From assembly GCF_001723685.1 (NCBI RefSeq), contig NZ_MCBX01000038.1, positions 62,001-126,000 of the forward strand: a stretch of 64,000 nucleotides of DNA. The letters run 5' to 3'. This DNA comes from Candidatus Marithrix sp. Canyon 246. GTDB taxonomy: Bacteria; Pseudomonadota; Gammaproteobacteria; Beggiatoales; Beggiatoaceae. Made by a program: the position numbers and the translations under genes. The notes beneath the pieces were generated by a model, which worked only from the letters and a program-made list of their open reading frames with translations, had not been told where the DNA came from and ran no database searches. Position 1 is the stretch's first letter; each line of letters begins with the position of its first letter. Below, piece after piece: positions 1 to 64,000 of this stretch.

Positions 1-235
1 GTGTGGATAGAATTTGACCAAATTTAATAAAAATTGGTCCCAATTCTTCTAGGGCTAGACGTATTCGCATTGCCCGTGTAAGTTTTTTTGGACGTAACCA
101 GTAATCCAGAGTCAAGTAGGATAAAAGGCGTAATGGGCGAAATATTTTAGTTGATAGTAATAATTCATCTAAGCCATAACGCACAATTATGCGATAAATA
201 CTCACTAAACGTATAAGCTGACGAATAAGTCTCAT
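1..235 (-). CDS. ubiB: UbiB, N-terminal part (runs off the window)
   Basis: The reverse strand from the ATG at 235 reads without a stop to the window edge (78 codons). It begins MRLIRQLIRLVSIYRII and ends with GPIFIKFGQILST, the KxGQ-type motif of the UbiB/ABC1/ADCK atypical kinase family, which is needed in the membrane for aerobic ubiquinone biosynthesis. Its ATG overlaps the TGA stop of ubiJ, so the genes are probably translationally coupled. The ubiE-ubiJ-ubiB order is the standard gammaproteobacterial one. The kinase-like core lies outside the window. Confidence 0.9.
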   Translation of the reverse strand, partial: MRLIRQLIRLVSIYRIIVRYGLDELLLSTKIFRPLRLLSYLTLDYWLRPKKLTRAMRIRLALEELGPIFIKFGQILST

Positions 236-702
236 GTTAATTTTTGTACTCGTTGTTCTAAACGTTCAAAATCATCGCGTAGGGTATCTACTTGATTGAG
301 AAAGTTTTCCATTTCTGCGCGTTTAACAATTGCTGTTGGTAATAATTGCAGTTTGAGCTTTTGTTTCCATTGCCAATCAAGATTTTTTATGATATAAAAC
401 ATATCTTGAGCAATACTAATATCACCTGTTATTTTCATATCAGGATCATTTGCAGAAGTTTCGGTTTCTAATAATAGACGTAATAAAGTAAATGGAGTTG
501 TAGAAATGTAAACATCTGCTTCTCCTTCATATTGATTCAATAGCATAACATTTTGATTATCAATAAATATATATTTATTGATATTAATACTATTTAATTC
601 AAAGCGAATAATTTTACCTGATAATTTTTTGAGGGCTTCTAAACTATCTTTATCTAATAAAGGTATTGCTTGATTTATTAAGGTTTCTATTGCTAAGTTC
701 AA
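232..702 (-). CDS. ubiJ: Ubiquinone biosynthesis accessory factor UbiJ (SCP2 domain)
   Basis: A 156-residue protein with an SCP2-like lipid-binding fold over roughly residues 10-120 and a charged helical C-terminus (residues 135-156, DDFERLEQRVQKLT) typical of UbiJ. UbiJ works with UbiK and the soluble Ubi metabolon, presenting hydrophobic quinone intermediates to the hydroxylases and methylases. It is shorter than E. coli UbiJ (about 200 residues). It sits between ubiE/RDD and ubiB with ATGA-type overlaps on both sides. The assignment rests mainly on gene order and the SCP2-like pattern, since this family is poorly conserved. Confidence 0.82.
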   Translation of the reverse strand: MNLAIETLINQAIPLLDKDSLEALKKLSGKIIRFELNSININKYIFIDNQNVMLLNQYEGEADVYISTTPFTLLRLLLETETSANDPDMKITGDISIAQDMFYIIKNLDWQWKQKLKLQLLPTAIVKRAEMENFLNQVDTLRDDFERLEQRVQKLT

Positions 703-1196
703 TGGTAATATCTCTTCAATTGTTCTAAAGGAATAGTGGCTTCGTCATGTATAATCACTACGGTGCCTGCAATTTTGTCATGCCAACCTTGTTTGCGTTT
801 ATCCCATAGAATCCATAAAAATCCTAAGCCTAATGGAATTAGGGAGATGATATAGGCTATAGAACGTAGCATTGCTTGTTGTAAATCTATAGGTTTGCCT
901 GTATCTGCATCAACTATTTCACTATCAACTATTAATTTTCCCGGTGTGGCGGCGTATTTTACCCATAATCCTAGTATTAAAAATATTGGTAACATACCTT
1001 GAACTAAAAACTTTTGCCATGGAAAGTTTTCTAGCATCGGTAATGTAGCTAACACCTGATCTGGTAATACTAAATAATCAGTATTGTCAACATAAGTTGA
1101 TAGGTATGTTATTAATCCTACTATCCATAAAATATCAATACAAGCGGCAAACAAGCGTCGCCAAAATCCTGCATATTCTGTTAATGAGGTGATCAT
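699..1196 (-). CDS. RDD family membrane protein
   Basis: A 165-residue inner-membrane protein. The motif [19 protein letters not shown] at residues 11-29 carries the Arg and Asp that define the RDD family. Hydrophobic segments lie near residues 18-36, 66-82 and 112-130, and [14 protein letters not shown] ends the domain. RDD proteins are poorly understood and some are linked to ion exchange or stress. Its insertion between ubiE and ubiJ, with 4-nt overlaps at both ends, makes it part of the ubiquinone operon here. A link to quinone metabolism is only an inference from position. Confidence 0.85.
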
Positions 1197-1936
1197 AATT
1201 TATATCCTCTATGCACAGCGGCAATACCACCGCTTAAATTGTGATAATCACAACGTTCAAAACCAGCGTCTTCCATCATTTCTAATAAATTATCTTGATT
1301 GGGGTGCATACGAATTGATTCGGCAAGATATTTATAACTTTCTGAATCATTAGCAATTATTTTGCCTATAAATGGTAAAATTTTAAAAGAATAGGTATCA
1401 TAAATAGGTTTTAAGGGGCTTATTTTTAGTTCGGAAAATTCTAATATCAATAATTTGCCACCGGGTTTTAATACTCGTAACATGGATTCAAGTGCAGCGT
1501 CTTTATTGGTGACATTACGTAAACCAAAGGCGATAGTTATAAGATCAAAACTATTATCGGCAAACGGTAAAAATTCTGCGTTGACTTGAGCATAGTCAAC
1601 TAATATGCCTTTATTTAATAAACGTTCACGCCCTACTTCTAACATTTTATCATTAATATCAGCTAGTACAACTTGCCCTTGTGAGCCTACAATTGTTGCA
1701 AATTTAGCGGCTAAATCGCCAGTACCCCCAGCTAAATCAAGGATTTTTTGCCCACGTTTTACACCTGCTAATTCTATAGTAAAGCGTTTCCAGATACGAT
1801 GTATGCCACCAGACATTAAGTCATTCATGAGATCATATTTTGATGCAACCGAATCAAAAACATCAGTAACGTGTTGAACTTTTTCTTCAAGCGGCACTTG
1901 GGTAAAGCCAAAATGGGTGAGTTTTTCAGATGTCAT
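1193..1936 (-). CDS. ubiE: Ubiquinone/menaquinone methyltransferase UbiE
   Basis: A 247-residue class I SAM-dependent C-methyltransferase acting on 2-polyprenyl-6-methoxy-1,4-benzoquinol (and demethylmenaquinol where present). The SAM-binding loop is [15 protein letters not shown] at about residues 66-80. The family-typical [19 protein letters not shown] (about 27-45) and the [13 protein letters not shown] segment (about 137-149) are both present. Length and end-to-end similarity fit UbiE. It is the first gene of the ubiE-RDD-ubiJ-ubiB operon and overlaps the RDD gene by 4 nt. The stretch upstream (1937-2062) is AT-rich and probably holds the operon promoter. Confidence 0.97.
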
Positions 1937-2033
1937 GATATGTTTATATATTTATATTTAAGAATGCAGTTAAGTATAGCGGATTTTTAAAAAAAATACA
2001 TAAATGAAAGAAATAAGAAGGGATGATAAGGAA

Positions 2034-2051
2034 GTGAGGCTTTCGCCTCAC
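2034..2051. repeat. GTGAGGC/GCCTCAC hairpin, copy 1
   Basis: A perfect 7-bp inverted repeat with a 4-nt loop, lying just past the stop of the transglycosylase gene. On the minus strand the loop reads GAAA, a stable GNRA-type tetraloop. The same stem and flanks (AGGAAGTGAGGC) recur at 3884-3901, also just past a minus-strand stop codon. No T-run follows, so it is either an atypical terminator, an mRNA 3'-end stabiliser or a REP-like repeat. Confidence 0.7.
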
Positions 2052-2062
2052 AAGATGTGAAA

Positions 2063-2704
2063 TTATCTTCTATAATATCTCAAGACTTTTCTAACATAGC
2101 GTCTTGTTTCTCTATAAGGCGGAACTCTGTTACCATAGCGTTTAACCGCACCCGGACCAGCATTGTAAGCAGCAACAGCTAACCTTTTATTTCCTCTATA
2201 TTTCCTTAATAAATAACGTAAGTAGCGAGCACCACCCATTACATTGGAAGCGGGATTCATGCGATTTTTGACTCCAAACTGTCTTGCAGTTCTTGGCATT
2301 AATTGCATTAAACCAACAGCACCATGATTTGATCTAGCTCTAGGATTGAATCCGGATTCCGCTTTTATTATAGAACGTATTAGTCTGGCATCAACTCCTG
2401 TTTTTCTAGCAGCTCGGTTTATTAGTTTTTTATAACGACTATGCTTTAGATATCTTTTACGTATTCTGCGCTTTTTAGCCCATCTACGCTTTTTAGTCCA
2501 TCTACGCTTTTTAGTCCATCTACGCTTTTTAGTCCATCTACGCTTTTTATATCTTTTAGATGACAATTGGAGCTTAGCTATCACAATTTGTTGACTATCA
2601 TTTATAATGTTTTGATTTACAAAATCATTTTTGGTTGCATATAAGTGATGTGAAAAAAAAGATAAACAAGTAATGACAATAGCCATTAACCATGATTTTA
2701 CCAT
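2063..2704 (-). CDS. SLT-type lytic transglycosylase with basic tandem repeat
   Basis: A 213-residue exported protein. Residues 1-23 form a signal peptide (hydrophobic WLMAIVITCLSFF then HHLYA). Residues 53-80 are an extraordinary basic stretch built from the hexapeptide KKRRWT. The SLT domain follows at about 95-205 with IRSIIKAESGFNPRARS (catalytic Glu in AESGF), GLMQLMPRTARQFGV and AVAAYNAGPGAV, the classic goose-lysozyme-like motifs. It would cleave peptidoglycan glycan strands in the periplasm. The basic linker could bind teichoic-like polymers, LPS or DNA, or simply anchor to negatively charged wall material (inference). It is a monocistronic minus-strand gene. Confidence 0.88.
   Translation of the reverse strand: MVKSWLMAIVITCLSFFSHHLYATKNDFVNQNIINDSQQIVIAKLQLSSKRYKKRRWTKKRRWTKKRRWTKKRRWAKKRRIRKRYLKHSRYKKLINRAARKTGVDARLIRSIIKAESGFNPRARSNHGAVGLMQLMPRTARQFGVKNRMNPASNVMGGARYLRYLLRKYRGNKRLAVAAYNAGPGAVKRYGNRVPPYRETRRYVRKVLRYYRR
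2469..2549 (-). repeat. 18-bp tandem repeat encoding KKRRWT units
   Basis: Four consecutive 18-bp units (2469-2486, 2487-2504, 2505-2522, 2523-2540; unit CGCTTTTTAGTCCATCTA on the plus strand) and a half unit lie inside the transglycosylase gene. Units 2-4 are identical and unit 1 differs by one base. The length is a multiple of three, so copy number can change without breaking the frame; recent slippage or unequal crossover is likely. Confidence 0.92.
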
Positions 2705-2971
2705 GTGATCCTCTAAATGTTAGAATGAAAGATTTTTTATAGTTTATAACTTCATCTCAACTAAGCAATAATTAGTAATTTATAATAATTATTAAACAGT
2801 GATGATTCGCTATGAAGTTAAATGTAATTTATGCAATATTAATACCAGTAATGCGTATGTTTAAATAATGTTTTTTGAGTTAAACCTTTAGCTTTTATCT
2901 TAATAAATATGTGGATGTGAACTGAATTTAAGGTAACAACTTTAATTAAATTATTATAGTTATTAAAATCG

Positions 2972-3156
2972 GAATCTAATTTTTTACCTTCTGAAGTTAA
3001 ATTATATGTACCATTTTTGTAAAATTCTGAACTAGCGGCATCGATACCTATCATAATTTTTAAAGCATGAAATACTTCTGCCCCATAGCGCACTGCTTCT
3101 GTTAAAGAACTAGCACCTACAGGAATAATCATAAATTCTTGTATATCAACATTATT
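2972..3156 (-). pseudogene. Internally deleted copy of part of enolase (eno')
   Basis: These 185 bp are nearly identical to two separated blocks of the genuine eno gene (about 4819-4904 and 5043-5142). The 138 bp between the blocks are missing. The joined frame reads [12 protein letters not shown] directly into [15 protein letters not shown] and stays open because 138 is a multiple of three, but no enolase active site remains. Only a few base differences separate it from eno, so the duplication is recent. A 97-codon open frame (2839-3132) spans it, but the upstream and downstream residues are not enolase. I regard it as non-functional. Confidence 0.9.
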
Positions 3157-3293
3157 GAATCTACTTATAATATTTTTTCATTATATGCTAAATCAATTAT
3201 TTAAGTCAAGATTATTGGGTTAATAACTTCAAAATAATTATGATATAATATTAATTATTATCAAACACATTTTGCATTATTATTCTGCTTATA

Positions 3294-3554
3294 TCATTCC
3301 CGCCACTGAATATGAGGATTTGTTAATCCAGCACAAGGCTCAATTCCTAAACAGTTTAATATAAAGAAAAAATTCATCATAAGAGTCGGCAAATGTTGTA
3401 AGCCTTGGTTGGTAAATTGATAAGCAAAAATGCGTTCTTGATCCAAAACCAAGGGATGAAATAGTCCTGTTGGGGTAGCTAGGGTATGAATTTCTTTGAG
3501 TTCGCCTGTATTTAAATAGAAAATTCGTTTATCCACGTAATTCGTTGTACTCAA
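3294..3554 (-). CDS. Hypothetical 86-residue ORF, probably a relic
   Basis: An open frame starting with TTG. Its first residues (STTNYVDKRIF) come from a short repeat (AGTACAACGAATT..ATAAACGAATTTT) that also occurs at 39701 and elsewhere, so the N-terminus is repeat-derived. The remainder (LNTGELKEIHTLATPTGLF and NFFFILNCLGIEPC) is not one I recognise. There is no convincing ribosome binding site and neighbours are relics. It may be the tail of a larger lost gene. Confidence 0.3.
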   Translation of the reverse strand: MSTTNYVDKRIFYLNTGELKEIHTLATPTGLFHPLVLDQERIFAYQFTNQGLQHLPTLMMNFFFILNCLGIEPCAGLTNPHIQWRE

Positions 3555-3649
3555 TACAATCTAAAGAATTTTAAGACCACTTTATGTTTGTGCTTATAGC
3601 AAGTGAACTTATAGTAGCTCCAAGATTTCTCCTGCTAGTCGAAATGACA

Positions 3650-3677
3650 GTGGGCAAACAAAAAGACGTTTACCCAC
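3650..3677. repeat. Imperfect hairpin GTGGGCAAAC/GTTTACCCAC
   Basis: Ten-base arms with one mismatch around an 8-nt loop (3650-3659 and 3668-3677). It lies between the 86-codon ORF and a tiny exported-peptide ORF and may mark the insertion that truncated the latter. A 61-codon plus-strand frame runs through it but looks non-coding. Confidence 0.6.
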
Positions 3678-3686
3678 CCTACTTGG

Positions 3687-3833
3687 CTACTGGGCTTGGA
3701 TTTCCCTCTCTTGTTGCCTATCCTGAAAAGAATAGAATTTGGCTTTTTGAATCTGGATTTTATCCTTAGCAAAGGAAGCAGAACTGATGGATAGAGTGGC
3801 AGCAACTACTGTTATAATGATAATCTTTTTCAT
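3687..3833 (-). pseudogene. Truncated exported protein (signal peptide plus 26 residues)
   Basis: A 48-codon frame starting MKKIIIITVVAATLSISS and reaching SFAKDKI, a textbook Sec signal peptide with a likely cleavage after ASFA. It then ends at TAG after a charged stretch (FQDRQQEREIQAQ). A mature part of about 26 residues is too short for most periplasmic proteins, and the frame ends next to the hairpin at 3650-3677, so I infer truncation of a longer gene. A genuine small secreted peptide cannot be excluded. Confidence 0.5.
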
Positions 3834-3883
3834 AATTTTTTAAAACAACAGGTAATTGATTTGCTGAAAAATAAGAATAGGAA

Positions 3884-3901
3884 GTGAGGCTTTAGCCTCA
3901 C
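3884..3901. repeat. GTGAGGC/GCCTCAC hairpin, copy 2
   Basis: Same 7-bp perfect stem as 2034-2051, here with loop TAAA on the minus strand and identical flanks (GGAAG before, AA after on the plus strand). It follows the stop of the DUF29 gene by a few bases, at the end of the long mreB-to-eno operon, so it may mark the transcript 3' end. Confidence 0.7.
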
Positions 3902-3906
3902 AATAG

Positions 3907-4331
3907 TTAATCAGGATAAAATTCCTGATTTAAAATTTCATCTAATGAATATTCACAAGTTTCTGGAAAGGTATCTTCATCTAATAATGTTTCATTAGCT
4001 GCTGAAAGTATGGCAATCTCATAAGCAGATGCTATTTTTTGTTCAATTTCATATTTTAAACTTGGGCTATCTTTCAATAATAGCTTAATTCGTTTTCTTT
4101 GTTCTTTTATAGTTCTTTGCCAACTTTTAGAACGTATATGTGATTGAAATTGCCATTTTAATAAATGTGCTAATAACACTGCCAATCTATTGATTAATTG
4201 ACGCTTATCGCTTCTTGCGATTGCTTCAAGTTCTTCAGCTATATTTGCAATATCTAATTGTGAAAATTTTTTTTCCCTTAATAGTTGGGCACTTTCTAAT
4301 AACCATCCGTAAAAGTCTTGTTCATAATGCA

Positions 4332-4332
<1 letters not shown>
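3907..4332 (-). CDS. DUF29 family protein
   Basis: A 141-residue helical protein with the full DUF29 pattern: YEQDFYGWLLESAQLLREKK at residues 3-22, the central LAVLLAHLLKWQFQSHIRSKS with QRTIKEQRKRI, and the C-terminal DTFPETCEYSLDEILNQEFYP. Function is unknown; the family is abundant in cyanobacteria and large sulfur bacteria. The start codon shares its A with the TAA of eno, so it is translated from the end of the long envelope operon. A second, shortened member lies at 63128. Confidence 0.88.
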
Positions 4333-6431
<2,099 letters not shown>

Positions 6432-6435
<4 letters not shown>

Positions 6436-7238
6436 AACTGTTTATATAGTTCTAACACTTGTGACCACACTGCTCCAACTTCACCCGTTCCAACAGGCTG
6501 ATTATCAAGACTAATAACTGGCAAAATTTCACGAGTAGAACTTGTGACCCAAATTTCATCGGCAGAACGTAATTGTGCTTCAGAAATATTCTGTTCTTTA
6601 GCTGACGGCATAATTTCAAGCACAATATCACGAGTAATACCGGGCAAGATAAAATTACTTTTAGGAGGAGTAATAACCACACCATTTTCTACAATAAAAA
6701 CATTGCTAGCGGCACCCTCAGTAACAAAACCATCCCGAATTAAAATTGCCTCATTTGCACCAGCCTCGACAGCAGCTTGACGCAATAATATATTAGGCAA
6801 TAAAGCAATAGACTTAATATCACAACGCTTCCAACGTGTATCTTCACAAGTAATCGCTGTAATAGGAGCTGGTACAGCGACTCTATTAAGAGGATTACTC
6901 ATAACTAAAACAGTTGGATTAACCACTTGAGGAAACTGATGATCGCGTTTTGCAATACCACGAGTAACTTGTAAATAAATGGAACGATCACCGCCATCAT
7001 TACGAGTTATGACAGAATTTAAAATCCCAGTCCATTCCTCGGTAGTGAATGGATTAGCTAACTTAATGCCACTAAGACTATTTTCTAAACGTTGCAAATG
7101 TTCTGCTAATTTAAAAATTAACCCATTATAAACTGGAATAACTTCATAGACACCATCACCGAAAATAAAACCTCGATCTAAAACTGGTACCCGTGCTTCT
7201 TCTAAAGGTAAAAATTCACCATTAAGATAAACTATCAT
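6432..7238 (-). CDS. dat: Class IV aminotransferase, probably D-amino acid transaminase
   Basis: A 268-residue PLP fold-type IV aminotransferase. [24 protein letters not shown] is followed by [13 protein letters not shown], and the PLP Lys lies in the [20 protein letters not shown] stretch with the family [13 protein letters not shown] motif. Position directly after dacA and the sequence style favour D-alanine/D-glutamate transamination (Dat) for peptidoglycan, but branched-chain aminotransferase (IlvE) and 4-amino-4-deoxychorismate lyase are related alternatives. It overlaps kdsA by 4 nt and follows dacA by 6 nt. Confidence 0.85.
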
Positions 7239-7244
7239 ATATAT

Positions 7245-8363
7245 TTAATGAAACAGTAATAAAAAAGAATCTATCATACGTTTTCCAAAAGAGCCTTTTT
7301 CAACGCTTGAAAGAGCAACTAAAGGGCGTTTTAAAATGATTTTATCATCTAAACGAATTTTTAAGCTACCATAAGATTTTAAAGCGGTAACTGGTGCTGT
7401 TATATATTTATCAATATATAAAGTCGCACGTAATTTAGAATATTGCCCTCTAGGTACTGTGATATAAAATGCTTCTTTTAAGCCTAATTTTAATTGTGTA
7501 ATATCACCTTGCCACACTCTTTCTGAACTAAGTGCATGATATGCTGGATATAAAGCATAAGTTTTAAAAGCGCGAAATCCATAATCAAGCAATTTTTTGC
7601 TCATTGTAGCCCTAGCCTTTTGATTTGCTGTACCTAAAACCACTGAAATTAAACGCATATTCTTACGTTTAGCAGAAGCTGCTAAACAATAACCAGCCGC
7701 TTTAGTAAAACCAGTTTTCATACCATCAACACTGGGATCACGCCGTAATAAAAGATTACGATTATGTTGGGTAATATTATTATAGGTAAATTGCTTTTGT
7801 GAATACCAACGATAATATTCAGGAAAATCACGAATTAAAAAATATGCAAGTTTGGCAACATCGCGTGCAGAACTATAGTGTTGTGGATCATTTAAACCAG
7901 TAGAGTTAGTATAATGAGTATTAGTTAAACCTAAACGTTCTGCTGTTTTATTCATTAAACTGGCAAATTCTTCTTCATTACCTGCAATATGTTCAGATAA
8001 AGCAATACTTGCATCATTACCTGATTGGATAATCATTCCTTTTAGCAAATCTTTGATTGTTACCATAGAATTTACTTCAAGATACATTTTTGATCCTCCC
8101 ATACGCCAAGCTTCTTCACTAATTTTAACTTTATCAGTTAATTTAATTTTACCTACTTGTAATTGATTAAATACTATATAGGCAGTCATTAATTTAGTGA
8201 GACTTGCTGGTTCAACTGCTTTATCAGCATCTTTTTCTACCAGAACTTCACCACTATGAAAATCTTGTAATATATAAGAACGAGCTTCTATATCTGGTGG
8301 AGAAGAAGCTGAAATAGCACAAATGGGATGTAGTAAAATTAAACTAAATAATAATTTATTCAT
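7245..8363 (-). CDS. dacA: D-alanyl-D-alanine carboxypeptidase (PBP5/6)
   Basis: A 372-residue S11 peptidase that trims the terminal D-Ala from periplasmic pentapeptides. An N-terminal signal peptide ends near residue 20. The three penicillin-binding motifs are visible: S54-L-T-K57, S114-G-N116 and K216-T-G218. A beta-rich C-terminal domain (about 260-350) and an amphipathic tail (MIDSFLLLF) for membrane attachment follow. Neighbours rlpA and dat match the classic mrdAB-rlpA-dacA cluster. Confidence 0.96.
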   Translation of the reverse strand: MNKLLFSLILLHPICAISASSPPDIEARSYILQDFHSGEVLVEKDADKAVEPASLTKLMTAYIVFNQLQVGKIKLTDKVKISEEAWRMGGSKMYLEVNSMVTIKDLLKGMIIQSGNDASIALSEHIAGNEEEFASLMNKTAERLGLTNTHYTNSTGLNDPQHYSSARDVAKLAYFLIRDFPEYYRWYSQKQFTYNNITQHNRNLLLRRDPSVDGMKTGFTKAAGYCLAASAKRKNMRLISVVLGTANQKARATMSKKLLDYGFRAFKTYALYPAYHALSSERVWQGDITQLKLGLKEAFYITVPRGQYSKLRATLYIDKYITAPVTALKSYGSLKIRLDDKIILKRPLVALSSVEKGSFGKRMIDSFLLLFH

Positions 8364-8368
8364 CTTTC

Positions 8369-8860
8369 TTAAAAAGTTTTAACTAATACACGACGTGAAG
8401 GATGTTTAATTAAATCCAATTTACGTGCAGCCCAATAAGATAATTTAATTAATTTACTGTTATCATATAAACGATCAGTAATAGTAACTACAACACTACG
8501 ACCATTGCGTAAATTTTTCACTCTAACTTTGCTTAAAAAAGGTAAGCTGGCATGTGCTGCTGTCATACCATATAGATCATAAATTTCACCGCTAGCAGTT
8601 TTCATTCCATTATGTATTAATCTGTACCTAGAAGCAGAGCCTTGTGCCATATAATTACGTACTACTCTTTTCTTTGGTTTGTTTCTAACAACAAATGGTT
8701 GTTGTTTAATAGTAGGTTTTTTAACAACTACTTTAGGAGTTGCTTTTTTTACTATTTTTTTCACAACAGGTTTAGCTTTAACTGTTGGTTTTATTTCATT
8801 TGAACTACAAGCAGTTATACTAACTGCTATAAGTACTAAACTAATTATATCTTTCTTCAT
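8369..8860 (-). CDS. rlpA: RlpA-like lipoprotein (double-psi beta-barrel)
   Basis: Septal-ring lytic transglycosylase RlpA family, 163 residues from the ATG at 8860, which has GAGG upstream; a longer frame from 8905 would bury the signal peptide. The lipobox SITAC puts the lipidated Cys at residue 18. A Lys/Val/Pro-rich linker (about 25-65) precedes the barrel with GSASRYR, TASGEIYDLYGMTAAHASLP and VVVTITDR. The usual DRGPF and IIDLS motifs are altered to DRLYD and LIKLS, and there is no SPOR domain, so activity on denuded glycan is uncertain. It overlaps the mltB end by 20 nt. Confidence 0.88.
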   Translation of the reverse strand: MKKDIISLVLIAVSITACSSNEIKPTVKAKPVVKKIVKKATPKVVVKKPTIKQQPFVVRNKPKKRVVRNYMAQGSASRYRLIHNGMKTASGEIYDLYGMTAAHASLPFLSKVRVKNLRNGRSVVVTITDRLYDNSKLIKLSYWAARKLDLIKHPSRRVLVKTF

Positions 8861-9845
8861 AAATCCTCGCAATTTCTTGAGATAATTGATAAACTGCCAT
8901 CGCATAATGCTTACTATGATTATAACGAGTTATAACATAATAATTTTTAAAACCTATCCAATAGGCAGTACCCATTCTGGTTCTTAAATCTACAAACATG
9001 ACTTTGGTATCATCTGATTCATTACCATTGTATCTAGCTCCCATCCGTTTCAATTGAGCTAAAGTATATCTAGGTTCAAATTTTAATCCTAATAAGGTTT
9101 CAGCGGCATTAGAAGAACGTACTTGAGTAGCTTTCATTACTGGTTCACCCTTTTGCCAACCATATTCCTTAAAATAATTAGCTACACTGCCAATCGCATC
9201 AGCATGATTATTCCAAATATCACGTCTGCCATCACCATTAAAATCAACCGCATAATTTCTATAGCTACTTGGCATAAATTGCCCAATACCAAATGCTCCA
9301 GCATAAGAACCTTTAAGTCTAAGTGGGTTTGAACCTTCTTCGCGTGCCAATAAGAAAAAATGTTCTAACTCTTGACGAAAAAAGTCAGCTCGTCTTAAAT
9401 AATCAAAACTTAGAGTTTTAAGAGCATCAATGATTCTAAAACCACCTTTATTTCTACCATAACGGGTTTCTACTCCTATAATAGCTATGATGATTTCAGC
9501 GGGTACACCATATTTTTTTTCAGCGCGTTTTAAAATATGTCTATTTCTACGCCAATATCTAACTCCATTATCAATATGATTACGAGTAATAAATTTGCCT
9601 TGATATTTATACCATGGTCTGCCTCTTCTTTTTTTACCCGGAGTGCGACGAGGAGGAGTCATTAAACGAATAATATTTTGTTTTCTCTTGGCTTGACTAA
9701 TCCAAGAAATTATTTGTGATTTCTCAAATCCATGTTTTACAACCATTTGATCGGCAAAATCACCAATACTGACAAATTTATCAGCATTTGCATTGATACT
9801 AAATACTAATAATCCTAAAAAAATATATTTATTTATTTTACTCAT
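8841..9845 (-). CDS. mltB: Lytic murein transglycosylase B
   Basis: A 334-residue family 3 lytic transglycosylase that cuts peptidoglycan to 1,6-anhydromuropeptides. A signal peptide covers residues 1-21 (FLGLLVFSINANA), without a lipobox Cys. The catalytic Glu is in IAIIGVETRYGRNKG, and GSYAGAFGIGQFMPSSYRNY with DFNGDGRRDIWNN are MltB hallmarks. The N-terminal part has a basic insert (RRTPGKKRRGRPW). It lies between mrdB (10 nt) and rlpA, which it overlaps, within the cell-wall operon. Confidence 0.95.
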   Translation of the reverse strand: MSKINKYIFLGLLVFSINANADKFVSIGDFADQMVVKHGFEKSQIISWISQAKRKQNIIRLMTPPRRTPGKKRRGRPWYKYQGKFITRNHIDNGVRYWRRNRHILKRAEKKYGVPAEIIIAIIGVETRYGRNKGGFRIIDALKTLSFDYLRRADFFRQELEHFFLLAREEGSNPLRLKGSYAGAFGIGQFMPSSYRNYAVDFNGDGRRDIWNNHADAIGSVANYFKEYGWQKGEPVMKATQVRSSNAAETLLGLKFEPRYTLAQLKRMGARYNGNESDDTKVMFVDLRTRMGTAYWIGFKNYYVITRYNHSKHYAMAVYQLSQEIARIYEERYN

Positions 9846-9855
9846 TGATTATACC

Positions 9856-10959
9856 TTATTGTGATAAGAAACGTTTGTGTGTATGTATTGCCATAATAAA
9901 TCCAAAACCTGCCATTAATGTGACTAAAGAAGTACCTCCATAACTAATTAAGGGTAGGGGAACACCGACAACAGGTAATAAACCTGTTACCATACCCATA
10001 TTAACAAATATATATACAAAAAAAGTTGAAACTAAGCTCGCAGCAAGCAGACGACCATAAGTATCTTGAGCTTGAGCAGCAATATACATGCCTCTGGATA
10101 AAATGAAAAGATAAATTAATAATAATATTCCAGCACCAATTAAACCAAATTCTTCATTATATACAGCATAGATAAAATCTGTGGTGCGTTCTGGTAAAAA
10201 GTGTAATTGAGATTGAGTTCCATTTAACCAGCCTTTGCCTTCAATTCCTCCTGAGCCAATAGCAATTTTTGATTGAATAATATGATAACCAGTACCTAAT
10301 GGATCAGCTTCAGGATTAAAAAGGGTTTTGACTCGTTGTTGTTGATATGGATGCATTATGTAAAACCATAAAATTGGTATAAATGCCCCTACCAAACTCA
10401 GAAATCCCAATATTAGTTTCCAAGCAATTCCTGCAAATAATAATACAAATATACCAGAAGATGCAATTAATAATGATGTACCTAAATCAGGTTGTTTAGC
10501 CACCAACAATACAGGGAAGACAATCAATATTAGAGCTACAACTATGCGTCCATAACTAGGTGGCAAAGGTCGATCAGCTAAATACCATGTAATCATCATA
10601 GGCATAATGATTTTCATTATTTCAGAAGGTTGAAATACCATAAATCCAAGATTTATCCAGCGTTGCGAACCTTTACTTGTAGTTCCTATAAGCAATACTA
10701 ATACTAATAATAATACGCCGATAAGATAAATCCACGGTACCCATCTAAATACTTTTTGAATCGGTATTTGAGCAAGTAGCAGCATTATTCCTAATCCAGC
10801 TGCAATTCTTATTAATTGACGGATCATAAGGTCAATATTTTGACCTCCTGCACTATATAAGATTATTAAACCTAAAGTTAATAATGTTAATAAGCCAAAT
10901 AATAAAGTAGTGTCTAAATGTAAAAAATGCTTATTAGTCCAACGGGTTTGCATATTCAT
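9856..10959 (-). CDS. mrdB: RodA (MrdB) SEDS glycosyltransferase
   Basis: A 367-residue polytopic SEDS protein that polymerises lipid II during cell elongation as partner of PBP2. About ten hydrophobic segments are visible. The SEDS signatures are PDLGTSLLI with the essential Asp, GSGGIEGKGWLNGTQSQLHFLP and PLPLISYGGTSLVTLM close to the C-terminus. It overlaps mrdA by 4 nt, as expected for the RodA-PBP2 pair. Confidence 0.97.
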   Translation of the reverse strand: MNMQTRWTNKHFLHLDTTLLFGLLTLLTLGLIILYSAGGQNIDLMIRQLIRIAAGLGIMLLLAQIPIQKVFRWVPWIYLIGVLLLVLVLLIGTTSKGSQRWINLGFMVFQPSEIMKIIMPMMITWYLADRPLPPSYGRIVVALILIVFPVLLVAKQPDLGTSLLIASSGIFVLLFAGIAWKLILGFLSLVGAFIPILWFYIMHPYQQQRVKTLFNPEADPLGTGYHIIQSKIAIGSGGIEGKGWLNGTQSQLHFLPERTTDFIYAVYNEEFGLIGAGILLLIYLFILSRGMYIAAQAQDTYGRLLAASLVSTFFVYIFVNMGMVTGLLPVVGVPLPLISYGGTSLVTLMAGFGFIMAIHTHKRFLSQ

Positions 10960-12791
10960 TTTCGTAACAAATAATGATCCATGACTTTTTTAGCTATAGG
11001 CGCAGCAGTCGAACTACCACCACCGCCATTTTCTACTATGACTGATATTGCAAGACGTGGGTTTTTTAAAGGTGCAAATGCTACAAACAAAGCATGATCA
11101 TGAAATTTTTTCTTTAGCCTCCTTGCATTATAAGTTTCTGATTGTTTAATTGTGATTACTTGTGCAGTACCAGTTTTACCTGCAAAACGATAACGCGAAC
11201 CTCTTCCAACTTTATTTGCAGTTCCTCTGCGACTATGTACTACTGCTCTCATCCCACCAATTGCTGTCTTCCAAAAATCTTGTCTTTTTAAATGAATAGT
11301 CTTTTGAATTATAGGAGATATGATGCTCATTTCATTAGATTTAGGATCATCCATTGCAAAGACCATACGTGGTTGTTTAAATTTGCCATGATTACTTAAT
11401 GTAGTAGTAGCTACCGCTAATTGTAAAGGTGTTGCTAACATATAACCTTGTCCTATCCCTGTAATTACAGTTTCACCGGGATACCAATGTTTATTATATC
11501 TGCGACGCTTCCATTCTCTGGAGGGCATTAATCCTCCTAATTCACCAGTAATATCAATTCCAGTTTTTTTCCCAAAACTAAAGCGTTTCATGAATTTATT
11601 TAGGCGATCAATACCAAGATCATGAGCTAAATCATAGTAATAGACATCACAAGATTGTTCTAATGATGAATGAAAATTCACACTACCATGACCTCTTTTT
11701 TTCCAATCACGATAACGATGGCTTTGACCCTTTAGACTATACCAACCTCGACACCAAGTACGACTATATTTCGTTCTTACTCCATGCTCAAGCCCTGCTA
11801 AGCCAACAAAGGCTTTTATAGTGGAACCGGGAGGATATTGACCACGTATTGCACGATTATATAATGGACGCTCTGGAGAATCACGTAAGGCATTATAATC
11901 TTTATAACTTATACCATTTACAAACAAATTTGGATCATAATAAGGCATACTTGCTAACACTAATACTCCACTTGTTTTAGGATCTATTACTACTAGTGCA
12001 GAACGATGTTTAGAAAGAATTTCTTCAGTATATTTTTGTAATTCAATATCCAAATTTAAATATAAGTTCTTACCTGCTATGGGAGAGGTTCTTTCTAAAA
12101 CTCGAATAATATGCCCTTTAACATTAGTTTCTACTTTTTGAAATCCTGTTTGTCCATGTAACTGTTTTTCATAATATTTTTCTATACCCAACTTACCAAT
12201 ATAGTTACTACCCAAATAATTAGATTTATCAATCCTTTTTAATTCTCGTTCATTAATTCTTCCAACATAACCAATGGCATGAACTCCTGTAGCCCCAAGG
12301 GGATAATAACGACTTTGATTACTCTGGATTTCTACACCAGCAAAATGATGTCTTTGTACCGAAAAACGCGCTACCTCACCTTCAGTCAAACGGTGGCGTA
12401 ATGGAATACTGTTAAATTGACGTTTTTGTCTTGATTGTTTTTTAAAGCGAGTAATATCAGATTCTTCTATTACTATAATGTTTTTCAATTTATCTAATAT
12501 ATGATCAAGTTTTTCGGTAAGTTTTTCAGGAATTATTTCTAAACTATATGATATGCGATTTTCAGCTAGTAACACTCCATTACGATCATAAATTAATCCC
12601 CTTGTCGGGGGTAATGGTAAAATCTTAATGCTATTTTCTTCTGATTTAGTAATGTAATCCTGATGCTGTATAACTTGTAAATAATACATACGTGCAAATA
12701 TAAGCGATAGAAATAACAACATTAGGAACCAAGCAATAATAGCACGGTTATGGAAAATTTTATTTTCTTGAGTGGAATTTTTAATATACAT
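10956..12791 (-). CDS. mrdA: Penicillin-binding protein 2 (MrdA)
   Basis: A 611-residue elongation-specific transpeptidase working with RodA. One membrane anchor lies at about residues 16-38. The pedestal region includes PPTRGLIYDRNGVLLAEN (61-78). Catalytic motifs are S323-T-I-K326, S380-C-D382 and K539-T-G541. I chose the ATG at 12791, inside the mreD 3' end, because it starts close to the membrane anchor as in homologues; an in-frame ATG at 12812 would add seven residues. It overlaps mreD by 11 nt and mrdB by 4 nt. Confidence 0.96.
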   Translation of the reverse strand: MYIKNSTQENKIFHNRAIIAWFLMLLFLSLIFARMYYLQVIQHQDYITKSEENSIKILPLPPTRGLIYDRNGVLLAENRISYSLEIIPEKLTEKLDHILDKLKNIIVIEESDITRFKKQSRQKRQFNSIPLRHRLTEGEVARFSVQRHHFAGVEIQSNQSRYYPLGATGVHAIGYVGRINERELKRIDKSNYLGSNYIGKLGIEKYYEKQLHGQTGFQKVETNVKGHIIRVLERTSPIAGKNLYLNLDIELQKYTEEILSKHRSALVVIDPKTSGVLVLASMPYYDPNLFVNGISYKDYNALRDSPERPLYNRAIRGQYPPGSTIKAFVGLAGLEHGVRTKYSRTWCRGWYSLKGQSHRYRDWKKRGHGSVNFHSSLEQSCDVYYYDLAHDLGIDRLNKFMKRFSFGKKTGIDITGELGGLMPSREWKRRRYNKHWYPGETVITGIGQGYMLATPLQLAVATTTLSNHGKFKQPRMVFAMDDPKSNEMSIISPIIQKTIHLKRQDFWKTAIGGMRAVVHSRRGTANKVGRGSRYRFAGKTGTAQVITIKQSETYNARRLKKKFHDHALFVAFAPLKNPRLAISVIVENGGGGSSTAAPIAKKVMDHYLLRK

Positions 12792-13272
12792 TATAAGTAC
12801 GCCGCATATCACGTAAGATTATAAATAACCAAGGCCATAATAACATACTGCTTAATCCCTCATATATAAACGATATGAGAACCAGTGGTGGATGACCTAA
12901 TATGCTGTTAATTATTATGTTGAGTAAGTGGGTGATTGTTATTAATCCAAATATTACTATTGCTTGTTGCCATAAAGGAAATAAACGTATTTGACGATGT
13001 AATTTTATACTAATATAAGCAATGAAAGAGAAGAATAAGGCATGTTGCCCTAACAGACTATTATGTAATACATCATAAATAATTCCAATATTCCAAGCAG
13101 TTATAATACCGATACGTTGAGGAATAGCTAAACACCAATAAATTAAAACCATTTCAACCCAATCTGGTCGCCATATTGTTGCCCATATTGGTAATGGTAT
13201 TATTGCTAACATAAAACTAACAATAAAACTCAGAATGATAACCCAACCACCATGATGTTTTTCTACACTCAT
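12781..13272 (-). CDS. mreD: Rod shape-determining protein MreD
   Basis: A 163-residue membrane protein with about five hydrophobic helices, starting with a charged tip (MSVEKHHGGW) and containing the family pattern GIIYDVLHNSLLGQHALFFSF. MreD belongs to the MreBCD-RodA-PBP2 elongasome and bridges MreC to the rest of the complex. It overlaps both mreC (4 nt) and mrdA (11 nt). Confidence 0.92.
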   Translation of the reverse strand: MSVEKHHGGWVIILSFIVSFMLAIIPLPIWATIWRPDWVEMVLIYWCLAIPQRIGIITAWNIGIIYDVLHNSLLGQHALFFSFIAYISIKLHRQIRLFPLWQQAIVIFGLITITHLLNIIINSILGHPPLVLISFIYEGLSSMLLWPWLFIILRDMRRTYNVY

Positions 13273-14102
13273 TTATTGGTTTTCCATACTAATAAAACTT
13301 CACTATTTTGTTCTAATCTTGCTAGTGGTGATGCTTGTACTTGTGCATATGGCTTACCTATATCAGGAGTAACATCAATCACTATTGCAACTGGATAACC
13401 TTTGGGAAATTTATCGCCAAAACCAGAAGTTACAAGTAAATCACCTATTTTGATTCCATCATTTAAACCAATATTAGATATATATAATAAAGATAAACGA
13501 TTTACTGTACCCATACCTTTAGCAACTGTACGTAAACCAGTGCGTTCTATTTGAACTGGTAATTGATGATTATAATCTGTAATTAACATTACGATACTAG
13601 AAAACATTCCAACTTGCGTGATTTGACCTATAACTCCTTGGGCATCTATTACTGGTTGATTTATAAATACACCATGTTTACTGCCTTTATTAATTGTAAT
13701 ATCCCGTTTAGCAGAATCTAATTCTACTGCTAATATTTCAGCAAGCATAACTCGTTCGCCTAGTCTGGTTGAACTACGCAATACTTGTCGAAGACGTTTA
13801 TTTTCTTTGTTTAGATGTTGATACTTTTGCAAGCCAACTTTTAAACGTAGATTTTCTTCATATAATTGCGCATTTTCTTCCAATAATTTGACACGCCTAT
13901 TGGCACTCATAGATAGCCATTGACCAGTCTTTAATGGTAAATTAACTAAATATTGAATTGGATAGACTAAAGTTAATAAATGAGTTCGCACCGTTTGCAA
14001 ATATCCGAAACGATGATCAGTTATCATTAGAATGAGTGATGCTAAGATAAATAGCATTACTCTTATATTTAAAGTTCGTTCTTCTGTAACTGAAGATTTC
14101 AT
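13269..14102 (-). CDS. mreC: Cell shape protein MreC
   Basis: A 277-residue bitopic periplasmic protein. A single N-terminal membrane segment (about 14-35) is followed by a coiled coil at about 70-108 (EENAQLYEENLRLKVGLQ...ENKRLRQVL) and two beta-barrel domains (GSKHGVFINQPVIDAQGVIG; GDLLVTSGFGDKFPKGYPV). It signals to PBP2/RodA to activate wall synthesis. It overlaps mreD by 4 nt and lies 45 nt after mreB. Confidence 0.95.
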   Translation of the reverse strand: MKSSVTEERTLNIRVMLFILASLILMITDHRFGYLQTVRTHLLTLVYPIQYLVNLPLKTGQWLSMSANRRVKLLEENAQLYEENLRLKVGLQKYQHLNKENKRLRQVLRSSTRLGERVMLAEILAVELDSAKRDITINKGSKHGVFINQPVIDAQGVIGQITQVGMFSSIVMLITDYNHQLPVQIERTGLRTVAKGMGTVNRLSLLYISNIGLNDGIKIGDLLVTSGFGDKFPKGYPVAIVIDVTPDIGKPYAQVQASPLARLEQNSEVLLVWKTNK

Positions 14103-14147
14103 GTGATTATTCTGTTAGGGCTGACCTTAGATGTCTGCCCTAAATTA

Positions 14148-15206
<1,059 letters not shown>

Positions 15207-15225
15207 TCAATCCTATGGTGAATAA

Positions 15226-15255
15226 ATTATAATAGTAAAAATATTACTTTACCAA
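15226..15255 (-). promoter_or_regulatory. Putative sigma-70 promoter of mreB operon
   Basis: On the minus strand TTGGTA (15255-15250) and TATAAT (15231-15226) are separated by 18 bp, giving a predicted start about 20 nt before the mreB ATG. The -10 is a perfect consensus and the -35 matches four of six. The whole mreB-gatC intergenic region is only 114 bp, so the gatC promoter must overlap it. Confidence 0.45.
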
Positions 15256-15311
15256 GCGATTTAAGTTTAAGCAAGTCTGAAATGATTTTTTTTTAACCTT
15301 AGAGTAGTAAA

Positions 15312-15599
15312 ATGTCCTTATTAAAAGAAGAAGTTGAAAAAATTGCTCATCTAGCTCGAATTTCTTTAAATGAACAAGATATTCCAGTTTATACACGCAA
15401 TTTATCTGATATATTAGCTTTTGTTGAGCAAATGAATAATGTCAATACGGCTGATATAGTGCCAATGGCACATCCGCTTGATGCTACAGCACGTTTACGT
15501 GCAGATATAGTATCAGAAACCAATCAGCGCGATAATTTTCAATCAATTGCACCACAAGTTGAAGCTGGTTTATATTTAGTCCCTAAAGTAATTGAGTGA
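15312..15599 (+). CDS. gatC: Asp-tRNA(Asn)/Glu-tRNA(Gln) amidotransferase subunit C
   Basis: A 95-residue subunit that wraps around GatA and GatB and stabilises the amidotransferase. The typical [19 protein letters not shown] start, the [16 protein letters not shown] helix and [18 protein letters not shown] are visible. It is the first gene of gatCAB, 20 nt before gatA, and divergent from mreB as in several other gammaproteobacteria. Confidence 0.96.
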
Positions 15600-15619
15600 A
15601 TTAACAATTAATAACTACT

Positions 15620-17083
15620 ATGCACAATAAAACTCTTGTCGAATTATCTAAAGCGTTACATAAAGGTGAATACTCTAGTGTTGAGTTGACTCAACATTTT
15701 TTAGATAGAATTAAAAATTATGATTCACAGATTAATAGTTTTATTACTATAACAACTGATGAAGCATTAAAAGCAGCTCAGGCTGCTGATCAAATTATTG
15801 CTAATGGTGATGCCGGTTTCTTAACCGGTATCCCTTTAGCTCATAAGGATATATTTTGTACTCATGGAGTTAAAACTTCATGTGGTTCAAAAATGCTAGA
15901 TAACTTTATTGCTCCTTATAATGCCACAGTTGTTGAAAAATGTCAGGCGGCTGGCATGGTGATGTTGGGTAAAACCAATATGGATGAATTTGCTATGGGT
16001 TCTTCTAATGAAACTAGTTTTTATGGACCGGTAAAAAATCCTTGGGATATAAAATCGGTGCCCGGTGGTTCATCAGGAGGATCAGCGGCTGCTGTGGCTG
16101 CTCGTTTGGCACCAATTGCTACTGGCACTGATACTGGTGGTTCAATTCGTCAACCTGCGGCTTTATGTGGTATAACTGGTTTAAAACCAACTTATGGTCG
16201 AGTTTCGCGTTATGGCATGATAGCGTTTGCTTCTAGTTTGGATCAAGCTGGTCCAATGGGGCGTAGTGCTGAGGATGTGGCACATTTGTTAAATGTTATC
16301 AGCGGTTTTGATGAGCGCGATTCAACTTCTTTAGATGTGCCTAGTGATGATTATACTGCTAACTTAAATGATAAGTTAGCAGGATTAAAAATTGGTTTAC
16401 CTAAAGAATATTTTGCGGAAGGTTTAGATTCTAATGTTGCTAAAGCCTTGGAATCTGCCATTAAAGAGTTTGAACAGGCTGGTGCAACTCTGCATGAAAT
16501 TAGTTTGCCTAACACACATTTAGCGGTACCTATTTATTACATAATAGCTCCAGCAGAATGTTCTTCTAATTTATCTCGTTTTGATGGAGTGCGTTTTGGA
16601 TATCGTTGCGAAAACCCAACAGATTTAGATGATTTATATACACGTTCACGTGGTGAGGGTTTTGGTGCTGAGGTTAAACGTCGTATTATGATTGGTGCTT
16701 ACGCGCTTTCTGCTGGTTATTATGATGCTTATTATTTAAAAGCTCAACAAATCCGCCGCTTAATTAGTCAAGATTTTTCAGATGCGTTTAAACAAGTTGA
16801 TGTGATTTTAGGACCAACTTCACCAACAACGGCTTTTAAAATTGGTGAAAAATCGGATGATCCTGTTACTATGTATTTATCTGATATTTATACAATTGCG
16901 GTCAATATGGCAGGTTTACCAGCAATGTCAATACCGGCTGGTTTGGTTGAACAGCGTCCAGTTGGCTTACAATTAATAGGTAATTATTTAAAAGAAGCGC
17001 AGTTATTGAATGTGGCTCATCAGTATCAACAAGTTACTGATTGGCATCAGGCTGTACCACAAGATTTTAAAGAGGTTTTATAA
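15620..17083 (+). CDS. gatA: Asp/Glu-tRNA amidotransferase subunit A
   Basis: A 487-residue amidase-signature protein that hydrolyses glutamine and channels ammonia to GatB for transamidation of mischarged tRNA. The Ser-cisSer-Lys triad is at K76 (PLAHKDIF), S151 (PGGSSGGS) and S175 ([12 protein letters not shown]), with spacing identical to characterised GatA. It lies between gatC and gatB with a single base before the gatB start. Confidence 0.98.
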
Positions 17084-17084
17084 T

Positions 17085-18515
17085 ATGGCATGGGAAGTCG
17101 TAATTGGTTTAGAAATTCACGCGCAATTAGCTACTAAAAGTAAGATTTTTTCTGGTGCTTCTACCGCTTATGGGGCTGATCCTAATACACAGGCTTGTGC
17201 TGTGGATTTAGCTTTGCCCGGGGTGTTACCTGTTCTTAATATGGCTGTGGTAGAAATGGCAGCAAAATTAGGTTTGGCTATTGGGGCTGAAGTTGCACAG
17301 CGTTCTGTTTTTGCTCGAAAGAATTATTTTTATCCTGATTTACCTAAAGGTTATCAAATTAGTCAATTTGAGTTGCCAATAGTTGGAAAGGGGCAACTTA
17401 ATATTGAGCTTGATGGTGAAGAAAAAACTATTGGTGTTACTCGCGCTCATTTAGAAGAAGATGCCGGTAAATCTTTACATGAAGATTTTCAGGGTTCAAC
17501 TGGTATTGATTTAAATAGAGCTGGTACACCATTGTTGGAAATTGTGTCTGAGCCAGATATGCGTTCGTCTAAAGAAGCTGTTGCTTATATGAAGAAGATA
17601 CATTCTTTAGTACGTTATTTAGATATTTGTGATGGCAATATGCAAGAAGGTTCGTTTCGTTGTGATGCTAATGTTTCTGTACGCCCTGTAGGGCAAGAGG
17701 AATTAGGTACTCGTGCTGAATTGAAGAATTTGAATTCGTTTCGCTTTGTTGAACGCGCTATTAATATTGAAGTTGAGCGACAAATTGATATTTTAGAAAG
17801 CGGCGGTAAGGTGGTACAAGAAACTCGTTTATATGATGCTGATAAAAATGAGACTCGTTCCATGCGTTCTAAGGAAGAGGCTAATGATTATCGTTATTTT
17901 CCCGATCCTGATTTGTTGCCGCTAGTCATTGAGCCTGAATTTTTAGAACAAGTTAAAGCTAAATTACCAGAATTGCCTGATGAGAAAAAACAACGCTTTA
18001 TGCAAGCATATGCTTTATCTTTGTATGATGCCGCTGTATTAACTAGTAGTCGTGAATTAGCTGAATTTTTTGAACAGACTGTTAAGTTATCTGCAAGTGA
18101 TGCTAAATTATGTGTTAATTGGGTAATGGGTGATTTATCGGCTTTATTGAATAAAGAAAATTTAGACATTACTGAATCTAAAGTTACTGCACCACAACTT
18201 GCTGGTATGTTGCGTCGAATTAGTGATAACACCATTTCAGGCAAAATTGCTAAAACTGTTTTTGAGGCAATGTGGGCTGGTGAAGGTGACGCTGATAAGA
18301 TTATTGAACAAAAAGGTTTAAAGCAAGTTACTGATAGTGGCGCAATTGAGAAATTGATTGATGAAGTAATTGCTAATAATCCTAAACAGTTAGAACAATA
18401 TCGTGCTGGTAAGGAAAAATTATTTGGCTTTTTTGTCGGGCAAGTGATGAAGATTTCTAAGGGTAAAGCCAATCCAGCGCAGCTTAATGAATTGTTGAAG
18501 AAAAAATTGAGTTAA
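17085..18515 (+). CDS. gatB: Asp/Glu-tRNA amidotransferase subunit B
   Basis: A 476-residue tRNA-binding kinase/transamidase subunit. The start at 17085 ([15 protein letters not shown]) matches the family; an in-frame extension back to 17010 lies inside gatA and is not credible. The cradle domain carries [29 protein letters not shown] and [11 protein letters not shown], and the C-terminal YqeY-like tail (about 330-476) ends [17 protein letters not shown]. It follows the gatA stop by one base. Confidence 0.98.
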
Positions 18516-18519
18516 TTTT

Positions 18520-19167
18520 ATGGAATCTAATAAATATTCTATCTCTCGTTATATGATAACGGGTGTTTTTACAGTTATACCAATTTTAGTTACTTGGGTA
18601 ATTTTTCAATTTCTATTTAATTTATTGTCTCAAATTGGTACACCAGCTATTAAGATATTGGCTGATATTTTTCCTTCTCTTGCTGATTGGATTACTAATC
18701 CTTGGTTTTTATCTATCATCGGGGTATTATTTACTTTAGTTGTTTTATATCTGCTTGGTTTAATAGCAACTTTTGTGATTGGTAAACGTATAATCGAAGC
18801 ATTTGATTATTTAATTAATAAACTACCGGTTGTCAAAGTAATTTATGGTTCAATAAAGAAGCTTGTTGTAACATTACAGCAGAAACCTACAGAAGCGCAA
18901 CGAGTGGTGTTAATTGAATTTCCTTCTCCAGCAATGAAAACAGTGGGTTTGGTAACACAGGTTTTTACTGATCATGATACAGGAGAAAAATTAGCCGCTG
19001 TTTATGTTCCTACTACGCCAAATCCTACTTCTGGTTATTTAGAAATAATACCTTTAGATAAACTCATTTCTACAAATTGGAGTTTGGATGAGGCTATGAC
19101 TTTTATTATGTCTGGCGGTGCAGTTGCCCCAGATAAAATTAATTATAGTAAAAGTGCTAAATCTTAA
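18520..19167 (+). CDS. DUF502 membrane protein
   Basis: A 215-residue protein with two strong membrane segments (about 12-33 and 65-90) and the DUF502 pattern: RYMITGVFTVIPILVTWVI, PVVKVIYGSIKKLV, VVLIEFPSPAMKTVGLVT and YVPTTPNPTSGYLEIIP. Function is unknown; the family is widespread in proteobacteria and often sits near tRNA synthetase or amidotransferase genes. It begins 4 nt after gatB and overlaps the glycosyltransferase gene. Confidence 0.88.
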   Translation: MESNKYSISRYMITGVFTVIPILVTWVIFQFLFNLLSQIGTPAIKILADIFPSLADWITNPWFLSIIGVLFTLVVLYLLGLIATFVIGKRIIEAFDYLINKLPVVKVIYGSIKKLVVTLQQKPTEAQRVVLIEFPSPAMKTVGLVTQVFTDHDTGEKLAAVYVPTTPNPTSGYLEIIPLDKLISTNWSLDEAMTFIMSGGAVAPDKINYSKSAKS

Positions 19168-19840
19168 AGATGTGGTGGTATTGATTCCGGCTAAAAATGA
19201 AGTCAATACCATTGGTCAAATTGTTTCTGAAATTAAAGAGCTTTTTCCCATTACTGTTGTTGTCATTGATGATGGCAGTAGTGATGATACGACAATAGTA
19301 GCATTAGATGCTGGTGCTATTGTCTTGCCTATGTCGTTTTCATTAGGCGCATGGGGTGCGATACAAACTGGTTTGCGTTATGCGGAACAATATGGATTTA
19401 AAATAGCAATTACTATGGATGCTGATGGTCAACATAAGGTTGATTCTATTCCTAAGTTATTAGAAAAACTTGAAGATAAACAATCTGATGTAGTTATAGG
19501 TTCATATGTTGAACGTGGAAGTCCATCCAGACATCTAGCATGGTCTTTCTTTAGAAAATTGTCAGGTATGAATTTAGAGGATTTAACTTCTGGATTACGC
19601 GCTTATAATCATAAGGCGATTGAATTATTAAGTTCAAAATCAGCAAGTTTGTTAGATTATCAAGATTTAGGTGTCTTATTATTATTACATAGAGCTAAAT
19701 TACGTGTAGTCGAAACACCTATTTTTATATCGCCTAGAATTAATGGACATTCGCGTATTTTTAGTTCTTGGTGGGCAGTTAGTAGTTATATGTTATATAC
19801 CAGTATTTTATGTTTAGCTCATTTTAAATTATTTAAATAA
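19154..19840 (+). CDS. Family 2 glycosyltransferase (dolichyl-phosphate-mannose synthase type)
   Basis: A GT-A fold glycosyltransferase with VVVLIPAKNEVNTIGQIV at the start, VVIDDGSSDDT, and the DXD-type ITMDADGQHKVDSIPKLL. It has no C-terminal membrane domain, so it is a cytosolic or peripheral enzyme. It probably charges a polyprenyl phosphate with sugar from a nucleotide donor; the partner DUF2304 gene next door supports this. No in-frame ATG exists; I chose GTG at 19154 over GTG at 19118 because less overlap with the upstream gene results. The start is uncertain. Confidence 0.85.
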   Translation: MLNLKDVVVLIPAKNEVNTIGQIVSEIKELFPITVVVIDDGSSDDTTIVALDAGAIVLPMSFSLGAWGAIQTGLRYAEQYGFKIAITMDADGQHKVDSIPKLLEKLEDKQSDVVIGSYVERGSPSRHLAWSFFRKLSGMNLEDLTSGLRAYNHKAIELLSSKSASLLDYQDLGVLLLLHRAKLRVVETPIFISPRINGHSRIFSSWWAVSSYMLYTSILCLAHFKLFK

Positions 19841-20178
19841 TGTCATATCAACTCACTTCTACCTTTTTAGGTTTTTTCATTGCAGGTATCATTTTATGGT
19901 TAATTCGCCGTGATTTATTGCATTCTCGTCATGCGGCATGGTGGTTAGTTGTTGCATTATCAATTATGTTGTTGGGTATATTTCCTACAACTATTGATTG
20001 GTTGGCAACTCATTTAGGAGTAAATTATCCACCTACTTTAATTTTTGTTTTAGGTATGGGGTTTATTTTAATCAAAGTTATTGCTATTGATATACATCAA
20101 TCTGATTTAGAAAGAAAAGTACGTAGATTGGCACAACGTTTAGCGATTTTTGAAGCTGAAAATAAGAGATCAAAATAA
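19840..20178 (+). CDS. DUF2304 small membrane protein
   Basis: A 112-residue protein with three membrane segments (about 5-22, 34-50, 63-84) followed by a charged helical tail (SDLERKVRRLAQRLAIFEAEN), the DUF2304 arrangement. Such proteins are nearly always encoded directly after a GT2 gene, as here (one-base overlap), and are thought to form a membrane partner for it. Confidence 0.85.
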   Translation: MSYQLTSTFLGFFIAGIILWLIRRDLLHSRHAAWWLVVALSIMLLGIFPTTIDWLATHLGVNYPPTLIFVLGMGFILIKVIAIDIHQSDLERKVRRLAQRLAIFEAENKRSK

Positions 20179-20181
20179 TTT

Positions 20182-22029
20182 ATGCACATTATAGCTCAAC
20201 GTATATTAATACCCGAAAACACCCAAGCCATTCTTTGGGATATGGATGGAGTCTTAATAGATTCTTTAGGTTTAGATTTAACTGTTTGTAATCAGCTTTT
20301 GGCTGAATATTTTGGTGATCATGTCAAATTAAGTCATGAGTTTATTCGTTCTATATTTGCTTATCATCCTCCTGAGTTTTGGAATTTGATTTTGCAGCAT
20401 GTGGCTGAGCAATATAATATTGCTGATGCTTTAAATTTACATGGCACTATTTTGCCTATTTATGATAAGGCGCGACGTGAAAGTGTTTTTGAGGTTAATC
20501 TTGGTATTATTGAAATTCTTAAAGATGCTAAATCCAAATCCTTAAAGATGGCAGTAGTCTCCAATAATTTAACTGCTGATGTAAATACAATATTGCAACA
20601 TGCTGGGATTCTTGAATATTTTGATTTGGTGATTGGCAATGATATTGAACAATTAAAAGCTAAACCTGCTCCTGATACTTATTTATTTGCAGCTAAAAAA
20701 TTAGGCTGCCAGCACTGTGTAGTAGTTGAAGATTCCATTATTGGTACAGAAGCTGGATTTAATGCTGGTTTTCATGTAATTGCAGTCGCCACTGGTGGTA
20801 CTGATTATCAAGCTTTAGCTAATAATCAATCTACAGATCAAATTTATTCGACATTCAAGAAATTGTCTTTGGAGATGCAATTTGGAGATGTGACTAAAAA
20901 GCATTTTATTACTCCAAATGATTTTGTTAGTCACATGGTTGAGCATATTGCTTGGCGGCTTTGTGTTGAGATTGATTTAAATTGGAATAATAATGATTGG
21001 CTGCAATTAGGTAAATTTGTAGGCACAAAAATTCGCCAATTTGAAATACATCAAGCATCAGCCTCGGCATTAGGTATGATTGATGATGGCAGCGCGGAAG
21101 TATCTATAGATACAGCGGCTGAACCCGAATTAGTATTAAATTCAATTGATAATTTAGATTTAGACTGGTTTTTATCAACGCGCTGTGAACAGTTAGAAAC
21201 TGGAAAACCATTAGTAGAATTAATGCAAGGTTTAGCTGAAGGTTTGCAAGCCAAAATGCAAGTCACAATTTGTAGCGTCGAAGATTTACATCATGCTTGG
21301 GAAGGTGTTTTTAGAGCAATTGGTATTAGTTTAAGTAGAATTTTCACTCCTAAACATCTTCCAAGTTTGGATTTTGACAAATCCTTATATTATAGTAAAG
21401 TGTTTAGAGGTACAGCAGAAAGCCATGTAGCCGTATCAGTAGACTTTTCTAAAAAATTAGCAAATAAATTTGTATTTAATGTAGCGTCTAATATTGATGT
21501 TAGTGAATTACATTATTTATTAGAAATCTTAGCTAAAGAAGCTGGATTTACCATGCAAGTAGAATTTAATGCTACGGTACTTAATTCTAGCCATGTAGTA
21601 TTAGAAGACACAGCTTTAGTATTAGGCAAAGCATTATTGAATATTTTAGTTCTACGTATGAAACATTGGGGAGTCAATGGTGCTGGTAGTAGCTTTGATT
21701 CTAAAGCAATTCGTACTGGTATTAGCGTCGAAGGGCGAAAATTCTGGATATTTGTACCATTTAAAGATTCTCAAGATAGCGTTAGAAAAAATCTATTAAT
21801 TGGACAAAATGTATATAGTAAATTGCGCTCTGAAGATTTAGACGACTTTTTGGATGGGCTATCAGGCGGATTAGCTTGTAGTATTATAGTTCATATAGAT
21901 ACATTGATTGATGCTAATGATGCTTGGCAATTAATTTTTGCTAATTTGGGCAAATCTTTGAAAGAGGCATTTGCTTTAAATCCTTACCGTAAAGGTGTGC
22001 CGCCGGGAGTTAAGGCGACATTGGCTTAA
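20182..22029 (+). CDS. HAD phosphatase fused to two IGPD (HisB)-like domains
   Basis: A 615-residue protein. Residues 12-210 are a HAD-IA hydrolase of the beta-phosphoglucomutase/phosphoglycolate type: D20-M-D22-G, VVSNNLTAD, K161-P and E183-D184. Two regions then resemble imidazoleglycerol-phosphate dehydratase. Copy A (about 235-390) keeps HMVEHIAWR and H370-H371-AW-E374 but lacks the first HHxxED motif. Copy B (about 403-600) has RGTAESHVAV and H471-VVL-E475-D476 but NDAW (579-582) where the second His motif should be. The tail RKGVPPGVKATLA recalls the HisB C-terminus. This is not the classical HisB architecture. It follows the GT2/DUF2304 pair by 3 nt. Substrate unknown. Confidence 0.7.
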   Translation: MHIIAQRILIPENTQAILWDMDGVLIDSLGLDLTVCNQLLAEYFGDHVKLSHEFIRSIFAYHPPEFWNLILQHVAEQYNIADALNLHGTILPIYDKARRESVFEVNLGIIEILKDAKSKSLKMAVVSNNLTADVNTILQHAGILEYFDLVIGNDIEQLKAKPAPDTYLFAAKKLGCQHCVVVEDSIIGTEAGFNAGFHVIAVATGGTDYQALANNQSTDQIYSTFKKLSLEMQFGDVTKKHFITPNDFVSHMVEHIAWRLCVEIDLNWNNNDWLQLGKFVGTKIRQFEIHQASASALGMIDDGSAEVSIDTAAEPELVLNSIDNLDLDWFLSTRCEQLETGKPLVELMQGLAEGLQAKMQVTICSVEDLHHAWEGVFRAIGISLSRIFTPKHLPSLDFDKSLYYSKVFRGTAESHVAVSVDFSKKLANKFVFNVASNIDVSELHYLLEILAKEAGFTMQVEFNATVLNSSHVVLEDTALVLGKALLNILVLRMKHWGVNGAGSSFDSKAIRTGISVEGRKFWIFVPFKDSQDSVRKNLLIGQNVYSKLRSEDLDDFLDGLSGGLACSIIVHIDTLIDANDAWQLIFANLGKSLKEAFALNPYRKGVPPGVKATLA

Positions 22030-22039
22030 GGATATTTAA

Positions 22040-23191
22040 ATGGAACATGTTGAATTACAATATCTTATTCAACAAGGAGAAAATTCTTCTGTTGAATTTA
22101 AAGAATATGGTGTTAAAAACGAATCTTTAGCTAAAGAAATGCTTGCCTTTGCTAATAGTCAAGGTGGTGTGATTATTTTAGGTGTTACAGATAGTGGTAT
22201 TATAAGTGGTATTCCCAGTGATTCTCACTTAGAAGAAAGAATTATGAATATTGCTAGAGATAGTATTATTCCAGCATTGGAGCCAGAATTTGAACTATAC
22301 ACCTTTGAAGATAAGACGCTTGGAATCATTACAATACCAAAGGGTAAGGATAAACCTTATCAAGCTGCCGGAAAATACTATATTCGTGTTGGTTCAACCA
22401 ATAGAATTGCTTCACAATCTGAATTAATGCGTTTATTTCAAGCTTCTGGTATATTTCATTATGATGGTAATGTAGTTGAAAAAACTGATATTAGTGATTT
22501 GAATTTTACCGAACTTGATCGTTATTTTAGTGAATATCATATACATTTTTCTAAACAGTCTGAGATAGATAAACAACGTTTACTTATTAATACTGATCTT
22601 CTTACTGAAGAAGGGCAAGCTACCGTTGGTGGTTTATTAATGTTTGGAATTAATCCTGAACGCTATTTACCACAATCTGGTATTAGTTTTGCGAGTTTTG
22701 CTGGCAATGAAATTCAGAGTGAATTAATTGATAAACAAAATGTTACTGGACCTTTGCCATTTATCGTTGATCGTACTTTAGCTATTATTAAAAGTAGTTT
22801 ACCAGTTCCCTCGGATATTAAAGGTGGAAAACGTGAAAACTTACGTGTTTATCCTCCTATGAAAGTTTTTCGAGAATTAATAGTTAATGCTTGTGTACAT
22901 AGAAATTATGCGATTGTCGGATCAAAAATACGAATTTTAATGTTTGGTGATCGTATTGAGTTTATAAGCCCGGGGAGATTAGCAAATACTGTAACTATTG
23001 AAAAATTAAAAGTAGGTGTTTCTTATTCCAACAATCCAATTTTGCTTAAATTTATGGATAATCTAGGTTATGTGGAACGTTTAGGTAGAGGTTTACCTAT
23101 GGTTTATTATGAAATCAAAAAATTAGGCAAAGAAGTTATATTTAAAGAATTAGGTGAAGAATTTAGAGTTATTGTACCTATAATATTTTGA
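22040..23191 (+). CDS. AlbA_2 (Schlafen-like) domain protein with HATPase-type C-terminus
   Basis: A 383-residue protein. Residues 5-125 are an AlbA_2 domain (ENSSVEFKEYGVKNESLAKE, MLAFANSQGGVIILGVTD, YYIRVGSTNRIASQSEL). Residues about 260-375 are the linked ATP-binding module (FRELIVNACVHRNYAIVGSK, RIEFISPGRLANTV, LGYVERLGRGLPMVYYEI). Proteins of this type are annotated as transcriptional regulators or RecG-like ATP-binding proteins and some are in defence loci. It ends the plus-strand run that starts at gatC. No specific role can be assigned. Confidence 0.82.
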   Translation: MEHVELQYLIQQGENSSVEFKEYGVKNESLAKEMLAFANSQGGVIILGVTDSGIISGIPSDSHLEERIMNIARDSIIPALEPEFELYTFEDKTLGIITIPKGKDKPYQAAGKYYIRVGSTNRIASQSELMRLFQASGIFHYDGNVVEKTDISDLNFTELDRYFSEYHIHFSKQSEIDKQRLLINTDLLTEEGQATVGGLLMFGINPERYLPQSGISFASFAGNEIQSELIDKQNVTGPLPFIVDRTLAIIKSSLPVPSDIKGGKRENLRVYPPMKVFRELIVNACVHRNYAIVGSKIRILMFGDRIEFISPGRLANTVTIEKLKVGVSYSNNPILLKFMDNLGYVERLGRGLPMVYYEIKKLGKEVIFKELGEEFRVIVPIIF

Positions 23192-23218
23192 TAGATAATC
23201 GCAAACTATAAATTAAAT

Positions 23219-23240
23219 GGTCGGTTATCACCGACCCTAC
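23219..23240. repeat. GGTCGGTTATCACCGACC palindromic repeat
   Basis: A near-perfect palindrome followed by CTACAATG. Related elements are at 38285-38311 and 39617-39644 (TGTAGGGTCAGTGATAACC then TACCCTAC or GACCCTAC) and a half copy near 62909. It falls at the 3' end of the AlbA_2 gene. It looks like a dispersed REP/MITE-like element. Confidence 0.75.
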
Positions 23241-23269
23241 AATGTTTAATAATACCAATTATAATTGAT

Positions 23270-23289
23270 GCGAAGCTACATAGCTTCGC
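23270..23289. terminator. Perfect hairpin GCGAAGCTA-ca-TAGCTTCGC
   Basis: Nine-bp perfect arms around a 2-nt spacer, 80 nt past the AlbA_2 gene. No T-run follows on the plus strand, so it may act as a Rho-dependent or weak terminator or be another palindromic repeat. It overlaps the stop of an antitoxin-like relic on the other strand. Confidence 0.4.
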
Positions 23290-23446
23290 TACACAGAGAC
23301 TTTGACATTTCAACTAATTCAGGATCAGCTTGAGCAAACATCTCATCTGTCCATTCTGGGTTTTCTTCATCTATCATTTCAGGATTAAGTTTTGGCTTTA
23401 TAAATTTATCTAATTCCTCCGTTAATACGGGTATATACCAAGGCTC
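23276..23446 (-). pseudogene. Antitoxin-like relic (BrnA-type C-terminus)
   Basis: The minus strand has an open frame without a start codon reading YIPVLTEELDKFIKP, then EENPEWTDEMFAQADPELVE, ending at TAG. The acidic ENPEWTDE(M/D)FA motif is characteristic of BrnA-like antitoxins encoded after BrnT toxins. The frame is blocked upstream by TGA at 23447-23449 and no toxin gene adjoins it, so it is a remnant. Confidence 0.55.
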
Positions 23447-23649
23447 TCACACGATTTGCAACTTTTCCCAAAGCACAATAGCGTACTTAACCACGATCTA
23501 TTAGTTGTTATAACTATTCCTTGTACTAACAGATAACAGGCAGAGAATATTGAGTACAACGAATATATCTTAACAATCAAAAAATCGCTTTGCATCTCCC
23601 TTTTAAAAGGGATAAAACTTATAAAGGTTTAGCAAATTCATTTAACCGA

Positions 23650-24350
23650 TATGTGTTAAACTAAGCTCCCGTATGCTTACCATAGGGAATTCGTCTTCAG
23701 AACTCGGACGTGAGACTTTCACTTCATCCGGTTCCCCCCATGTGGCCCTCATCGCTCCCGCCATCACGTTTAAATACCATGTGATGGCTTTCCAGTTTGT
23801 CACCGTTTTTAAACGACGTACCGCAAAACGCACATTTTCCGCCCTGTTTATCAAGCAACTTAGCTTTAAAACTACGTTACTACTACTACGTAACAGTAAT
23901 TTATTAAGGGCCTTTGCTCGCTTGATTTGACCTTTCTTCGTGGCTTTATAAATACGTTTTTGCAAATTGAATACAGTTCTTTCTACCTTTTTTCAGACAA
24001 TACGACCCCAGTCCCAATCATTGGCAAGCCAATTTGGGAGGGTGTTGCCAGTCATCTCGTTATACATCTGAGAGACGGTCTTATGTTGTTCTGCGAAAGT
24101 ATTCACTATTATTACCTATGGTATCTATTCACTTTGTTTTTCAAAAGATTTACTACCAGCATGATGTTAGTTAATCTTACTTCCTTCAGCCATGTTATGA
24201 CTTCGTAATTCCCACTAACTCCTACCCTCGTGCTGCGCTACTAGCTGACAAGACTAGCCTCACTACCACCGTTGCTGCTAGTGATAGGTGCAATACTACA
24301 CGAGTTTTTCCCTTGTTCCGATTAGAATGTGTTGTGACAGGTTAGGCTCT
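23650..24350 (-). ncRNA. Degenerate group II intron (5' RNA domains to domain V/VI)
   Basis: On the minus strand a structured non-coding part (about 24350-24110) leads into a reverse-transcriptase reading frame and then into a domain V-like hairpin at 23735-23700 (GGAACCGGATGAAGTGAAAG and TCTCACGTCCG..GTTC). The GATGAAGTGAAAGTCTCAC core is close to the universal domain V sequence, but the catalytic AGC reads AAC and one extra A bulges the stem. A short hairpin just after (TCCCTATG/CATACGGGA) could be domain VI. The 5' boundary is uncertain because no clear GUGYG was found. The element is dead. Confidence 0.72.
23739..24106 (-). pseudogene. Group II intron protein: RT N-terminus joined to HNH domain
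   Basis: The intron-encoded protein starts with GTG at 24106 (NTFAEQHKTVSQMYNEMTG, NWLANDWDWGRIV), then TGA where TGG is expected, then KKVERTVFNLQKRIYKATKK and LNKLLLRSSS, the RT0 region. At 23864 it switches frame to AKLLDKQGGKCAFCGTSF, then NGDKLESHHM, the C-terminal HNH endonuclease (CxxC and HH). Everything between, meaning RT domains 1-7 and the X/D region, is deleted. The HNH frame ends at 23739, four bases before domain V. Confidence 0.8.
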
Positions 24351-24402
24351 AGCTATACGCCGATGTTTTGGGCTGATTAACTGAAAGAAACTTAACTTTC
24401 AA

Positions 24403-24703
24403 TTACATGACATATTGCATTCCATTAAGATTTTCAAAATAGTTCAGAATAGTAGTTATTAATTTAGATTTTTTTTCAACTGGTGTCTGAGTGGAACCCA
24501 GTTTAGATAAATTATTTTGTAATTCAGAAATAAAGTTATCAACTGAAGATAAAAAATATTTTGCAATTTCACAAGAACGTCCTAATTGTGTAGCAATTTT
24601 ATACAATAATTTAGAATATTTATCTTGACTAGAACAACTTTGTAAAGATACTTGTTCTGAAATTTTTGCTTTATTTTTAGCACCATCTTTAAACAGATCA
24701 CCC
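24403..24703 (-). pseudogene. Unrecognised open frame abutting the caspase relic
   Basis: About 100 codons follow the caspase relic in another frame, including GDLFKDGAKNKAKISEQV and SVDNFISELQNNLSKLG, ending MQYVM. The first residues resemble the [13 protein letters not shown] stretch of the caspase paralogue at 49294, so this may be its rearranged 3' part. The remainder is Ser/Lys/Asn-rich and I do not recognise it. There is no own start signal; the open frame extends back into the caspase relic to 24777. Confidence 0.35.
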
Positions 24704-25081
24704 TTACACAGTGCCTGAAAAACAACTATCAAACAAAAACAAAGCATGTTTAGACTCAATATCCTCCGCCCAAGCAACGATTTTATTCATAGCAATAGCT
24801 TTTCTTACAAAGCCTTTATCATCAAAATTAGGATTAGGCGCATCAACAGGAACAATATAACCCTTACTACCATTCAAACGACTATACCCATGCCCAGAAT
24901 AGAAAAATAATAAACGATTATTTTCATCCAAAGCATAACTAACACTATAAGATAAAGCTTTAGCACCATTAGTATCACTAATACTAACTACATCAACACC
25001 CTTATAAGATGACATTGTATTAACAGTGGAATTATTACAACTTACAAGTAACAACGTTAAAAAAAGACTAAATATTTTCAT
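24704..25081 (-). pseudogene. Caspase-like (metacaspase) lipoprotein, internally deleted
   Basis: A 125-codon frame with a lipoprotein signal ([18 protein letters not shown]) and GGAG before the ATG. It matches the paralogue at 49294-50247 but lacks about 59 residues between SYALDENN-equivalents (the first strand and helix of the p20 fold) and stops directly after the catalytic cysteine motif FDSCFSGTV. The His motif YSGHGYSR is kept. A folded protease is unlikely. It lies between the group II intron relic and ccmA. Confidence 0.82.
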
Positions 25082-25167
25082 AAATTAAGCTCCTTTAATT
25101 TGGAATTTATAATTATAATGTACTAGCCTGTTTATCGCAATTACAATAATTTACATATAAATTTGTC

Positions 25168-25221
25168 GGTTGGGCTGACGAAAGGATAGGCAGTCACGGA
25201 GTGTAGCGGAGTAAGCCCAAC
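25168..25221. repeat. GGTTGGGCTGACGAAAGGA dispersed repeat with short inverted end
   Basis: The 19-base string at 25168-25186 is identical to the arm of the hairpin at 62821-62892. About 30 nt later GCCCAAC provides a partial inverted complement. It lies in the otherwise empty gap between the caspase relic and ccmA (25082-25238). Confidence 0.65.
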
Positions 25222-25238
25222 GAATCGTGGAATTGCAA

Positions 25239-25853
25239 TTAGCTCAAATGAAGAGAATTCAGATATTCACACTTAATATGATGATGTGAAGTTAAAATTG
25301 CCATACCACCCTGTTTGGCATGATCATCTAATAATTTTTCTAAATCTGCCACTGCCGTTTTATCAAGCGCAGTGAAGGGTTCATCAAGTATCCACAGTGG
25401 TGCTTTGTTGATGAATAAACGAGCTAAGGCAACACGACGCTGTTGCCCGGCTGATAATGTACCTGTAGCAACATCTTCAAATCCATATAAACCTACTTTA
25501 TCCAACGCCTCTTCTAATTCTATAGAACTTGGATTGCTAGCTAAAGCGCGTGCGATTGCTAAATTTTCTAAAGGTGTTAATTCTCTTTTTACACCATTGT
25601 GATGCCCAATATAAATTAAATTAGTGTAGTAAGTTGATTTAATTTCTTCAATATTTTCATTATTCCAAAATACTAAACCTTCTTCGGATAAACTTATCCC
25701 ACATAAAATACGCAATAAGCTGGTTTTACCACAACCATTATTGCCCTCAATTTGTAATAATTGTCCATTTGATAGAGTGAAATTTAAGTTTTCAAATAAA
25801 ATTCTATCATCGCGGATACATTGTAAATTTTCAATTTTTAAAGTGTTTTTCAT
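25239..25853 (-). CDS. ccmA: Heme exporter ATP-binding protein CcmA
   Basis: A 204-residue ABC ATPase of system I cytochrome c maturation, powering release of holo-CcmE from CcmABCD. Walker A is EGNNGCGKTS (about 36-45), the signature is TLSAGQQRRVALARLF, Walker B is APLWILDEPFTALDK, and ILTSHHHI carries the switch His. Downstream, where ccmB normally follows, there is only the caspase relic, so ccmA is separated from the rest of the ccm genes in this window. It is divergent from uup. Confidence 0.9.
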   Translation of the reverse strand: MKNTLKIENLQCIRDDRILFENLNFTLSNGQLLQIEGNNGCGKTSLLRILCGISLSEEGLVFWNNENIEEIKSTYYTNLIYIGHHNGVKRELTPLENLAIARALASNPSSIELEEALDKVGLYGFEDVATGTLSAGQQRRVALARLFINKAPLWILDEPFTALDKTAVADLEKLLDDHAKQGGMAILTSHHHIKCEYLNSLHLS

Positions 25854-25911
25854 AGAATTGAATTAGAGTAATTGATATACTTGACATAATATTATAAAAC
25901 TTTAATTGAAA

Positions 25912-27765
25912 ATGTCATTAATTAATATAGATAATGTATCTATCGCCTTTGGGCATGTTGCGCTATTAGATAATGTAAATTTGCGTATAGAAAAAGCTGA
26001 ACGTGTTTGTTTAATTGGGCGTAATGGTGAAGGCAAATCTACCTTACTAAAATTAATAAATAAAAATTTACATCCTGACAAAGGTAAAATTGAATATCAA
26101 ACTGCTTGTCGAGTCGCTTTATTAAATCAAAATCCAGAATTTAATCCTGATGATACTATTTTTCATGCCGTCGCTCAAGGCTTAGGTAAAATTGGAGAAT
26201 TAGTTAATGAATATCATGAAATCGTACAAGCTATTGCCACTGATGATAGTTTTTTAAAAAAATTAGAAGTTGTACAACAGCGGCTAGAAGCTGAAGATGG
26301 TTGGAGTTTCGAGCAACGAGTCGAAACCATATTATCGCGCTTACAATTACCCGCCGATCAAAAAATTTCTAACTTATCTGGTGGATGGCAACGGCGTGTT
26401 GCTTTAGCACAAGCTTTAGTAACTGAGCCAGATTTATTATTACTAGATGAACCAACAAACCATTTAGATATTGAAGCAATCGCATGGCTAGAACAAGTTC
26501 TACTAGAATTTAATGGTGGATTATTATTTATCAGCCATGATAGAGAATTTATGCAGCGTCTTGCGACTCGCATTATTGAATTAGATAGAGGGCAATTAAC
26601 TAGTTATCCCGGTGATTATGCAACTTATCTGCGTCAAAAACAGGCAAATTTAGCCGCTGAAGCAATTCAAGCGGCAAAATTTGACAAAAAATTAGCCCAA
26701 GAAGAAATATGGATTCGTCAAGGCATAAAAGCGCGTCGCACTCGTAATGAAGGGCGAGTTAGATCATTAGAAAAATTACGTGAAGAACGTAGTCAACGTC
26801 GTGAACAAGTAGGTAAAGTCAAATTAAAAGTTGAGACTGGAGAATCATCAGGGCGTATTGTTATTGAAGCAGAAAATATCAATAAGTCTTATCAAGATAC
26901 TCCATTAATAAAAGACTTTTCTACAGTAATTATGCGAGGAGATAAAATAGGCTTAATTGGTGGTAATGGCGTAGGTAAAACCACCCTATTAAAAATCTTA
27001 CTAGATCAACTTGCACCAGATAGCGGCAAGCTAAAACATGGCACCAAACTAAGTATTGCCTATTTTGACCAATTGCGTGATCAACTAAATCTTGAAGAAA
27101 CCGTAGTAGATTCAGTAGCTCAAGGGCAAGATTTTATTACGATTAATGATCAAAAAAAACATATCATGTCTTATTTGAGTGATTTTTTATTTGCTCCAGC
27201 ACGCGCACGCTCACCAGTAAAATCGCTTTCAGGTGGAGAACGTAATCGCCTATTATTAGCCCGTTTATTTACCAAATCCGCCAATGTACTAGTATTAGAT
27301 GAACCAACAAATGATTTAGACGTAGAATCATTAGAATTACTAGAAGAATTATTACTAAACTACCCCGGCACTTTGCTACTAGTAAGCCATGATAGACGCT
27401 TTTTAGATAATGTTGTCACTTCTAGCATCGTATTTGAAGGTAACGCGACAATTAATGAATACGTTGGTGGTTATAAAGACATACCTAAAAAATCACCAGA
27501 GAAAAAAGTTAATAAAAAAACGACAAAAAAAACCAAAAACAAGACACAGAAATTAAATTATAACCAACAACACGAGCTATCCAAATTACCAGCACAAATA
27601 GAAGGATTAGAAACCGAACAGACTGAATTACAACAACAAACTAGCGATCCAGAATTTTATCAAGCTGATCAATCAACACAAAATAAAACCTTAGCGCGTC
27701 TAAAAGAGATAGAATCAGAATTGCAGCACTGTTATAAACGTTGGGAACAATTAGAGAACCTATGA
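25912..27765 (+). CDS. uup: ABC-F ATPase Uup
   Basis: A 617-residue cytosolic ABC-F protein with two nucleotide-binding domains: Walker A GRNGEGKST with LSGGWQRRVALAQAL, LLLDEPTNHLD; and GGNGVGKTT with LSGGERNRLLLARLF, VLVLDEPTNDLD. A Lys-rich linker and C-terminal coiled coil (about 540-617) are typical of Uup, which acts on ribosomes or branched DNA structures. I start at the ATG at 25912 rather than an upstream in-frame TTG. Its TGA overlaps the yjbQ ATG. Confidence 0.93.
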   Translation: MSLINIDNVSIAFGHVALLDNVNLRIEKAERVCLIGRNGEGKSTLLKLINKNLHPDKGKIEYQTACRVALLNQNPEFNPDDTIFHAVAQGLGKIGELVNEYHEIVQAIATDDSFLKKLEVVQQRLEAEDGWSFEQRVETILSRLQLPADQKISNLSGGWQRRVALAQALVTEPDLLLLDEPTNHLDIEAIAWLEQVLLEFNGGLLFISHDREFMQRLATRIIELDRGQLTSYPGDYATYLRQKQANLAAEAIQAAKFDKKLAQEEIWIRQGIKARRTRNEGRVRSLEKLREERSQRREQVGKVKLKVETGESSGRIVIEAENINKSYQDTPLIKDFSTVIMRGDKIGLIGGNGVGKTTLLKILLDQLAPDSGKLKHGTKLSIAYFDQLRDQLNLEETVVDSVAQGQDFITINDQKKHIMSYLSDFLFAPARARSPVKSLSGGERNRLLLARLFTKSANVLVLDEPTNDLDVESLELLEELLLNYPGTLLLVSHDRRFLDNVVTSSIVFEGNATINEYVGGYKDIPKKSPEKKVNKKTTKKTKNKTQKLNYNQQHELSKLPAQIEGLETEQTELQQQTSDPEFYQADQSTQNKTLARLKEIESELQHCYKRWEQLENL

Positions 27766-28172
27766 TTCAAACAATAAAACTAACTACAGCTCATCAAAAA
27801 TTATTTGAAATAACTCCAAAAGTTACCAATGTGGTTAATCAGGCTAATATTAGCGAAGGGTTGTGTACACTGTTTTTAAAACACACTTCAGCCAGTTTAC
27901 TAATTCAAGAAAATGCTGATCCATCAGTACAAACTGATTTACAGAATTGGTTAAATCGTCTAGTGCCAGAAGGTGATGAGTTATATACGCATAGACTTGA
28001 AGGTTTAGATGATATGCCAGCTCATCTAAAAACCGCCTTAACCGCAGTAAACCTGAGTATTCCTATAGTTAATGGCAAATTAGCACTTGGCACTTGGCAA
28101 GGAATATTTCTATGGGAACATCGTCATGATATAGATCAACGTTCTATAATCATTCATATATTACAAGGATAA
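27762..28172 (+). CDS. yjbQ: YjbQ family (UPF0047) protein
   Basis: A 136-residue protein with the YjbQ/UPF0047 signature: GLCTLFLKHTSASLLIQENA, LNRLVPEGDELYTHRLEG, DDMPAHLKTAL and LGTWQGIFLWEHRH. Members show thiamine-phosphate synthase activity in vitro but the physiological role is unsettled. It starts within the uup stop (ATGA) and is followed after 8 nt by rdgC. Confidence 0.92.
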   Translation: MIQTIKLTTAHQKLFEITPKVTNVVNQANISEGLCTLFLKHTSASLLIQENADPSVQTDLQNWLNRLVPEGDELYTHRLEGLDDMPAHLKTALTAVNLSIPIVNGKLALGTWQGIFLWEHRHDIDQRSIIIHILQG

Positions 28173-28180
28173 TGTCTTAA

Positions 28181-29110
28181 ATGTGGTTCAAAAATATACA
28201 TATCTTTCGTTTTTTAAAACCTTTTACTTTATCAGCAGAAGAATTAGAGGCAAAATTAACTGAAGCAACTTTTCATCCAACCGGCAGCATGGAAATGGAA
28301 AGTATTGGCTGGGTTCCACCATTAGGTAATGATAGTCAATCTTTAATACATATTGCAAACAACTGTATTATGTTGACTGCACGTAAAGAAGAAAAGATAT
28401 TACCAGCGTCAGTAATTCGCGATTTTGTCAACGATAAAGTTGAAGAAATTGAAAACCAGCAAATGCGAAAAGTGCGTAAAGCCGAAAAAACTGATATTCG
28501 TGAACAAGTGTTATTAGACTTAATACCACGCGCTTTTTCACGTTCAAACTATCAATTTGCCTATATTGATATAGATAATGCTTGGCTAATAATTGACACT
28601 TCAAGTCGTAAACGCGCTGAAGAATTTACCAGTTTTTTACGTCAAACGCTAGGTAGTTTGCCAGTAGTGTCTCCAAAAATGCAAAGCAATCCAGCGCAAA
28701 CTATGACGCAATGGTTATTAAAAGAAAATCAATGCCCAGCAGATTTTGAATTAGCAGATTCTTGTGTATTAACCGATCTTTCAGAAGAAGGAGCAGTAGT
28801 AAATTGTAAGCGTCAAGACTTATTCGCCGAAGAAATGCAAGGACATTTAGCCGCTGGAAAATTAGTAACACGCCTAGCCTTAGAATGGAACCAACGTTTT
28901 AATTTAATACTAGATGACGAACTAGTAATTAGACGCTTACAATTTTCAGACTTAATTCAAACTCAACTGGATGACAATAATGCCGAAACCAAGGCGCAAC
29001 AATTTGATGCTGATTTCATAATAATGAACTCAGAATTAGTGCCTTTTATTAAAAGATTATTTGAAGTGTTTGGAGGAGAAGATGAAGAGACTTATGGAAA
29101 AATGATTTAA
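28181..29110 (+). CDS. rdgC: Recombination-associated protein RdgC
   Basis: A 309-residue ring-forming DNA-binding protein of the nucleoid that moderates RecA. The start MWFKNIHIFRFLKPF, FHPTGSMEMESIGWVPPLG, EKILPASVIRDFV, ARAFSRSNYQFAYID-type segment and LALEWNQRFNLILDDELVI match the family throughout. It ends the plus-strand run uup-yjbQ-rdgC and converges on the porin gene. Confidence 0.95.
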   Translation: MWFKNIHIFRFLKPFTLSAEELEAKLTEATFHPTGSMEMESIGWVPPLGNDSQSLIHIANNCIMLTARKEEKILPASVIRDFVNDKVEEIENQQMRKVRKAEKTDIREQVLLDLIPRAFSRSNYQFAYIDIDNAWLIIDTSSRKRAEEFTSFLRQTLGSLPVVSPKMQSNPAQTMTQWLLKENQCPADFELADSCVLTDLSEEGAVVNCKRQDLFAEEMQGHLAAGKLVTRLALEWNQRFNLILDDELVIRRLQFSDLIQTQLDDNNAETKAQQFDADFIIMNSELVPFIKRLFEVFGGEDEETYGKMI

Positions 29111-29115
29111 TCAAC

Positions 29116-29136
29116 AAATCCCCTTTGAGGGGATTT
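29116..29136. terminator. Bidirectional terminator between rdgC and porin
   Basis: AAATCCCC, loop TTTGA, GGGGATTT forms an 8-bp stem with A-rich and T-rich flanks on both sides, between the rdgC stop at 29110 and the porin stop at 29141. It suits intrinsic termination in both directions. Confidence 0.8.
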
Positions 29137-29140
29137 TAAC

Positions 29141-30118
29141 TTAGAATTTTTGAATAACACCGAATACTAAACCATCACGATCTGTAACTGCTGCATCATC
29201 ATAATCTACAGCAGTATATATTACAGTCAAAGTTGTTGCTGGTAACACATCATAGAAACCACCTAGAGTAAAACCATCACCAGTGGCGTTCCAAGCTTTG
29301 CTTGATATACCTTCTGAAACTTTACCATAAGAAGCTGCTAATTTGGTTTGAGGGTTTAATTGGTATGATCCATTAACATGGTAAAATGATGTACTATCAC
29401 TATTAGCAGCAAAATCAACTAATTCATAAGATGCACTAACAGTTATTTGATCAAGAAATACTGAACCGTAAATACGTGTTGCGTTTTCAGCACCATAAGC
29501 AGCAGCAATAACACGAGTATCATCAAGTTGTAAGTGAGATGCACCAACTTTGAACATTTTTGTAGTGTATTCTGCGCCAATACCAAAATCGTGATCATCT
29601 TCAGCAGTATCATCAATACTGGCAGTGGCATTAAATGTTAAACCACCAGCAAATTTAGGTGAATAATAGGCGAGAGAGTTATTTGTAAATCCGTTGTTTA
29701 AGCTAGAATAACCGTAGTTAGAACCACCATTATATGGTCCAGCACTTGTATCATAAAACGGATCTTGTTTAAGACCAGCCATTTTATATGGTGTAGATAA
29801 ACGACCGTATATTGCTTTACCAAAACTACCTTTCAAACCAGCAAAGTAGAAACGACTAGTTAATGCTGAACCATCACCATCATTGTTTGCGCCCATTTGT
29901 AAATGGTAAATACCTTGTAATCCACTTTCACTCTTCTGACTCGCTCCTTTAATACCTACACGTGAAGCATTGTTGACAAATTCAGCACTACCATCATTAC
30001 CGAAATCACCCATATTTAATGAACCACGAAAATTACCATAAATGGTTCCATCGAACGCTAGGGCAGGTATTGTACAGATTGCGCTACCAAATGCAGCGGC
30101 TATGACCATTTTCTTCAT
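29141..30118 (-). CDS. Gram-negative outer-membrane porin
   Basis: A 325-residue trimeric-porin type beta-barrel. A signal peptide (MKKMVIAAAFGSAICTIPALA) is followed by FDGTIYGNFRGSLNM, alternating amphipathic strands, GLQGIYHLQMGANND, YGRLSTPYKMAG (the loop 3 region) and a C-terminal strand ending in Phe (GLVFGVIQKF), which the BAM machinery recognises. It would allow passive diffusion of small solutes. AAGG precedes the start. The 237-bp AT-rich gap to mtnA holds its promoter. Confidence 0.9.
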   Translation of the reverse strand: MKKMVIAAAFGSAICTIPALAFDGTIYGNFRGSLNMGDFGNDGSAEFVNNASRVGIKGASQKSESGLQGIYHLQMGANNDGDGSALTSRFYFAGLKGSFGKAIYGRLSTPYKMAGLKQDPFYDTSAGPYNGGSNYGYSSLNNGFTNNSLAYYSPKFAGGLTFNATASIDDTAEDDHDFGIGAEYTTKMFKVGASHLQLDDTRVIAAAYGAENATRIYGSVFLDQITVSASYELVDFAANSDSTSFYHVNGSYQLNPQTKLAASYGKVSEGISSKAWNATGDGFTLGGFYDVLPATTLTVIYTAVDYDDAAVTDRDGLVFGVIQKF

Positions 30119-30355
30119 CTTATTAACCTTTTAGTTGTTACTTGAATTTGTAATAATGATAAATCTTAAAACGACCAAATTTCTTAGTCAATATTTTTCT
30201 TCTGAATTTGTATTGCTAATAACAATATAAAATATATATATATCATTGATTTTAATATAATATATATATATTTTAATATATATTATACTGTCATATTCAT
30301 GTCATATTATAATATTTTGGTTTAGGTAAAAATTTCACACAATTATATTAATGAT

Positions 30356-31360
30356 ATGAATGATAAATTACGCGCAGTTTATTGGGAATTAGATCAATTA
30401 CATTTATTAGATCAGCGTCTATTACCAAATAAACACCAGATTATGGTTTTAAAAACTGCTACCCAAGTAGCGCAAGCAATTAAAGATATGGTAGTGCGTG
30501 GCGCACCGGCAATTGGTATAACTGCCGCTTATGGTGTTGTCTTAGCTGCCAAAGCCGCTTATAAAAATGACCCTAATAATTCAGTAGCAATAATTCAAAG
30601 TGATATAGAAACATTGGCTAAAGCACGCCCTACTGCCGTAAATTTAGTTTGGGCATTACAACGAATGCAAGCCAAAATCACCAGTAATTCAATAGCAATC
30701 TTACTAGAAGAAGCACAAGCCATTCAACAAGAAGATATTGATGCAAATCATCAAATGGGTGATTTAGGAGCCGCTGTTTTACCAGAAAATTGTAGGGTTT
30801 TAACTCATTGTAATGCCGGCGCATTAGCAACTGGTGGTTATGGCACCGCTTTAGGTGTAATTCGTAGCGCATATGCAGCCGGCAAAATTAGCCAAGTTTA
30901 TGCTGATGAAACACGCCCTTGGTTACAAGGCACACGCTTAACTGCTTGGGAATTATTACAAGATAATATTCCAGTAACCTTGTTAGCTGACAGTGCTGCC
31001 GCCAATTTAATGAAACAACAACGAATAGACTGGATAATTGTAGGAGCTGATCGTATTACAGCTAATGGCGATGTCGCAAATAAAATTGGTACTTATAGTT
31101 TAGCTGTTTTAGCACGTCAACATAATATTAAATTCATGGTTGTAGCACCTACATCTACTATAGATATGAATTTAACTTCAGGTGATCAAATTATTATTGA
31201 ACAACGCCCTAGTGAAGAAATTCTGACAAAAAATAATTTAAAAGGTGCAAAGGCATGGAATCCATCATTTGACGTTACGCCAGCAAATTTAGTAGATGTC
31301 ATTGTCACCGAAAAAGGAGTTATAAAACCCAATGCAATATCCTCTTTTAGAAAAAATTGA
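30356..31360 (+). CDS. mtnA: Methylthioribose-1-phosphate isomerase
   Basis: A 334-residue aldose-ketose isomerase converting 5-methylthioribose-1-phosphate to methylthioribulose-1-phosphate in methionine salvage. [46 protein letters not shown] with the catalytic Cys, and [18 protein letters not shown] with the catalytic Asp are visible. No other salvage gene is nearby. Its 3' end overlaps dxs by 29 nt. Some MtnA homologues act in related shunts that feed isoprenoid synthesis, which makes the dxs neighbourhood suggestive. Confidence 0.95.
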
Positions 31361-33188
31361 TTCTCCAATTCAACTACGTGAATTATCAGAAAAGGAATTA
31401 TTACAATTAGCTATAGAATTACGCAAATTTTTAATCGAAACTTTAAGTCGTACTGGCGGACATTTTGCATCCAATTTAGGTGTTGTAGAATTGACAATTG
31501 CTTTGCATTATGTTTTTAATACTCCTGATGACCGTATAATATGGGATGTGGGGCATCAAAGTTATCCTCATAAAATTTTAACCGGCAGACGTGAAGCTAT
31601 GTCTGGCATACGCCAAGCTAAAGGTATTGCTGGATTCCCTAAACGTAGTGAAAGTATTTATGATGCTTTTGGCGTTGGGCATTCAAGCACATCTATAAGT
31701 GCCGCCTTAGGGATGGCAATTGCAAAACGCCAATTAGGTTTAAATGATCAAGTTGTAGCGGTAATCGGCGACGGTGCTTTAACAGCCGGTATGGCTTTTG
31801 AGGCTTTAAACCATGCTGGTGATTTAGATGCCAATATATTAGTTATATTAAATGATAATGATATGTCAATCTCAGAAAATGTAGGTGGCTTATCAAATTA
31901 TTTAGCTAAAGTATTATCAAGCCCTTTATATACCTCAATGCGTGAAGGCAGTAAACATATACTTACACGTCTTCCTACTGTACAAGAATTTGCCAGACGT
32001 ACAGAAGAACATGTCAAAGGCATGGTTGTACCCGGCACTTTATTTGAAGAATTAGGTTTTAATTATATTGGTCCAATTGATGGACATAATTTATCAAGCC
32101 TAGTAACTACCTTAAAAAATGTCAAACACCTAAAAGGTCCGCAATTTTTACATATAGCAACTAAAAAAGGTAAAGGCTATCCAAATGCAGAAGAAAATCC
32201 ATGTAGTTATCATGGTGTAACTGCCTTTGATCCTAAAACAGGCAAAATGGCAGCCAAAACTGCTAGCGCACCAAGTTATACCCAAATTTTTAGTGATTGG
32301 TTATGTGATATGGCTGCTGAAGAACAGCATTTAGTTGGTATTACACCTGCAATGCGTGAGGGTTCTGGCTTAGTTGAATTTTCAAAACGTTATCCAGATA
32401 GATATTTTGATGTTGGTATTGCCGAACAACATAGCATTACTTTAGCCGCTGGTTTAGCTTGCGAGGGTTTAAAACCAGTTGTTGCAATTTATTCAACATT
32501 TTTACAACGCGCTTATGATCAATTAATACATGATGTAGCAATACAAAATTTACCAGTATTATTTGCCATTGATCGTGCGGGTTTAGTTGGTGCTGATGGC
32601 CCTACTCATTCTGGTCTTTTTGATCTTTCTTATTTACGTTGCATCCCCAATATCTTGCTGATGGTACCTGCTGATGAAAATGAATGTCGGCAAATGTTCA
32701 CAACAGGATTGAAATATAATGGACCAAGTGCAGTACGTTATCCACGTGGCAATGGTATTGGTATTCCAGTTGACAAAGCCTTAACAACTATACCAATAGC
32801 TAAAGCAGAATTACGTCATAAAGGACAAAAAATTGCCTTATTAGTATTTGGTACATTATTAAAAACTGCATTAGAAGTAGCAGAAATATTGGATACAAGC
32901 GTTGTTAATATGCGTTTTGTTAAGCCATTAGATACTGAAATGCTAATGCTAATGACACAACAACATCAACTATTAGTAACTATAGAAGAAAATGTAATTA
33001 TGGGCGGTGCTGGTAGCGCAGTAAATGAATATTTACAAACACAAGCAAATTCAATTCCTGTATTAAATTTAGGTTTACCTGATCGCTTTATTGATCATGG
33101 GCAATCTGACGCTTTATTAGCAGAATGTGGTTTAAATGCAGCAGGAATAATACGTTCAATTAAAGAGATTTTTAAAGAGGATTTATAG
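31332..33188 (+). CDS. dxs: 1-deoxy-D-xylulose-5-phosphate synthase
   Basis: A 618-residue thiamine-diphosphate enzyme, first step of the MEP isoprenoid pathway (pyruvate plus glyceraldehyde-3-phosphate). Landmarks: [51 protein letters not shown], the TPP/Mg motif [20 protein letters not shown] with [23 protein letters not shown] and VRYPRGNG. Isoprenoid products are needed for the ubiquinone side chain and undecaprenyl carrier. It overlaps mtnA by 29 nt and precedes folE2 by one base. Confidence 0.98.
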
Positions 33189-33189
33189 C

Positions 33190-33978
33190 ATGAATAAACC
33201 TGTAACAATGCCTGATGTTCAAGGTAGTGCTGATACGCGCCATCTTGCAATTGATAAAGTTGGTATTAAAGATATTAAATATCCAGTGCGCATTAAAGAA
33301 CGCGCTGGTGGAGATCAACATACCATCGCCAATTTCAATATGTATGTAAATTTACCACATAATTTTAAAGGCACGCATATGTCTCGATTTGTGGAAATTT
33401 TAAATGAAAATGAGCATGAAATTACCCTGCAATCGTTTAAAGAAATGCTTACAGAAATGATTGAGCGTTTAGAAGCAGACTCTGGGCATATTGAAATGAA
33501 TTTTCCTTATTTTGTCAGAAAATCAGCTCCTGTTTCTGGTGTTAAAAGTTTATTAGATTATAATGTAACCTTTCTTGGTGATATAATAGGCAATGGTTCG
33601 CCATCAATTACGCTGAAAATTGTTATACCTGTGATGAGTTTATGCCCATGCTCTAAAAAAATTTCTGATTATGGTGCCCATAACCAACGATCTCATGTAA
33701 CAATTACCGCTAAAACCAATGGTTTTTTGTGGGTAGAAGATATAATTGATGTAGTTGAACAACAAGCATCATGTGAATTATATGGTTTGTTAAAACGCCC
33801 AGATGAGAAGTATGTCACAGAATATGCCTATGATCACCCTAAATTTGTAGAGGATATGGTACGTGATATTGCCACCCAATTAAATGGTGAAAATCGAATA
33901 TCTTCTTATGTCGTTGAATCTGAAAATTTTGAATCTATTCATAATCATTCTGCTTATGCAATGATAAAAAAACAATAG
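33190..33978 (+). CDS. folE2: GTP cyclohydrolase FolE2
   Basis: A 262-residue GTP cyclohydrolase IB making 7,8-dihydroneopterin triphosphate for folate or queuosine synthesis. [20 protein letters not shown] opens the protein; [20 protein letters not shown] with the catalytic Cys and NQRSHVTI are diagnostic, and the active-site His/Glu region ends the T-fold. FolE2 can use metals other than zinc, which gives independence under zinc limitation. It follows dxs directly. Confidence 0.95.
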
Positions 33979-34060
33979 AACCTAATAAGTTTTAATAATG
34001 TGCAAGTTTTGCTTGCAGATTATTAAATAATAATGAGGTTTATCAAACTGGATATTAGCC

Positions 34061-34660
34061 ATGAAACACTTTGCCTTCTTGTTTATTCTAACGATGTTTA
34101 TTAATTCATGCACATCATCACCAACTAAACCTTCAGAAGAAGATCAAACAACCACAGATGATACATCAGAAAATATTGTAGATTTTTCGATGCCATTATT
34201 AGAAAATGAAGAAGGTATAATATACCCTTATTTTAAAAATAAGTTATTAGTAGAATGCGAAAGTAATTTAGACTCAGTTTTTAAAATTTTAGGTGATCCT
34301 AAAGATATTAGAGTGGAAAAATTTACTAATGCCTATGTTAAATCACAAACAGATGAACTACATCACATCATTTTTGATGGTATTGATTTAAGTGCATATA
34401 TAATTAGAAATTCTGAAGTGGTAGAAGATTCAGATATATTAATTAATATTACTTTAACAGGAAAACGATATAAATTACCGGGTGATATTAAAATCGGTTC
34501 ATCATTAAATAAAGTAAAACAACATTTAAAACCTTTATTATCAGTAGATAATTATTTTGTTTATCAGAATGTATTTGAAGGAGGTTTTGAAGAAGAAATT
34601 CATTTATTTTTTTCAGATACTGAGAAACTTAATAAAGTGATTTGGTATTGTATAAATTAG
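34061..34660 (+). CDS. Hypothetical lipoprotein
   Basis: A 199-residue protein with a lipoprotein signal (MKHFAFLFILTMFINSCTSS; lipobox INSC, Cys17). An acidic, Ser/Thr-rich linker follows to about residue 45, then a compact domain with two similar parts (ECESNLDSVFKILGDPKDI and PGDIKIGSSLNKVKQHLKP), a pattern reminiscent of BamE/SmpA-like or PepSY-like alpha-beta repeats. I do not recognise a family. It stands alone between folE2 and a bidirectional terminator. No strong ribosome site is seen. Confidence 0.75.
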   Translation: MKHFAFLFILTMFINSCTSSPTKPSEEDQTTTDDTSENIVDFSMPLLENEEGIIYPYFKNKLLVECESNLDSVFKILGDPKDIRVEKFTNAYVKSQTDELHHIIFDGIDLSAYIIRNSEVVEDSDILINITLTGKRYKLPGDIKIGSSLNKVKQHLKPLLSVDNYFVYQNVFEGGFEEEIHLFFSDTEKLNKVIWYCIN

Positions 34661-34662
34661 CT

Positions 34663-34695
34663 AAACCTGACAGGTTTTTAAAACCTGTCAGGTTT
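34663..34695. terminator. Palindromic terminator AAACCTGACAGGTTTT family, copy 1
   Basis: A long perfect-arm palindrome: AAACCTGACAGGTTTT, T, AAAACCTGTCAGGTTT. It separates the convergent lipoprotein and M16 genes. Related palindromes are at 39773-39796, 44149-44169, 63534-63548 and 63796-63810, so it is both a likely terminator and a dispersed repeat. Confidence 0.8.
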
Positions 34696-34703
34696 GATTC
34701 AAC

Positions 34704-35996
34704 TTAGCTACGTTTCCCAACCATAACAGTAACCATCTTATCTAAATCTAGCCGCTGTTGAAAAGCGGTTTTTATCATTTCTACTGTCACAGAATCTACA
34801 TTTTGATTAAACTTATGTAAATAATCTAAAGGCAATTTATAGAAACCAATCACTGAAAGATAACCAATAATATCGCTATTACTCTTAATTTTTAATGGAA
34901 ATCCTCCTGTAATTCCTTGTTTCGCTACTTTTAATTCTTTTTTAGTTGGACCTGTTTTTCTGAATTTACGTATGGTATTTTTCATCACACTTAAAGCTTG
35001 ATCAACAGTTGTATTGCTAGTTCCAACACCCGCAATAAATGGTCCCGCGACTTTTAGTGGGATAAAATAGCTATAAGCACTATAAGCTAAACCACGTTTT
35101 TCACGTACTTCTTCTGCTAAATGCGATACTAAGCCGCTACCACCTAAAATATAATTACCAACATAAAGTGCAAAATAATCATGTACACCACGTGCAACAC
35201 CCGGTTGCCCGATTAAAATCTTAGTTTGTGTTGATGGATGATTAATTTCTATAGTTTTACCTTTAGTTAAGGCTGCAACTTCTGGTAACGGAGCTGGTAA
35301 ATTACCATTTGGTAGTTTATTTACAATTTGATTCGCTAAATTTTCAGCAGCTTTTCTATTCAAAGCTCCTACTATTGAAATAGTTGCATTATTTGCCAAA
35401 TAGTAGCGTTTATAAAATTGCTTTAAATCACTTAATTTTAAAGCATTGATAGTTTTAATAGTTCCATTGGATAACTGCGCATATGGATGATTGTCAAATA
35501 CAGCACCATAAAATGCCCTTTTTACAATTGAGCTAGGTGATTGTTGTTGATATTTCAAACTAATTATAGATTGTTGACGCAGACGCTCAAATGAATTTGC
35601 ATCAAAACTTGGCTCAGTTAAAACTAACTCAAACAAATCTAAAGCTGGTTCCAATAAGCTGGGCTGAGTTAAGCTACGTAACTTAACACTAGCCATATCA
35701 TTGCCAACAGATGCACTAATTTTCGCACCTACATCATCTAATTTTTCTGCTAATTGATCTGCTGATAGATTAGCCGCACCTTCTTTTAATAAACCATTCG
35801 TCATCATAGAAAGCCCAGATTTATTACCATCACGCGCACTACCAGCGTCAAATACCACTTCAACATCAAGCATTGGTAAATCAGGAGCGGCTACAAAGTA
35901 TACATTGGCTCCATTACTAGTTTGCCAATGTTGAATTTGAGGAATCGCAAATACAGTTTGAGATACCAGCAATAATAAACTAATTAATAATCTCAT
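34704..35996 (-). CDS. M16 peptidase family protein, non-catalytic partner
   Basis: A 430-residue M16 (pitrilysin/MPP-like) protein with signal peptide (LLISLLLLVSQTVFA). The position of the zinc motif HxxEH reads LSMMTNGLLKEG, so it cannot bind zinc. The C-terminal substrate-binding features (VREKRGLAYSAYSYFIPL, GVGTSNTTVDQALSV) are kept. It overlaps the catalytic partner gene by 4 nt, the usual arrangement of heterodimeric periplasmic M16 proteases. Confidence 0.92.
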   Translation of the reverse strand: MRLLISLLLLVSQTVFAIPQIQHWQTSNGANVYFVAAPDLPMLDVEVVFDAGSARDGNKSGLSMMTNGLLKEGAANLSADQLAEKLDDVGAKISASVGNDMASVKLRSLTQPSLLEPALDLFELVLTEPSFDANSFERLRQQSIISLKYQQQSPSSIVKRAFYGAVFDNHPYAQLSNGTIKTINALKLSDLKQFYKRYYLANNATISIVGALNRKAAENLANQIVNKLPNGNLPAPLPEVAALTKGKTIEINHPSTQTKILIGQPGVARGVHDYFALYVGNYILGGSGLVSHLAEEVREKRGLAYSAYSYFIPLKVAGPFIAGVGTSNTTVDQALSVMKNTIRKFRKTGPTKKELKVAKQGITGGFPLKIKSNSDIIGYLSVIGFYKLPLDYLHKFNQNVDSVTVEMIKTAFQQRLDLDKMVTVMVGKRS

Positions 35997-37321
35997 TTCT
36001 TTTCCTTGGGTTCTAAAATACCAACAGTTAAACTTTGATCAACTAAATACTTTTTAGCCACTGTCTGAACTTGCTCAGCAGTCACCGTTGTAATATTATC
36101 TAAATAACTCTCAAATAATCGCCAATCTAAACCTATAGTTTCTAACAAACCGATTTTCATTCCTTGATAAAATATTGAATCTAATTCATAAATTTTAGAA
36201 GAAAGAATTTTAGTTTTCACTCTTTTTAATTCATCTGCTGTTACTAAAGTGGTTTTTAACTGTTTGATTTGGTTATTTAAAGCAGATTGTAAATCACTAA
36301 TTGTATGCTTAGAAGTTGGAGTGCCGCTGAATGTGAATAATTCAGTTAAACGACCAAAAATATCATAATTAACGCTAATGCTAGCTGCTATTTGTTGCCC
36401 ACGCACTAAATTTTTAGATAAACGAGAACTATTACCACCATCAAGAATATAACTTAAAACATCTAAAGCATAAACTTCCCAACGATTTTCAGGCGCGATA
36501 GTGTTTAACACTGGAGTTTTATAACCAAGAATTAAATAAGGAATTTTAGCCGGTAATTTAACCATAATTTGCTTCATGCCCAATTGCTTAACTTCTGGAC
36601 GTGAATATGGAGGAATAATTTTACTCGGTTTAAGAGGACCAAAATACTTCTTAGCCAAGGCAAAGACTGCTTGAGGATCAACATCACCTACAACTACAAC
36701 TGTAGCATTATTAGGAGCATACCAACGCTTATACCAAACTTTTAAATCTTCAACAGTGTAATTTTTAATATCACTCATCCAACCAATTACAGGATGATGA
36801 TAAGGGCTATTTTGATAAGCAGTTGCCACAAAATGCTCATACATTAAACTAATAGGCTTATCCTCAGTACGAGTACGACGCTCTTCTAATACCACCTTGC
36901 GCTCTTTCTGAAACTCCTCATCAATGAACACCACATTAAGCATTCGATCAGCTTCCAATTCAAAACTGAGTGGCAAACGACTTTTTTCTATAGTTTGAAA
37001 ATAAGCGGTATAATCAGAACCAGTGAAAGCATTTTCACTAGCCCCATTAGCAGCCATAATACGAGAAAATTCACCGGGCGGATGTTTTTTAGTACCCTTA
37101 AACATCATATGCTCTAATATATGTGAAATACCAGTTTTACCTTCAGGCTCATAACTAGCACCAACCTTATACCAAACCTGACTCACAACAACTGGTGCGC
37201 GATGATCCTGCTTAACGATTAACTGAAGACCATTTTCCAAAGAAAACTCATGAACATCACCAGCGAGAAGTGAAGTAGAATATCCTAATAAAAATACACA
37301 AATACCTAATTTTTTATACAT
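35993..37321 (-). CDS. M16 zinc peptidase, catalytic subunit
   Basis: A 442-residue periplasmic metallopeptidase. I start at 37321 because MYKKLGICVFLLGYSTSLLAG is a clean signal peptide; the frame is open back to 37381 but those residues are not signal-like. H67-ILE-H71 with E70 is the inverted zinc motif and E147 (VVLEERRTR) the third ligand, 76 residues on. It probably degrades peptides in the periplasm with the inactive partner downstream. Confidence 0.94.
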   Translation of the reverse strand: MYKKLGICVFLLGYSTSLLAGDVHEFSLENGLQLIVKQDHRAPVVVSQVWYKVGASYEPEGKTGISHILEHMMFKGTKKHPPGEFSRIMAANGASENAFTGSDYTAYFQTIEKSRLPLSFELEADRMLNVVFIDEEFQKERKVVLEERRTRTEDKPISLMYEHFVATAYQNSPYHHPVIGWMSDIKNYTVEDLKVWYKRWYAPNNATVVVVGDVDPQAVFALAKKYFGPLKPSKIIPPYSRPEVKQLGMKQIMVKLPAKIPYLILGYKTPVLNTIAPENRWEVYALDVLSYILDGGNSSRLSKNLVRGQQIAASISVNYDIFGRLTELFTFSGTPTSKHTISDLQSALNNQIKQLKTTLVTADELKRVKTKILSSKIYELDSIFYQGMKIGLLETIGLDWRLFESYLDNITTVTAEQVQTVAKKYLVDQSLTVGILEPKEKK

Positions 37322-37396
37322 AAAATTTCCATTAATTGCCTTAAAATTAGGGTATTTGGGGGTATTTTTAGGTAAAATCAATGTTATGGATTTACA

Positions 37397-37583
37397 AGCC
37401 CTGAAGGGGCGAAATAATATAGCCTAGGGCAACGCCCTAGGTAAATTCCGATTTATTTAATTTAGCCCTGAAGGGGCGAAATAATGAAGATTATGTTTTA
37501 ACACGCCCCTTCAGGGCTAAATCAAAATAATATCCGCACCTAGGGCGTTGCCCTAGGCTATATTATGTCGCCCCTTCAGGGCT
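37397..37583. repeat. Nested inverted repeat built from AGCCCTGAAGGGGCGA modules
   Basis: Outer arms of about 45 bp (37397-37441 and 37539-37583) are inverted copies with a single mismatch, each joining module AGCCCTGAAGGGGCG to module GCCTAGGGCAACGCCCTAGG. Inside lie inner arms (about 37464-37486 and 37502-37522) that are a second inverted pair of the first module. The whole can fold as one long cruciform or as several hairpins. It lies between the M16 operon and the clpA relic and fills the gap 37382-37587. Confidence 0.88.
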
Positions 37584-37587
37584 ATGT

Positions 37588-38271
37588 TTAATTCTTAGCC
37601 AACAACGGCACAGCTTTTACATTTTCTTCAAAAGCAAAATGCAATTTATTATCAGTTTCATACACTTTCACATGTCCACCATTTTCCAATTTGCCAAATA
37701 ATAGCTCTTCGGCTAATGGCTTTTTGATCTGTTCTTGGATCATAACCTCGTTTGGCTAACCAGCGTCGCGCTGCTTCGTCTATTTCAATCGTTACTTGTT
37801 TTGCTTCTAATTGGCTCTCTAATTCTATTATGAATTTATCAACTACGTGTGCTATATTTTCTGGATTTAATGCCTTAAATTGTACAATTGTATCTAAACG
37901 ATTGCGGAATTCTGGTGAGAATGTACGTTTTATTACACTTAAATTCTATTGATGCTCGGCTAGCTTGTTCTGCCCCAGCATTGGTTGTCATAATCATAAT
38001 CACATGACGAAAGTCCGTTTTACGTCCATTGGTATCTGTTAATGAACCATGATCCATTACTTGCAATAATAGATTAAATACATCAGGATGGGCTTTTTCA
38101 ATTTCATCTAATAACAAAACGGCATGAGGAGTTTTATTAATAGCTTCAGTTAGTAAACCCATCATACGCGCTAATTGGCGTGTCACTTCAGTTTTACCAA
38201 CCCCCGTAGGTCCAGCAAATAAAAATGAACCCACTGGTTTATCCTCATTGCCAATCCCAGAAAGTGACATT
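37588..38271 (-). pseudogene. Decayed copy of the clpA 3' part (clpA')
   Basis: About 684 bp nearly identical to the 3' region of the genuine clpA (39807-40659), starting at the D2 Walker A ([19 protein letters not shown]). Three blocks are missing relative to clpA: about 35 nt (genuine 39954-39988, bounded by TTGGAT direct repeats), about 29 nt (40191-40219) and about 102 nt (40443-40544). The first and second deletions break the frame. The upstream AAA module and N-domain are absent. Non-functional. Confidence 0.92.
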
Positions 38272-38284
38272 ATTGTATAATATC

Positions 38285-38311
38285 TGTAGGGTCAGTGATA
38301 ACCGACCCTAC
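38285..38311. repeat. TGTAGGGTCAGTGATAACC palindromic repeat, copy 2
   Basis: TGTAGGGTC, AGTGATAAC, CGACCCTAC: 8-9 bp arms around an A/T-rich centre. It abuts the truncated DUF4258 toxin gene and may mark the break that removed the toxin N-terminus. Other copies: 23219, 39617 and a partial one near 62909. Confidence 0.75.
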
Positions 38312-38326
38312 GCGAAATGGATATAA

Positions 38327-38467
38327 AAACGTGGTGTATTAGATATAAAACCATTGCATATAGTATTGTCTTATAATGAGACAAATCATGCAACTTATAT
38401 AATTACTGCGTACCAACCTGACTTAAATCATTTTGAAACTGATTTAAAAACGAGACGACTACAATGA
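38327..38467 (+). pseudogene. DUF4258 toxin, C-terminal remnant
   Basis: An open frame without a start (TAA at 38324-38326 blocks it) reads KRGVLDIKPLHIVLSYNETN, then YIITAYQPDLNHFETDLKTR, ending RLQ. The PLHVV..Y and YIITxYxPD..W/F..DxxxR pattern is the conserved C-terminal half of DUF4258 toxins. The N-terminal half, with the first catalytic-region motifs, is missing. Its TGA overlaps the ATG of the zinc-finger antitoxin, the standard order for this module. Confidence 0.8.
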
Positions 38468-38733
38468 AACCTATTAGTAATCAATGTCCTTTGTGTAAAG
38501 GTTCAATGAGCCAAGGAAAAACCACTTTTACAGCAGATTTGAAATTTGGTGTGGTGGTAATCAGAGAAGTACCAGCAATGGTATGTCAACTGTGTGGTTC
38601 TGACTGGATTGAAGATCATATCGCTGAAAAAATTGAACAAAAAGTTGAAGCAGCGAAAATAAATTACCAGATGGTAGCTGTTTCCAATTGGCAACATGAA
38701 GAAAAAGCTGCTGCTATATATGTAGTTAAATAA
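38464..38733 (+). CDS. YgiT-type zinc-finger antitoxin
   Basis: An 89-residue protein with two zinc-binding CxxC pairs (C8-C11 and C41-C44) around a beta segment (TADLKFGVVVIREVPAMVC), as in the MqsA/YgiT N-terminal zinc finger, followed by EKIEQKVEAAKI. It lacks the C-terminal HTH of full MqsA. It overlaps the DUF4258 remnant by 4 nt, so the antitoxin survives after its toxin was truncated. Confidence 0.85.
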   Translation: MKPISNQCPLCKGSMSQGKTTFTADLKFGVVVIREVPAMVCQLCGSDWIEDHIAEKIEQKVEAAKINYQMVAVSNWQHEEKAAAIYVVK

Positions 38734-38855
38734 CACTATTGACAGAATAAATATCTTTATGGTATAAACAATAATTCAATTAAAATGGACTTGACAATAT
38801 TATTTTTTTGGTGTATTTTTTACTAAAGTATTGCTATTATAATTGAGGAAATTTT

Positions 38856-39137
38856 ATGAAAGAATATTCCGTGATGTTGAACGAAAATGAGTTAAAACTA
38901 TTCCAATTCATTAAAAATGTTAATCTTTCTCCTGACATAAAAAACGATTTGATTGATAATCTGATGAGACAAGTAAAAAATTTCTATCAGTTTACTTCTC
39001 ATAAAAAAACTCAAAAATGGGTACAAGTTGGAGATAGGACATTACTTGAAAATATTGATCCAGTTACAACAGAAGAAAATGCTCCACTAGCTTCTAGTAT
39101 AATTCAAGAACAAAGAAAACGTATAATAGAGGAATAA
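38856..39137 (+). CDS. Putative antitoxin of PIN toxin pair
   Basis: A 93-residue protein with GAGG before the ATG. It is helical and charged (VMLNENELKLFQFIKNVNLS; ENAPLASSIIQEQRKRIIEE) without a family I can name. It ends 3 nt before a PIN-domain gene, and the small-antitoxin-then-PIN order supports an antitoxin role. Confidence 0.7.
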   Translation: MKEYSVMLNENELKLFQFIKNVNLSPDIKNDLIDNLMRQVKNFYQFTSHKKTQKWVQVGDRTLLENIDPVTTEENAPLASSIIQEQRKRIIEE

Positions 39138-39140
39138 GTA

Positions 39141-39605
39141 GTGATTATCTATTTTGATTCTTCTGCATTGATAAAATCTTTAATTGAAGAACCCGGCTCA
39201 GTAAGCATTAGAAATTTTCTATTGGAAGTAGCACAGTTAGAAAAAACTGTAATCTTTGTAACATCCGCAGTCACCAAGGCAGAGATTCTGGCTGCATTGT
39301 CTGCTATACGGCGTGGCAGACATTTAAGTCAAAAAAAATTTGAAAAGGCGGTTGCAGATTTTAAAATTCGTTGGAAAGCTTTTTTTATTCCAGAAGTAAC
39401 AAGCTTTTTAATTGATAATTCTGGGGAAATTGGCTTGAATCATAAAATAAAAGGTTGTGATGCCTTTCAACTAGCAAGTGCTCTTGAAGTTGAAACTGAT
39501 ATTTTCATATCTACTGATAATGATCTAAATGTAGCCGCTTCAGAAAATGGACTTTTCGTATGGAATCCAATGACTGAACCAATGCCCAAAATTCAGGATA
39601 TATAA
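39141..39605 (+). CDS. PIN-domain toxin (VapC-like)
   Basis: A 154-residue PIN ribonuclease starting at GTG. The acidic metal-binding residues are visible: D6 (YFDSSAL), E48 (KAEILAAL), D107 (CDAFQLASAL) and D126/D128 (STDNDL). VapC-type toxins cut tRNA or rRNA when freed from the antitoxin. Paired with the 93-residue gene just upstream. Confidence 0.85.
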   Translation: MIIYFDSSALIKSLIEEPGSVSIRNFLLEVAQLEKTVIFVTSAVTKAEILAALSAIRRGRHLSQKKFEKAVADFKIRWKAFFIPEVTSFLIDNSGEIGLNHKIKGCDAFQLASALEVETDIFISTDNDLNVAASENGLFVWNPMTEPMPKIQDI

Positions 39606-39616
39606 ATTTTTGTATC

Positions 39617-39644
39617 TGTAGGGTCAGTGATAACCTACCCTACA
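39617..39644. repeat. TGTAGGGTCAGTGATAACC palindromic repeat, copy 3
   Basis: TGTAGGGTCAGTGATAACC then TACCCTACA, just past the PIN toxin gene. Same element as at 38285-38311, so the two TA modules at 38327-39605 are bracketed by directly repeated copies. Confidence 0.75.
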
Positions 39645-39700
39645 AAGTTTAATATTAATTCCTTGATTTAATTAAAATAAAAATCCGTTTATTCCGTAAA

Positions 39701-39716
39701 TCCGTTGTACTAAATA
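39701..39716. repeat. AGTACAACG(G/A)AT motif
   Basis: On the minus strand TTTAGTACAACGGATTTACG with ATAAACGGATTTT following. The same string occurs at 3538-3553 (minus strand), 23551-23567, 50298-50314 and, with changes, at 63851-63870. It always lies at edges of relics or accessory genes. Confidence 0.6.
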
Positions 39717-39772
39717 AAAATTATATTACATAAATCAAATATGGCTCAGAAAAAAATTACCTTGGCTGATAG

Positions 39773-39796
39773 ACCTGACAGGTTTTAAAAACCTGA
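39773..39796. repeat. ACCTGACAGGTTTT palindrome family, copy 2
   Basis: ACCTGACAGGTTTTAAAAAC then CTGATG, 10 nt past the clpA stop on its transcript side. It is a shortened copy of the 34663-34695 element and probably serves as the clpA terminator. Confidence 0.65.
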
Positions 39797-39806
39797 TGCC
39801 GAGCTG

Positions 39807-42071
39807 CTAATTCTTAGCCAACAACGGCACAGCTTTTACATTTTCTTCAAAAGCAAAATGCAATTTATTATCAGTTTCATACACTTTCACATGTCCACCA
39901 TTTTCCAATTTACCAAATAATAGCTCTTCGGCTAATGGCTTTTTGATCTGTTCTTGGATTATACGCGCCATTGGTCTTGCTCCCATTTTTGGATCATAAC
40001 CTCGTTTGGCTAACCAGCGTCGCGCTGCTTCGTCTATTTCAATCGTTACTTGTTTTGCTTCTAATTGGCTTTCTAATTCTATTATGAATTTATCAACTAC
40101 GTGTGCTATATTTTCTGGATTTAACGCCTTAAATTGTACAATTGTATCTAAACGGTTGCGGAATTCGGGGGAGAATGTACGTTTTATTACTTCCATTGCA
40201 TCAGTTGAATGATCTTGAGACTTAAATCCTATTGATGCTCGGCTAGCTTGTTCTGCCCCAGCATTGGTTGTCATAATCATAATCACATGACGAAAGTCCG
40301 TTTTACGTCCATTGGTATCTGTTAATGAACCATGATCCATTACTTGCAATAATAGATTAAATACATCAGGATGGGCTTTTTCAATTTCATCTAATAACAA
40401 AACCGCATGAGGAGTTTTATTAATCGCCTCAGTCAATAAACCACCCTGATCAAAACCTACATAACCCGGAGGCGCACCAATTAACCTAGATACAGTATGT
40501 CGCTCCATATATTCAGACATATCAAAACGAACTAACTCTATACCCATCATACGCGCTAATTGGCGTGTCACCTCAGTTTTACCAACCCCCGTAGGTCCAG
40601 CAAATAAAAATGAACCCACTGGCTTATCCTCATTGCCAATGCCTGAACGTGACATTTTAATCGCAGTGGCTAAATTTTTAATTGCATCATCTTGACCATA
40701 CACCACCATTTTTAAATCGCGTTCCAGATGTCTAAGAGTTTCTTTATCTGATAACGATACATTTTTAGATGGAATTTTAGCAATTTTAGCTATCAGAGCT
40801 TCAATTTCAGTAACACCAATCACACTTTTAGGTTTTGACTTTAAACGTTGAGTTGCTCCAGCTTCATCAATTACATCAATCGCCTTATCAGGTAAATGTT
40901 TATCATTTATATATCGTGCAGATAACTCAGCGGCAGCAGATAAGGAACTTGAGGAATATTTGATATGATGGTGCTTTTCATAACGTGATTTTAAGCCCTT
41001 TAAAATTTCTATCGTTTCATTAACTGAAGGCTCATTAATATCAATTTTTTGAAAGCGGCGTGATAAAGCCCGATCTTTTTCAAAAATACCCCTAAATTCT
41101 TGATAAGTAGTTGATCCTATACACTTCAATTCACCAGAAGCCAAACCCGGTTTGATTAAATTTGAAGCATCTACCGCACTACCAGACGCTGAACCAGCTC
41201 CAATTATAGTATGAATTTCATCAATAAATAAAACCGCACCTTCTTGTTCCTTTAATTGAGACAAAACACCCTTTAAACGCTTTTCAAAATCACCACGATA
41301 TTTAGTACCAGCTAATAAAGCACCTACATCTAAAGAATAAATTATATGATCAGCTAAAATACTAGGAACTTGCTCATCAACAATTAATTTTGCCAAACCC
41401 TCAGCAACCGCCGTTTTACCTACACCTGCTTCACCAACAAATAAAGGATTATTTTTACGCCGACGACATAAAATTTGTAGAGTGCGTTCAATTTCTTTAT
41501 CTCGCCCAATTAATGGATCAATCTTTCCAGCTTTAGCCTGTTCATTGAGATTCACTGTATAAGCATCTAAAGGCTTTTGTTTGGAACTTTCTTGAACATC
41601 CTCATCTTCTTCTTCAAAAACTCTGTCTTCATTCTCATTGAAATTTGAACTACCATGAGATATAAAACTAACAACATCCAAACGAGTAATATCTTGTTTA
41701 TTCAGAAAATATACCGCTTCAGATTCACGTTCTGCAAATATTGCTACTAATACAGTGGCACCAGTAACTTCTGTTTTACCAGCAGATTGTATATTAAAAA
41801 GAGCCCTTTGCATGACTCGTTGAAAACCTAATGTAGTTTGTATCTCATCTTGTGCCCCTATAGGCAGTTTTGGAATCATTTGTTCTAAAAATTGAGATAA
41901 ATCATTTTTAAGTAAATTCATCTCCCCGCCACACGCACGTAAAATTTCAACAGCCGAACTATTTTCTAATAAAGATAATAATAAATGTTCAACCGTCATC
42001 AATTCATGTCGTTGTTGACGCGCTATGTTATAGACACTGTTTAAATTTTGTTCCAGTTCTTTATTTAACAT
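39807..42071 (-). CDS. clpA: ATP-dependent Clp protease ATPase subunit ClpA
   Basis: A 754-residue AAA+ unfoldase that feeds substrates to ClpP. The N-domain (residues 1-140) carries two Clp-N repeats; an acidic linker (about 145-165) precedes AAA module D1 with Walker A GEAGVGKTA and Walker B VLFIDEIHT, then D2 with [22 protein letters not shown] and the C-terminal RPMARIIQEQIKKPLAEELL. It follows clpS by 2 nt. A broken second copy of its 3' part lies at 37588-38271. Confidence 0.97.
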   Translation of the reverse strand: MLNKELEQNLNSVYNIARQQRHELMTVEHLLLSLLENSSAVEILRACGGEMNLLKNDLSQFLEQMIPKLPIGAQDEIQTTLGFQRVMQRALFNIQSAGKTEVTGATVLVAIFAERESEAVYFLNKQDITRLDVVSFISHGSSNFNENEDRVFEEEDEDVQESSKQKPLDAYTVNLNEQAKAGKIDPLIGRDKEIERTLQILCRRRKNNPLFVGEAGVGKTAVAEGLAKLIVDEQVPSILADHIIYSLDVGALLAGTKYRGDFEKRLKGVLSQLKEQEGAVLFIDEIHTIIGAGSASGSAVDASNLIKPGLASGELKCIGSTTYQEFRGIFEKDRALSRRFQKIDINEPSVNETIEILKGLKSRYEKHHHIKYSSSSLSAAAELSARYINDKHLPDKAIDVIDEAGATQRLKSKPKSVIGVTEIEALIAKIAKIPSKNVSLSDKETLRHLERDLKMVVYGQDDAIKNLATAIKMSRSGIGNEDKPVGSFLFAGPTGVGKTEVTRQLARMMGIELVRFDMSEYMERHTVSRLIGAPPGYVGFDQGGLLTEAINKTPHAVLLLDEIEKAHPDVFNLLLQVMDHGSLTDTNGRKTDFRHVIMIMTTNAGAEQASRASIGFKSQDHSTDAMEVIKRTFSPEFRNRLDTIVQFKALNPENIAHVVDKFIIELESQLEAKQVTIEIDEAARRWLAKRGYDPKMGARPMARIIQEQIKKPLAEELLFGKLENGGHVKVYETDNKLHFAFEENVKAVPLLAKN

Positions 42072-42073
42072 AT

Positions 42074-42382
42074 TTAAAGCTCTTCCATTACAGACATCAG
42101 AGGATGCTCATTTTCACGAGCATAATTATTTATTTGAACAACTTTAGTTTCAGCAATATCACGACTATAAGTACCACAAATACCCTTGCCATCATGATGT
42201 ATTTGTAACATGACATTAGTAGCTTTGTCTTCATTCATATTAAAAAACACTGTTAATATATGAACAACAAATTCCATTGGTGTATAGTCATCATTTAATA
42301 ACACGACTTTATATAATTTTGGTCGTTTAAGTTTTGGTTTGGCTTTTTCAATGACAGTATCGTCATTAGATAAATATATCAT
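42074..42382 (-). CDS. clpS: ClpS adaptor
   Basis: A 102-residue N-end-rule adaptor that hands substrates with destabilising N-termini to ClpA. The binding pocket residues NDDYTPMEFVVHIL and the C-terminal ARENEHPLMSVME motif are present. It is directly upstream of clpA. Its ATG is only 9 bp from the start codon of the divergent RDD gene, leaving no room for separate ribosome sites and promoters. Confidence 0.96.
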   Translation of the reverse strand: MIYLSNDDTVIEKAKPKLKRPKLYKVVLLNDDYTPMEFVVHILTVFFNMNEDKATNVMLQIHHDGKGICGTYSRDIAETKVVQINNYARENEHPLMSVMEEL

Positions 42383-42391
42383 TTTTTAATT

Positions 42392-42790
42392 ATGTTAGTA
42401 GAAAATTTTCCTAAAATTAGCTTGTTACGGCGTTTGGTTGCAATATTTTATGATACTTTATTATTATTTTCAATACTATTTTTTGCCGCTGGTTTAGTGC
42501 AACCACTTACCAATGGTAAAGTCAGCATTTTATATCAATTATATTTATTTTTAGTATGTTTTCTTTATTTTGCAATCTCTTGGAAACGCGGGGGACAAAC
42601 TATAGGTATGAAATCTTGGCGAATTAAGTTACAATCAACTACTGAAGATGCAGTGACTTGGCAACAAGTGACTATACGCTTCTTCATGGCAATTATCTCA
42701 TGGTTTACAGTAATTGGATTTATTTTGACTTGGCATGATTCAGTCTCCAATACACAATTAGTATTATTACCTCATAAAAAAAAGAAATAA
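42392..42790 (+). CDS. RDD family membrane protein
   Basis: A 132-residue protein with RRLVAIFYDTLLLFSILFFAAG near the start (Arg and Asp of the RDD motif), a second helix, SWKRGGQTIGMKSWRIKLQS and a third helix, then TWHDSVSNTQLVLLP. It is more typical of the short RDD type than the one at 699. Its start codon lies back-to-back with clpS. Confidence 0.85.
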   Translation: MLVENFPKISLLRRLVAIFYDTLLLFSILFFAAGLVQPLTNGKVSILYQLYLFLVCFLYFAISWKRGGQTIGMKSWRIKLQSTTEDAVTWQQVTIRFFMAIISWFTVIGFILTWHDSVSNTQLVLLPHKKKK

Positions 42791-42796
42791 TTATTT

Positions 42797-44137
42797 ATGG
42801 AATTTTTAAGCGAATATATTGCAGCACTCAACGGTATTGTTTGGGGTACTCCAATGCTGGTACTTATCTTAGGTACCGGTATTTATTTAATGTTTGGTTT
42901 ACGATTAATACCATTTCGTAAATTGATTTATGGTTTTGTAATGCTATGGCGTGGTCGTAAGCATACTGGTAAAGGTGATATTAGTCCATTTAATGCCTTA
43001 ATGACTTCATTAGCCGCAACTATTGGTACAGGTAATATTGCCGGTGTAGCGACAGCAATTTTTCTAGGTGGACCGGGAGCCTTATTTTGGATGTGGTTTA
43101 CCGCTTTCTTAGGCATGGCAACTAAATATGGTGAAGCTGTATGTGCTGTACATTATCGCGAAACTGATAAAGCTGGTAATCATATTGGTGGTCCAATGTA
43201 TTATATTAAGAATGGCTTAAAGAGTCATTGGGCTTGGTTGGGTACCACATTTGCCATTTTTGGTATGATCGCAGGTTTTGGTATTGGTAACACAGTACAA
43301 TCTAATTCAGTTGCCGATGTCTTACATTCTTCATTTAATATTCCTCACTGGCTAACTGGTGTAACATTGGCAGTATTAGTAGGAGCGGTATTAATAGGTG
43401 GGATTCGTAGAATTGCAGACATAGCAGGTAAATTGGTACCATTTATGGCTATTGCTTATGTAGGCGGTAGTTTAATCATTTTATTCATCCATTCAGCAGA
43501 AATTCCTGCCGCTTTAAACTTAATTATTACTAGTGCTTTTACACCAGTAGCCGCTACTGGCGGATTTGTTGGAGCAACTGTTTGGGCTGCGATTCGTTTC
43601 GGTGTCGCACGTGGTATATTTTCTAATGAAGCAGGTTTAGGTAGCGCACCAATTGCTCAAGCAGCAGCCGCAACTAATAGCCCAGTACAACAAGGTGTTA
43701 TTGCAATGTTAGAAACATTCATTGATACCCTTATAGTATGTACTGTTACTGGTTTAGTGATTATTATTTCAGGTGTTTGGACTACTGGTATTACTGGTGC
43801 ATCCTTATCTGCCGCTGCGTTTGAACATGCCTTGCCTAATTTTGGAGGCTATATTGTAACATTTGGTTTAACCGTATTTGCCTTTACAACCTTATTAGGT
43901 TGGAGTTTTTATGGTGAAAAATGCGTTCAATACTTATTTGGATTTGAATCTATAAAAGTTTTTAGAATATTATGGATCATAGTGATACCAATTGGCGCAG
44001 TTGGTCAATTAGAATTTATCTGGTTAGTTGCAGATACGCTGAATGCTTTAATGGCAATTCCTAATTTAATTGCATTACTGCTACTCAGCCCTGTAATTTT
44101 TAAACTAACTCGTGATTATTTTGCTACTGCAAAATAA
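42797..44137 (+). CDS. Alanine/glycine:cation symporter (AGCS family)
   Basis: A 446-residue sodium-coupled amino-acid symporter with about 11 membrane helices. The family signature GPGALFWMWFTAFLGMATKY (residues 95-114) and the TIGTGNIAGVATAI, GGPMYYIKNGL and ARGIFSNEAGLGSAPIAQAA stretches are visible. It would import alanine or glycine. It lies 6 nt after the RDD gene and ends before a bidirectional terminator. Confidence 0.95.
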   Translation: MEFLSEYIAALNGIVWGTPMLVLILGTGIYLMFGLRLIPFRKLIYGFVMLWRGRKHTGKGDISPFNALMTSLAATIGTGNIAGVATAIFLGGPGALFWMWFTAFLGMATKYGEAVCAVHYRETDKAGNHIGGPMYYIKNGLKSHWAWLGTTFAIFGMIAGFGIGNTVQSNSVADVLHSSFNIPHWLTGVTLAVLVGAVLIGGIRRIADIAGKLVPFMAIAYVGGSLIILFIHSAEIPAALNLIITSAFTPVAATGGFVGATVWAAIRFGVARGIFSNEAGLGSAPIAQAAAATNSPVQQGVIAMLETFIDTLIVCTVTGLVIIISGVWTTGITGASLSAAAFEHALPNFGGYIVTFGLTVFAFTTLLGWSFYGEKCVQYLFGFESIKVFRILWIIVIPIGAVGQLEFIWLVADTLNALMAIPNLIALLLLSPVIFKLTRDYFATAK

Positions 44138-44148
44138 GAATCAAAGCT

Positions 44149-44169
44149 GTCAGGTTTTAAAAACCTGAC
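44149..44169. terminator. Bidirectional terminator GTCAGGTTTT family, copy 3
   Basis: GTCAGGTTTT A AAAACCTGAC, followed by AACTTTTTA on the plus strand, between convergent genes (symporter and a membrane protein). Member of the CCTGACAGG palindrome family. Confidence 0.75.
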
Positions 44170-44175
44170 AACTTT

Positions 44176-45171
44176 TTATTCGAGTTTTTTGGTATATTCC
44201 TTTTTACCTAAATCAATCACATTTACACCTAAATCAGCTAATAATTTATTTTTTTGTTGTTCTATAGCTACCATTTCTTCTATAGAATAACTTTGTTTAC
44301 CTTCTAAAATCAATCCTATAACAAAAAACAAACCACCTAATAATTCAATCATTGCTGAAGTCAGTAATAATAAACGATATTTAACAATCGGTGCTGATGT
44401 ATTTAGTAGAGTTCCCATTCCAATAAATAATGGATGCATATATGAATTAGGATTTATACCTCCAAACTCAGGATTACCTAATCCTTGTACCATATTATTC
44501 TTATGTTTAACTGCTGATAGGTAAGCAGCATGATTATCTATGATCTGTTGATAAGGTTTAATCCTAGCTTTAGCCGCTAATATTTCAGAGCAATATTTCT
44601 TATGATACCATGTTTCACCGGGGCATCTTCCACCTAGCTGTGAACGCACAGTCTTACCTGTACGTTGCCCTATGCTATTCACTGCCACTGTATCCCATAA
44701 CATATTCACTTCTAATTCAATTGCATCAATTTTAGATTGGGCTTGATGTACAACACTTTCATCAGCATGTTGAGATAAACGCTTGACTTCATTATTAGCA
44801 TCATCAACACCAGCTGCTAATGCACGAATTTGTGAATTTTGTTGAAATGCTTTAGTTTCATAGTTTTGAGTCACAATCAGTGTAAAACCCCATCCTGCTG
44901 CCCAGCTTATGAGAGATAATATTATATAAAATGCTAATGAGACAAATCCTGCTATAATAAAAGTACTATCACCTTGTTTTATTAAGTAAGCCCCTAAAAT
45001 TAAACAAATTATCTTTGATACATCTAAGCCTATACCAATAATTCCATAACTATATTGATATAAAGCACCATTACCAGCTAAACTGGTATATAATTGGAAA
45101 TTCAAAAAAATCCCCAAACATATAAAAAATAAACCCATTCCTATAAGGGATGTTCGTAATCCTTTGCCCAT
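44176..45171 (-). CDS. Hypothetical membrane protein
   Basis: A 331-residue protein with three N-terminal membrane segments (about 9-28, 43-64, 70-100), a long hydrophilic region (about 105-265) with predicted coiled-coil character and a CPGETWYHKKYC motif, and a fourth membrane segment (about 270-292). No family recognised. A topology with an extracytoplasmic helical domain between two membrane blocks resembles some phage- or plasmid-encoded membrane proteins. Divergent from gshB. Confidence 0.75.
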   Translation of the reverse strand: MGKGLRTSLIGMGLFFICLGIFLNFQLYTSLAGNGALYQYSYGIIGIGLDVSKIICLILGAYLIKQGDSTFIIAGFVSLAFYIILSLISWAAGWGFTLIVTQNYETKAFQQNSQIRALAAGVDDANNEVKRLSQHADESVVHQAQSKIDAIELEVNMLWDTVAVNSIGQRTGKTVRSQLGGRCPGETWYHKKYCSEILAAKARIKPYQQIIDNHAAYLSAVKHKNNMVQGLGNPEFGGINPNSYMHPLFIGMGTLLNTSAPIVKYRLLLLTSAMIELLGGLFFVIGLILEGKQSYSIEEMVAIEQQKNKLLADLGVNVIDLGKKEYTKKLE

Positions 45172-45203
45172 AAATTACCCTTCTATAACTATAAGTTACA
45201 ATT

Positions 45204-46157
45204 ATGACTATTAATATTGGTATTGTGATGGATTCCATCGAAAAAATAAATATAAGGAAAGATAGCAGTTTTGCAATGTTATTAGCAGCACAAGCACGCG
45301 GCTGGCATTTATGGTATATGGAAATTAATGATTTATTCTTAAAAAATGGAGAAGCTTATGCCACTATGCGCCCATTACAAGTACGTGATGAGGCTGATAA
45401 TTGGTTCAGCTTAGCACCACCACAAGTGGCAGCTTTAGATAATTTATCTGTTATCTTAATGCGCAAAGACCCTCCTTTTGATATTGAATACATAATTGCC
45501 ACATACGTATTAGAACAAGCAGAAGCCAAAGGTACTTTAATTGTTAATAAACCTCAAAGTCTGCGTGATGCTAACGAAAAATTATATACTGCTTGGTTTC
45601 CACAATGTTGCGCTCCTAACTTAGTAACACGTTCTATATCACAATTACGAGAATTTTTAAAACAACACCAAGAAATTATTCTTAAACCTTTAGATGGTAT
45701 GGGCGGCAAATCAATTTTCCGAGTCTCTAACAAAGATATAAATGCCTCGGTAATTTTTGAAACTATGACTCAGGATGAACAATGCTTTGTAATGGCACAA
45801 GATTTTATCCCTGAAATATCACAAGGTGATAAGCGGATATTATTAATAAATGGTGAAGCTGTACCCTATGCTTTAGCGCGAATTCCAGCAGATGGAGAAC
45901 TTAGAGGTAATTTAGCCGCTGGTGGCAAAGCCAAAGGTGTTACTTTAACTGAGCGTGATAAATGGATTTGTCGTCAAGTTGGACCAAAATTACGTGAAAA
46001 AGGCTTAATATTTGTAGGTATAGATGTAATAGGTGATTATTTAACTGAAATTAACGTCACTAGCCCAACTTGTATTCGTGAATTAGATAAATTATATGAC
46101 TTAGATATTGCGGGGCAATTAATGGATGTTATTTTTACTTTAAATAATAACTACTAA
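45204..46157 (+). CDS. gshB: Glutathione synthetase
   Basis: A 317-residue ATP-grasp ligase joining gamma-glutamylcysteine and glycine. Family segments: VMDSIEKINIRKDSSFAML, VILMRKDPPFDIEYI, LIVNKPQSLRDANEKLY, KPLDGMGGKSIFRV, FIPEISQGDKRILLINGE and INVTSPTCIRELDKL. No gshA in this window. Its last 20 codons contain an 18-bp string repeated at the end of narL (50439-50456). Confidence 0.97.
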   Translation: MTINIGIVMDSIEKINIRKDSSFAMLLAAQARGWHLWYMEINDLFLKNGEAYATMRPLQVRDEADNWFSLAPPQVAALDNLSVILMRKDPPFDIEYIIATYVLEQAEAKGTLIVNKPQSLRDANEKLYTAWFPQCCAPNLVTRSISQLREFLKQHQEIILKPLDGMGGKSIFRVSNKDINASVIFETMTQDEQCFVMAQDFIPEISQGDKRILLINGEAVPYALARIPADGELRGNLAAGGKAKGVTLTERDKWICRQVGPKLREKGLIFVGIDVIGDYLTEINVTSPTCIRELDKLYDLDIAGQLMDVIFTLNNNY

Positions 46158-46301
46158 CAAAGCTGCGCTTTTAACCCCAAAATCATCTACCTTGCATCTC
46201 CCTTTTTAAAGTGAAAATAGTAAAAATTTTAAAGGGTAAAAGGCTTAAATATAAAATTGTTAAATCCTTACCAGCCGGAACCAGTAGTCCTATAATTATT
46301 T

Positions 46302-46643
46302 TCATTTAATTACTAGTACTGTAGCTAAGCCTTTTATAATAGGTTTCATTTCAATCTCTGATAATTCTCCTAATTTTCTTATAAACCTTTGTTGAGCAAC
46401 AGAACGTACTTGAAAAGTATCAGCACATGATTGTTTTTGTAAACCATTTTGTGTTGAAGATTCAATTTTTATCATCCATGATGCTATTACATAACGTTCT
46501 TGCCAATTAGTAATTGGTACAACAACCCGTAATGGAAGGATGCCAATACTATCTTCACTAACAATTACCGCTGGACGAATTTTTTTTATTTCTGATCCAA
46601 TTGTAGGATCAAGATTAATTAACCATATTTCGCTTCTATACAT
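46302..46643 (-). CDS. MazF/PemK-type toxin
   Basis: A 113-residue ribosome-independent or mRNA interferase of the PemK/MazF fold: MYRSEIWLINLDPTIGSEIK with KIRPAVIVSED, VVVPITNWQERY, and a C-terminal LGELSEIEMKPIIKGLATVL. I choose the ATG at 46643, with GGAG eight bases before, over one at 46658. It overlaps the antitoxin gene by 8 nt. Confidence 0.88.
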   Translation of the reverse strand: MYRSEIWLINLDPTIGSEIKKIRPAVIVSEDSIGILPLRVVVPITNWQERYVIASWMIKIESSTQNGLQKQSCADTFQVRSVAQQRFIRKLGELSEIEMKPIIKGLATVLVIK

Positions 46644-46908
46644 AGAAGTCTTCTCCATCTAAATTTAGAAATTCGGTTAATTCTTTGTTTTCTGTATAAT
46701 CTTTATATAAGCTTTGTGCTGCTTGTTCTAAATTGTTAGTTTCAATATTGTTTGATAGTATTGTTTTTATATTGATTTTTTCTTGTGATTTCATCTGTAA
46801 AAAAACAATGAATTCTGCTAATTCAGGCAAAAATTTATTTGGTAAAGTTTGAATTGCTTGATAAAGCATTACTCTGTCTGTTACTTTATTATGATTAGTT
46901 TCAAGCAT
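46636..46908 (-). CDS. Antitoxin of MazF pair (DUF2281-like)
   Basis: A 90-residue protein with MLYQAIQTLPNKFLPELAEF near the start, the DUF2281-like helix, and a C-terminal acidic tail LTEFLNLDGEDFYV characteristic of antitoxins paired with PemK/MazF in cyanobacteria and sulfur bacteria. It precedes and overlaps the toxin gene. Confidence 0.82.
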   Translation of the reverse strand: MLETNHNKVTDRVMLYQAIQTLPNKFLPELAEFIVFLQMKSQEKINIKTILSNNIETNNLEQAAQSLYKDYTENKELTEFLNLDGEDFYV

Positions 46909-46983
46909 ATCTTGCTCCTATGTTTATCTATATATTAATTTATTATAACACACACCCTTATTGTTAAGTACAAAGAATAGTTC

Positions 46984-47929
46984 TCAATAACTACTAACAA
47001 AGCTATATTCCCCAACTTGGCAATTGTTTGTCTGTTCTGCTGTTGGGGGTATGGATTGTTGTAGTTGTTTGTGTAGTTCTGTTGGGGTTTCTGGGCATAG
47101 GATGGCTACTAATGTGTCTGTTCCATATGGTGGCAATATTTCTATTGTTAGGTAGTAGGGTAGTGTTTTTAGTTTGTTGTGATGTTGTGGGGTTGGATAT
47201 ACTAGGTTGATGTTTTTATTGTTGGTTTTTATATAAACTGTTAAGTCTGTTAGTTTGCTTGTTGAGTCTATTGTAAAGTGTAGTAAGTCTCCTTGTTTGT
47301 GGATTGTTCTTTGTTCTTTTAGGTTTATTGTTACTTTGTTGCTTGGTGCTGGATTTGAGTTGTTTAGATTTATTACTATTGTGTCTTCTTCTGTTTCTGG
47401 TTTTAGTTTGGGAAATTGCTGATTATCCGTTTTCTCGCGCACTGTTTCTAATAAAAAATCATTGAGTTGTTTACGAGTTAATGAGTCTTTATTGCTTTTT
47501 AAGGCTTGTGCAAATGCCCAGCTTAATGCTCCATGCGCTTGATTATTTATATATACTTCTTCTACTTCTAAACCATCATGCTGTACCGCTGTTATTACAG
47601 TTAGATTTTTAGGTAATTTATTATCCAGGATTCGCCGCTTGTAACATGTCTTTCCACGCTTTCATAAATGTTTTACGAGTGGCTTGTTCATTTAATAGAA
47701 CTCGGTTATTTGGTAAGTTAATATTTTTATTACGTAGAGTTTGCGCTAATAAGTTAGCGTCATTAACTGCACCGTTTAAATTTGTGAAATGTTGGTATTT
47801 ATCTATTCCTATTACTAGGGCGTGTTGATTGCTTTTTGTAACATAGATGCCTCGTCTTGATGAAAGTGTTTCATTTACACAGGCTTGAAGTAGTATTAAT
47901 ACTAGTGTTATTAGTAGGTATTTTTTCAT
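46984..47929 (-). pseudogene. Caspase-like lipoprotein, catalytic core deleted
   Basis: The 5' part (47621-47929) has a lipoprotein signal (LLITLVLILLQACVNE) and the start of a p20 fold (HALVIGIDKYQHFTNLNGAV, NDANLLAQTLRNKN), then stops after QAANPG. From about 47620 another frame continues DNKLPKNLTVITAVQHDG, ALSWAFAQALKSNKD, LTRKQLNDFLLETVREKT, the p10-like end of a metacaspase, into an Asn/Thr/Pro-rich C-terminal domain ending at 46984. The central part carrying the catalytic His and Cys is missing and the halves are out of frame. The downstream half could still be made as an ORF from 47442. Confidence 0.82.
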
Positions 47930-48029
47930 TATCTTATCCTAATTTCAACTCGTCTATTTAGTGCGTAAGATAGTATATTTTGTGTTTTAGCATGATATTA
48001 TCCTGATGTTTTTAATAATTTTGAGTCCA

Positions 48030-48208
48030 AAGCAAAGCTGCGCTTTGAACTCCAAAAAACGACAATTAAGTACTGATTCAGAGTTTGGAAATACTGCTGC
48101 TACATCAGGTTCTAACTGCACAGTTGAACCACCGAAACTTTTCCTTTCAGGGCCAACTTTCCTGACTCGCAAGCTCTTTAAATCATATTCTTATCGGAGT
48201 TCGTCATC
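48030..48208 (-). pseudogene. Antitoxin relic with internal stop
   Basis: The minus strand reads DDELR, TAA, EYDLKSLRVRKVGPERKSFG, then STVQLEPDVAAVFPNSESV. The REEYDLKSLxVRKxGPxRK...LEPDVAxxFPxSExVN pattern is that of antitoxins encoded after BrnT-like toxins. A nonsense codon interrupts it and its C-terminus (usually NEALRFLIR) is replaced. It directly follows the BrnT fragment below. Confidence 0.65.
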
Positions 48209-48218
48209 TATTTTGGTG

Positions 48219-48251
48219 TCAAGCTTTGTTTTTATCCCACTCGAATTCCAT
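48219..48251 (-). pseudogene. BrnT toxin fragment (first 10 residues)
   Basis: ATG at 48251 reads MEFEWDKNKA then TGA. MEFEWDxxKA is the canonical start of BrnT ribonuclease toxins. The rest of the toxin is gone and the antitoxin relic follows within 11 nt. Confidence 0.6.
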
Positions 48252-48322
48252 CAGCAATCCACCTTTTGCATTACTTAAAATTATAATTTTTTAATGATGT
48301 AGTTTATCATATCATAATACCC

Positions 48323-48396
48323 AAAAAACTACATTGATTTGCATATAAACAGGGATTTTTATCCTTGCTTACATGCAATCCCTGTAGTTGTTTTTA
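48323..48396. repeat. MITE-like palindromic element, copy A
   Basis: About 73 bp with long imperfect inverted arms: AAAAAACTACATTGATTTGC at the left and GCAATCCCTGTAGTTGTTTT at the right, meeting at a short centre near CAGGGATTTTTATCC. Two more full copies are at 50326-50399 and 63685-63751, and a left-end fragment lies at about 49147-49165. Here it overlaps the stop of the PIN toxin gene. Confidence 0.82.
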
Positions 48397-48807
48397 ACTA
48401 ATAACTTCAAAATACTTATACTGATAACCAATGCGGATACGATAAATTGTAAAGTCATTGCGATCAATTGTGAATATCCGTGATATTTTTAGTGTTTGGG
48501 CGGCAGTAACCAAAGAAGCATCTGCTAAATCCATCGGACGATCATGATATATTTCCATCAATTGTAAAGCCGTTTGCATCGTTTCTTTATTCAAAAACCA
48601 TAAGTTTAAACCACCTTTTGCTATAAAATTTCTTAAGGCATCTGCACCTTTACTGTTAGGTGTCAATAAATGAAATGCCTCGGTCAAAACTGGTGTTGTA
48701 CTTATAAGCGGTTCATTAAACGTTTGTAATAAAGTTTTACAGTGCTGATGCTGATTGTCTTTTGGATCAAAAAGTGCCACTAAAGGTCCAGTATCCACTA
48801 AAATCAT
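48394..48807 (-). CDS. PIN-domain toxin (VapC-like)
   Basis: A 137-residue PIN nuclease. Metal-site acids: D5 (ILVDTGPLVALFD), E43 (LTEAFHLL), D96 (MDLADASLV) and D115/D118 (TIDRNDF). Its C-terminal codons and stop lie inside the MITE-like element, so the last residues may be altered. It overlaps the antitoxin gene by 4 nt. Confidence 0.88.
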   Translation of the reverse strand: MILVDTGPLVALFDPKDNQHQHCKTLLQTFNEPLISTTPVLTEAFHLLTPNSKGADALRNFIAKGGLNLWFLNKETMQTALQLMEIYHDRPMDLADASLVTAAQTLKISRIFTIDRNDFTIYRIRIGYQYKYFEVIS

Positions 48808-49073
48808 CTTTGTAATTTCCTTTGTAAAGCTGCTTTTACTCCTTCTTTTGCTTGTGAAGAGGGTGCAATGGCATAACCTCCTTCGCCTAAATCTAATTCT
48901 TTATAAATATCAAATGGTTTAATTGCAGATGTTTGATTGATATTTAAATGTTTTTGTAAAAGGATTAAACCTTGTTTTAAAGCATCAGATTGGCTTAATT
49001 TTGCCATTTGCATGATTGCTTGTAATGCTTGTTCTGCTTCTTCGTCTAAAAAAAATTGTTGATAAGTTGTCAT
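48804..49073 (-). CDS. Antitoxin of PIN pair
   Basis: An 89-residue protein with an N-terminal ribbon-helix-helix-like region (QQFFLDEEAEQALQAIMQMA, SQSDALKQGLILLQKHL) and a disordered C-terminal part (YKELDLGEGGYAIAPSSQAK) that fits an antitoxin tail wrapping its toxin. It is followed with an ATGA overlap by the PIN gene. Confidence 0.8.
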   Translation of the reverse strand: MTTYQQFFLDEEAEQALQAIMQMAKLSQSDALKQGLILLQKHLNINQTSAIKPFDIYKELDLGEGGYAIAPSSQAKEGVKAALQRKLQR

Positions 49074-49208
49074 TTTTAATCTCCACTAAGGTGCATATAA
49101 AATTTATCAATAAGTCTGCATTATTGATGTTTTTAATCATTTTATCAAAAAACTACAGAGATTACATAATTTGTTTTTCAAGACTATTATATTTATTTTT
49201 AGATTCCA

Positions 49209-49304
49209 GTTATCATTTCCCCACCAATACTTAGTATCTGTACCAGCCCTAGCTGCATATTCCCATTCAGCCTCCGTAGGAAGACGATAATTTTTACCAG
49301 TTTG
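49209..49304 (-). pseudogene. FGE-sulfatase domain tail, frameshifted and truncated
   Basis: The frame [20 protein letters not shown], then [12 protein letters not shown], is a hallmark of formylglycine-generating-enzyme-like (SUMF1) domains. It continues the C-terminus of the caspase gene upstream ([13 protein letters not shown]) after a short deletion and frame change, and is lost after WWGNDN. It shows the intact ancestor was a caspase-FGE fusion. Confidence 0.8.
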
Positions 49305-50247
49305 CATAAGCTGTAGCATCATGCCAAGAAACATTAATCACTGGACGATTACCACGCCCCCAGCTTCTATCATCTGGCTTTTCATCAGAAAAACCGCCAC
49401 CTCTTAAACGATCTTGAAAGACTTTGCTAACAGTTTGTCGTGTATTTTTAGCACCACCAACTTTAAATACAACATTTTTCAGATAAAGCCCCAACTCTTT
49501 AGCTGTAACATAACCATCTTTATAAAGATCACCATCACCTTCAGCTATAGCGTCAACAAAAGCGGGAGTAAAAGTACTTCTAGCTGGAACAGTTTCATTA
49601 GCACTACCAGCAGTAATAAATTGACGTACAGGCTTAGCCATTGCCTGAGTAATTTGCCGTGGAATTTTATGAGCTTTTTTACTCTTAAAAACCGTACCAG
49701 AAAAACAACTATCAAACAAAAATAAAGCATGTTTAGACTCAATATCCCGCGCCCAAGTAACAACTTGATTCATAGAAACAGCCTTTTTTACAAAGCCTTT
49801 ATCATCAACATTAGGATCAGGTGCATCAACAGGAACAATATAATCCTTAATATTACCATTAACATTACGACTTTCGCCATGCCCAGAATAGAAAAATAAC
49901 AAACGATTATCTTTATCTAATCCATAGTTATTAATAAACTTCTCAAAAGTACGTTTTAAAGCTTTAGAATTAAGATTCCTATATCTTTTAACAACAAAAC
50001 CTTGATCTTCAAGAACAGTCTCCACCTTATCCAACTCACTAGGAATACTATTTAAATCCTGCCAACCAGCAGTATAATCACTCTGCCCAATAAGCAAAGC
50101 ATAACTACCACTATAAGATAAAATATTAGCACCATTAGTATCAGTAATATGAACAGCACCACCACCCTTATCAGATGACATTGTATTAACAGTTGAATTA
50201 TTACAGCTTACAAGTAACAACGTTAAAAACAGACTAAGTATTTTCAT
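49294..50247 (-). CDS. Caspase-like (metacaspase) lipoprotein, truncated in FGE domain
   Basis: From the ATG at 50247 (AGGAG upstream) 317 residues. The lipobox LVSC puts the lipidated Cys at 13-15. The C14 caspase domain (about 45-200) retains [10 protein letters not shown], the catalytic His in [10 protein letters not shown] and the catalytic Cys in [13 protein letters not shown], so the protease part could be active at the cell envelope. A Gly/Asp-rich linker then meets the start of an FGE-like domain ([20 protein letters not shown]), which ends prematurely at 49294 by frameshift. A decayed paralogue is at 24704. Confidence 0.82.
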
Positions 50248-50325
50248 ACATGAAACTCCTTTAATTTGGAAGTTATAAACTAACAGATAATAATATGAAG
50301 TACAACGAATAAACCTCCACATACA

Positions 50326-50399
50326 CAAAAAAACTACATGGATTTGCATATAAACAGGGATTTTTATCCTTGCTAAAATGCAATCTCTGTAGTTCTTTT
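50326..50399. repeat. MITE-like palindromic element, copy B
   Basis: Same architecture as copy A: AAAAAAACTACATGGATTTG at one end, CAATCTCTGTAGTTCTTTTG at the other, with the shared centre AAACAGGGATTTTTATCC. It occupies most of the gap between the caspase gene and narL. Confidence 0.82.
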
Positions 50400-50441
50400 G
50401 ATAAATCAGCACTAAAATTTCCAACGCATTGTGCAGGTCAA

Positions 50442-51071
50442 TTAATGGATGTTATTATTAGCTACCCAAACCGCAGCTTCAACACGAGTTTTTAAATTCA
50501 ATTTTTTCAATAAGTGCTTAACATGTACTTTAACAGTAGCTTCTGTGATACCTAATTTGCGGGCAATTACTTTATTACTTTCACCATCATGAATATGTAT
50601 CAGAATTTCTCGTTCGCGATTAGTTAATTCTGATACATTAGCTTGTTTGCGTAATGCTCGCCCAAGACAATCAATAATACAGGAAGACAAAACCAGTTTA
50701 CCTTTTGCGACTTCACGAAATTTAAGCAAAAGTTCTTCAGGATCCATATCTTTTAATAAATAGCCATCCGCGCCATTACGTAAAGCATCTACAACATCTT
50801 GTTCCTCATCAGAAACAGTCAGCATAATAACTCGTATATCTGGATCCATTTTCTTGATTTTTATCAATGTTTCCAGTCCATTCATGTTAGGCATGTTTAA
50901 ATCTAACAGTATTAAATCTGGTTTAAGTTCACCAATAATTTCTAAGCCATCTAAACCATTACTTGCTTCTCCGACCATTTCCAAATCTGGACAAATATCT
51001 ATCAATTGCTGCAAACCTTTACGTAATAAAGGATGATCATCAATAACCACAATTTTTTGTATATCAGCCAT
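50442..51071 (-). CDS. narL: Nitrate/nitrite response regulator NarL/NarP
   Basis: A 209-residue LuxR-type response regulator. The receiver domain (5-120) has the acidic DD11-12 pocket, phospho-acceptor D57 ([13 protein letters not shown]) and K at the conserved position in LLKDMD. The HTH (about 145-205) reads [38 protein letters not shown]. It overlaps narX by 8 nt and controls the divergent nar operon. The last codons (VANNNIH) coincide with an 18-bp string shared with gshB. Confidence 0.92.
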
Positions 51072-52851
51072 TTCTTTTTACCTTTTGCTTGAATTTGAGA
51101 ATAACCATAGTACCACCCTTATCACGATTTTCAATTTGTAAGTTAGCATTCAAAGAATTAGCTCGTTCATGCATGATTGTGAAGCCATAGTGATGAGTAC
51201 GTTCAACTTTTTGAGAAATACCTATGCCATTATCTTCAATAATTACTATGATATTCTCATCTTGTTGTTGTATTCTGACTTGTGCATGGTTTGCATCAGC
51301 ATGATGCAATACATTACTTAATGCTTCGCGCACTATCTGTAGAATATGAATTTCTTCATTTACGCTAAAAGGATAATTTTTTATTTGATTATCTAGTGTA
51401 ATTTCTACTTTAGAACGACTATTAAATTCTTCTACAGTTTCTGATAATGCTGAGGCTAAACCGCATCCATCCATTTGTATCCGAAAAGTAGTCAGAAGTT
51501 CTCGTAATTGTCGATAAGCACTATCTAAACCCTCTTTTAATTCAGTTAATATTTCATCAACTTGATTATTATCTTTAAGCAAAAACAAGCGAGTAACCTG
51601 AATTTTCAGATAGGATAGTGATTGAGCCAAAGAATCATGTAATTCTCTTGCAATAACAGCGCGTTCATCTAATAATGCCAAGCGGCGGTTTTGAATAATT
51701 CGGCGAGAAACTCCTATTGATAAACCTATATGTCTGCCTAATGTTTCTAATACCTGAACTTGCCAATCTTCTAACTTAATATTATTGTCTCGTTGAATTA
51801 ACAATACCCCATAATTTTGTTCCTGATCACTTACAGGAATTGAGAATGTATTGCTTTCCAACTTATCACCTAAGCACATTCCACATTTTTCTTCATTGCA
51901 CATAGGAGGAATAGAACCAACTCGCGCCAGTTTATAAATAGTATCTTTGTCATTATCATTTATAAGACACAAGCTTATTCCTTGACAACAAAGCATTATT
52001 TGACTGATTTTAGACAATAATTCATGATAAGAATTTTCTGATACTGGAGCTTTAGTTAAATACTGTGAAGCAGTATAAAGAAGCTCTAAAGAACTATTAC
52101 GTAAAGTTAATTCTTTAGTTTTATTAGCAACTCGTTCCTCTAAAGCATCATACATTTTGGATATTTCTCCAGCCATATGATTAAAAGCCAAACCAAGTCG
52201 CCCTAGTTCATCTGTACCAACATTAGCTACTCGTACAGTAAAATCTCCATGACTAGCGCGTTCAGCAGAATCAAGCAACTCATGTAATGGATGTAAAACA
52301 TCAGTATGTAATAGATACAAAGTTACAATAGCTATAATTAAAGTCAAAAAAAGGATAAATATCTGTATCAGCCCCAACAAATGAATGCTTGATTCCGCAT
52401 CTTGTTCCAATAGTCGAACCATATGATCTATATCTGCAACAAAATCATTAATCTGAGCATGAAAGACAGAACTTTTGATAAAATCTTTAGTATAATTGTC
52501 AATTATTTTGACTATTGAAGAATGCCATTTATCCTTAATTGCAACATAAGCTTGTTGCAAAGATTGACGATTAGAATGTTCTACAGCTTTACTTAATATA
52601 GGATTATGTAAGCGTTGCTCAAATTCCTTGATTAAGCTATTTATTTTTGTTCCAGCATTAAGTTCAAGTGCAGTAGTAATTCGATAAGACTGCATACGCA
52701 AACTACCTGCTAAATTAACTGTTCCAGCTTCTCCATGAGTAGAATGTGCAATATATATGGCACTAACCATACCAATAACTGCTAAAAATGTAACAAGCCC
52801 CATAGCCAAACCGGCTCGTAGCAATAATGAATCACGGATATATTTAAACAT
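51064..52851 (-). CDS. narX: Nitrate/nitrite sensor kinase NarX
   Basis: A 595-residue membrane histidine kinase. TM1 is about 12-34; the nitrate-binding P-box follows directly (AGSLRMQSYR, 48-57); a periplasmic four-helix bundle leads to TM2 (about 160-185), a HAMP domain, and a cysteine-bearing central module (CNEEKCGMCLG) as in NarX/NarQ. The HisKA_3 site is AVIARELHDSLAQSLSYLK and the ATPase has IVREALSNVLHHADA and IEDNGIGI. It pairs with narL. Confidence 0.93.
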   Translation of the reverse strand: MFKYIRDSLLLRAGLAMGLVTFLAVIGMVSAIYIAHSTHGEAGTVNLAGSLRMQSYRITTALELNAGTKINSLIKEFEQRLHNPILSKAVEHSNRQSLQQAYVAIKDKWHSSIVKIIDNYTKDFIKSSVFHAQINDFVADIDHMVRLLEQDAESSIHLLGLIQIFILFLTLIIAIVTLYLLHTDVLHPLHELLDSAERASHGDFTVRVANVGTDELGRLGLAFNHMAGEISKMYDALEERVANKTKELTLRNSSLELLYTASQYLTKAPVSENSYHELLSKISQIMLCCQGISLCLINDNDKDTIYKLARVGSIPPMCNEEKCGMCLGDKLESNTFSIPVSDQEQNYGVLLIQRDNNIKLEDWQVQVLETLGRHIGLSIGVSRRIIQNRRLALLDERAVIARELHDSLAQSLSYLKIQVTRLFLLKDNNQVDEILTELKEGLDSAYRQLRELLTTFRIQMDGCGLASALSETVEEFNSRSKVEITLDNQIKNYPFSVNEEIHILQIVREALSNVLHHADANHAQVRIQQQDENIIVIIEDNGIGISQKVERTHHYGFTIMHERANSLNANLQIENRDKGGTMVILKFKQKVKRNG

Positions 52852-52965
52852 AGCTTTTTAGAGGTACTCCTTTTTTCTTAAAAATAAAATTTATAGTAGT
52901 TTCTTATCTAGCATAATACAATAAATATTATTATAAAACAATTTCTTAAATGGTGGTATGCAAAC

Positions 52966-52981
52966 TACCACTTTAGTGGTA
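52966..52981. promoter_or_regulatory. NarL/NarP 7-2-7 palindrome
   Basis: TACCACT, TT, AGTGGTA: two inverted heptamers two bases apart, matching the NarL/NarP arrangement (TACYYMT, 2 nt, AKRRGTA) with one departure per heptamer. It lies 92 bp before the narK1 start and 115 bp before narX on the other side, in the divergent promoter region. No second clear heptamer pair was found. Confidence 0.7.
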
Positions 52982-53027
52982 TTAAAGCTAATAACACTAT
53001 ACATATCATGGTTGCAAGTTTGAATTT

Positions 53028-53055
53028 AAAAAGTTAAATTATAATTTAACTTTTT
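53028..53055. promoter_or_regulatory. Perfect palindrome over the nar operon -10 region
   Basis: AAAAAGTTAAATT, AT, AATTTAACTTTTT: 13-bp perfect arms. TATAAT (53040-53045) sits at its centre and could be the -10 of the narK operon, with the transcript starting about 20 nt before ATG. It could be an operator or a 5' hairpin. No FNR consensus (TTGAT-N4-ATCAA) was found close by. Confidence 0.5.
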
Positions 53056-53072
53056 AAAAAAAAGGTAAATGA

Positions 53073-54332
53073 ATGGCTACTGAACAAACCAAACAGGTAT
53101 CTGTATTGGTAATGAATACATTTGCTTTTACTGCATGTTTTGCTGTTTGGGTGATGTTTTCTATCATAGGAATTCCAATAAAGGAATTATTAGCACTAAG
53201 TGAAACCCAATTTGGAATCTTGGTTGCTACTCCTATCTTAACTGGTTCGCTAATGCGTTTGCCAGTCGGCATCTTAACTGATGTATATGGTGGGCGTATA
53301 GTTTATTTTGTATTGATGATTGCTACTATATTGCCGCTTTATTTAATCGGTGAAGCTACTCAATATTGGCAATTTTTAGTTTTAGGACTTTTTGTTGGTG
53401 TCGCTGGTGCTTCATTTGCGGTTGGTATAGCTTATACAGCCCGCTGGTTTTCTACAGAAAAACAAGGTTTTGCTATGGGCATTTTTGGTGCTGGTAATGC
53501 TGGTGCCGCTTTAACTAAGTTTATTGCCCCTTCCTTGGTTGTGGCATATGGCTGGCAATCAGTACCGCAAATTTATGCCGTTGCCATGTTTGTGGTTGTG
53601 GTTTTGTATTGGATGTTTACTTATGAAAATCCAGAACACAAAGTTGGTTCACATGTCAAATTAAAAGATCAATTAGCCTTGTTAAAAGATCCGCGTATCT
53701 GGAAATACATGCAATATTATTCTTTGGTATTTGGCGGTTTTGTTGGGCTTTCATTATGGATGACCAAATATTATATTTCTGAATATGGCTTTGATCTTAC
53801 TACAGCAGCTTTGCTGGCTTCTATTTTTATTCTTCCTTCAGGTGTAATTCGTGCTTTAGGTGGTTGGGTTTCTGATCGTTTTGGCCCTTATAAAGTTACA
53901 TGGTGGGTTATGTGGATTTCTTGGGTTTGTTTGTTCATTATGTCTTATCCACAAACAGTTTTTACTATCAAGACAATTACCGGAGAAACAACAATAAATA
54001 TTGGACTTAATGTTTGGGTGTTTACCAGTTTATTATTTGTTGTTGGTATAGCTTGGGGTTTTGGTAAAGCTTCTGTATTTAAATTCCTTTCTAATGAATT
54101 TCCAAACAATATAGGTGTTGCTTCTGGAATTGTTGGTTTAGCAGGCGGTATGGGCGGATTTTTCTTGCCTATTATGTTTGGCGCATTGATTGATTTTACT
54201 CAAATAAACTCTGTTATATTTATGTTGCTTTATGGCGCAACCTCTGTTTCTTTAATATGGATGCATTATACTTTTGGTAAAGATAAGCAGCGTGATGATA
54301 TGAAAAATTTTATAGGAGAAAAAAATGTCTGA
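53073..54332 (+). CDS. narK: Nitrate/nitrite MFS transporter, NarK1-like
   Basis: A 419-residue 12-helix MFS transporter of the nitrate/nitrite porter family. FAVWVMFSIIGIPIKELLAL in helix 1, LTGSLMRLPVGILTDVYGGR in loop 2-3, GIFGAGNAGAALTKF (nitrate signature 1) and ASGIVGLAGGMGGFFLP (signature 2) are visible with the substrate Arg in MRLPVG. The length and signatures favour a type 1 nitrate/proton symporter. AAGG precedes the ATG. Its end overlaps narK2 by 8 nt; first gene of the nar operon. Confidence 0.93.
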   Translation: MATEQTKQVSVLVMNTFAFTACFAVWVMFSIIGIPIKELLALSETQFGILVATPILTGSLMRLPVGILTDVYGGRIVYFVLMIATILPLYLIGEATQYWQFLVLGLFVGVAGASFAVGIAYTARWFSTEKQGFAMGIFGAGNAGAALTKFIAPSLVVAYGWQSVPQIYAVAMFVVVVLYWMFTYENPEHKVGSHVKLKDQLALLKDPRIWKYMQYYSLVFGGFVGLSLWMTKYYISEYGFDLTTAALLASIFILPSGVIRALGGWVSDRFGPYKVTWWVMWISWVCLFIMSYPQTVFTIKTITGETTINIGLNVWVFTSLLFVVGIAWGFGKASVFKFLSNEFPNNIGVASGIVGLAGGMGGFFLPIMFGALIDFTQINSVIFMLLYGATSVSLIWMHYTFGKDKQRDDMKNFIGEKNV

Positions 54333-55929
54333 TATAAAAACTTGGAATCCTGAAGATAACCATTTTTGGGAATCGCAAGGCAAAAAAATAGCAAATCGTA
54401 ATTTATGGATATCGATACCCAGCTTGCTGTGCGGATTTGCTGTCTGGTTGTATTGGGGAATTATTACAGTTCAGATGCTGAATTTGGGATTTCCATTTGA
54501 AAAAGCAGAATTATTTAGTCTGGCTGCAATTGCTGGTTTAACCGGTGCAACACTACGTATTCCTTCAAGTTTTTTTATACGGATTGCTGGTGGTCGTAAT
54601 ACTATTTTCTTTACTACTGCTCTGTTAATGTTACCGGCTATTGGTACCGGTTTCGCTTTGCAGGATCAAAATACTCCATTGTGGGTTTTTCAAATCTTAG
54701 CATTTCTATCTGGTTTTGGTGGCGGTAACTTTGCTTCTTCCATGTCTAATATCAGTTTTTTCTTTCCTAAACGTATGCAAGGTTTAGCACTTGGTCTTAA
54801 TGCTGGTTTAGGTAATGCTGGTGTTACCACAATGCAGATTCTGGTGCCATTAGTTATGACTTTTGGTGTTTTTGGTGGTGATCCAATGATACTGCAAAAT
54901 ACTTCTGGAACTCTCATTGGTAAAATTCCTGCTGGTTCAGAAACTTATATTCATAATGCTGGTTTTGTTTGGTTGCTACTTTTAATTCCTTTAGCTGTTA
55001 TCAGTTGGTTCGGTATGAATAATCTTCGTAGTCAAGAGGTTTCTCCAGATATAGGTTCACCTATTGGGGCTATTTCAAAAATTACCGGTATGTTGTTAAT
55101 AGGTTTTTTTACCGCAGCAATTGGTCTTTATATTATATTGCCAGCCCCAACCGGTTTAGGAGCACCTAGCTGGGCAAAATGGTTCGTTATTCTCGGAATA
55201 TTATTCTTAACCGTGATGTTAATGAAAATGATACCGGGTAATATTAAGCCAAATTTACAGCGTCAGTTTAAAATCTTTGACAATAAACATACATGGATTA
55301 TGAGTGTTATTTATACCATGACTTTTGGTAGTTTTATTGGTTATTCCGCAGGTTTTGCTTTGGCAATCAAAGTAGTATTTGGTTATCAGCATATTATGGT
55401 AGATGGAGTGATGACTCATGAGACAATTAATGCGAATGGACCATCAGCTTTAATGTATGCGTGGATGGGACCATTTATTGGCGCACTTATTCGTCCTATA
55501 GGTGGTTGGATGGCTGATAAAATGGGCGGAGCCAAAGTTACTCAGTATGTTTCTATTGTAATGATTGCTTCTGCCCTAGGTGTGGCTTATTATCTAAAAC
55601 AAGCTTATGTTTCAGCAACTCCAGAAGAATTTTTTATTCATTTCTTTTTGTTATTTTTAATATTATTTGCAGCAACTGGAATTGGTAATGGTTCGACTTT
55701 CCGTACTATTGCTATGATATTTCCTAAAGAGCAAGCTGGACCTGCATTAGGCTGGACTTCTGCGGTAGCAGCATATGGTGCTTTTGTTATCCCTCAAGTA
55801 TTTGGTGAACAAATCAAATTAGCAACTCCTGAATATGCTCTTTATGGTTTTGCTCTTTTCTACACAATTTGTTTGTTATTGAATTGGTGGTATTACTTAG
55901 GCCCTAAAGCAGAATTTAATAACCCATAG
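54325..55929 (+). CDS. narK: Nitrate/nitrite antiporter, NarK2-like
   Basis: A 534-residue MFS transporter of the longer NarK2 type, with a hydrophilic insert between helices 5-6 and a C-terminal half with 6 helices. AVWLYWGIITVQMLNLGFPF, LRIPSSFFIRIAGGRN, GLNAGLGNAGVTTMQI and IRPIGGWMADKMGGAKVTQY are seen. A type 1 importer plus type 2 nitrate/nitrite antiporter is the arrangement that elsewhere occurs as a NarK1-NarK2 fusion; here they are separate overlapping genes. Confidence 0.92.
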   Translation: MSDIKTWNPEDNHFWESQGKKIANRNLWISIPSLLCGFAVWLYWGIITVQMLNLGFPFEKAELFSLAAIAGLTGATLRIPSSFFIRIAGGRNTIFFTTALLMLPAIGTGFALQDQNTPLWVFQILAFLSGFGGGNFASSMSNISFFFPKRMQGLALGLNAGLGNAGVTTMQILVPLVMTFGVFGGDPMILQNTSGTLIGKIPAGSETYIHNAGFVWLLLLIPLAVISWFGMNNLRSQEVSPDIGSPIGAISKITGMLLIGFFTAAIGLYIILPAPTGLGAPSWAKWFVILGILFLTVMLMKMIPGNIKPNLQRQFKIFDNKHTWIMSVIYTMTFGSFIGYSAGFALAIKVVFGYQHIMVDGVMTHETINANGPSALMYAWMGPFIGALIRPIGGWMADKMGGAKVTQYVSIVMIASALGVAYYLKQAYVSATPEEFFIHFFLLFLILFAATGIGNGSTFRTIAMIFPKEQAGPALGWTSAVAAYGAFVIPQVFGEQIKLATPEYALYGFALFYTICLLLNWWYYLGPKAEFNNP

Positions 55930-55938
55930 GAGAATCTT

Positions 55939-58900
55939 ATGAGTCATTTTCTTGATAGACTCAAATATTTTAATCGTATTAAATCTACCTTTTCCAAAGG
56001 TCACGGAATTGTGACCGATGAAGATAGGCAGTGGGAAGATACATATCGTAACCGCTGGCGCCATGATAAAGTTGTGCGTTCTACTCACGGTGTAAACTGT
56101 ACGGGTGGTTGTTCATGGAAAATTTTTGTTAAAAACGGTTTGGTTGCTTATGAAATGCAACAAACCGATTACCCTCGTACCAGAGATGATTTGCCTAATC
56201 ATGAGCCTAGAGGTTGTCAACGTGGTGCATCATTCTCATGGTATTTGTACAGCCCACATCGTGTTAAGTATCCTTTGATACGTGGTCGTTTGTTAGATTT
56301 ATATCGTACCGAGCGTAAAAATGGTAAGGATCCTGTAGAAGCTTGGGCAGCGATTCAAGCAGATTCCAAAAAACGTGAAAGTTACGTTGGTGTTCGTGGC
56401 TTGGGTGGTTTTGTGCGTAGCACATGGGATGAAGTAGTTGAAATGATAGCGGCAGCTAACATCTATACCATCAAAAAGTGGGGTCCAGATCGTATTTATG
56501 GTTTCTCACCGATTCCAGCAATGTCAATGATTTCATACGCCGCTGGTTCCAGATACTTATCATTGATAGGTGGTGCTGTTGGTTCCTTCTATGACTGGTA
56601 TTGTGATTTACCACCTGCATCTCCTCAAGTTTGGGGTGAACAGACTGATGTGCCTGAATCAGCCGATTGGTATAATTCAAAATACATCATTGTCTGTGGT
56701 GCTAATCTACCGATGACCCGTACACCGGATGCTCACTTTGCTATTGAGTCACGTTATAATGGCACCAAAGTTGTCTCTATGGCACCTGATTATGCAGAAT
56801 ATGTCAAGTTTGCTGATCTCTGGATGCCTGTTAAACAGGGAACAGATGCGGCTGCATTTATGGGAATGGGACATGTCGCGCTGAAAGAATTCCATGTACA
56901 AAAACAGGATCCATATTTTACCGAATATGCCCGCAAGTACACTGATTTTCCAATGCAAGTTATCTTAAATCAACTAGATGATAAGCTGGTTAGCGGTCGT
57001 TTTCTAAGAGCGTCTGATTTTGATAACAATATGGGTGAATCTAACAATCCAGAATGGAAGACGGTTGTTTATGATTCAAAGACTAAAGCATTTGTAGTAC
57101 CAAATGGTTCAGTTGGTTTCCGTTGGGGAGAAGAAGGTAAATGGAATCTTCTTGAAAAGGCTAACTCTAATGATATTGAAGCAGAACTGAGCTGTATTGA
57201 TGACAAAGATGAAGTTGTTGATGTAAGTTTCCCGCATTTTACTCCTGAAGAGAGTGATACCTTAGTTCGTAAGATTCCAGTTCGTAAACTCACACTTGCT
57301 TCTGGAGATACTGTTTATGTTACTTCAGTTTTTGATTTACAAGTTGCTCAATATGGGATTGATCGTGGTTTAGGTGATAACTTAGCAACTTCTTATGATG
57401 ATGAGAGTGTTCCTTATACTCCAGCATGGGCAGCCAAAGTAACTGGTGTGCCAACAGCAGATATTGAACGTACTGGTCGTGAATTCGCAGATAACGCCTC
57501 GAAAACCAAAGGTAAATCTATGGTGATTTTGGGTGCGGCAATTAACCATTGGTATCATAACGATATGAACTATCGTGGTATCATGAACTTGCTACATATT
57601 TGTGGTTGTGTGGGTCAATCTGGTGGTGGTTGGGCACACTATGTTGGACAAGAGAAACTGCGTCCACAAGCTGGCTGGGCACCAATTGCATTTGGTTTAG
57701 ATTGGCATCGTCCACCTCGCCATATGGCATCTACAACTTACTGGTATTTCCATACTGATCAATGGCGTTATGAAAGAGTTGATGCTGATAGTCTGTTGGG
57801 ATCCACTGCAAAAGCCCGTTACAAAGGTTATCAGTTAGCTGATTATAATGTAGCAGCACAGCGTATGGGTTGGACTCCATCCATGCCCCACTTTGATAAA
57901 AACCCAATAGAAATTGTCAAAGAAGCGGAAAAAGCAGGTGCGACTGATGAAGCAGGCGTTTCAAAATATTTGGTTGAGAAGCTGAAAAGTGGTGATATTA
58001 ACTTTGCCTATGAAGATATTGATGCAGAAGAAAATCATCCTCGTAACCTTTTTGTCTGGCGTGCTAATCTGATTGGTAGTTCAGCTAAGGGGCATGAATA
58101 TTTCCTTAAACATCTGCTTGGTGCGCAAAATGGTGTCATGAGTGAAGGTGTTGAAGGTGCAGAATGTAAAGAAGTTAAATGGCATGAAAAATCACCTATT
58201 GGCAAGTTAGATTTAATGGTAGATATTAACTTCCGTTTAAATTCTACCGGTGCTTATTCTGATATTGTATTGCCAACAGCCACATGGTATGAAAAAGCTG
58301 ATCTTAATACTACAGATATGCACCCATTCATTCATCCATTGTCTAAGGCAGTAGATCCAGCATGGGAATCCCGTTCAGATTGGCAAATATTCCAAACTAT
58401 AGCCAAAAAATTCTCCGAATTGTCTGAAAAGCATTTAGGAACTCAGAAGGATGTAGTTTCATTACCAATGCAGCATGATACACCAATGGCTTTAGCTCAA
58501 CCTTTTGGTGAAGTTAAAGATTGGAAAAAAGGTGATTGTGATCTTATACCCGGAAAGACAGCACCAATCTTTAAAGTGGTAGAAAGAGATTATCCAAATA
58601 CCTATGCGAAGTATATTGCATTAGGACCATTGATGAATAAACTGGGTAATAATATCAAGGGGCTAGATTGGAATACGGATCATGAGATTGAGGAACTAGC
58701 ATCACTGAATGGTGTTATTAAAGAAGGAATAAGTAAAGGAAGACCTTCACTTGCTGAAGATATTCATGTTTGTGATGCAGTTATGAGAATGGCACCTGAG
58801 ACCAATGGTGAAGTTGCTCATAAATCATGGTCAGCTCAAAGCAAAAAAACCGGGATTGACCATAGTCATCTCTATAAGGGTCGTCAAGATGAGAAAATTA

Positions 58901-59679
58901 CTTATCATGATATTGTTGCTCAACCACGCAAGATTATTACAGCACCTACTTGGTCTGGTATTGAATCTGAGACAGTTAGTTATAACGCATGTTATACCAA
59001 TGTCCATGAGCATATCCCGTTACGTACATTGACTGGACGTGCCCAGTTCTATCTTGATCACGAATGGATGCTTGATTTTGGTGAGGGGTTATGTGCTTTC
59101 AAACCACCAGTTGATTTACAAACACACAAGAATGTTCCAGCTAACATTAAAGATAAACCATATTTGGTCTTAAACTGGATTACACCGCATTCTAAATGGG
59201 GAATTCATTCCACTTATCAGGACAGCAACAGAATGTTGACCCTATTCCGTGGTGGTCCTTACTTCTGGGTATCAGAAGAAGATGCCAAATCAATCGGACT
59301 TAAAGATAATGATTGGGCTGAAGCAGTAAATGATAATGGTGCAACCGTAGCGCGAGTTGTGGTATCACAACGGGTTCCCAATGGAATGGCAATTATGTAT
59401 CATGCACAAGAGAAAAATGTTAATGTTCCCGGCTCCAATACAACTGGAAAACGTGGCGGTATTCTCAATAGTGTGACCCGTACAGTCATAAAACCAACTC
59501 ATATGATTGGTGGTTATGCACAATTATCTTATGCGTTTAATTATTACGGTACTGTCGGATCTAATCGTGATGAACATGTAATTGTTCACAAAATTGAGGA
59601 TAAGGATATTGATTGGTTAGAACGTCCATTGACACCAGAACGTGAAGGCAAGAAAAATCCTTCAGGCATAAATAATTAG
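55939..59679 (+). CDS. narG: Respiratory nitrate reductase alpha subunit
   Basis: A 1246-residue molybdopterin (bis-MGD) subunit reducing nitrate to nitrite on the cytoplasmic side. The FS0 cluster ligands H50, C54, C58 and C93 (HGVNCTGGCSWK; EPRGCQRGAS) have the same numbers as in E. coli NarG. The Mo-ligand region is FYDWYCDLPPASPQ. NHWYHNDMNYRG and the C-terminal VNVPGSNTTGKRGGILNSVT are family features. An AGGAG sits before the ATG, 9 nt after narK2. Confidence 0.98.
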   Translation: MSHFLDRLKYFNRIKSTFSKGHGIVTDEDRQWEDTYRNRWRHDKVVRSTHGVNCTGGCSWKIFVKNGLVAYEMQQTDYPRTRDDLPNHEPRGCQRGASFSWYLYSPHRVKYPLIRGRLLDLYRTERKNGKDPVEAWAAIQADSKKRESYVGVRGLGGFVRSTWDEVVEMIAAANIYTIKKWGPDRIYGFSPIPAMSMISYAAGSRYLSLIGGAVGSFYDWYCDLPPASPQVWGEQTDVPESADWYNSKYIIVCGANLPMTRTPDAHFAIESRYNGTKVVSMAPDYAEYVKFADLWMPVKQGTDAAAFMGMGHVALKEFHVQKQDPYFTEYARKYTDFPMQVILNQLDDKLVSGRFLRASDFDNNMGESNNPEWKTVVYDSKTKAFVVPNGSVGFRWGEEGKWNLLEKANSNDIEAELSCIDDKDEVVDVSFPHFTPEESDTLVRKIPVRKLTLASGDTVYVTSVFDLQVAQYGIDRGLGDNLATSYDDESVPYTPAWAAKVTGVPTADIERTGREFADNASKTKGKSMVILGAAINHWYHNDMNYRGIMNLLHICGCVGQSGGGWAHYVGQEKLRPQAGWAPIAFGLDWHRPPRHMASTTYWYFHTDQWRYERVDADSLLGSTAKARYKGYQLADYNVAAQRMGWTPSMPHFDKNPIEIVKEAEKAGATDEAGVSKYLVEKLKSGDINFAYEDIDAEENHPRNLFVWRANLIGSSAKGHEYFLKHLLGAQNGVMSEGVEGAECKEVKWHEKSPIGKLDLMVDINFRLNSTGAYSDIVLPTATWYEKADLNTTDMHPFIHPLSKAVDPAWESRSDWQIFQTIAKKFSELSEKHLGTQKDVVSLPMQHDTPMALAQPFGEVKDWKKGDCDLIPGKTAPIFKVVERDYPNTYAKYIALGPLMNKLGNNIKGLDWNTDHEIEELASLNGVIKEGISKGRPSLAEDIHVCDAVMRMAPETNGEVAHKSWSAQSKKTGIDHSHLYKGRQDEKITYHDIVAQPRKIITAPTWSGIESETVSYNACYTNVHEHIPLRTLTGRAQFYLDHEWMLDFGEGLCAFKPPVDLQTHKNVPANIKDKPYLVLNWITPHSKWGIHSTYQDSNRMLTLFRGGPYFWVSEEDAKSIGLKDNDWAEAVNDNGATVARVVVSQRVPNGMAIMYHAQEKNVNVPGSNTTGKRGGILNSVTRTVIKPTHMIGGYAQLSYAFNYYGTVGSNRDEHVIVHKIEDKDIDWLERPLTPEREGKKNPSGINN

Positions 59680-59702
59680 GATACTACTGGAGAATAATAA
59701 AC

Positions 59703-61229
59703 ATGAAAGTTCGTGCGCAAATTGCAATGGTACTGAATTTGGACAAATGTATAGGTTGTCATACTTGTTCAGTAACTTGTAAAAATATCTGGAGTAATCG
59801 CAAAGGTGTTGAATATGCTTGGTTTAATAATGTAGAAACTAAGCCCGGCATAGGTTATCCTAAACAATGGGAAGATCAAGATAAATGGAATGGCGGTTGG
59901 GAAAAAAAGAATGGCAAGTTGGAACTAAAAGCTGGTGGACGTACTAGCAAACTGCTAAATCTGTTTGCCAATCCTGACATGCCAGAAATTGATGACTACT
60001 ATGAGCCATTCGATTTTGATTATCCTAAGTTACAGAACAAGAGTTTATCTGAAGCTTGTCCCACCGCGCGACCAGTTTCCCAGATTACTGGTAAGCCGAT
60101 GGAAAAGATTCATTGGGGTCCAAATTGGGAAGATGATTTAGCCGGTGAATTTGAAGCTCGCGCTAAAGATAAAAACTTTGAAGGTATTGAAAAACAGATG
60201 TATAAGGAGTTTGAAAATACCTTTCAAATGTATTTACCTCGTCTTTGTAATCACTGCTTAAATCCTTCTTGTGTAGCTAGTTGTCCTTCTGGAGCTATGT
60301 ACAAAAGAGAAGAAGATGGTGCAGTATTAATTGATCAAGACAAATGTCGAGGTTGGCGCATGTGTGTAAGTGCCTGCCCTTATAAAAAGATTTACTACAA
60401 TTGGGAATCCGGTAAATCAGAAAAATGTATCATGTGTTACCCCCGCATAGAATCTGGTATGCCAATGGCTTGTGCAGAATCTTGTGTTGGTCGTATCCGC
60501 TATGTTGGAGTAATATTATATGATGCTGATCGTATCAGTGATGCTGCTAGCCCTGATGATGAACAAGATCTTTATCAGAGTCAAATGGATATTTTTCTTG
60601 ATCCAAATGACCCAGAAGTAATCAAGCAAGCATTAGCTGATGAAGTTCCACAAAGCTGGATTGATGCAGCACAGAAATCACCAGTCTATAAGATGGCAAT
60701 AGAATGGAAAATAGCTTTTCCAATTCATCCAGAATTTCGTACATTACCTATGATGTGGTATGTGCCACCATTGTCACCAGTACAAAGTCAAATAGATCAA
60801 GGTAATTTGCCAACAGAAGCTGATGGAGTAATTCCAAAATCAGAAGCTTTACGCTTCCCAGTGGAATATTTGGCAAATTTACTTACTGCTGGAGCTGAAG
60901 CACCAATTGTCAGTGCTTTAAATAGGATGTTGGCGATGCGTTCTAATCAACGCACAATAGCTCTTGAGGGTCACACAAATAAAGAAGTACTGGATCAAGT
61001 TGGGCTAACTGAAGAACAAGCAGAAGAAATGTACCAAATGTTAGGTATAGCAAATTATGAAGATAGATTTGTAATTCCAACTTCTCATGAAGAATTGCGC
61101 CATGAAGATCCTTATGCTTTTCAGGGACAAAATGGCTATGATGCTGGTGGCAGCAGTGGCTTTACTTTATTTCCGTCTTCTCGCAAGAAAACAGTTATTC
61201 CTATTAGTATAGTTCCACCCAAAAAATGA
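59703..61229 (+). CDS. narH: Respiratory nitrate reductase beta subunit
   Basis: A 508-residue iron-sulfur subunit passing electrons from NarI to NarG. Cys motifs: CIGCHTCSVTCK (16-27), CNHCLNPSCVASCPSGAM, CRGWRMCVSACPYKK and CIMCYPRIESGMPMACAESC. The Trp in CRGWRMC replaces a Cys, giving the family's 3Fe-4S cluster plus three 4Fe-4S clusters. Overlaps narJ by 4 nt. Confidence 0.98.
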   Translation: MKVRAQIAMVLNLDKCIGCHTCSVTCKNIWSNRKGVEYAWFNNVETKPGIGYPKQWEDQDKWNGGWEKKNGKLELKAGGRTSKLLNLFANPDMPEIDDYYEPFDFDYPKLQNKSLSEACPTARPVSQITGKPMEKIHWGPNWEDDLAGEFEARAKDKNFEGIEKQMYKEFENTFQMYLPRLCNHCLNPSCVASCPSGAMYKREEDGAVLIDQDKCRGWRMCVSACPYKKIYYNWESGKSEKCIMCYPRIESGMPMACAESCVGRIRYVGVILYDADRISDAASPDDEQDLYQSQMDIFLDPNDPEVIKQALADEVPQSWIDAAQKSPVYKMAIEWKIAFPIHPEFRTLPMMWYVPPLSPVQSQIDQGNLPTEADGVIPKSEALRFPVEYLANLLTAGAEAPIVSALNRMLAMRSNQRTIALEGHTNKEVLDQVGLTEEQAEEMYQMLGIANYEDRFVIPTSHEELRHEDPYAFQGQNGYDAGGSSGFTLFPSSRKKTVIPISIVPPKK

Positions 61230-61753
61230 AATTATTTAATCTCTTAGCAAAACTTCTCGATTACCCAGATGAGGAGTTAATGAAACATTTGGGTGAGATT
61301 ACAGAACAAGTAAATAAATTACCTGATATTTCTGAACAAGAGACCGCTTCTATTCAAGAATTTATTTCTTGGATGGATGAACATAAAACTATTGCGATGC
61401 AAGAAATTTATGTTAATACATTTGACATCACACCAGAAAATGACTTACATCTAACTCATCATTTATTTGGAGATGATAATAGAGATCGAGGTCCAGCATT
61501 AATAGATCTGTCTGAACATTATAAACAGGCAGGACTAGAGGTGAAGAAGGGAGAACTTCCTGATTATTTGCCTCTGATGTTGGAATATCTTTCGAGTTTG
61601 AGTGATATAGAAGTTAGGATATTTTTGGGTGATGTCATGAAAATATTGAAAGTATTGGCAGAAAACTTAGAAAAAGCTAAAAGTCCATATGCGTTACTGA
61701 TTCGTATTGTGGAAAATCGCGGCTATTTAGCCAAAGCAGCTGAAGGAGAATAA
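61226..61753 (+). CDS. narJ: Nitrate reductase molybdenum cofactor assembly chaperone
   Basis: A 175-residue TorD/NarJ-family chaperone that holds apo-NarG for cofactor insertion and membrane docking. All-helical: LAKLLDYPDEELMKHLGEI, EIYVNTFDITPENDLHLTHH with LFGDDNRDRGPALIDL (a NarJ hallmark), and GELPDYLPLMLEYLS. It is shorter than E. coli NarJ, lacking the C-terminal extension. Confidence 0.95.
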   Translation: MKLFNLLAKLLDYPDEELMKHLGEITEQVNKLPDISEQETASIQEFISWMDEHKTIAMQEIYVNTFDITPENDLHLTHHLFGDDNRDRGPALIDLSEHYKQAGLEVKKGELPDYLPLMLEYLSSLSDIEVRIFLGDVMKILKVLAENLEKAKSPYALLIRIVENRGYLAKAAEGE

Positions 61754-61755
61754 CT

Positions 61756-62448
61756 ATGACTTTACATAATTTTATTTTTGGAGCTTATCCTTATTTAGCA
61801 GGAACTATTTTTATTTTAGGTAGTTGGATTCGTTTTGATCGAGAACAATATACTTGGAAGGCTGATTCTAGCCAACTGCTTAGTAATAAAAATATGAGGA
61901 TGGCAAGTAATTTATTTCATGTCGGAATTTTAGGCATCTTTTTTGGACATATGTTTGGTATGTTGGTACCACATAGCTGGTGGCAAATGATCGCCACAGA
62001 TGTGCAGCATCAATGGATTGCAATATATGCAGGTGGCGTATTTGGTATAATGTGTTTGATTGGAGCTATAATGTTATTTTGGCGTAGGATCAGTAATCCT
62101 AGGGTAAAAGCAGTTAGTCGTACACGTGATACTTTTATTATTGGCTGGTTATTGGTTACAGTGAGTTTAGGCTTGAGTACAATTTTTGTGTCATCAGGAC
62201 ATGCAGCTCATGGAGATGTATCAAGCATGATTGCTCTTACCGAATGGGTGAAAAGTGTAGCAACTTTAAGTGTTGATTCTAGCCTGATACAAGATGTATC
62301 ATTAATATTTAAAATCCATATATTTTTTGGTATGACAGTGTTTTTGGTGTTTCCATTTACTCGCTTAGTGCATGTTTGGAGCATACCTTTAACTTATATA
62401 ACACGCCCTTACCAAATTGTTAGGACTAAACATATACGTATGAATTAA
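61756..62448 (+). CDS. narI: Respiratory nitrate reductase gamma subunit
   Basis: A 230-residue membrane cytochrome b with five helices that oxidises ubiquinol on the periplasmic side. Heme-ligand His residues lie in NLFHVGILGIFFGHMFG (helix 2) and in KIHIFFGMTVFLVFPFTRLV with HVWSIPLTY (helix 5). Begins 2 nt after narJ. Confidence 0.97.
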   Translation: MTLHNFIFGAYPYLAGTIFILGSWIRFDREQYTWKADSSQLLSNKNMRMASNLFHVGILGIFFGHMFGMLVPHSWWQMIATDVQHQWIAIYAGGVFGIMCLIGAIMLFWRRISNPRVKAVSRTRDTFIIGWLLVTVSLGLSTIFVSSGHAAHGDVSSMIALTEWVKSVATLSVDSSLIQDVSLIFKIHIFFGMTVFLVFPFTRLVHVWSIPLTYITRPYQIVRTKHIRMN

Positions 62449-62453
62449 AAATT

Positions 62454-62819
62454 ATGCAAACAAATCCTTATGCTACAGAAATTATTTACATGGATGTTGA
62501 AGGTCAACAAATAGCAACAGATCAGGAAGGCTACATTCAAAACATGGAAGATTGGTCAGAAGCATTTGTAAATACTCTAGCTAAAAAAGAAGAACTGGAA
62601 CTAACAGAAGATCATTGGGAAGTGATTCATTTTATTAAAAAATACTATGAAGAACACCAAGTGCAAGCACAAGTTCGTGACATGATCAAGTTTTTCAGCA
62701 AAAGCTGGGGCAAAGAACGCGGTAATAACCACTATTTGCATGACCTGTTTCCAAAAGGTGGACCCCAAAAACAAGGGAATCGTTTAGCAGGGATTCGTCG
62801 TACTAAGGGCGAACATTGA
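62454..62819 (+). CDS. DsrC/TusE family protein without cysteines
   Basis: A 121-residue member of the DsrC/TusE/DsvC fold: MDVEGQQIATDQEGYIQNME with DWSEAFVNTLAKKE, LTEDHWEVIHFIKKYYEEH, and the C-terminal NNHYLHDLFPKGGPQKQG, then NRLAGIRRTKGEH. In DsrC the C-terminal arm carries a Cys at QACxxAG and a penultimate Cys that bind sulfur; here these read QGNRLAG and end GEH, and the protein has no Cys at all. A sulfur-carrier role is excluded; a regulatory or structural role is possible. It begins 5 nt after narI and clearly belongs to the nar operon. Confidence 0.88.
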   Translation: MQTNPYATEIIYMDVEGQQIATDQEGYIQNMEDWSEAFVNTLAKKEELELTEDHWEVIHFIKKYYEEHQVQAQVRDMIKFFSKSWGKERGNNHYLHDLFPKGGPQKQGNRLAGIRRTKGEH

Positions 62820-62820
62820 T

Positions 62821-62892
62821 GTAGGTTGGGCTGACGAAAGGAAGCCCAACTTGTGTTGAAGTGTTGGGCTTCCTTTCGTCAGCCCAACCTAC
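62821..62892. terminator. Perfect 30-bp hairpin after the nar operon
   Basis: Arms 62821-62850 and 62863-62892 are perfect inverted copies (GTAGGTTGGGCTGACGAAAG...) around a 12-nt loop. It begins one base after the stop codon and would terminate or stabilise the nar transcript. Part of the arm occurs at 25168-25186, so it belongs to a repeat family. The following 62893-63127 is AT-rich with a half repeat (TGTAGGGTCGGTTATAAC) and nothing else I can identify. Confidence 0.85.
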
Positions 62893-63127
62893 GAATGTTA
62901 ATTACAAACCTTGTAGGGTCGGTTATAACTTTTTAATTTTTTATTGTCTTGATAACAATATAAAATTGCTACTTCTTGTTAAAAGAATATATTAATAGAT
63001 ATTAAATATTTAAATGTTTTTTATTTGTTTTTTATATAATGAAAATCATATTTATAATACCAAGCATGAAACTGACTGAGCAATCAAATGCCTACCTACC
63101 AAATCGGCAGCAGATAAATCATCCAAT

Positions 63128-63523
63128 TCATTTAGGATAAAAACTTTCCAACATAATTTCTTCAATATTGCAAGGACATTCTTTTGGAAAAGTCTTTTGT
63201 GGCAAGTTGGTTTCTAACTGATGTTTCAAACTAAGATTATCTTCGAGCAAATCTTGAATTTCTCGACGCTGTTCTATTAGAGTTAATTCCCAACGACGTG
63301 AACGAATACCGGGTTGATATTGCCACTTTAATAAGTGCATTAATAATACTGCCAAACGATTAATTAACTCCCTTCGTTCACTTGCTCCCATATTTTCTAA
63401 CTCCAAAGCTACAGCTTGCATATCAACATCAGCATAATGCCCCATTCGCAGAGCATCAGCAGTTTCCATTGACCAACGATAAAAATCAGTTTCTTGCAAA
63501 TTCATATCTATATTTAATTTCAT
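63128..63523 (-). CDS. DUF29 family protein, shortened
   Basis: A 131-residue DUF29 protein: ETDFYRWSMETADALRMGHY, LINRLAVLLMHLLKWQYQPG, RSRRWELTLIEQRREIQDLL and the C-terminal KTFPKECPCNIEEIMLESFY. Relative to the copy at 3907 about 15-20 residues are missing between SLKHQLETNL and KTFP, in frame. The start is uncertain: either 63523 or the ATG at 63505, neither with a good ribosome site. Confidence 0.8.
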   Translation of the reverse strand: MKLNIDMNLQETDFYRWSMETADALRMGHYADVDMQAVALELENMGASERRELINRLAVLLMHLLKWQYQPGIRSRRWELTLIEQRREIQDLLEDNLSLKHQLETNLPQKTFPKECPCNIEEIMLESFYPK

Positions 63524-63684
63524 CTTAGATTTTAGACCTGTCAGGTCTAAAAATATTTTTACCCTGTTCTGCTAATTGCAACAGTAAACTAGTTACATGC
63601 CTTATCATTTTTGGATTTAAATTGACTTCAGGTTCATCAAAAAATAATATACTATCTTTATTAATTGAGCCATTAGCTATTAGA

Positions 63685-63751
63685 TAACTACAGAGATTGC
63701 ATATAAGCAAGGATGAAAGTAACTTGATTGGCAATCCCTGTAGTTTTTTTT
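63685..63751. repeat. MITE-like palindromic element, copy C
   Basis: AACTACAGAGATTGCATATA at the left and GGCAATCCCTGTAGTTTTTT at the right, same inverted arms as copies A and B but with a diverged centre. It lies inside the ATPase relic, showing it can sit in former coding sequence. Confidence 0.8.
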
Positions 63752-63795
63752 GGATTTCCCGGTTCAATTCGTAGGCGAACATTAATAAGGTCAAA

Positions 63796-63810
63796 AGACC
63801 TGACAGGTCT
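63796..63810. repeat. AGACCTGACAGGTCT palindrome
   Basis: A 15-bp palindrome followed by AAAAAC. An equivalent AGACCTGTCAGGTCT is at 63534-63548. Both are the shortest members of the CCTGACAGG family and bracket the ATPase relic. Confidence 0.7.
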
Positions 63811-63837
63811 AAAAACAATTAAATAAACATAGGAATA

Positions 63838-64000
63838 TTATTCCTTGTGTTCCGAATTTGTTGTACTCATATGATGATGAGTTTTAGATTGATTAAAAGG
63901 CGTTATAATAGTATGATAAGTTAAAACACCTGCTATCATAAATGCTGACAAGGCAATAGTCATCTGCAACAAATTAATTTTCTGTATTTCTTCTTTTTGC
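63838..64000 (-). CDS. C-terminal end of a small membrane protein (runs off the window)
   Basis: The minus strand is open from the window edge to TAA at 63838: QKEEIQKINLLQMTIALSAF, then MIAGVLTYHTIITPFNQSKT and HHHMSTTNSEHKE. One clear membrane helix, then a His-rich tail. The last residues (STTNSE) derive from the dispersed AGTACAAC motif. Family not recognisable from this piece. Confidence 0.5.
   Translation of the reverse strand, partial: QKEEIQKINLLQMTIALSAFMIAGVLTYHTIITPFNQSKTHHHMSTTNSEHKE

Follow-up and report, generated by a model that had tools for sequence, protein, structure and literature searches.

In the imidazoleglycerol-phosphate dehydratase (IGPD) of Acanthamoeba, according to PMC6029752, every active site is formed at the junction of three subunits. 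The ligands of Mn1 are H67 of chain A' and H40, H162 and E166 of chain A, and those of Mn2 are H66, E70 and H138 of chain A' together with H163 of chain A; chain A also gives H48, K170 and D101 to the site, and chain C gives R92, R114, S191 and K193. For plant IGPD2, the available text of PMC4509728 names His47 as a ligand of Mn1, Glu21 as the proposed acid-base catalyst, Arg121 as a contact of the substrate phosphate and Lys201 as a residue of the C-loop, and Asp108 is described as holding the Mn2 water (PMC4509728 and PMC6029752, in the portions available). Two HHxxE motifs per IGPD domain are reported for 535 of 535 sequences in the accessible portion of PMC7284861. The enterobacterial bifunctional HisB (hisNB; NF003937) carries a HAD phosphatase before its IGPD domain, and HAD-type histidinol phosphatases similar to phosphoserine phosphatases are described, in the available part of PMC5764234, as having been recruited for histidinol phosphate.

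The window analyzed here is the whole stretch of 64,000 nucleotides from Candidatus Marithrix sp. Canyon 246, in which positions 20182-22029 of the + strand form one ORF of 615 aa. A Pfam scan of the whole protein detects HAD_2 at residues 17-202 (95.5 bits) and two stretches of IGPD (PF00475), with 54.6 bits in all (E 1.6e-14; cut-off 27). The HAD domain, a phosphatase domain similar to beta-phosphoglucomutase, occupies residues 1-228 (20182..20865, + strand); it is followed by a first IGPD copy, called A, at residues 229-392 (20866..21357, + strand), and by a linker and a second copy, called B, at residues 393-615 (21358..22026, + strand), with the domain proper covering approximately 402-613. 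Each copy by itself exceeds the PF00475 cut-off of 27, A with 30.3 and B with 32.9 bits. An AlphaFold2 model of the whole protein, built on an alignment of 30 rows, has a pLDDT of 91.2 and a pTM of 0.89, and copy B as modelled superposes on IGPD with Z 22.8 (rmsd 2.4, 185 residues aligned). In a Foldseek search with the whole protein the best 50 matches listed are HAD proteins, and copy A was therefore modelled separately (pLDDT 97.5); it superposes on IGPD with Z 20.4 (rmsd 2.1, 154 residues aligned), and the top 21 entries of its structure search are all IGPD, the next entry having Z 8.4. The profile matches of each half and the predicted IGPD folds of both confirm what the first-pass annotation had read from the ORF, namely a HAD domain followed by two IGPD-like regions, with a correction to copy B, which extends over about 402-613 instead of 403-600.

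The mean identity of copies A and B to each other is about 16.5%, too low for the age of the duplication to be dated, and either copy is on average about 20% identical to 29 canonical HisB sequences. The linker between A and B is 16 residues shorter in the window, at 21376-21381, than in the congener (L004/L053), and in the other eight rows of alignment A1 its length is similar to that of L004.

The residues of the Acanthamoeba site were carried over to the numbering of plant IGPD2, using the accessible text of PMC4509728, and from there to the gene by alignment, the conversion being our own. The alignment comprises 30 rows of the fusion family and 29 rows of canonical HisB, mostly from relatives; the canonical rows come from 33 loci, four of which (L026, L042, L044 and L048) were dropped because the motif search gave no frame, and they contain one genome twice (L047 and L117). 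Alignments A2-A4 omit L077, which lies in two frames, and L074, which is cut by a contig end.

The chain-A residues H47, H55, D108, H169, H170, E173 and K177 correspond to H251, R259, D301, H370, H371, E374 and R378 of copy A. These seven positions are invariant in copy A in 30 of 30 rows, and all seven columns are variable in copy B. On the + strand of the window, H251, equivalent to the Mn1 ligand His47 (PMC4509728, partial text), lies at 20932..20934, D301, equivalent to the Asp108 that holds the Mn2 water (PMC4509728 and PMC6029752, partial texts), at 21082..21084, and the second metal motif, H370-H371-x-x-E374, at 21289..21303. The chain-A' residues H73, H74, E77 and H145 correspond to H471, V472, E475 and D555 of copy B, again invariant in 30 of 30 rows. 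The first metal motif of this copy, with H471, V472 (where His74 is lost), E475 and D476, is at 21592..21609, and D555, at the position of the ligand His145 (Glu in 27 and His in 2 of the 29 canonical rows), is at 21844..21846, both on the + strand. In copy A, H73 and H74 are deleted and the columns of E77 and H145 are variable, the latter with E in 19 of the 30 rows. The chain-C residues R99, R121, S199 and K201, absent or not conserved in copy A, correspond in copy B to G500, R519, G609 and K611, the R99 position being G in 27 and A in 3 of the 30 rows; R519 (Arg121, the contact of the substrate phosphate) is at 21736..21738 and K611 (Lys201 of the C-loop) at 22012..22014, both on the + strand and both assigned with the partial text of PMC4509728. 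E21, the proposed acid-base catalyst in the same text, is E413 of copy B (21418..21420, + strand) and has no counterpart in copy A.

Counted over 15 site residues, 12 are kept in the expected copy as identical or conservative residues and none of the 15 in the other copy (Fisher p 1.1e-5), the replacements of H55 by R, of K177 by R and of H/E145 by D being taken as conservative; if only identity is accepted, the counts are 9/15 and 0/15 (Fisher p 7e-4). E21 stands outside the 15, the chain that provides it being uncertain from the available text of PMC4509728 and PMC6029752. All seven chain-A residues are retained in copy A only, and five of the eight chain-A' and chain-C residues in copy B only. 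A composite site made of A and B has 7 of 8 metal-ligand positions filled, with D555 replacing His/Glu, and V472 is found in place of the eighth, H74. In all 30 rows the composite site has lost this metal ligand and the phosphate arginine R99, and S199 is represented by G609.

The motif residues named in the first-pass annotation, H370-H371-E374 in A and H471, E475 and D476 in B, are present and invariant in 30 of 30 rows, and the complementary loss that it had recognized between the two copies proves wider than claimed, since it also involves D108, R121 and the C-loop lysine. Two details have to be amended. Copy A has indeed lost the first motif, and the loss extends to the entire first-motif stretch and to the N-terminal strand; copy B keeps H471, E475 and D476 of its HHxxED motif, while the second histidine is V472 in every row. 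Neither domain thus carries two HHxxE motifs, A having only the second and B only HVxxE at the first in 30/30 rows, and the gene is for this reason classed as an IGPD-derived variant and not as a canonical IGPD. It is like monofunctional IGPD/HisB (PF00475; PDB 4mu0, 6khh, 6fwh) in fold, in most metal ligands and catalytic residues and, as the gene context suggests, in a role in the histidine pathway. It is unlike it in having two copies per chain with the residues divided between them, in the loss of H74 and R99, and in that it would form one site per chain, not one per IGPD domain.

Copies A and B could also exist without a shared site, either in separate homomeric assemblies or with one copy active and the other serving as a spacer, and the fact that the AB tandem remains where the HAD domain is absent fits a scaffold role equally well. 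However, A is without H73, H74, E77 and E21, and B is without H47, H169, H170, E173 and a conserved D108, so that either copy alone has an incomplete ligand set; the residues that each has kept are, moreover, those that one chain contributes to the shared site in the accessible description of PMC6029752. We regard such an arrangement as very improbable.

It is highly probable, in our judgement, that the gene encodes a divergent HisB in which a histidinol-phosphatase is joined to an asymmetric dehydratase with one site per chain, formed by A plus B. The HAD domain would remove the phosphate from histidinol phosphate (step 8) and the two IGPD domains would dehydrate imidazoleglycerol phosphate (step 6), both activities being putative. 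Each IGPD domain by itself is without about half of the catalytic residues. In the normal enzyme a two-fold related pair A/A' gives two equal sites, and in the fusion the pair would consist of A and B in putative contact, with A in the position of chain A and B in those of chains A' and C. The live site would retain 7 of 8 metal-ligand positions together with E21, D108, R121 and K201; the reciprocal site, with almost no metal-ligand position filled, would be dead, so that one chain would provide one site instead of two. The pairing of A with B at half the usual number of sites, as first proposed from the ORF, is well supported by the residue-by-residue partition, as far as sequence can tell. 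The AB part is homologous to IGPD and probably works like it.

Since copy B, and not copy A, keeps the chain-C residues, chain C of each site should be a B copy, which is a structural prediction. There would be one site per chain and, if the shell of the normal enzyme is kept, 12 sites per 24-domain shell. A complete picture, with a putative oligomer of 12 chains, a 24-domain shell of 12 A and 12 B copies, 12 live and 12 dead sites, a metal centre altered by the change of H74 to V472 and a new phosphate pocket resulting from the loss of R99, is offered as a tentative model that is somewhat more likely to be wrong in part than right throughout. V472 would leave one metal with three protein ligands. 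If this model is true, the fusion could serve as a natural experiment on the reasons why IGPD assembles as 24-mers and requires two Mn ions; with one metal ligand missing, it would also be a naturally occurring variant in which the role of either Mn ion could be tested. It has the appearance of a clear example in which duplicated domains have split one active site between them; in the open-licence literature, covered mostly as titles and the beginnings of abstracts, we found no description of tandem IGPD domains with divided residues.

In the N-terminal domain D20, D22, S127, K161, E183 and D184, which we take to have catalytic roles, are invariant in 29 of the 29 rows that have a HAD domain. 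The domain is like the beta-phosphoglucomutase-type HAD phosphatases (TIGR02009; PDB 4eek, 3e58) in fold and conserved residues; it differs from the members of TIGR02009 in scoring 83.2 bits, under the cut-off of 153.35, and in having stand-alone relatives in his clusters. The hisNB family NF003937 gives 38.9 bits against a cut-off of 443, with the best stretch at 404-598, which is the IGPD part. The HAD domain is therefore beta-phosphoglucomutase-like and not of the HisB-N type, which bears out the earlier view that this part does not belong to the subfamily of classical HisB. Compared with hisNB, the fusion has the same order of a HAD phosphatase before IGPD and the same two steps are proposed for it, whereas its HAD domain is of another type and its IGPD domains are two instead of one.

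Three his gene clusters, from Kaiserbacteria and Peregrinibacteria (L085, L087 and L088), have a stand-alone homologue of the HAD domain, 36 to 47% identical, in the interval from hisD to hisH. Two Parabeggiatoa genomes have an unfused HAD protein of this kind and also carry a canonical hisB; at one of these loci (L082) hisD and hisC are neighbours of the HAD gene. Because these homologues sit in his clusters or beside hisD and hisC, the HAD domain is likely a histidinol-phosphate phosphatase, and the fusion to HisC in L057 is a further element of context for this role. It would share with the phosphatases of PMC5764234, compared by description only, the recruitment for histidinol phosphate, and it differs from them in being fused to IGPD. 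In the three clusters an ORF of 367-432 aa lies between the HAD gene and hisH, in the hisB slot (L085:10651-11937, L087:6080-7378, L088:10621-11724); in L085 and L088 this ORF shows similarity to APH phosphotransferases, with 13.0 and 21.6 bits under a cut-off of 23.2. A search of these three genomes for IGPD gave no match.

The fusion gene is under purifying selection. Compared with the congener, dN/dS is 0.15 overall and 0.13 in copies A and B, and 74 columns are invariant across the 30 rows; a pseudogene is rejected on these grounds. A duplicated hisB in the course of losing its function could be imagined from the site residues lost in both copies and from one genome, G035, which has a canonical hisB and also a remnant of the fusion N-terminus with a stop, but selection of this strength on both copies makes such decay scarcely credible for the gene as a whole. 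The remnant (L015, G035:C138:8598-8735) is 46 aa long and contains a TAG stop, and a congener of G035 has the intact fusion. Within genus g2 the fusion is present in G002 and absent from G026 and G035, and within genus g18 it is present in G032 and absent from G018, so the fusion or canonical state must have changed within each of the two genera.

At E 0.001 the genome of the window contains no IGPD match other than the two halves of the fusion gene. Among 57 genomes (this one and its relatives), 11 carry the fusion, one of them cut by a contig end, and no canonical IGPD was found in these 11. Canonical IGPD is present in 39 of the 46 relatives without the fusion; 7 have neither form, so IGPD may simply be missing from a bin. 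The exclusion between fusion and canonical hisB has a Fisher p of 1.7e-7, a value that overstates the significance since the genomes are related. A scan of public genomes, based on HAD peptide patterns only and thus under-counting AB proteins without this HAD, returned nine carrier loci already counted and 21 new ones (L077 split over two frames). The nearest further carrier is a Candidatus Marithrix, and others belong to Thiomargarita, Thioploca, Thiodictyon, Magnetococcales, Desulfobacterales and two Actinomycetota. No canonical IGPD was found in the 21 new genomes, whose completeness is not given, which makes 0 of 32 fusion-bearing genomes in three phyla, the window's own included. The first-pass annotation had hinted that the gene lies outside histidine biosynthesis; this view is contradicted by the replacement of canonical hisB genome by genome (0/32 against 39/46) and by the relatives of the gene that lie in his clusters or are fused to HisC. 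The AB family would also explain apparent hisB gaps in relatives of Marithrix and Thiomargarita, in Magnetococcales and in Desulfobacterales.

G084 is the only genome found with both forms, and shows that AB can coexist with a normal IGPD: at L080:1479-4454 a HisC fused to a canonical IGPD is directly followed by an AB tandem without HAD. This case, the loss of H74 and R99 and the his-cluster genomes of L085, L087 and L088, in which the dehydration step may have other solutions, are what speaks for AB being an IGPD-derived enzyme or regulator for another substrate, with imidazoleglycerol phosphate dehydrated by an unrelated enzyme. We consider this improbable in view of the mutual exclusion of fusion and canonical hisB in 32 genomes of three phyla, of the position of the gene in his clusters, including the hisB slot in L054, and of the invariance of E21, D108, the seven metal-ligand positions and the C-loop lysine.

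A broader survey at E 1e-30 sampled 398 genomes of the window's phylum and detected AB in 10, these being the window's own genome and nine of one genus (eight of the nine already belong to the 32, G135 being outside that count), and in 1 of 396 genomes of the phylum of G083, which is G083 itself. A tree of 29 proteins, from which L080 is left out because it has no HAD domain, unites Magnetococcales, Thiodictyon and the two Actinomycetota in a fully supported group and places the two Actinomycetota beside one Thiotrichales bin. This placement suggests gene transfer, without proving it.

Of 30 fusion loci, taken with a flank of at most 10 kb, 23 have hisD or a hisC-like gene on the strand of the fusion. 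In the remaining 7, among them the window and the congener L053, no his genes were found within that distance. It was thus correct that the neighbours of the gene in the window are not histidine genes, while the role outside histidine biosynthesis drawn from them does not hold; a sugar enzyme, as these neighbours might indicate, is rejected by the hisB exclusion and by the relatives in his clusters. In L054 the fusion gene occupies the hisB slot, with a hisD fragment (covering 95 of 411 profile positions) on one side and hisC-hisH-hisA-hisF-hisIE on the other; there hisC is supported by a TIGR01141 score above the cut-off, hisA and hisF by PF00977 and hisD by PF00815, and hisH and hisIE were named from reading of the proteins. 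A transposase-like ORF is located just upstream of the hisD fragment (L054:1-1020), and hisD seems broken. HisC is fused in front of the protein in two Thiomargarita genomes (L007/L057 and L013/L074), in a frame of 992 aa in L057 and in one cut by the contig end in L074. If the proposed functions are right, steps 6, 7 and 8 would lie on one polypeptide in some species.

Other his genes accompany the AB tandem. Over the 33 AB-bearing genomes, hisD is present in 32 (G058 having a fragment, and G008 being the exception), PF00977 (HisA/HisF) in 33, with weak matches in G012, and a hisC-family gene in 33 at E 1e-20, 19 of them over the cut-off, this family also matching in all 14 controls. The absence of canonical hisB while other his genes are present holds for the window's own genome, which has hisD, two PF00977 matches beyond E 1e-80, hisC over the cut-off and a HisG-like ORF.

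HisG itself (PF01634) was not found in 11 of the 33 AB-bearing genomes. In 6 of these 11, including the window's genome, a HisG-like ORF is present, and the other five (G058, G066, G085, G008 and G032) have neither, through incompleteness or a further replacement. That the histidine pathway is absent because HisG is absent is a reading weakened by five relatives that have a canonical hisB and also no PF01634, and weakened further by the HisG-like ORF, which is present in 11 of 16 HisG-less genomes and in 0 of 4 HisG-bearing genomes tested. This ORF of about 395 aa (L171, G000:C30:186629-187777, minus strand; also L160, L161, L162 and L163) was recognized by eye from its HisG-like motifs, no Pfam family exceeding its cut-off in the two that were scanned, and it may be a divergent ATP phosphoribosyltransferase.
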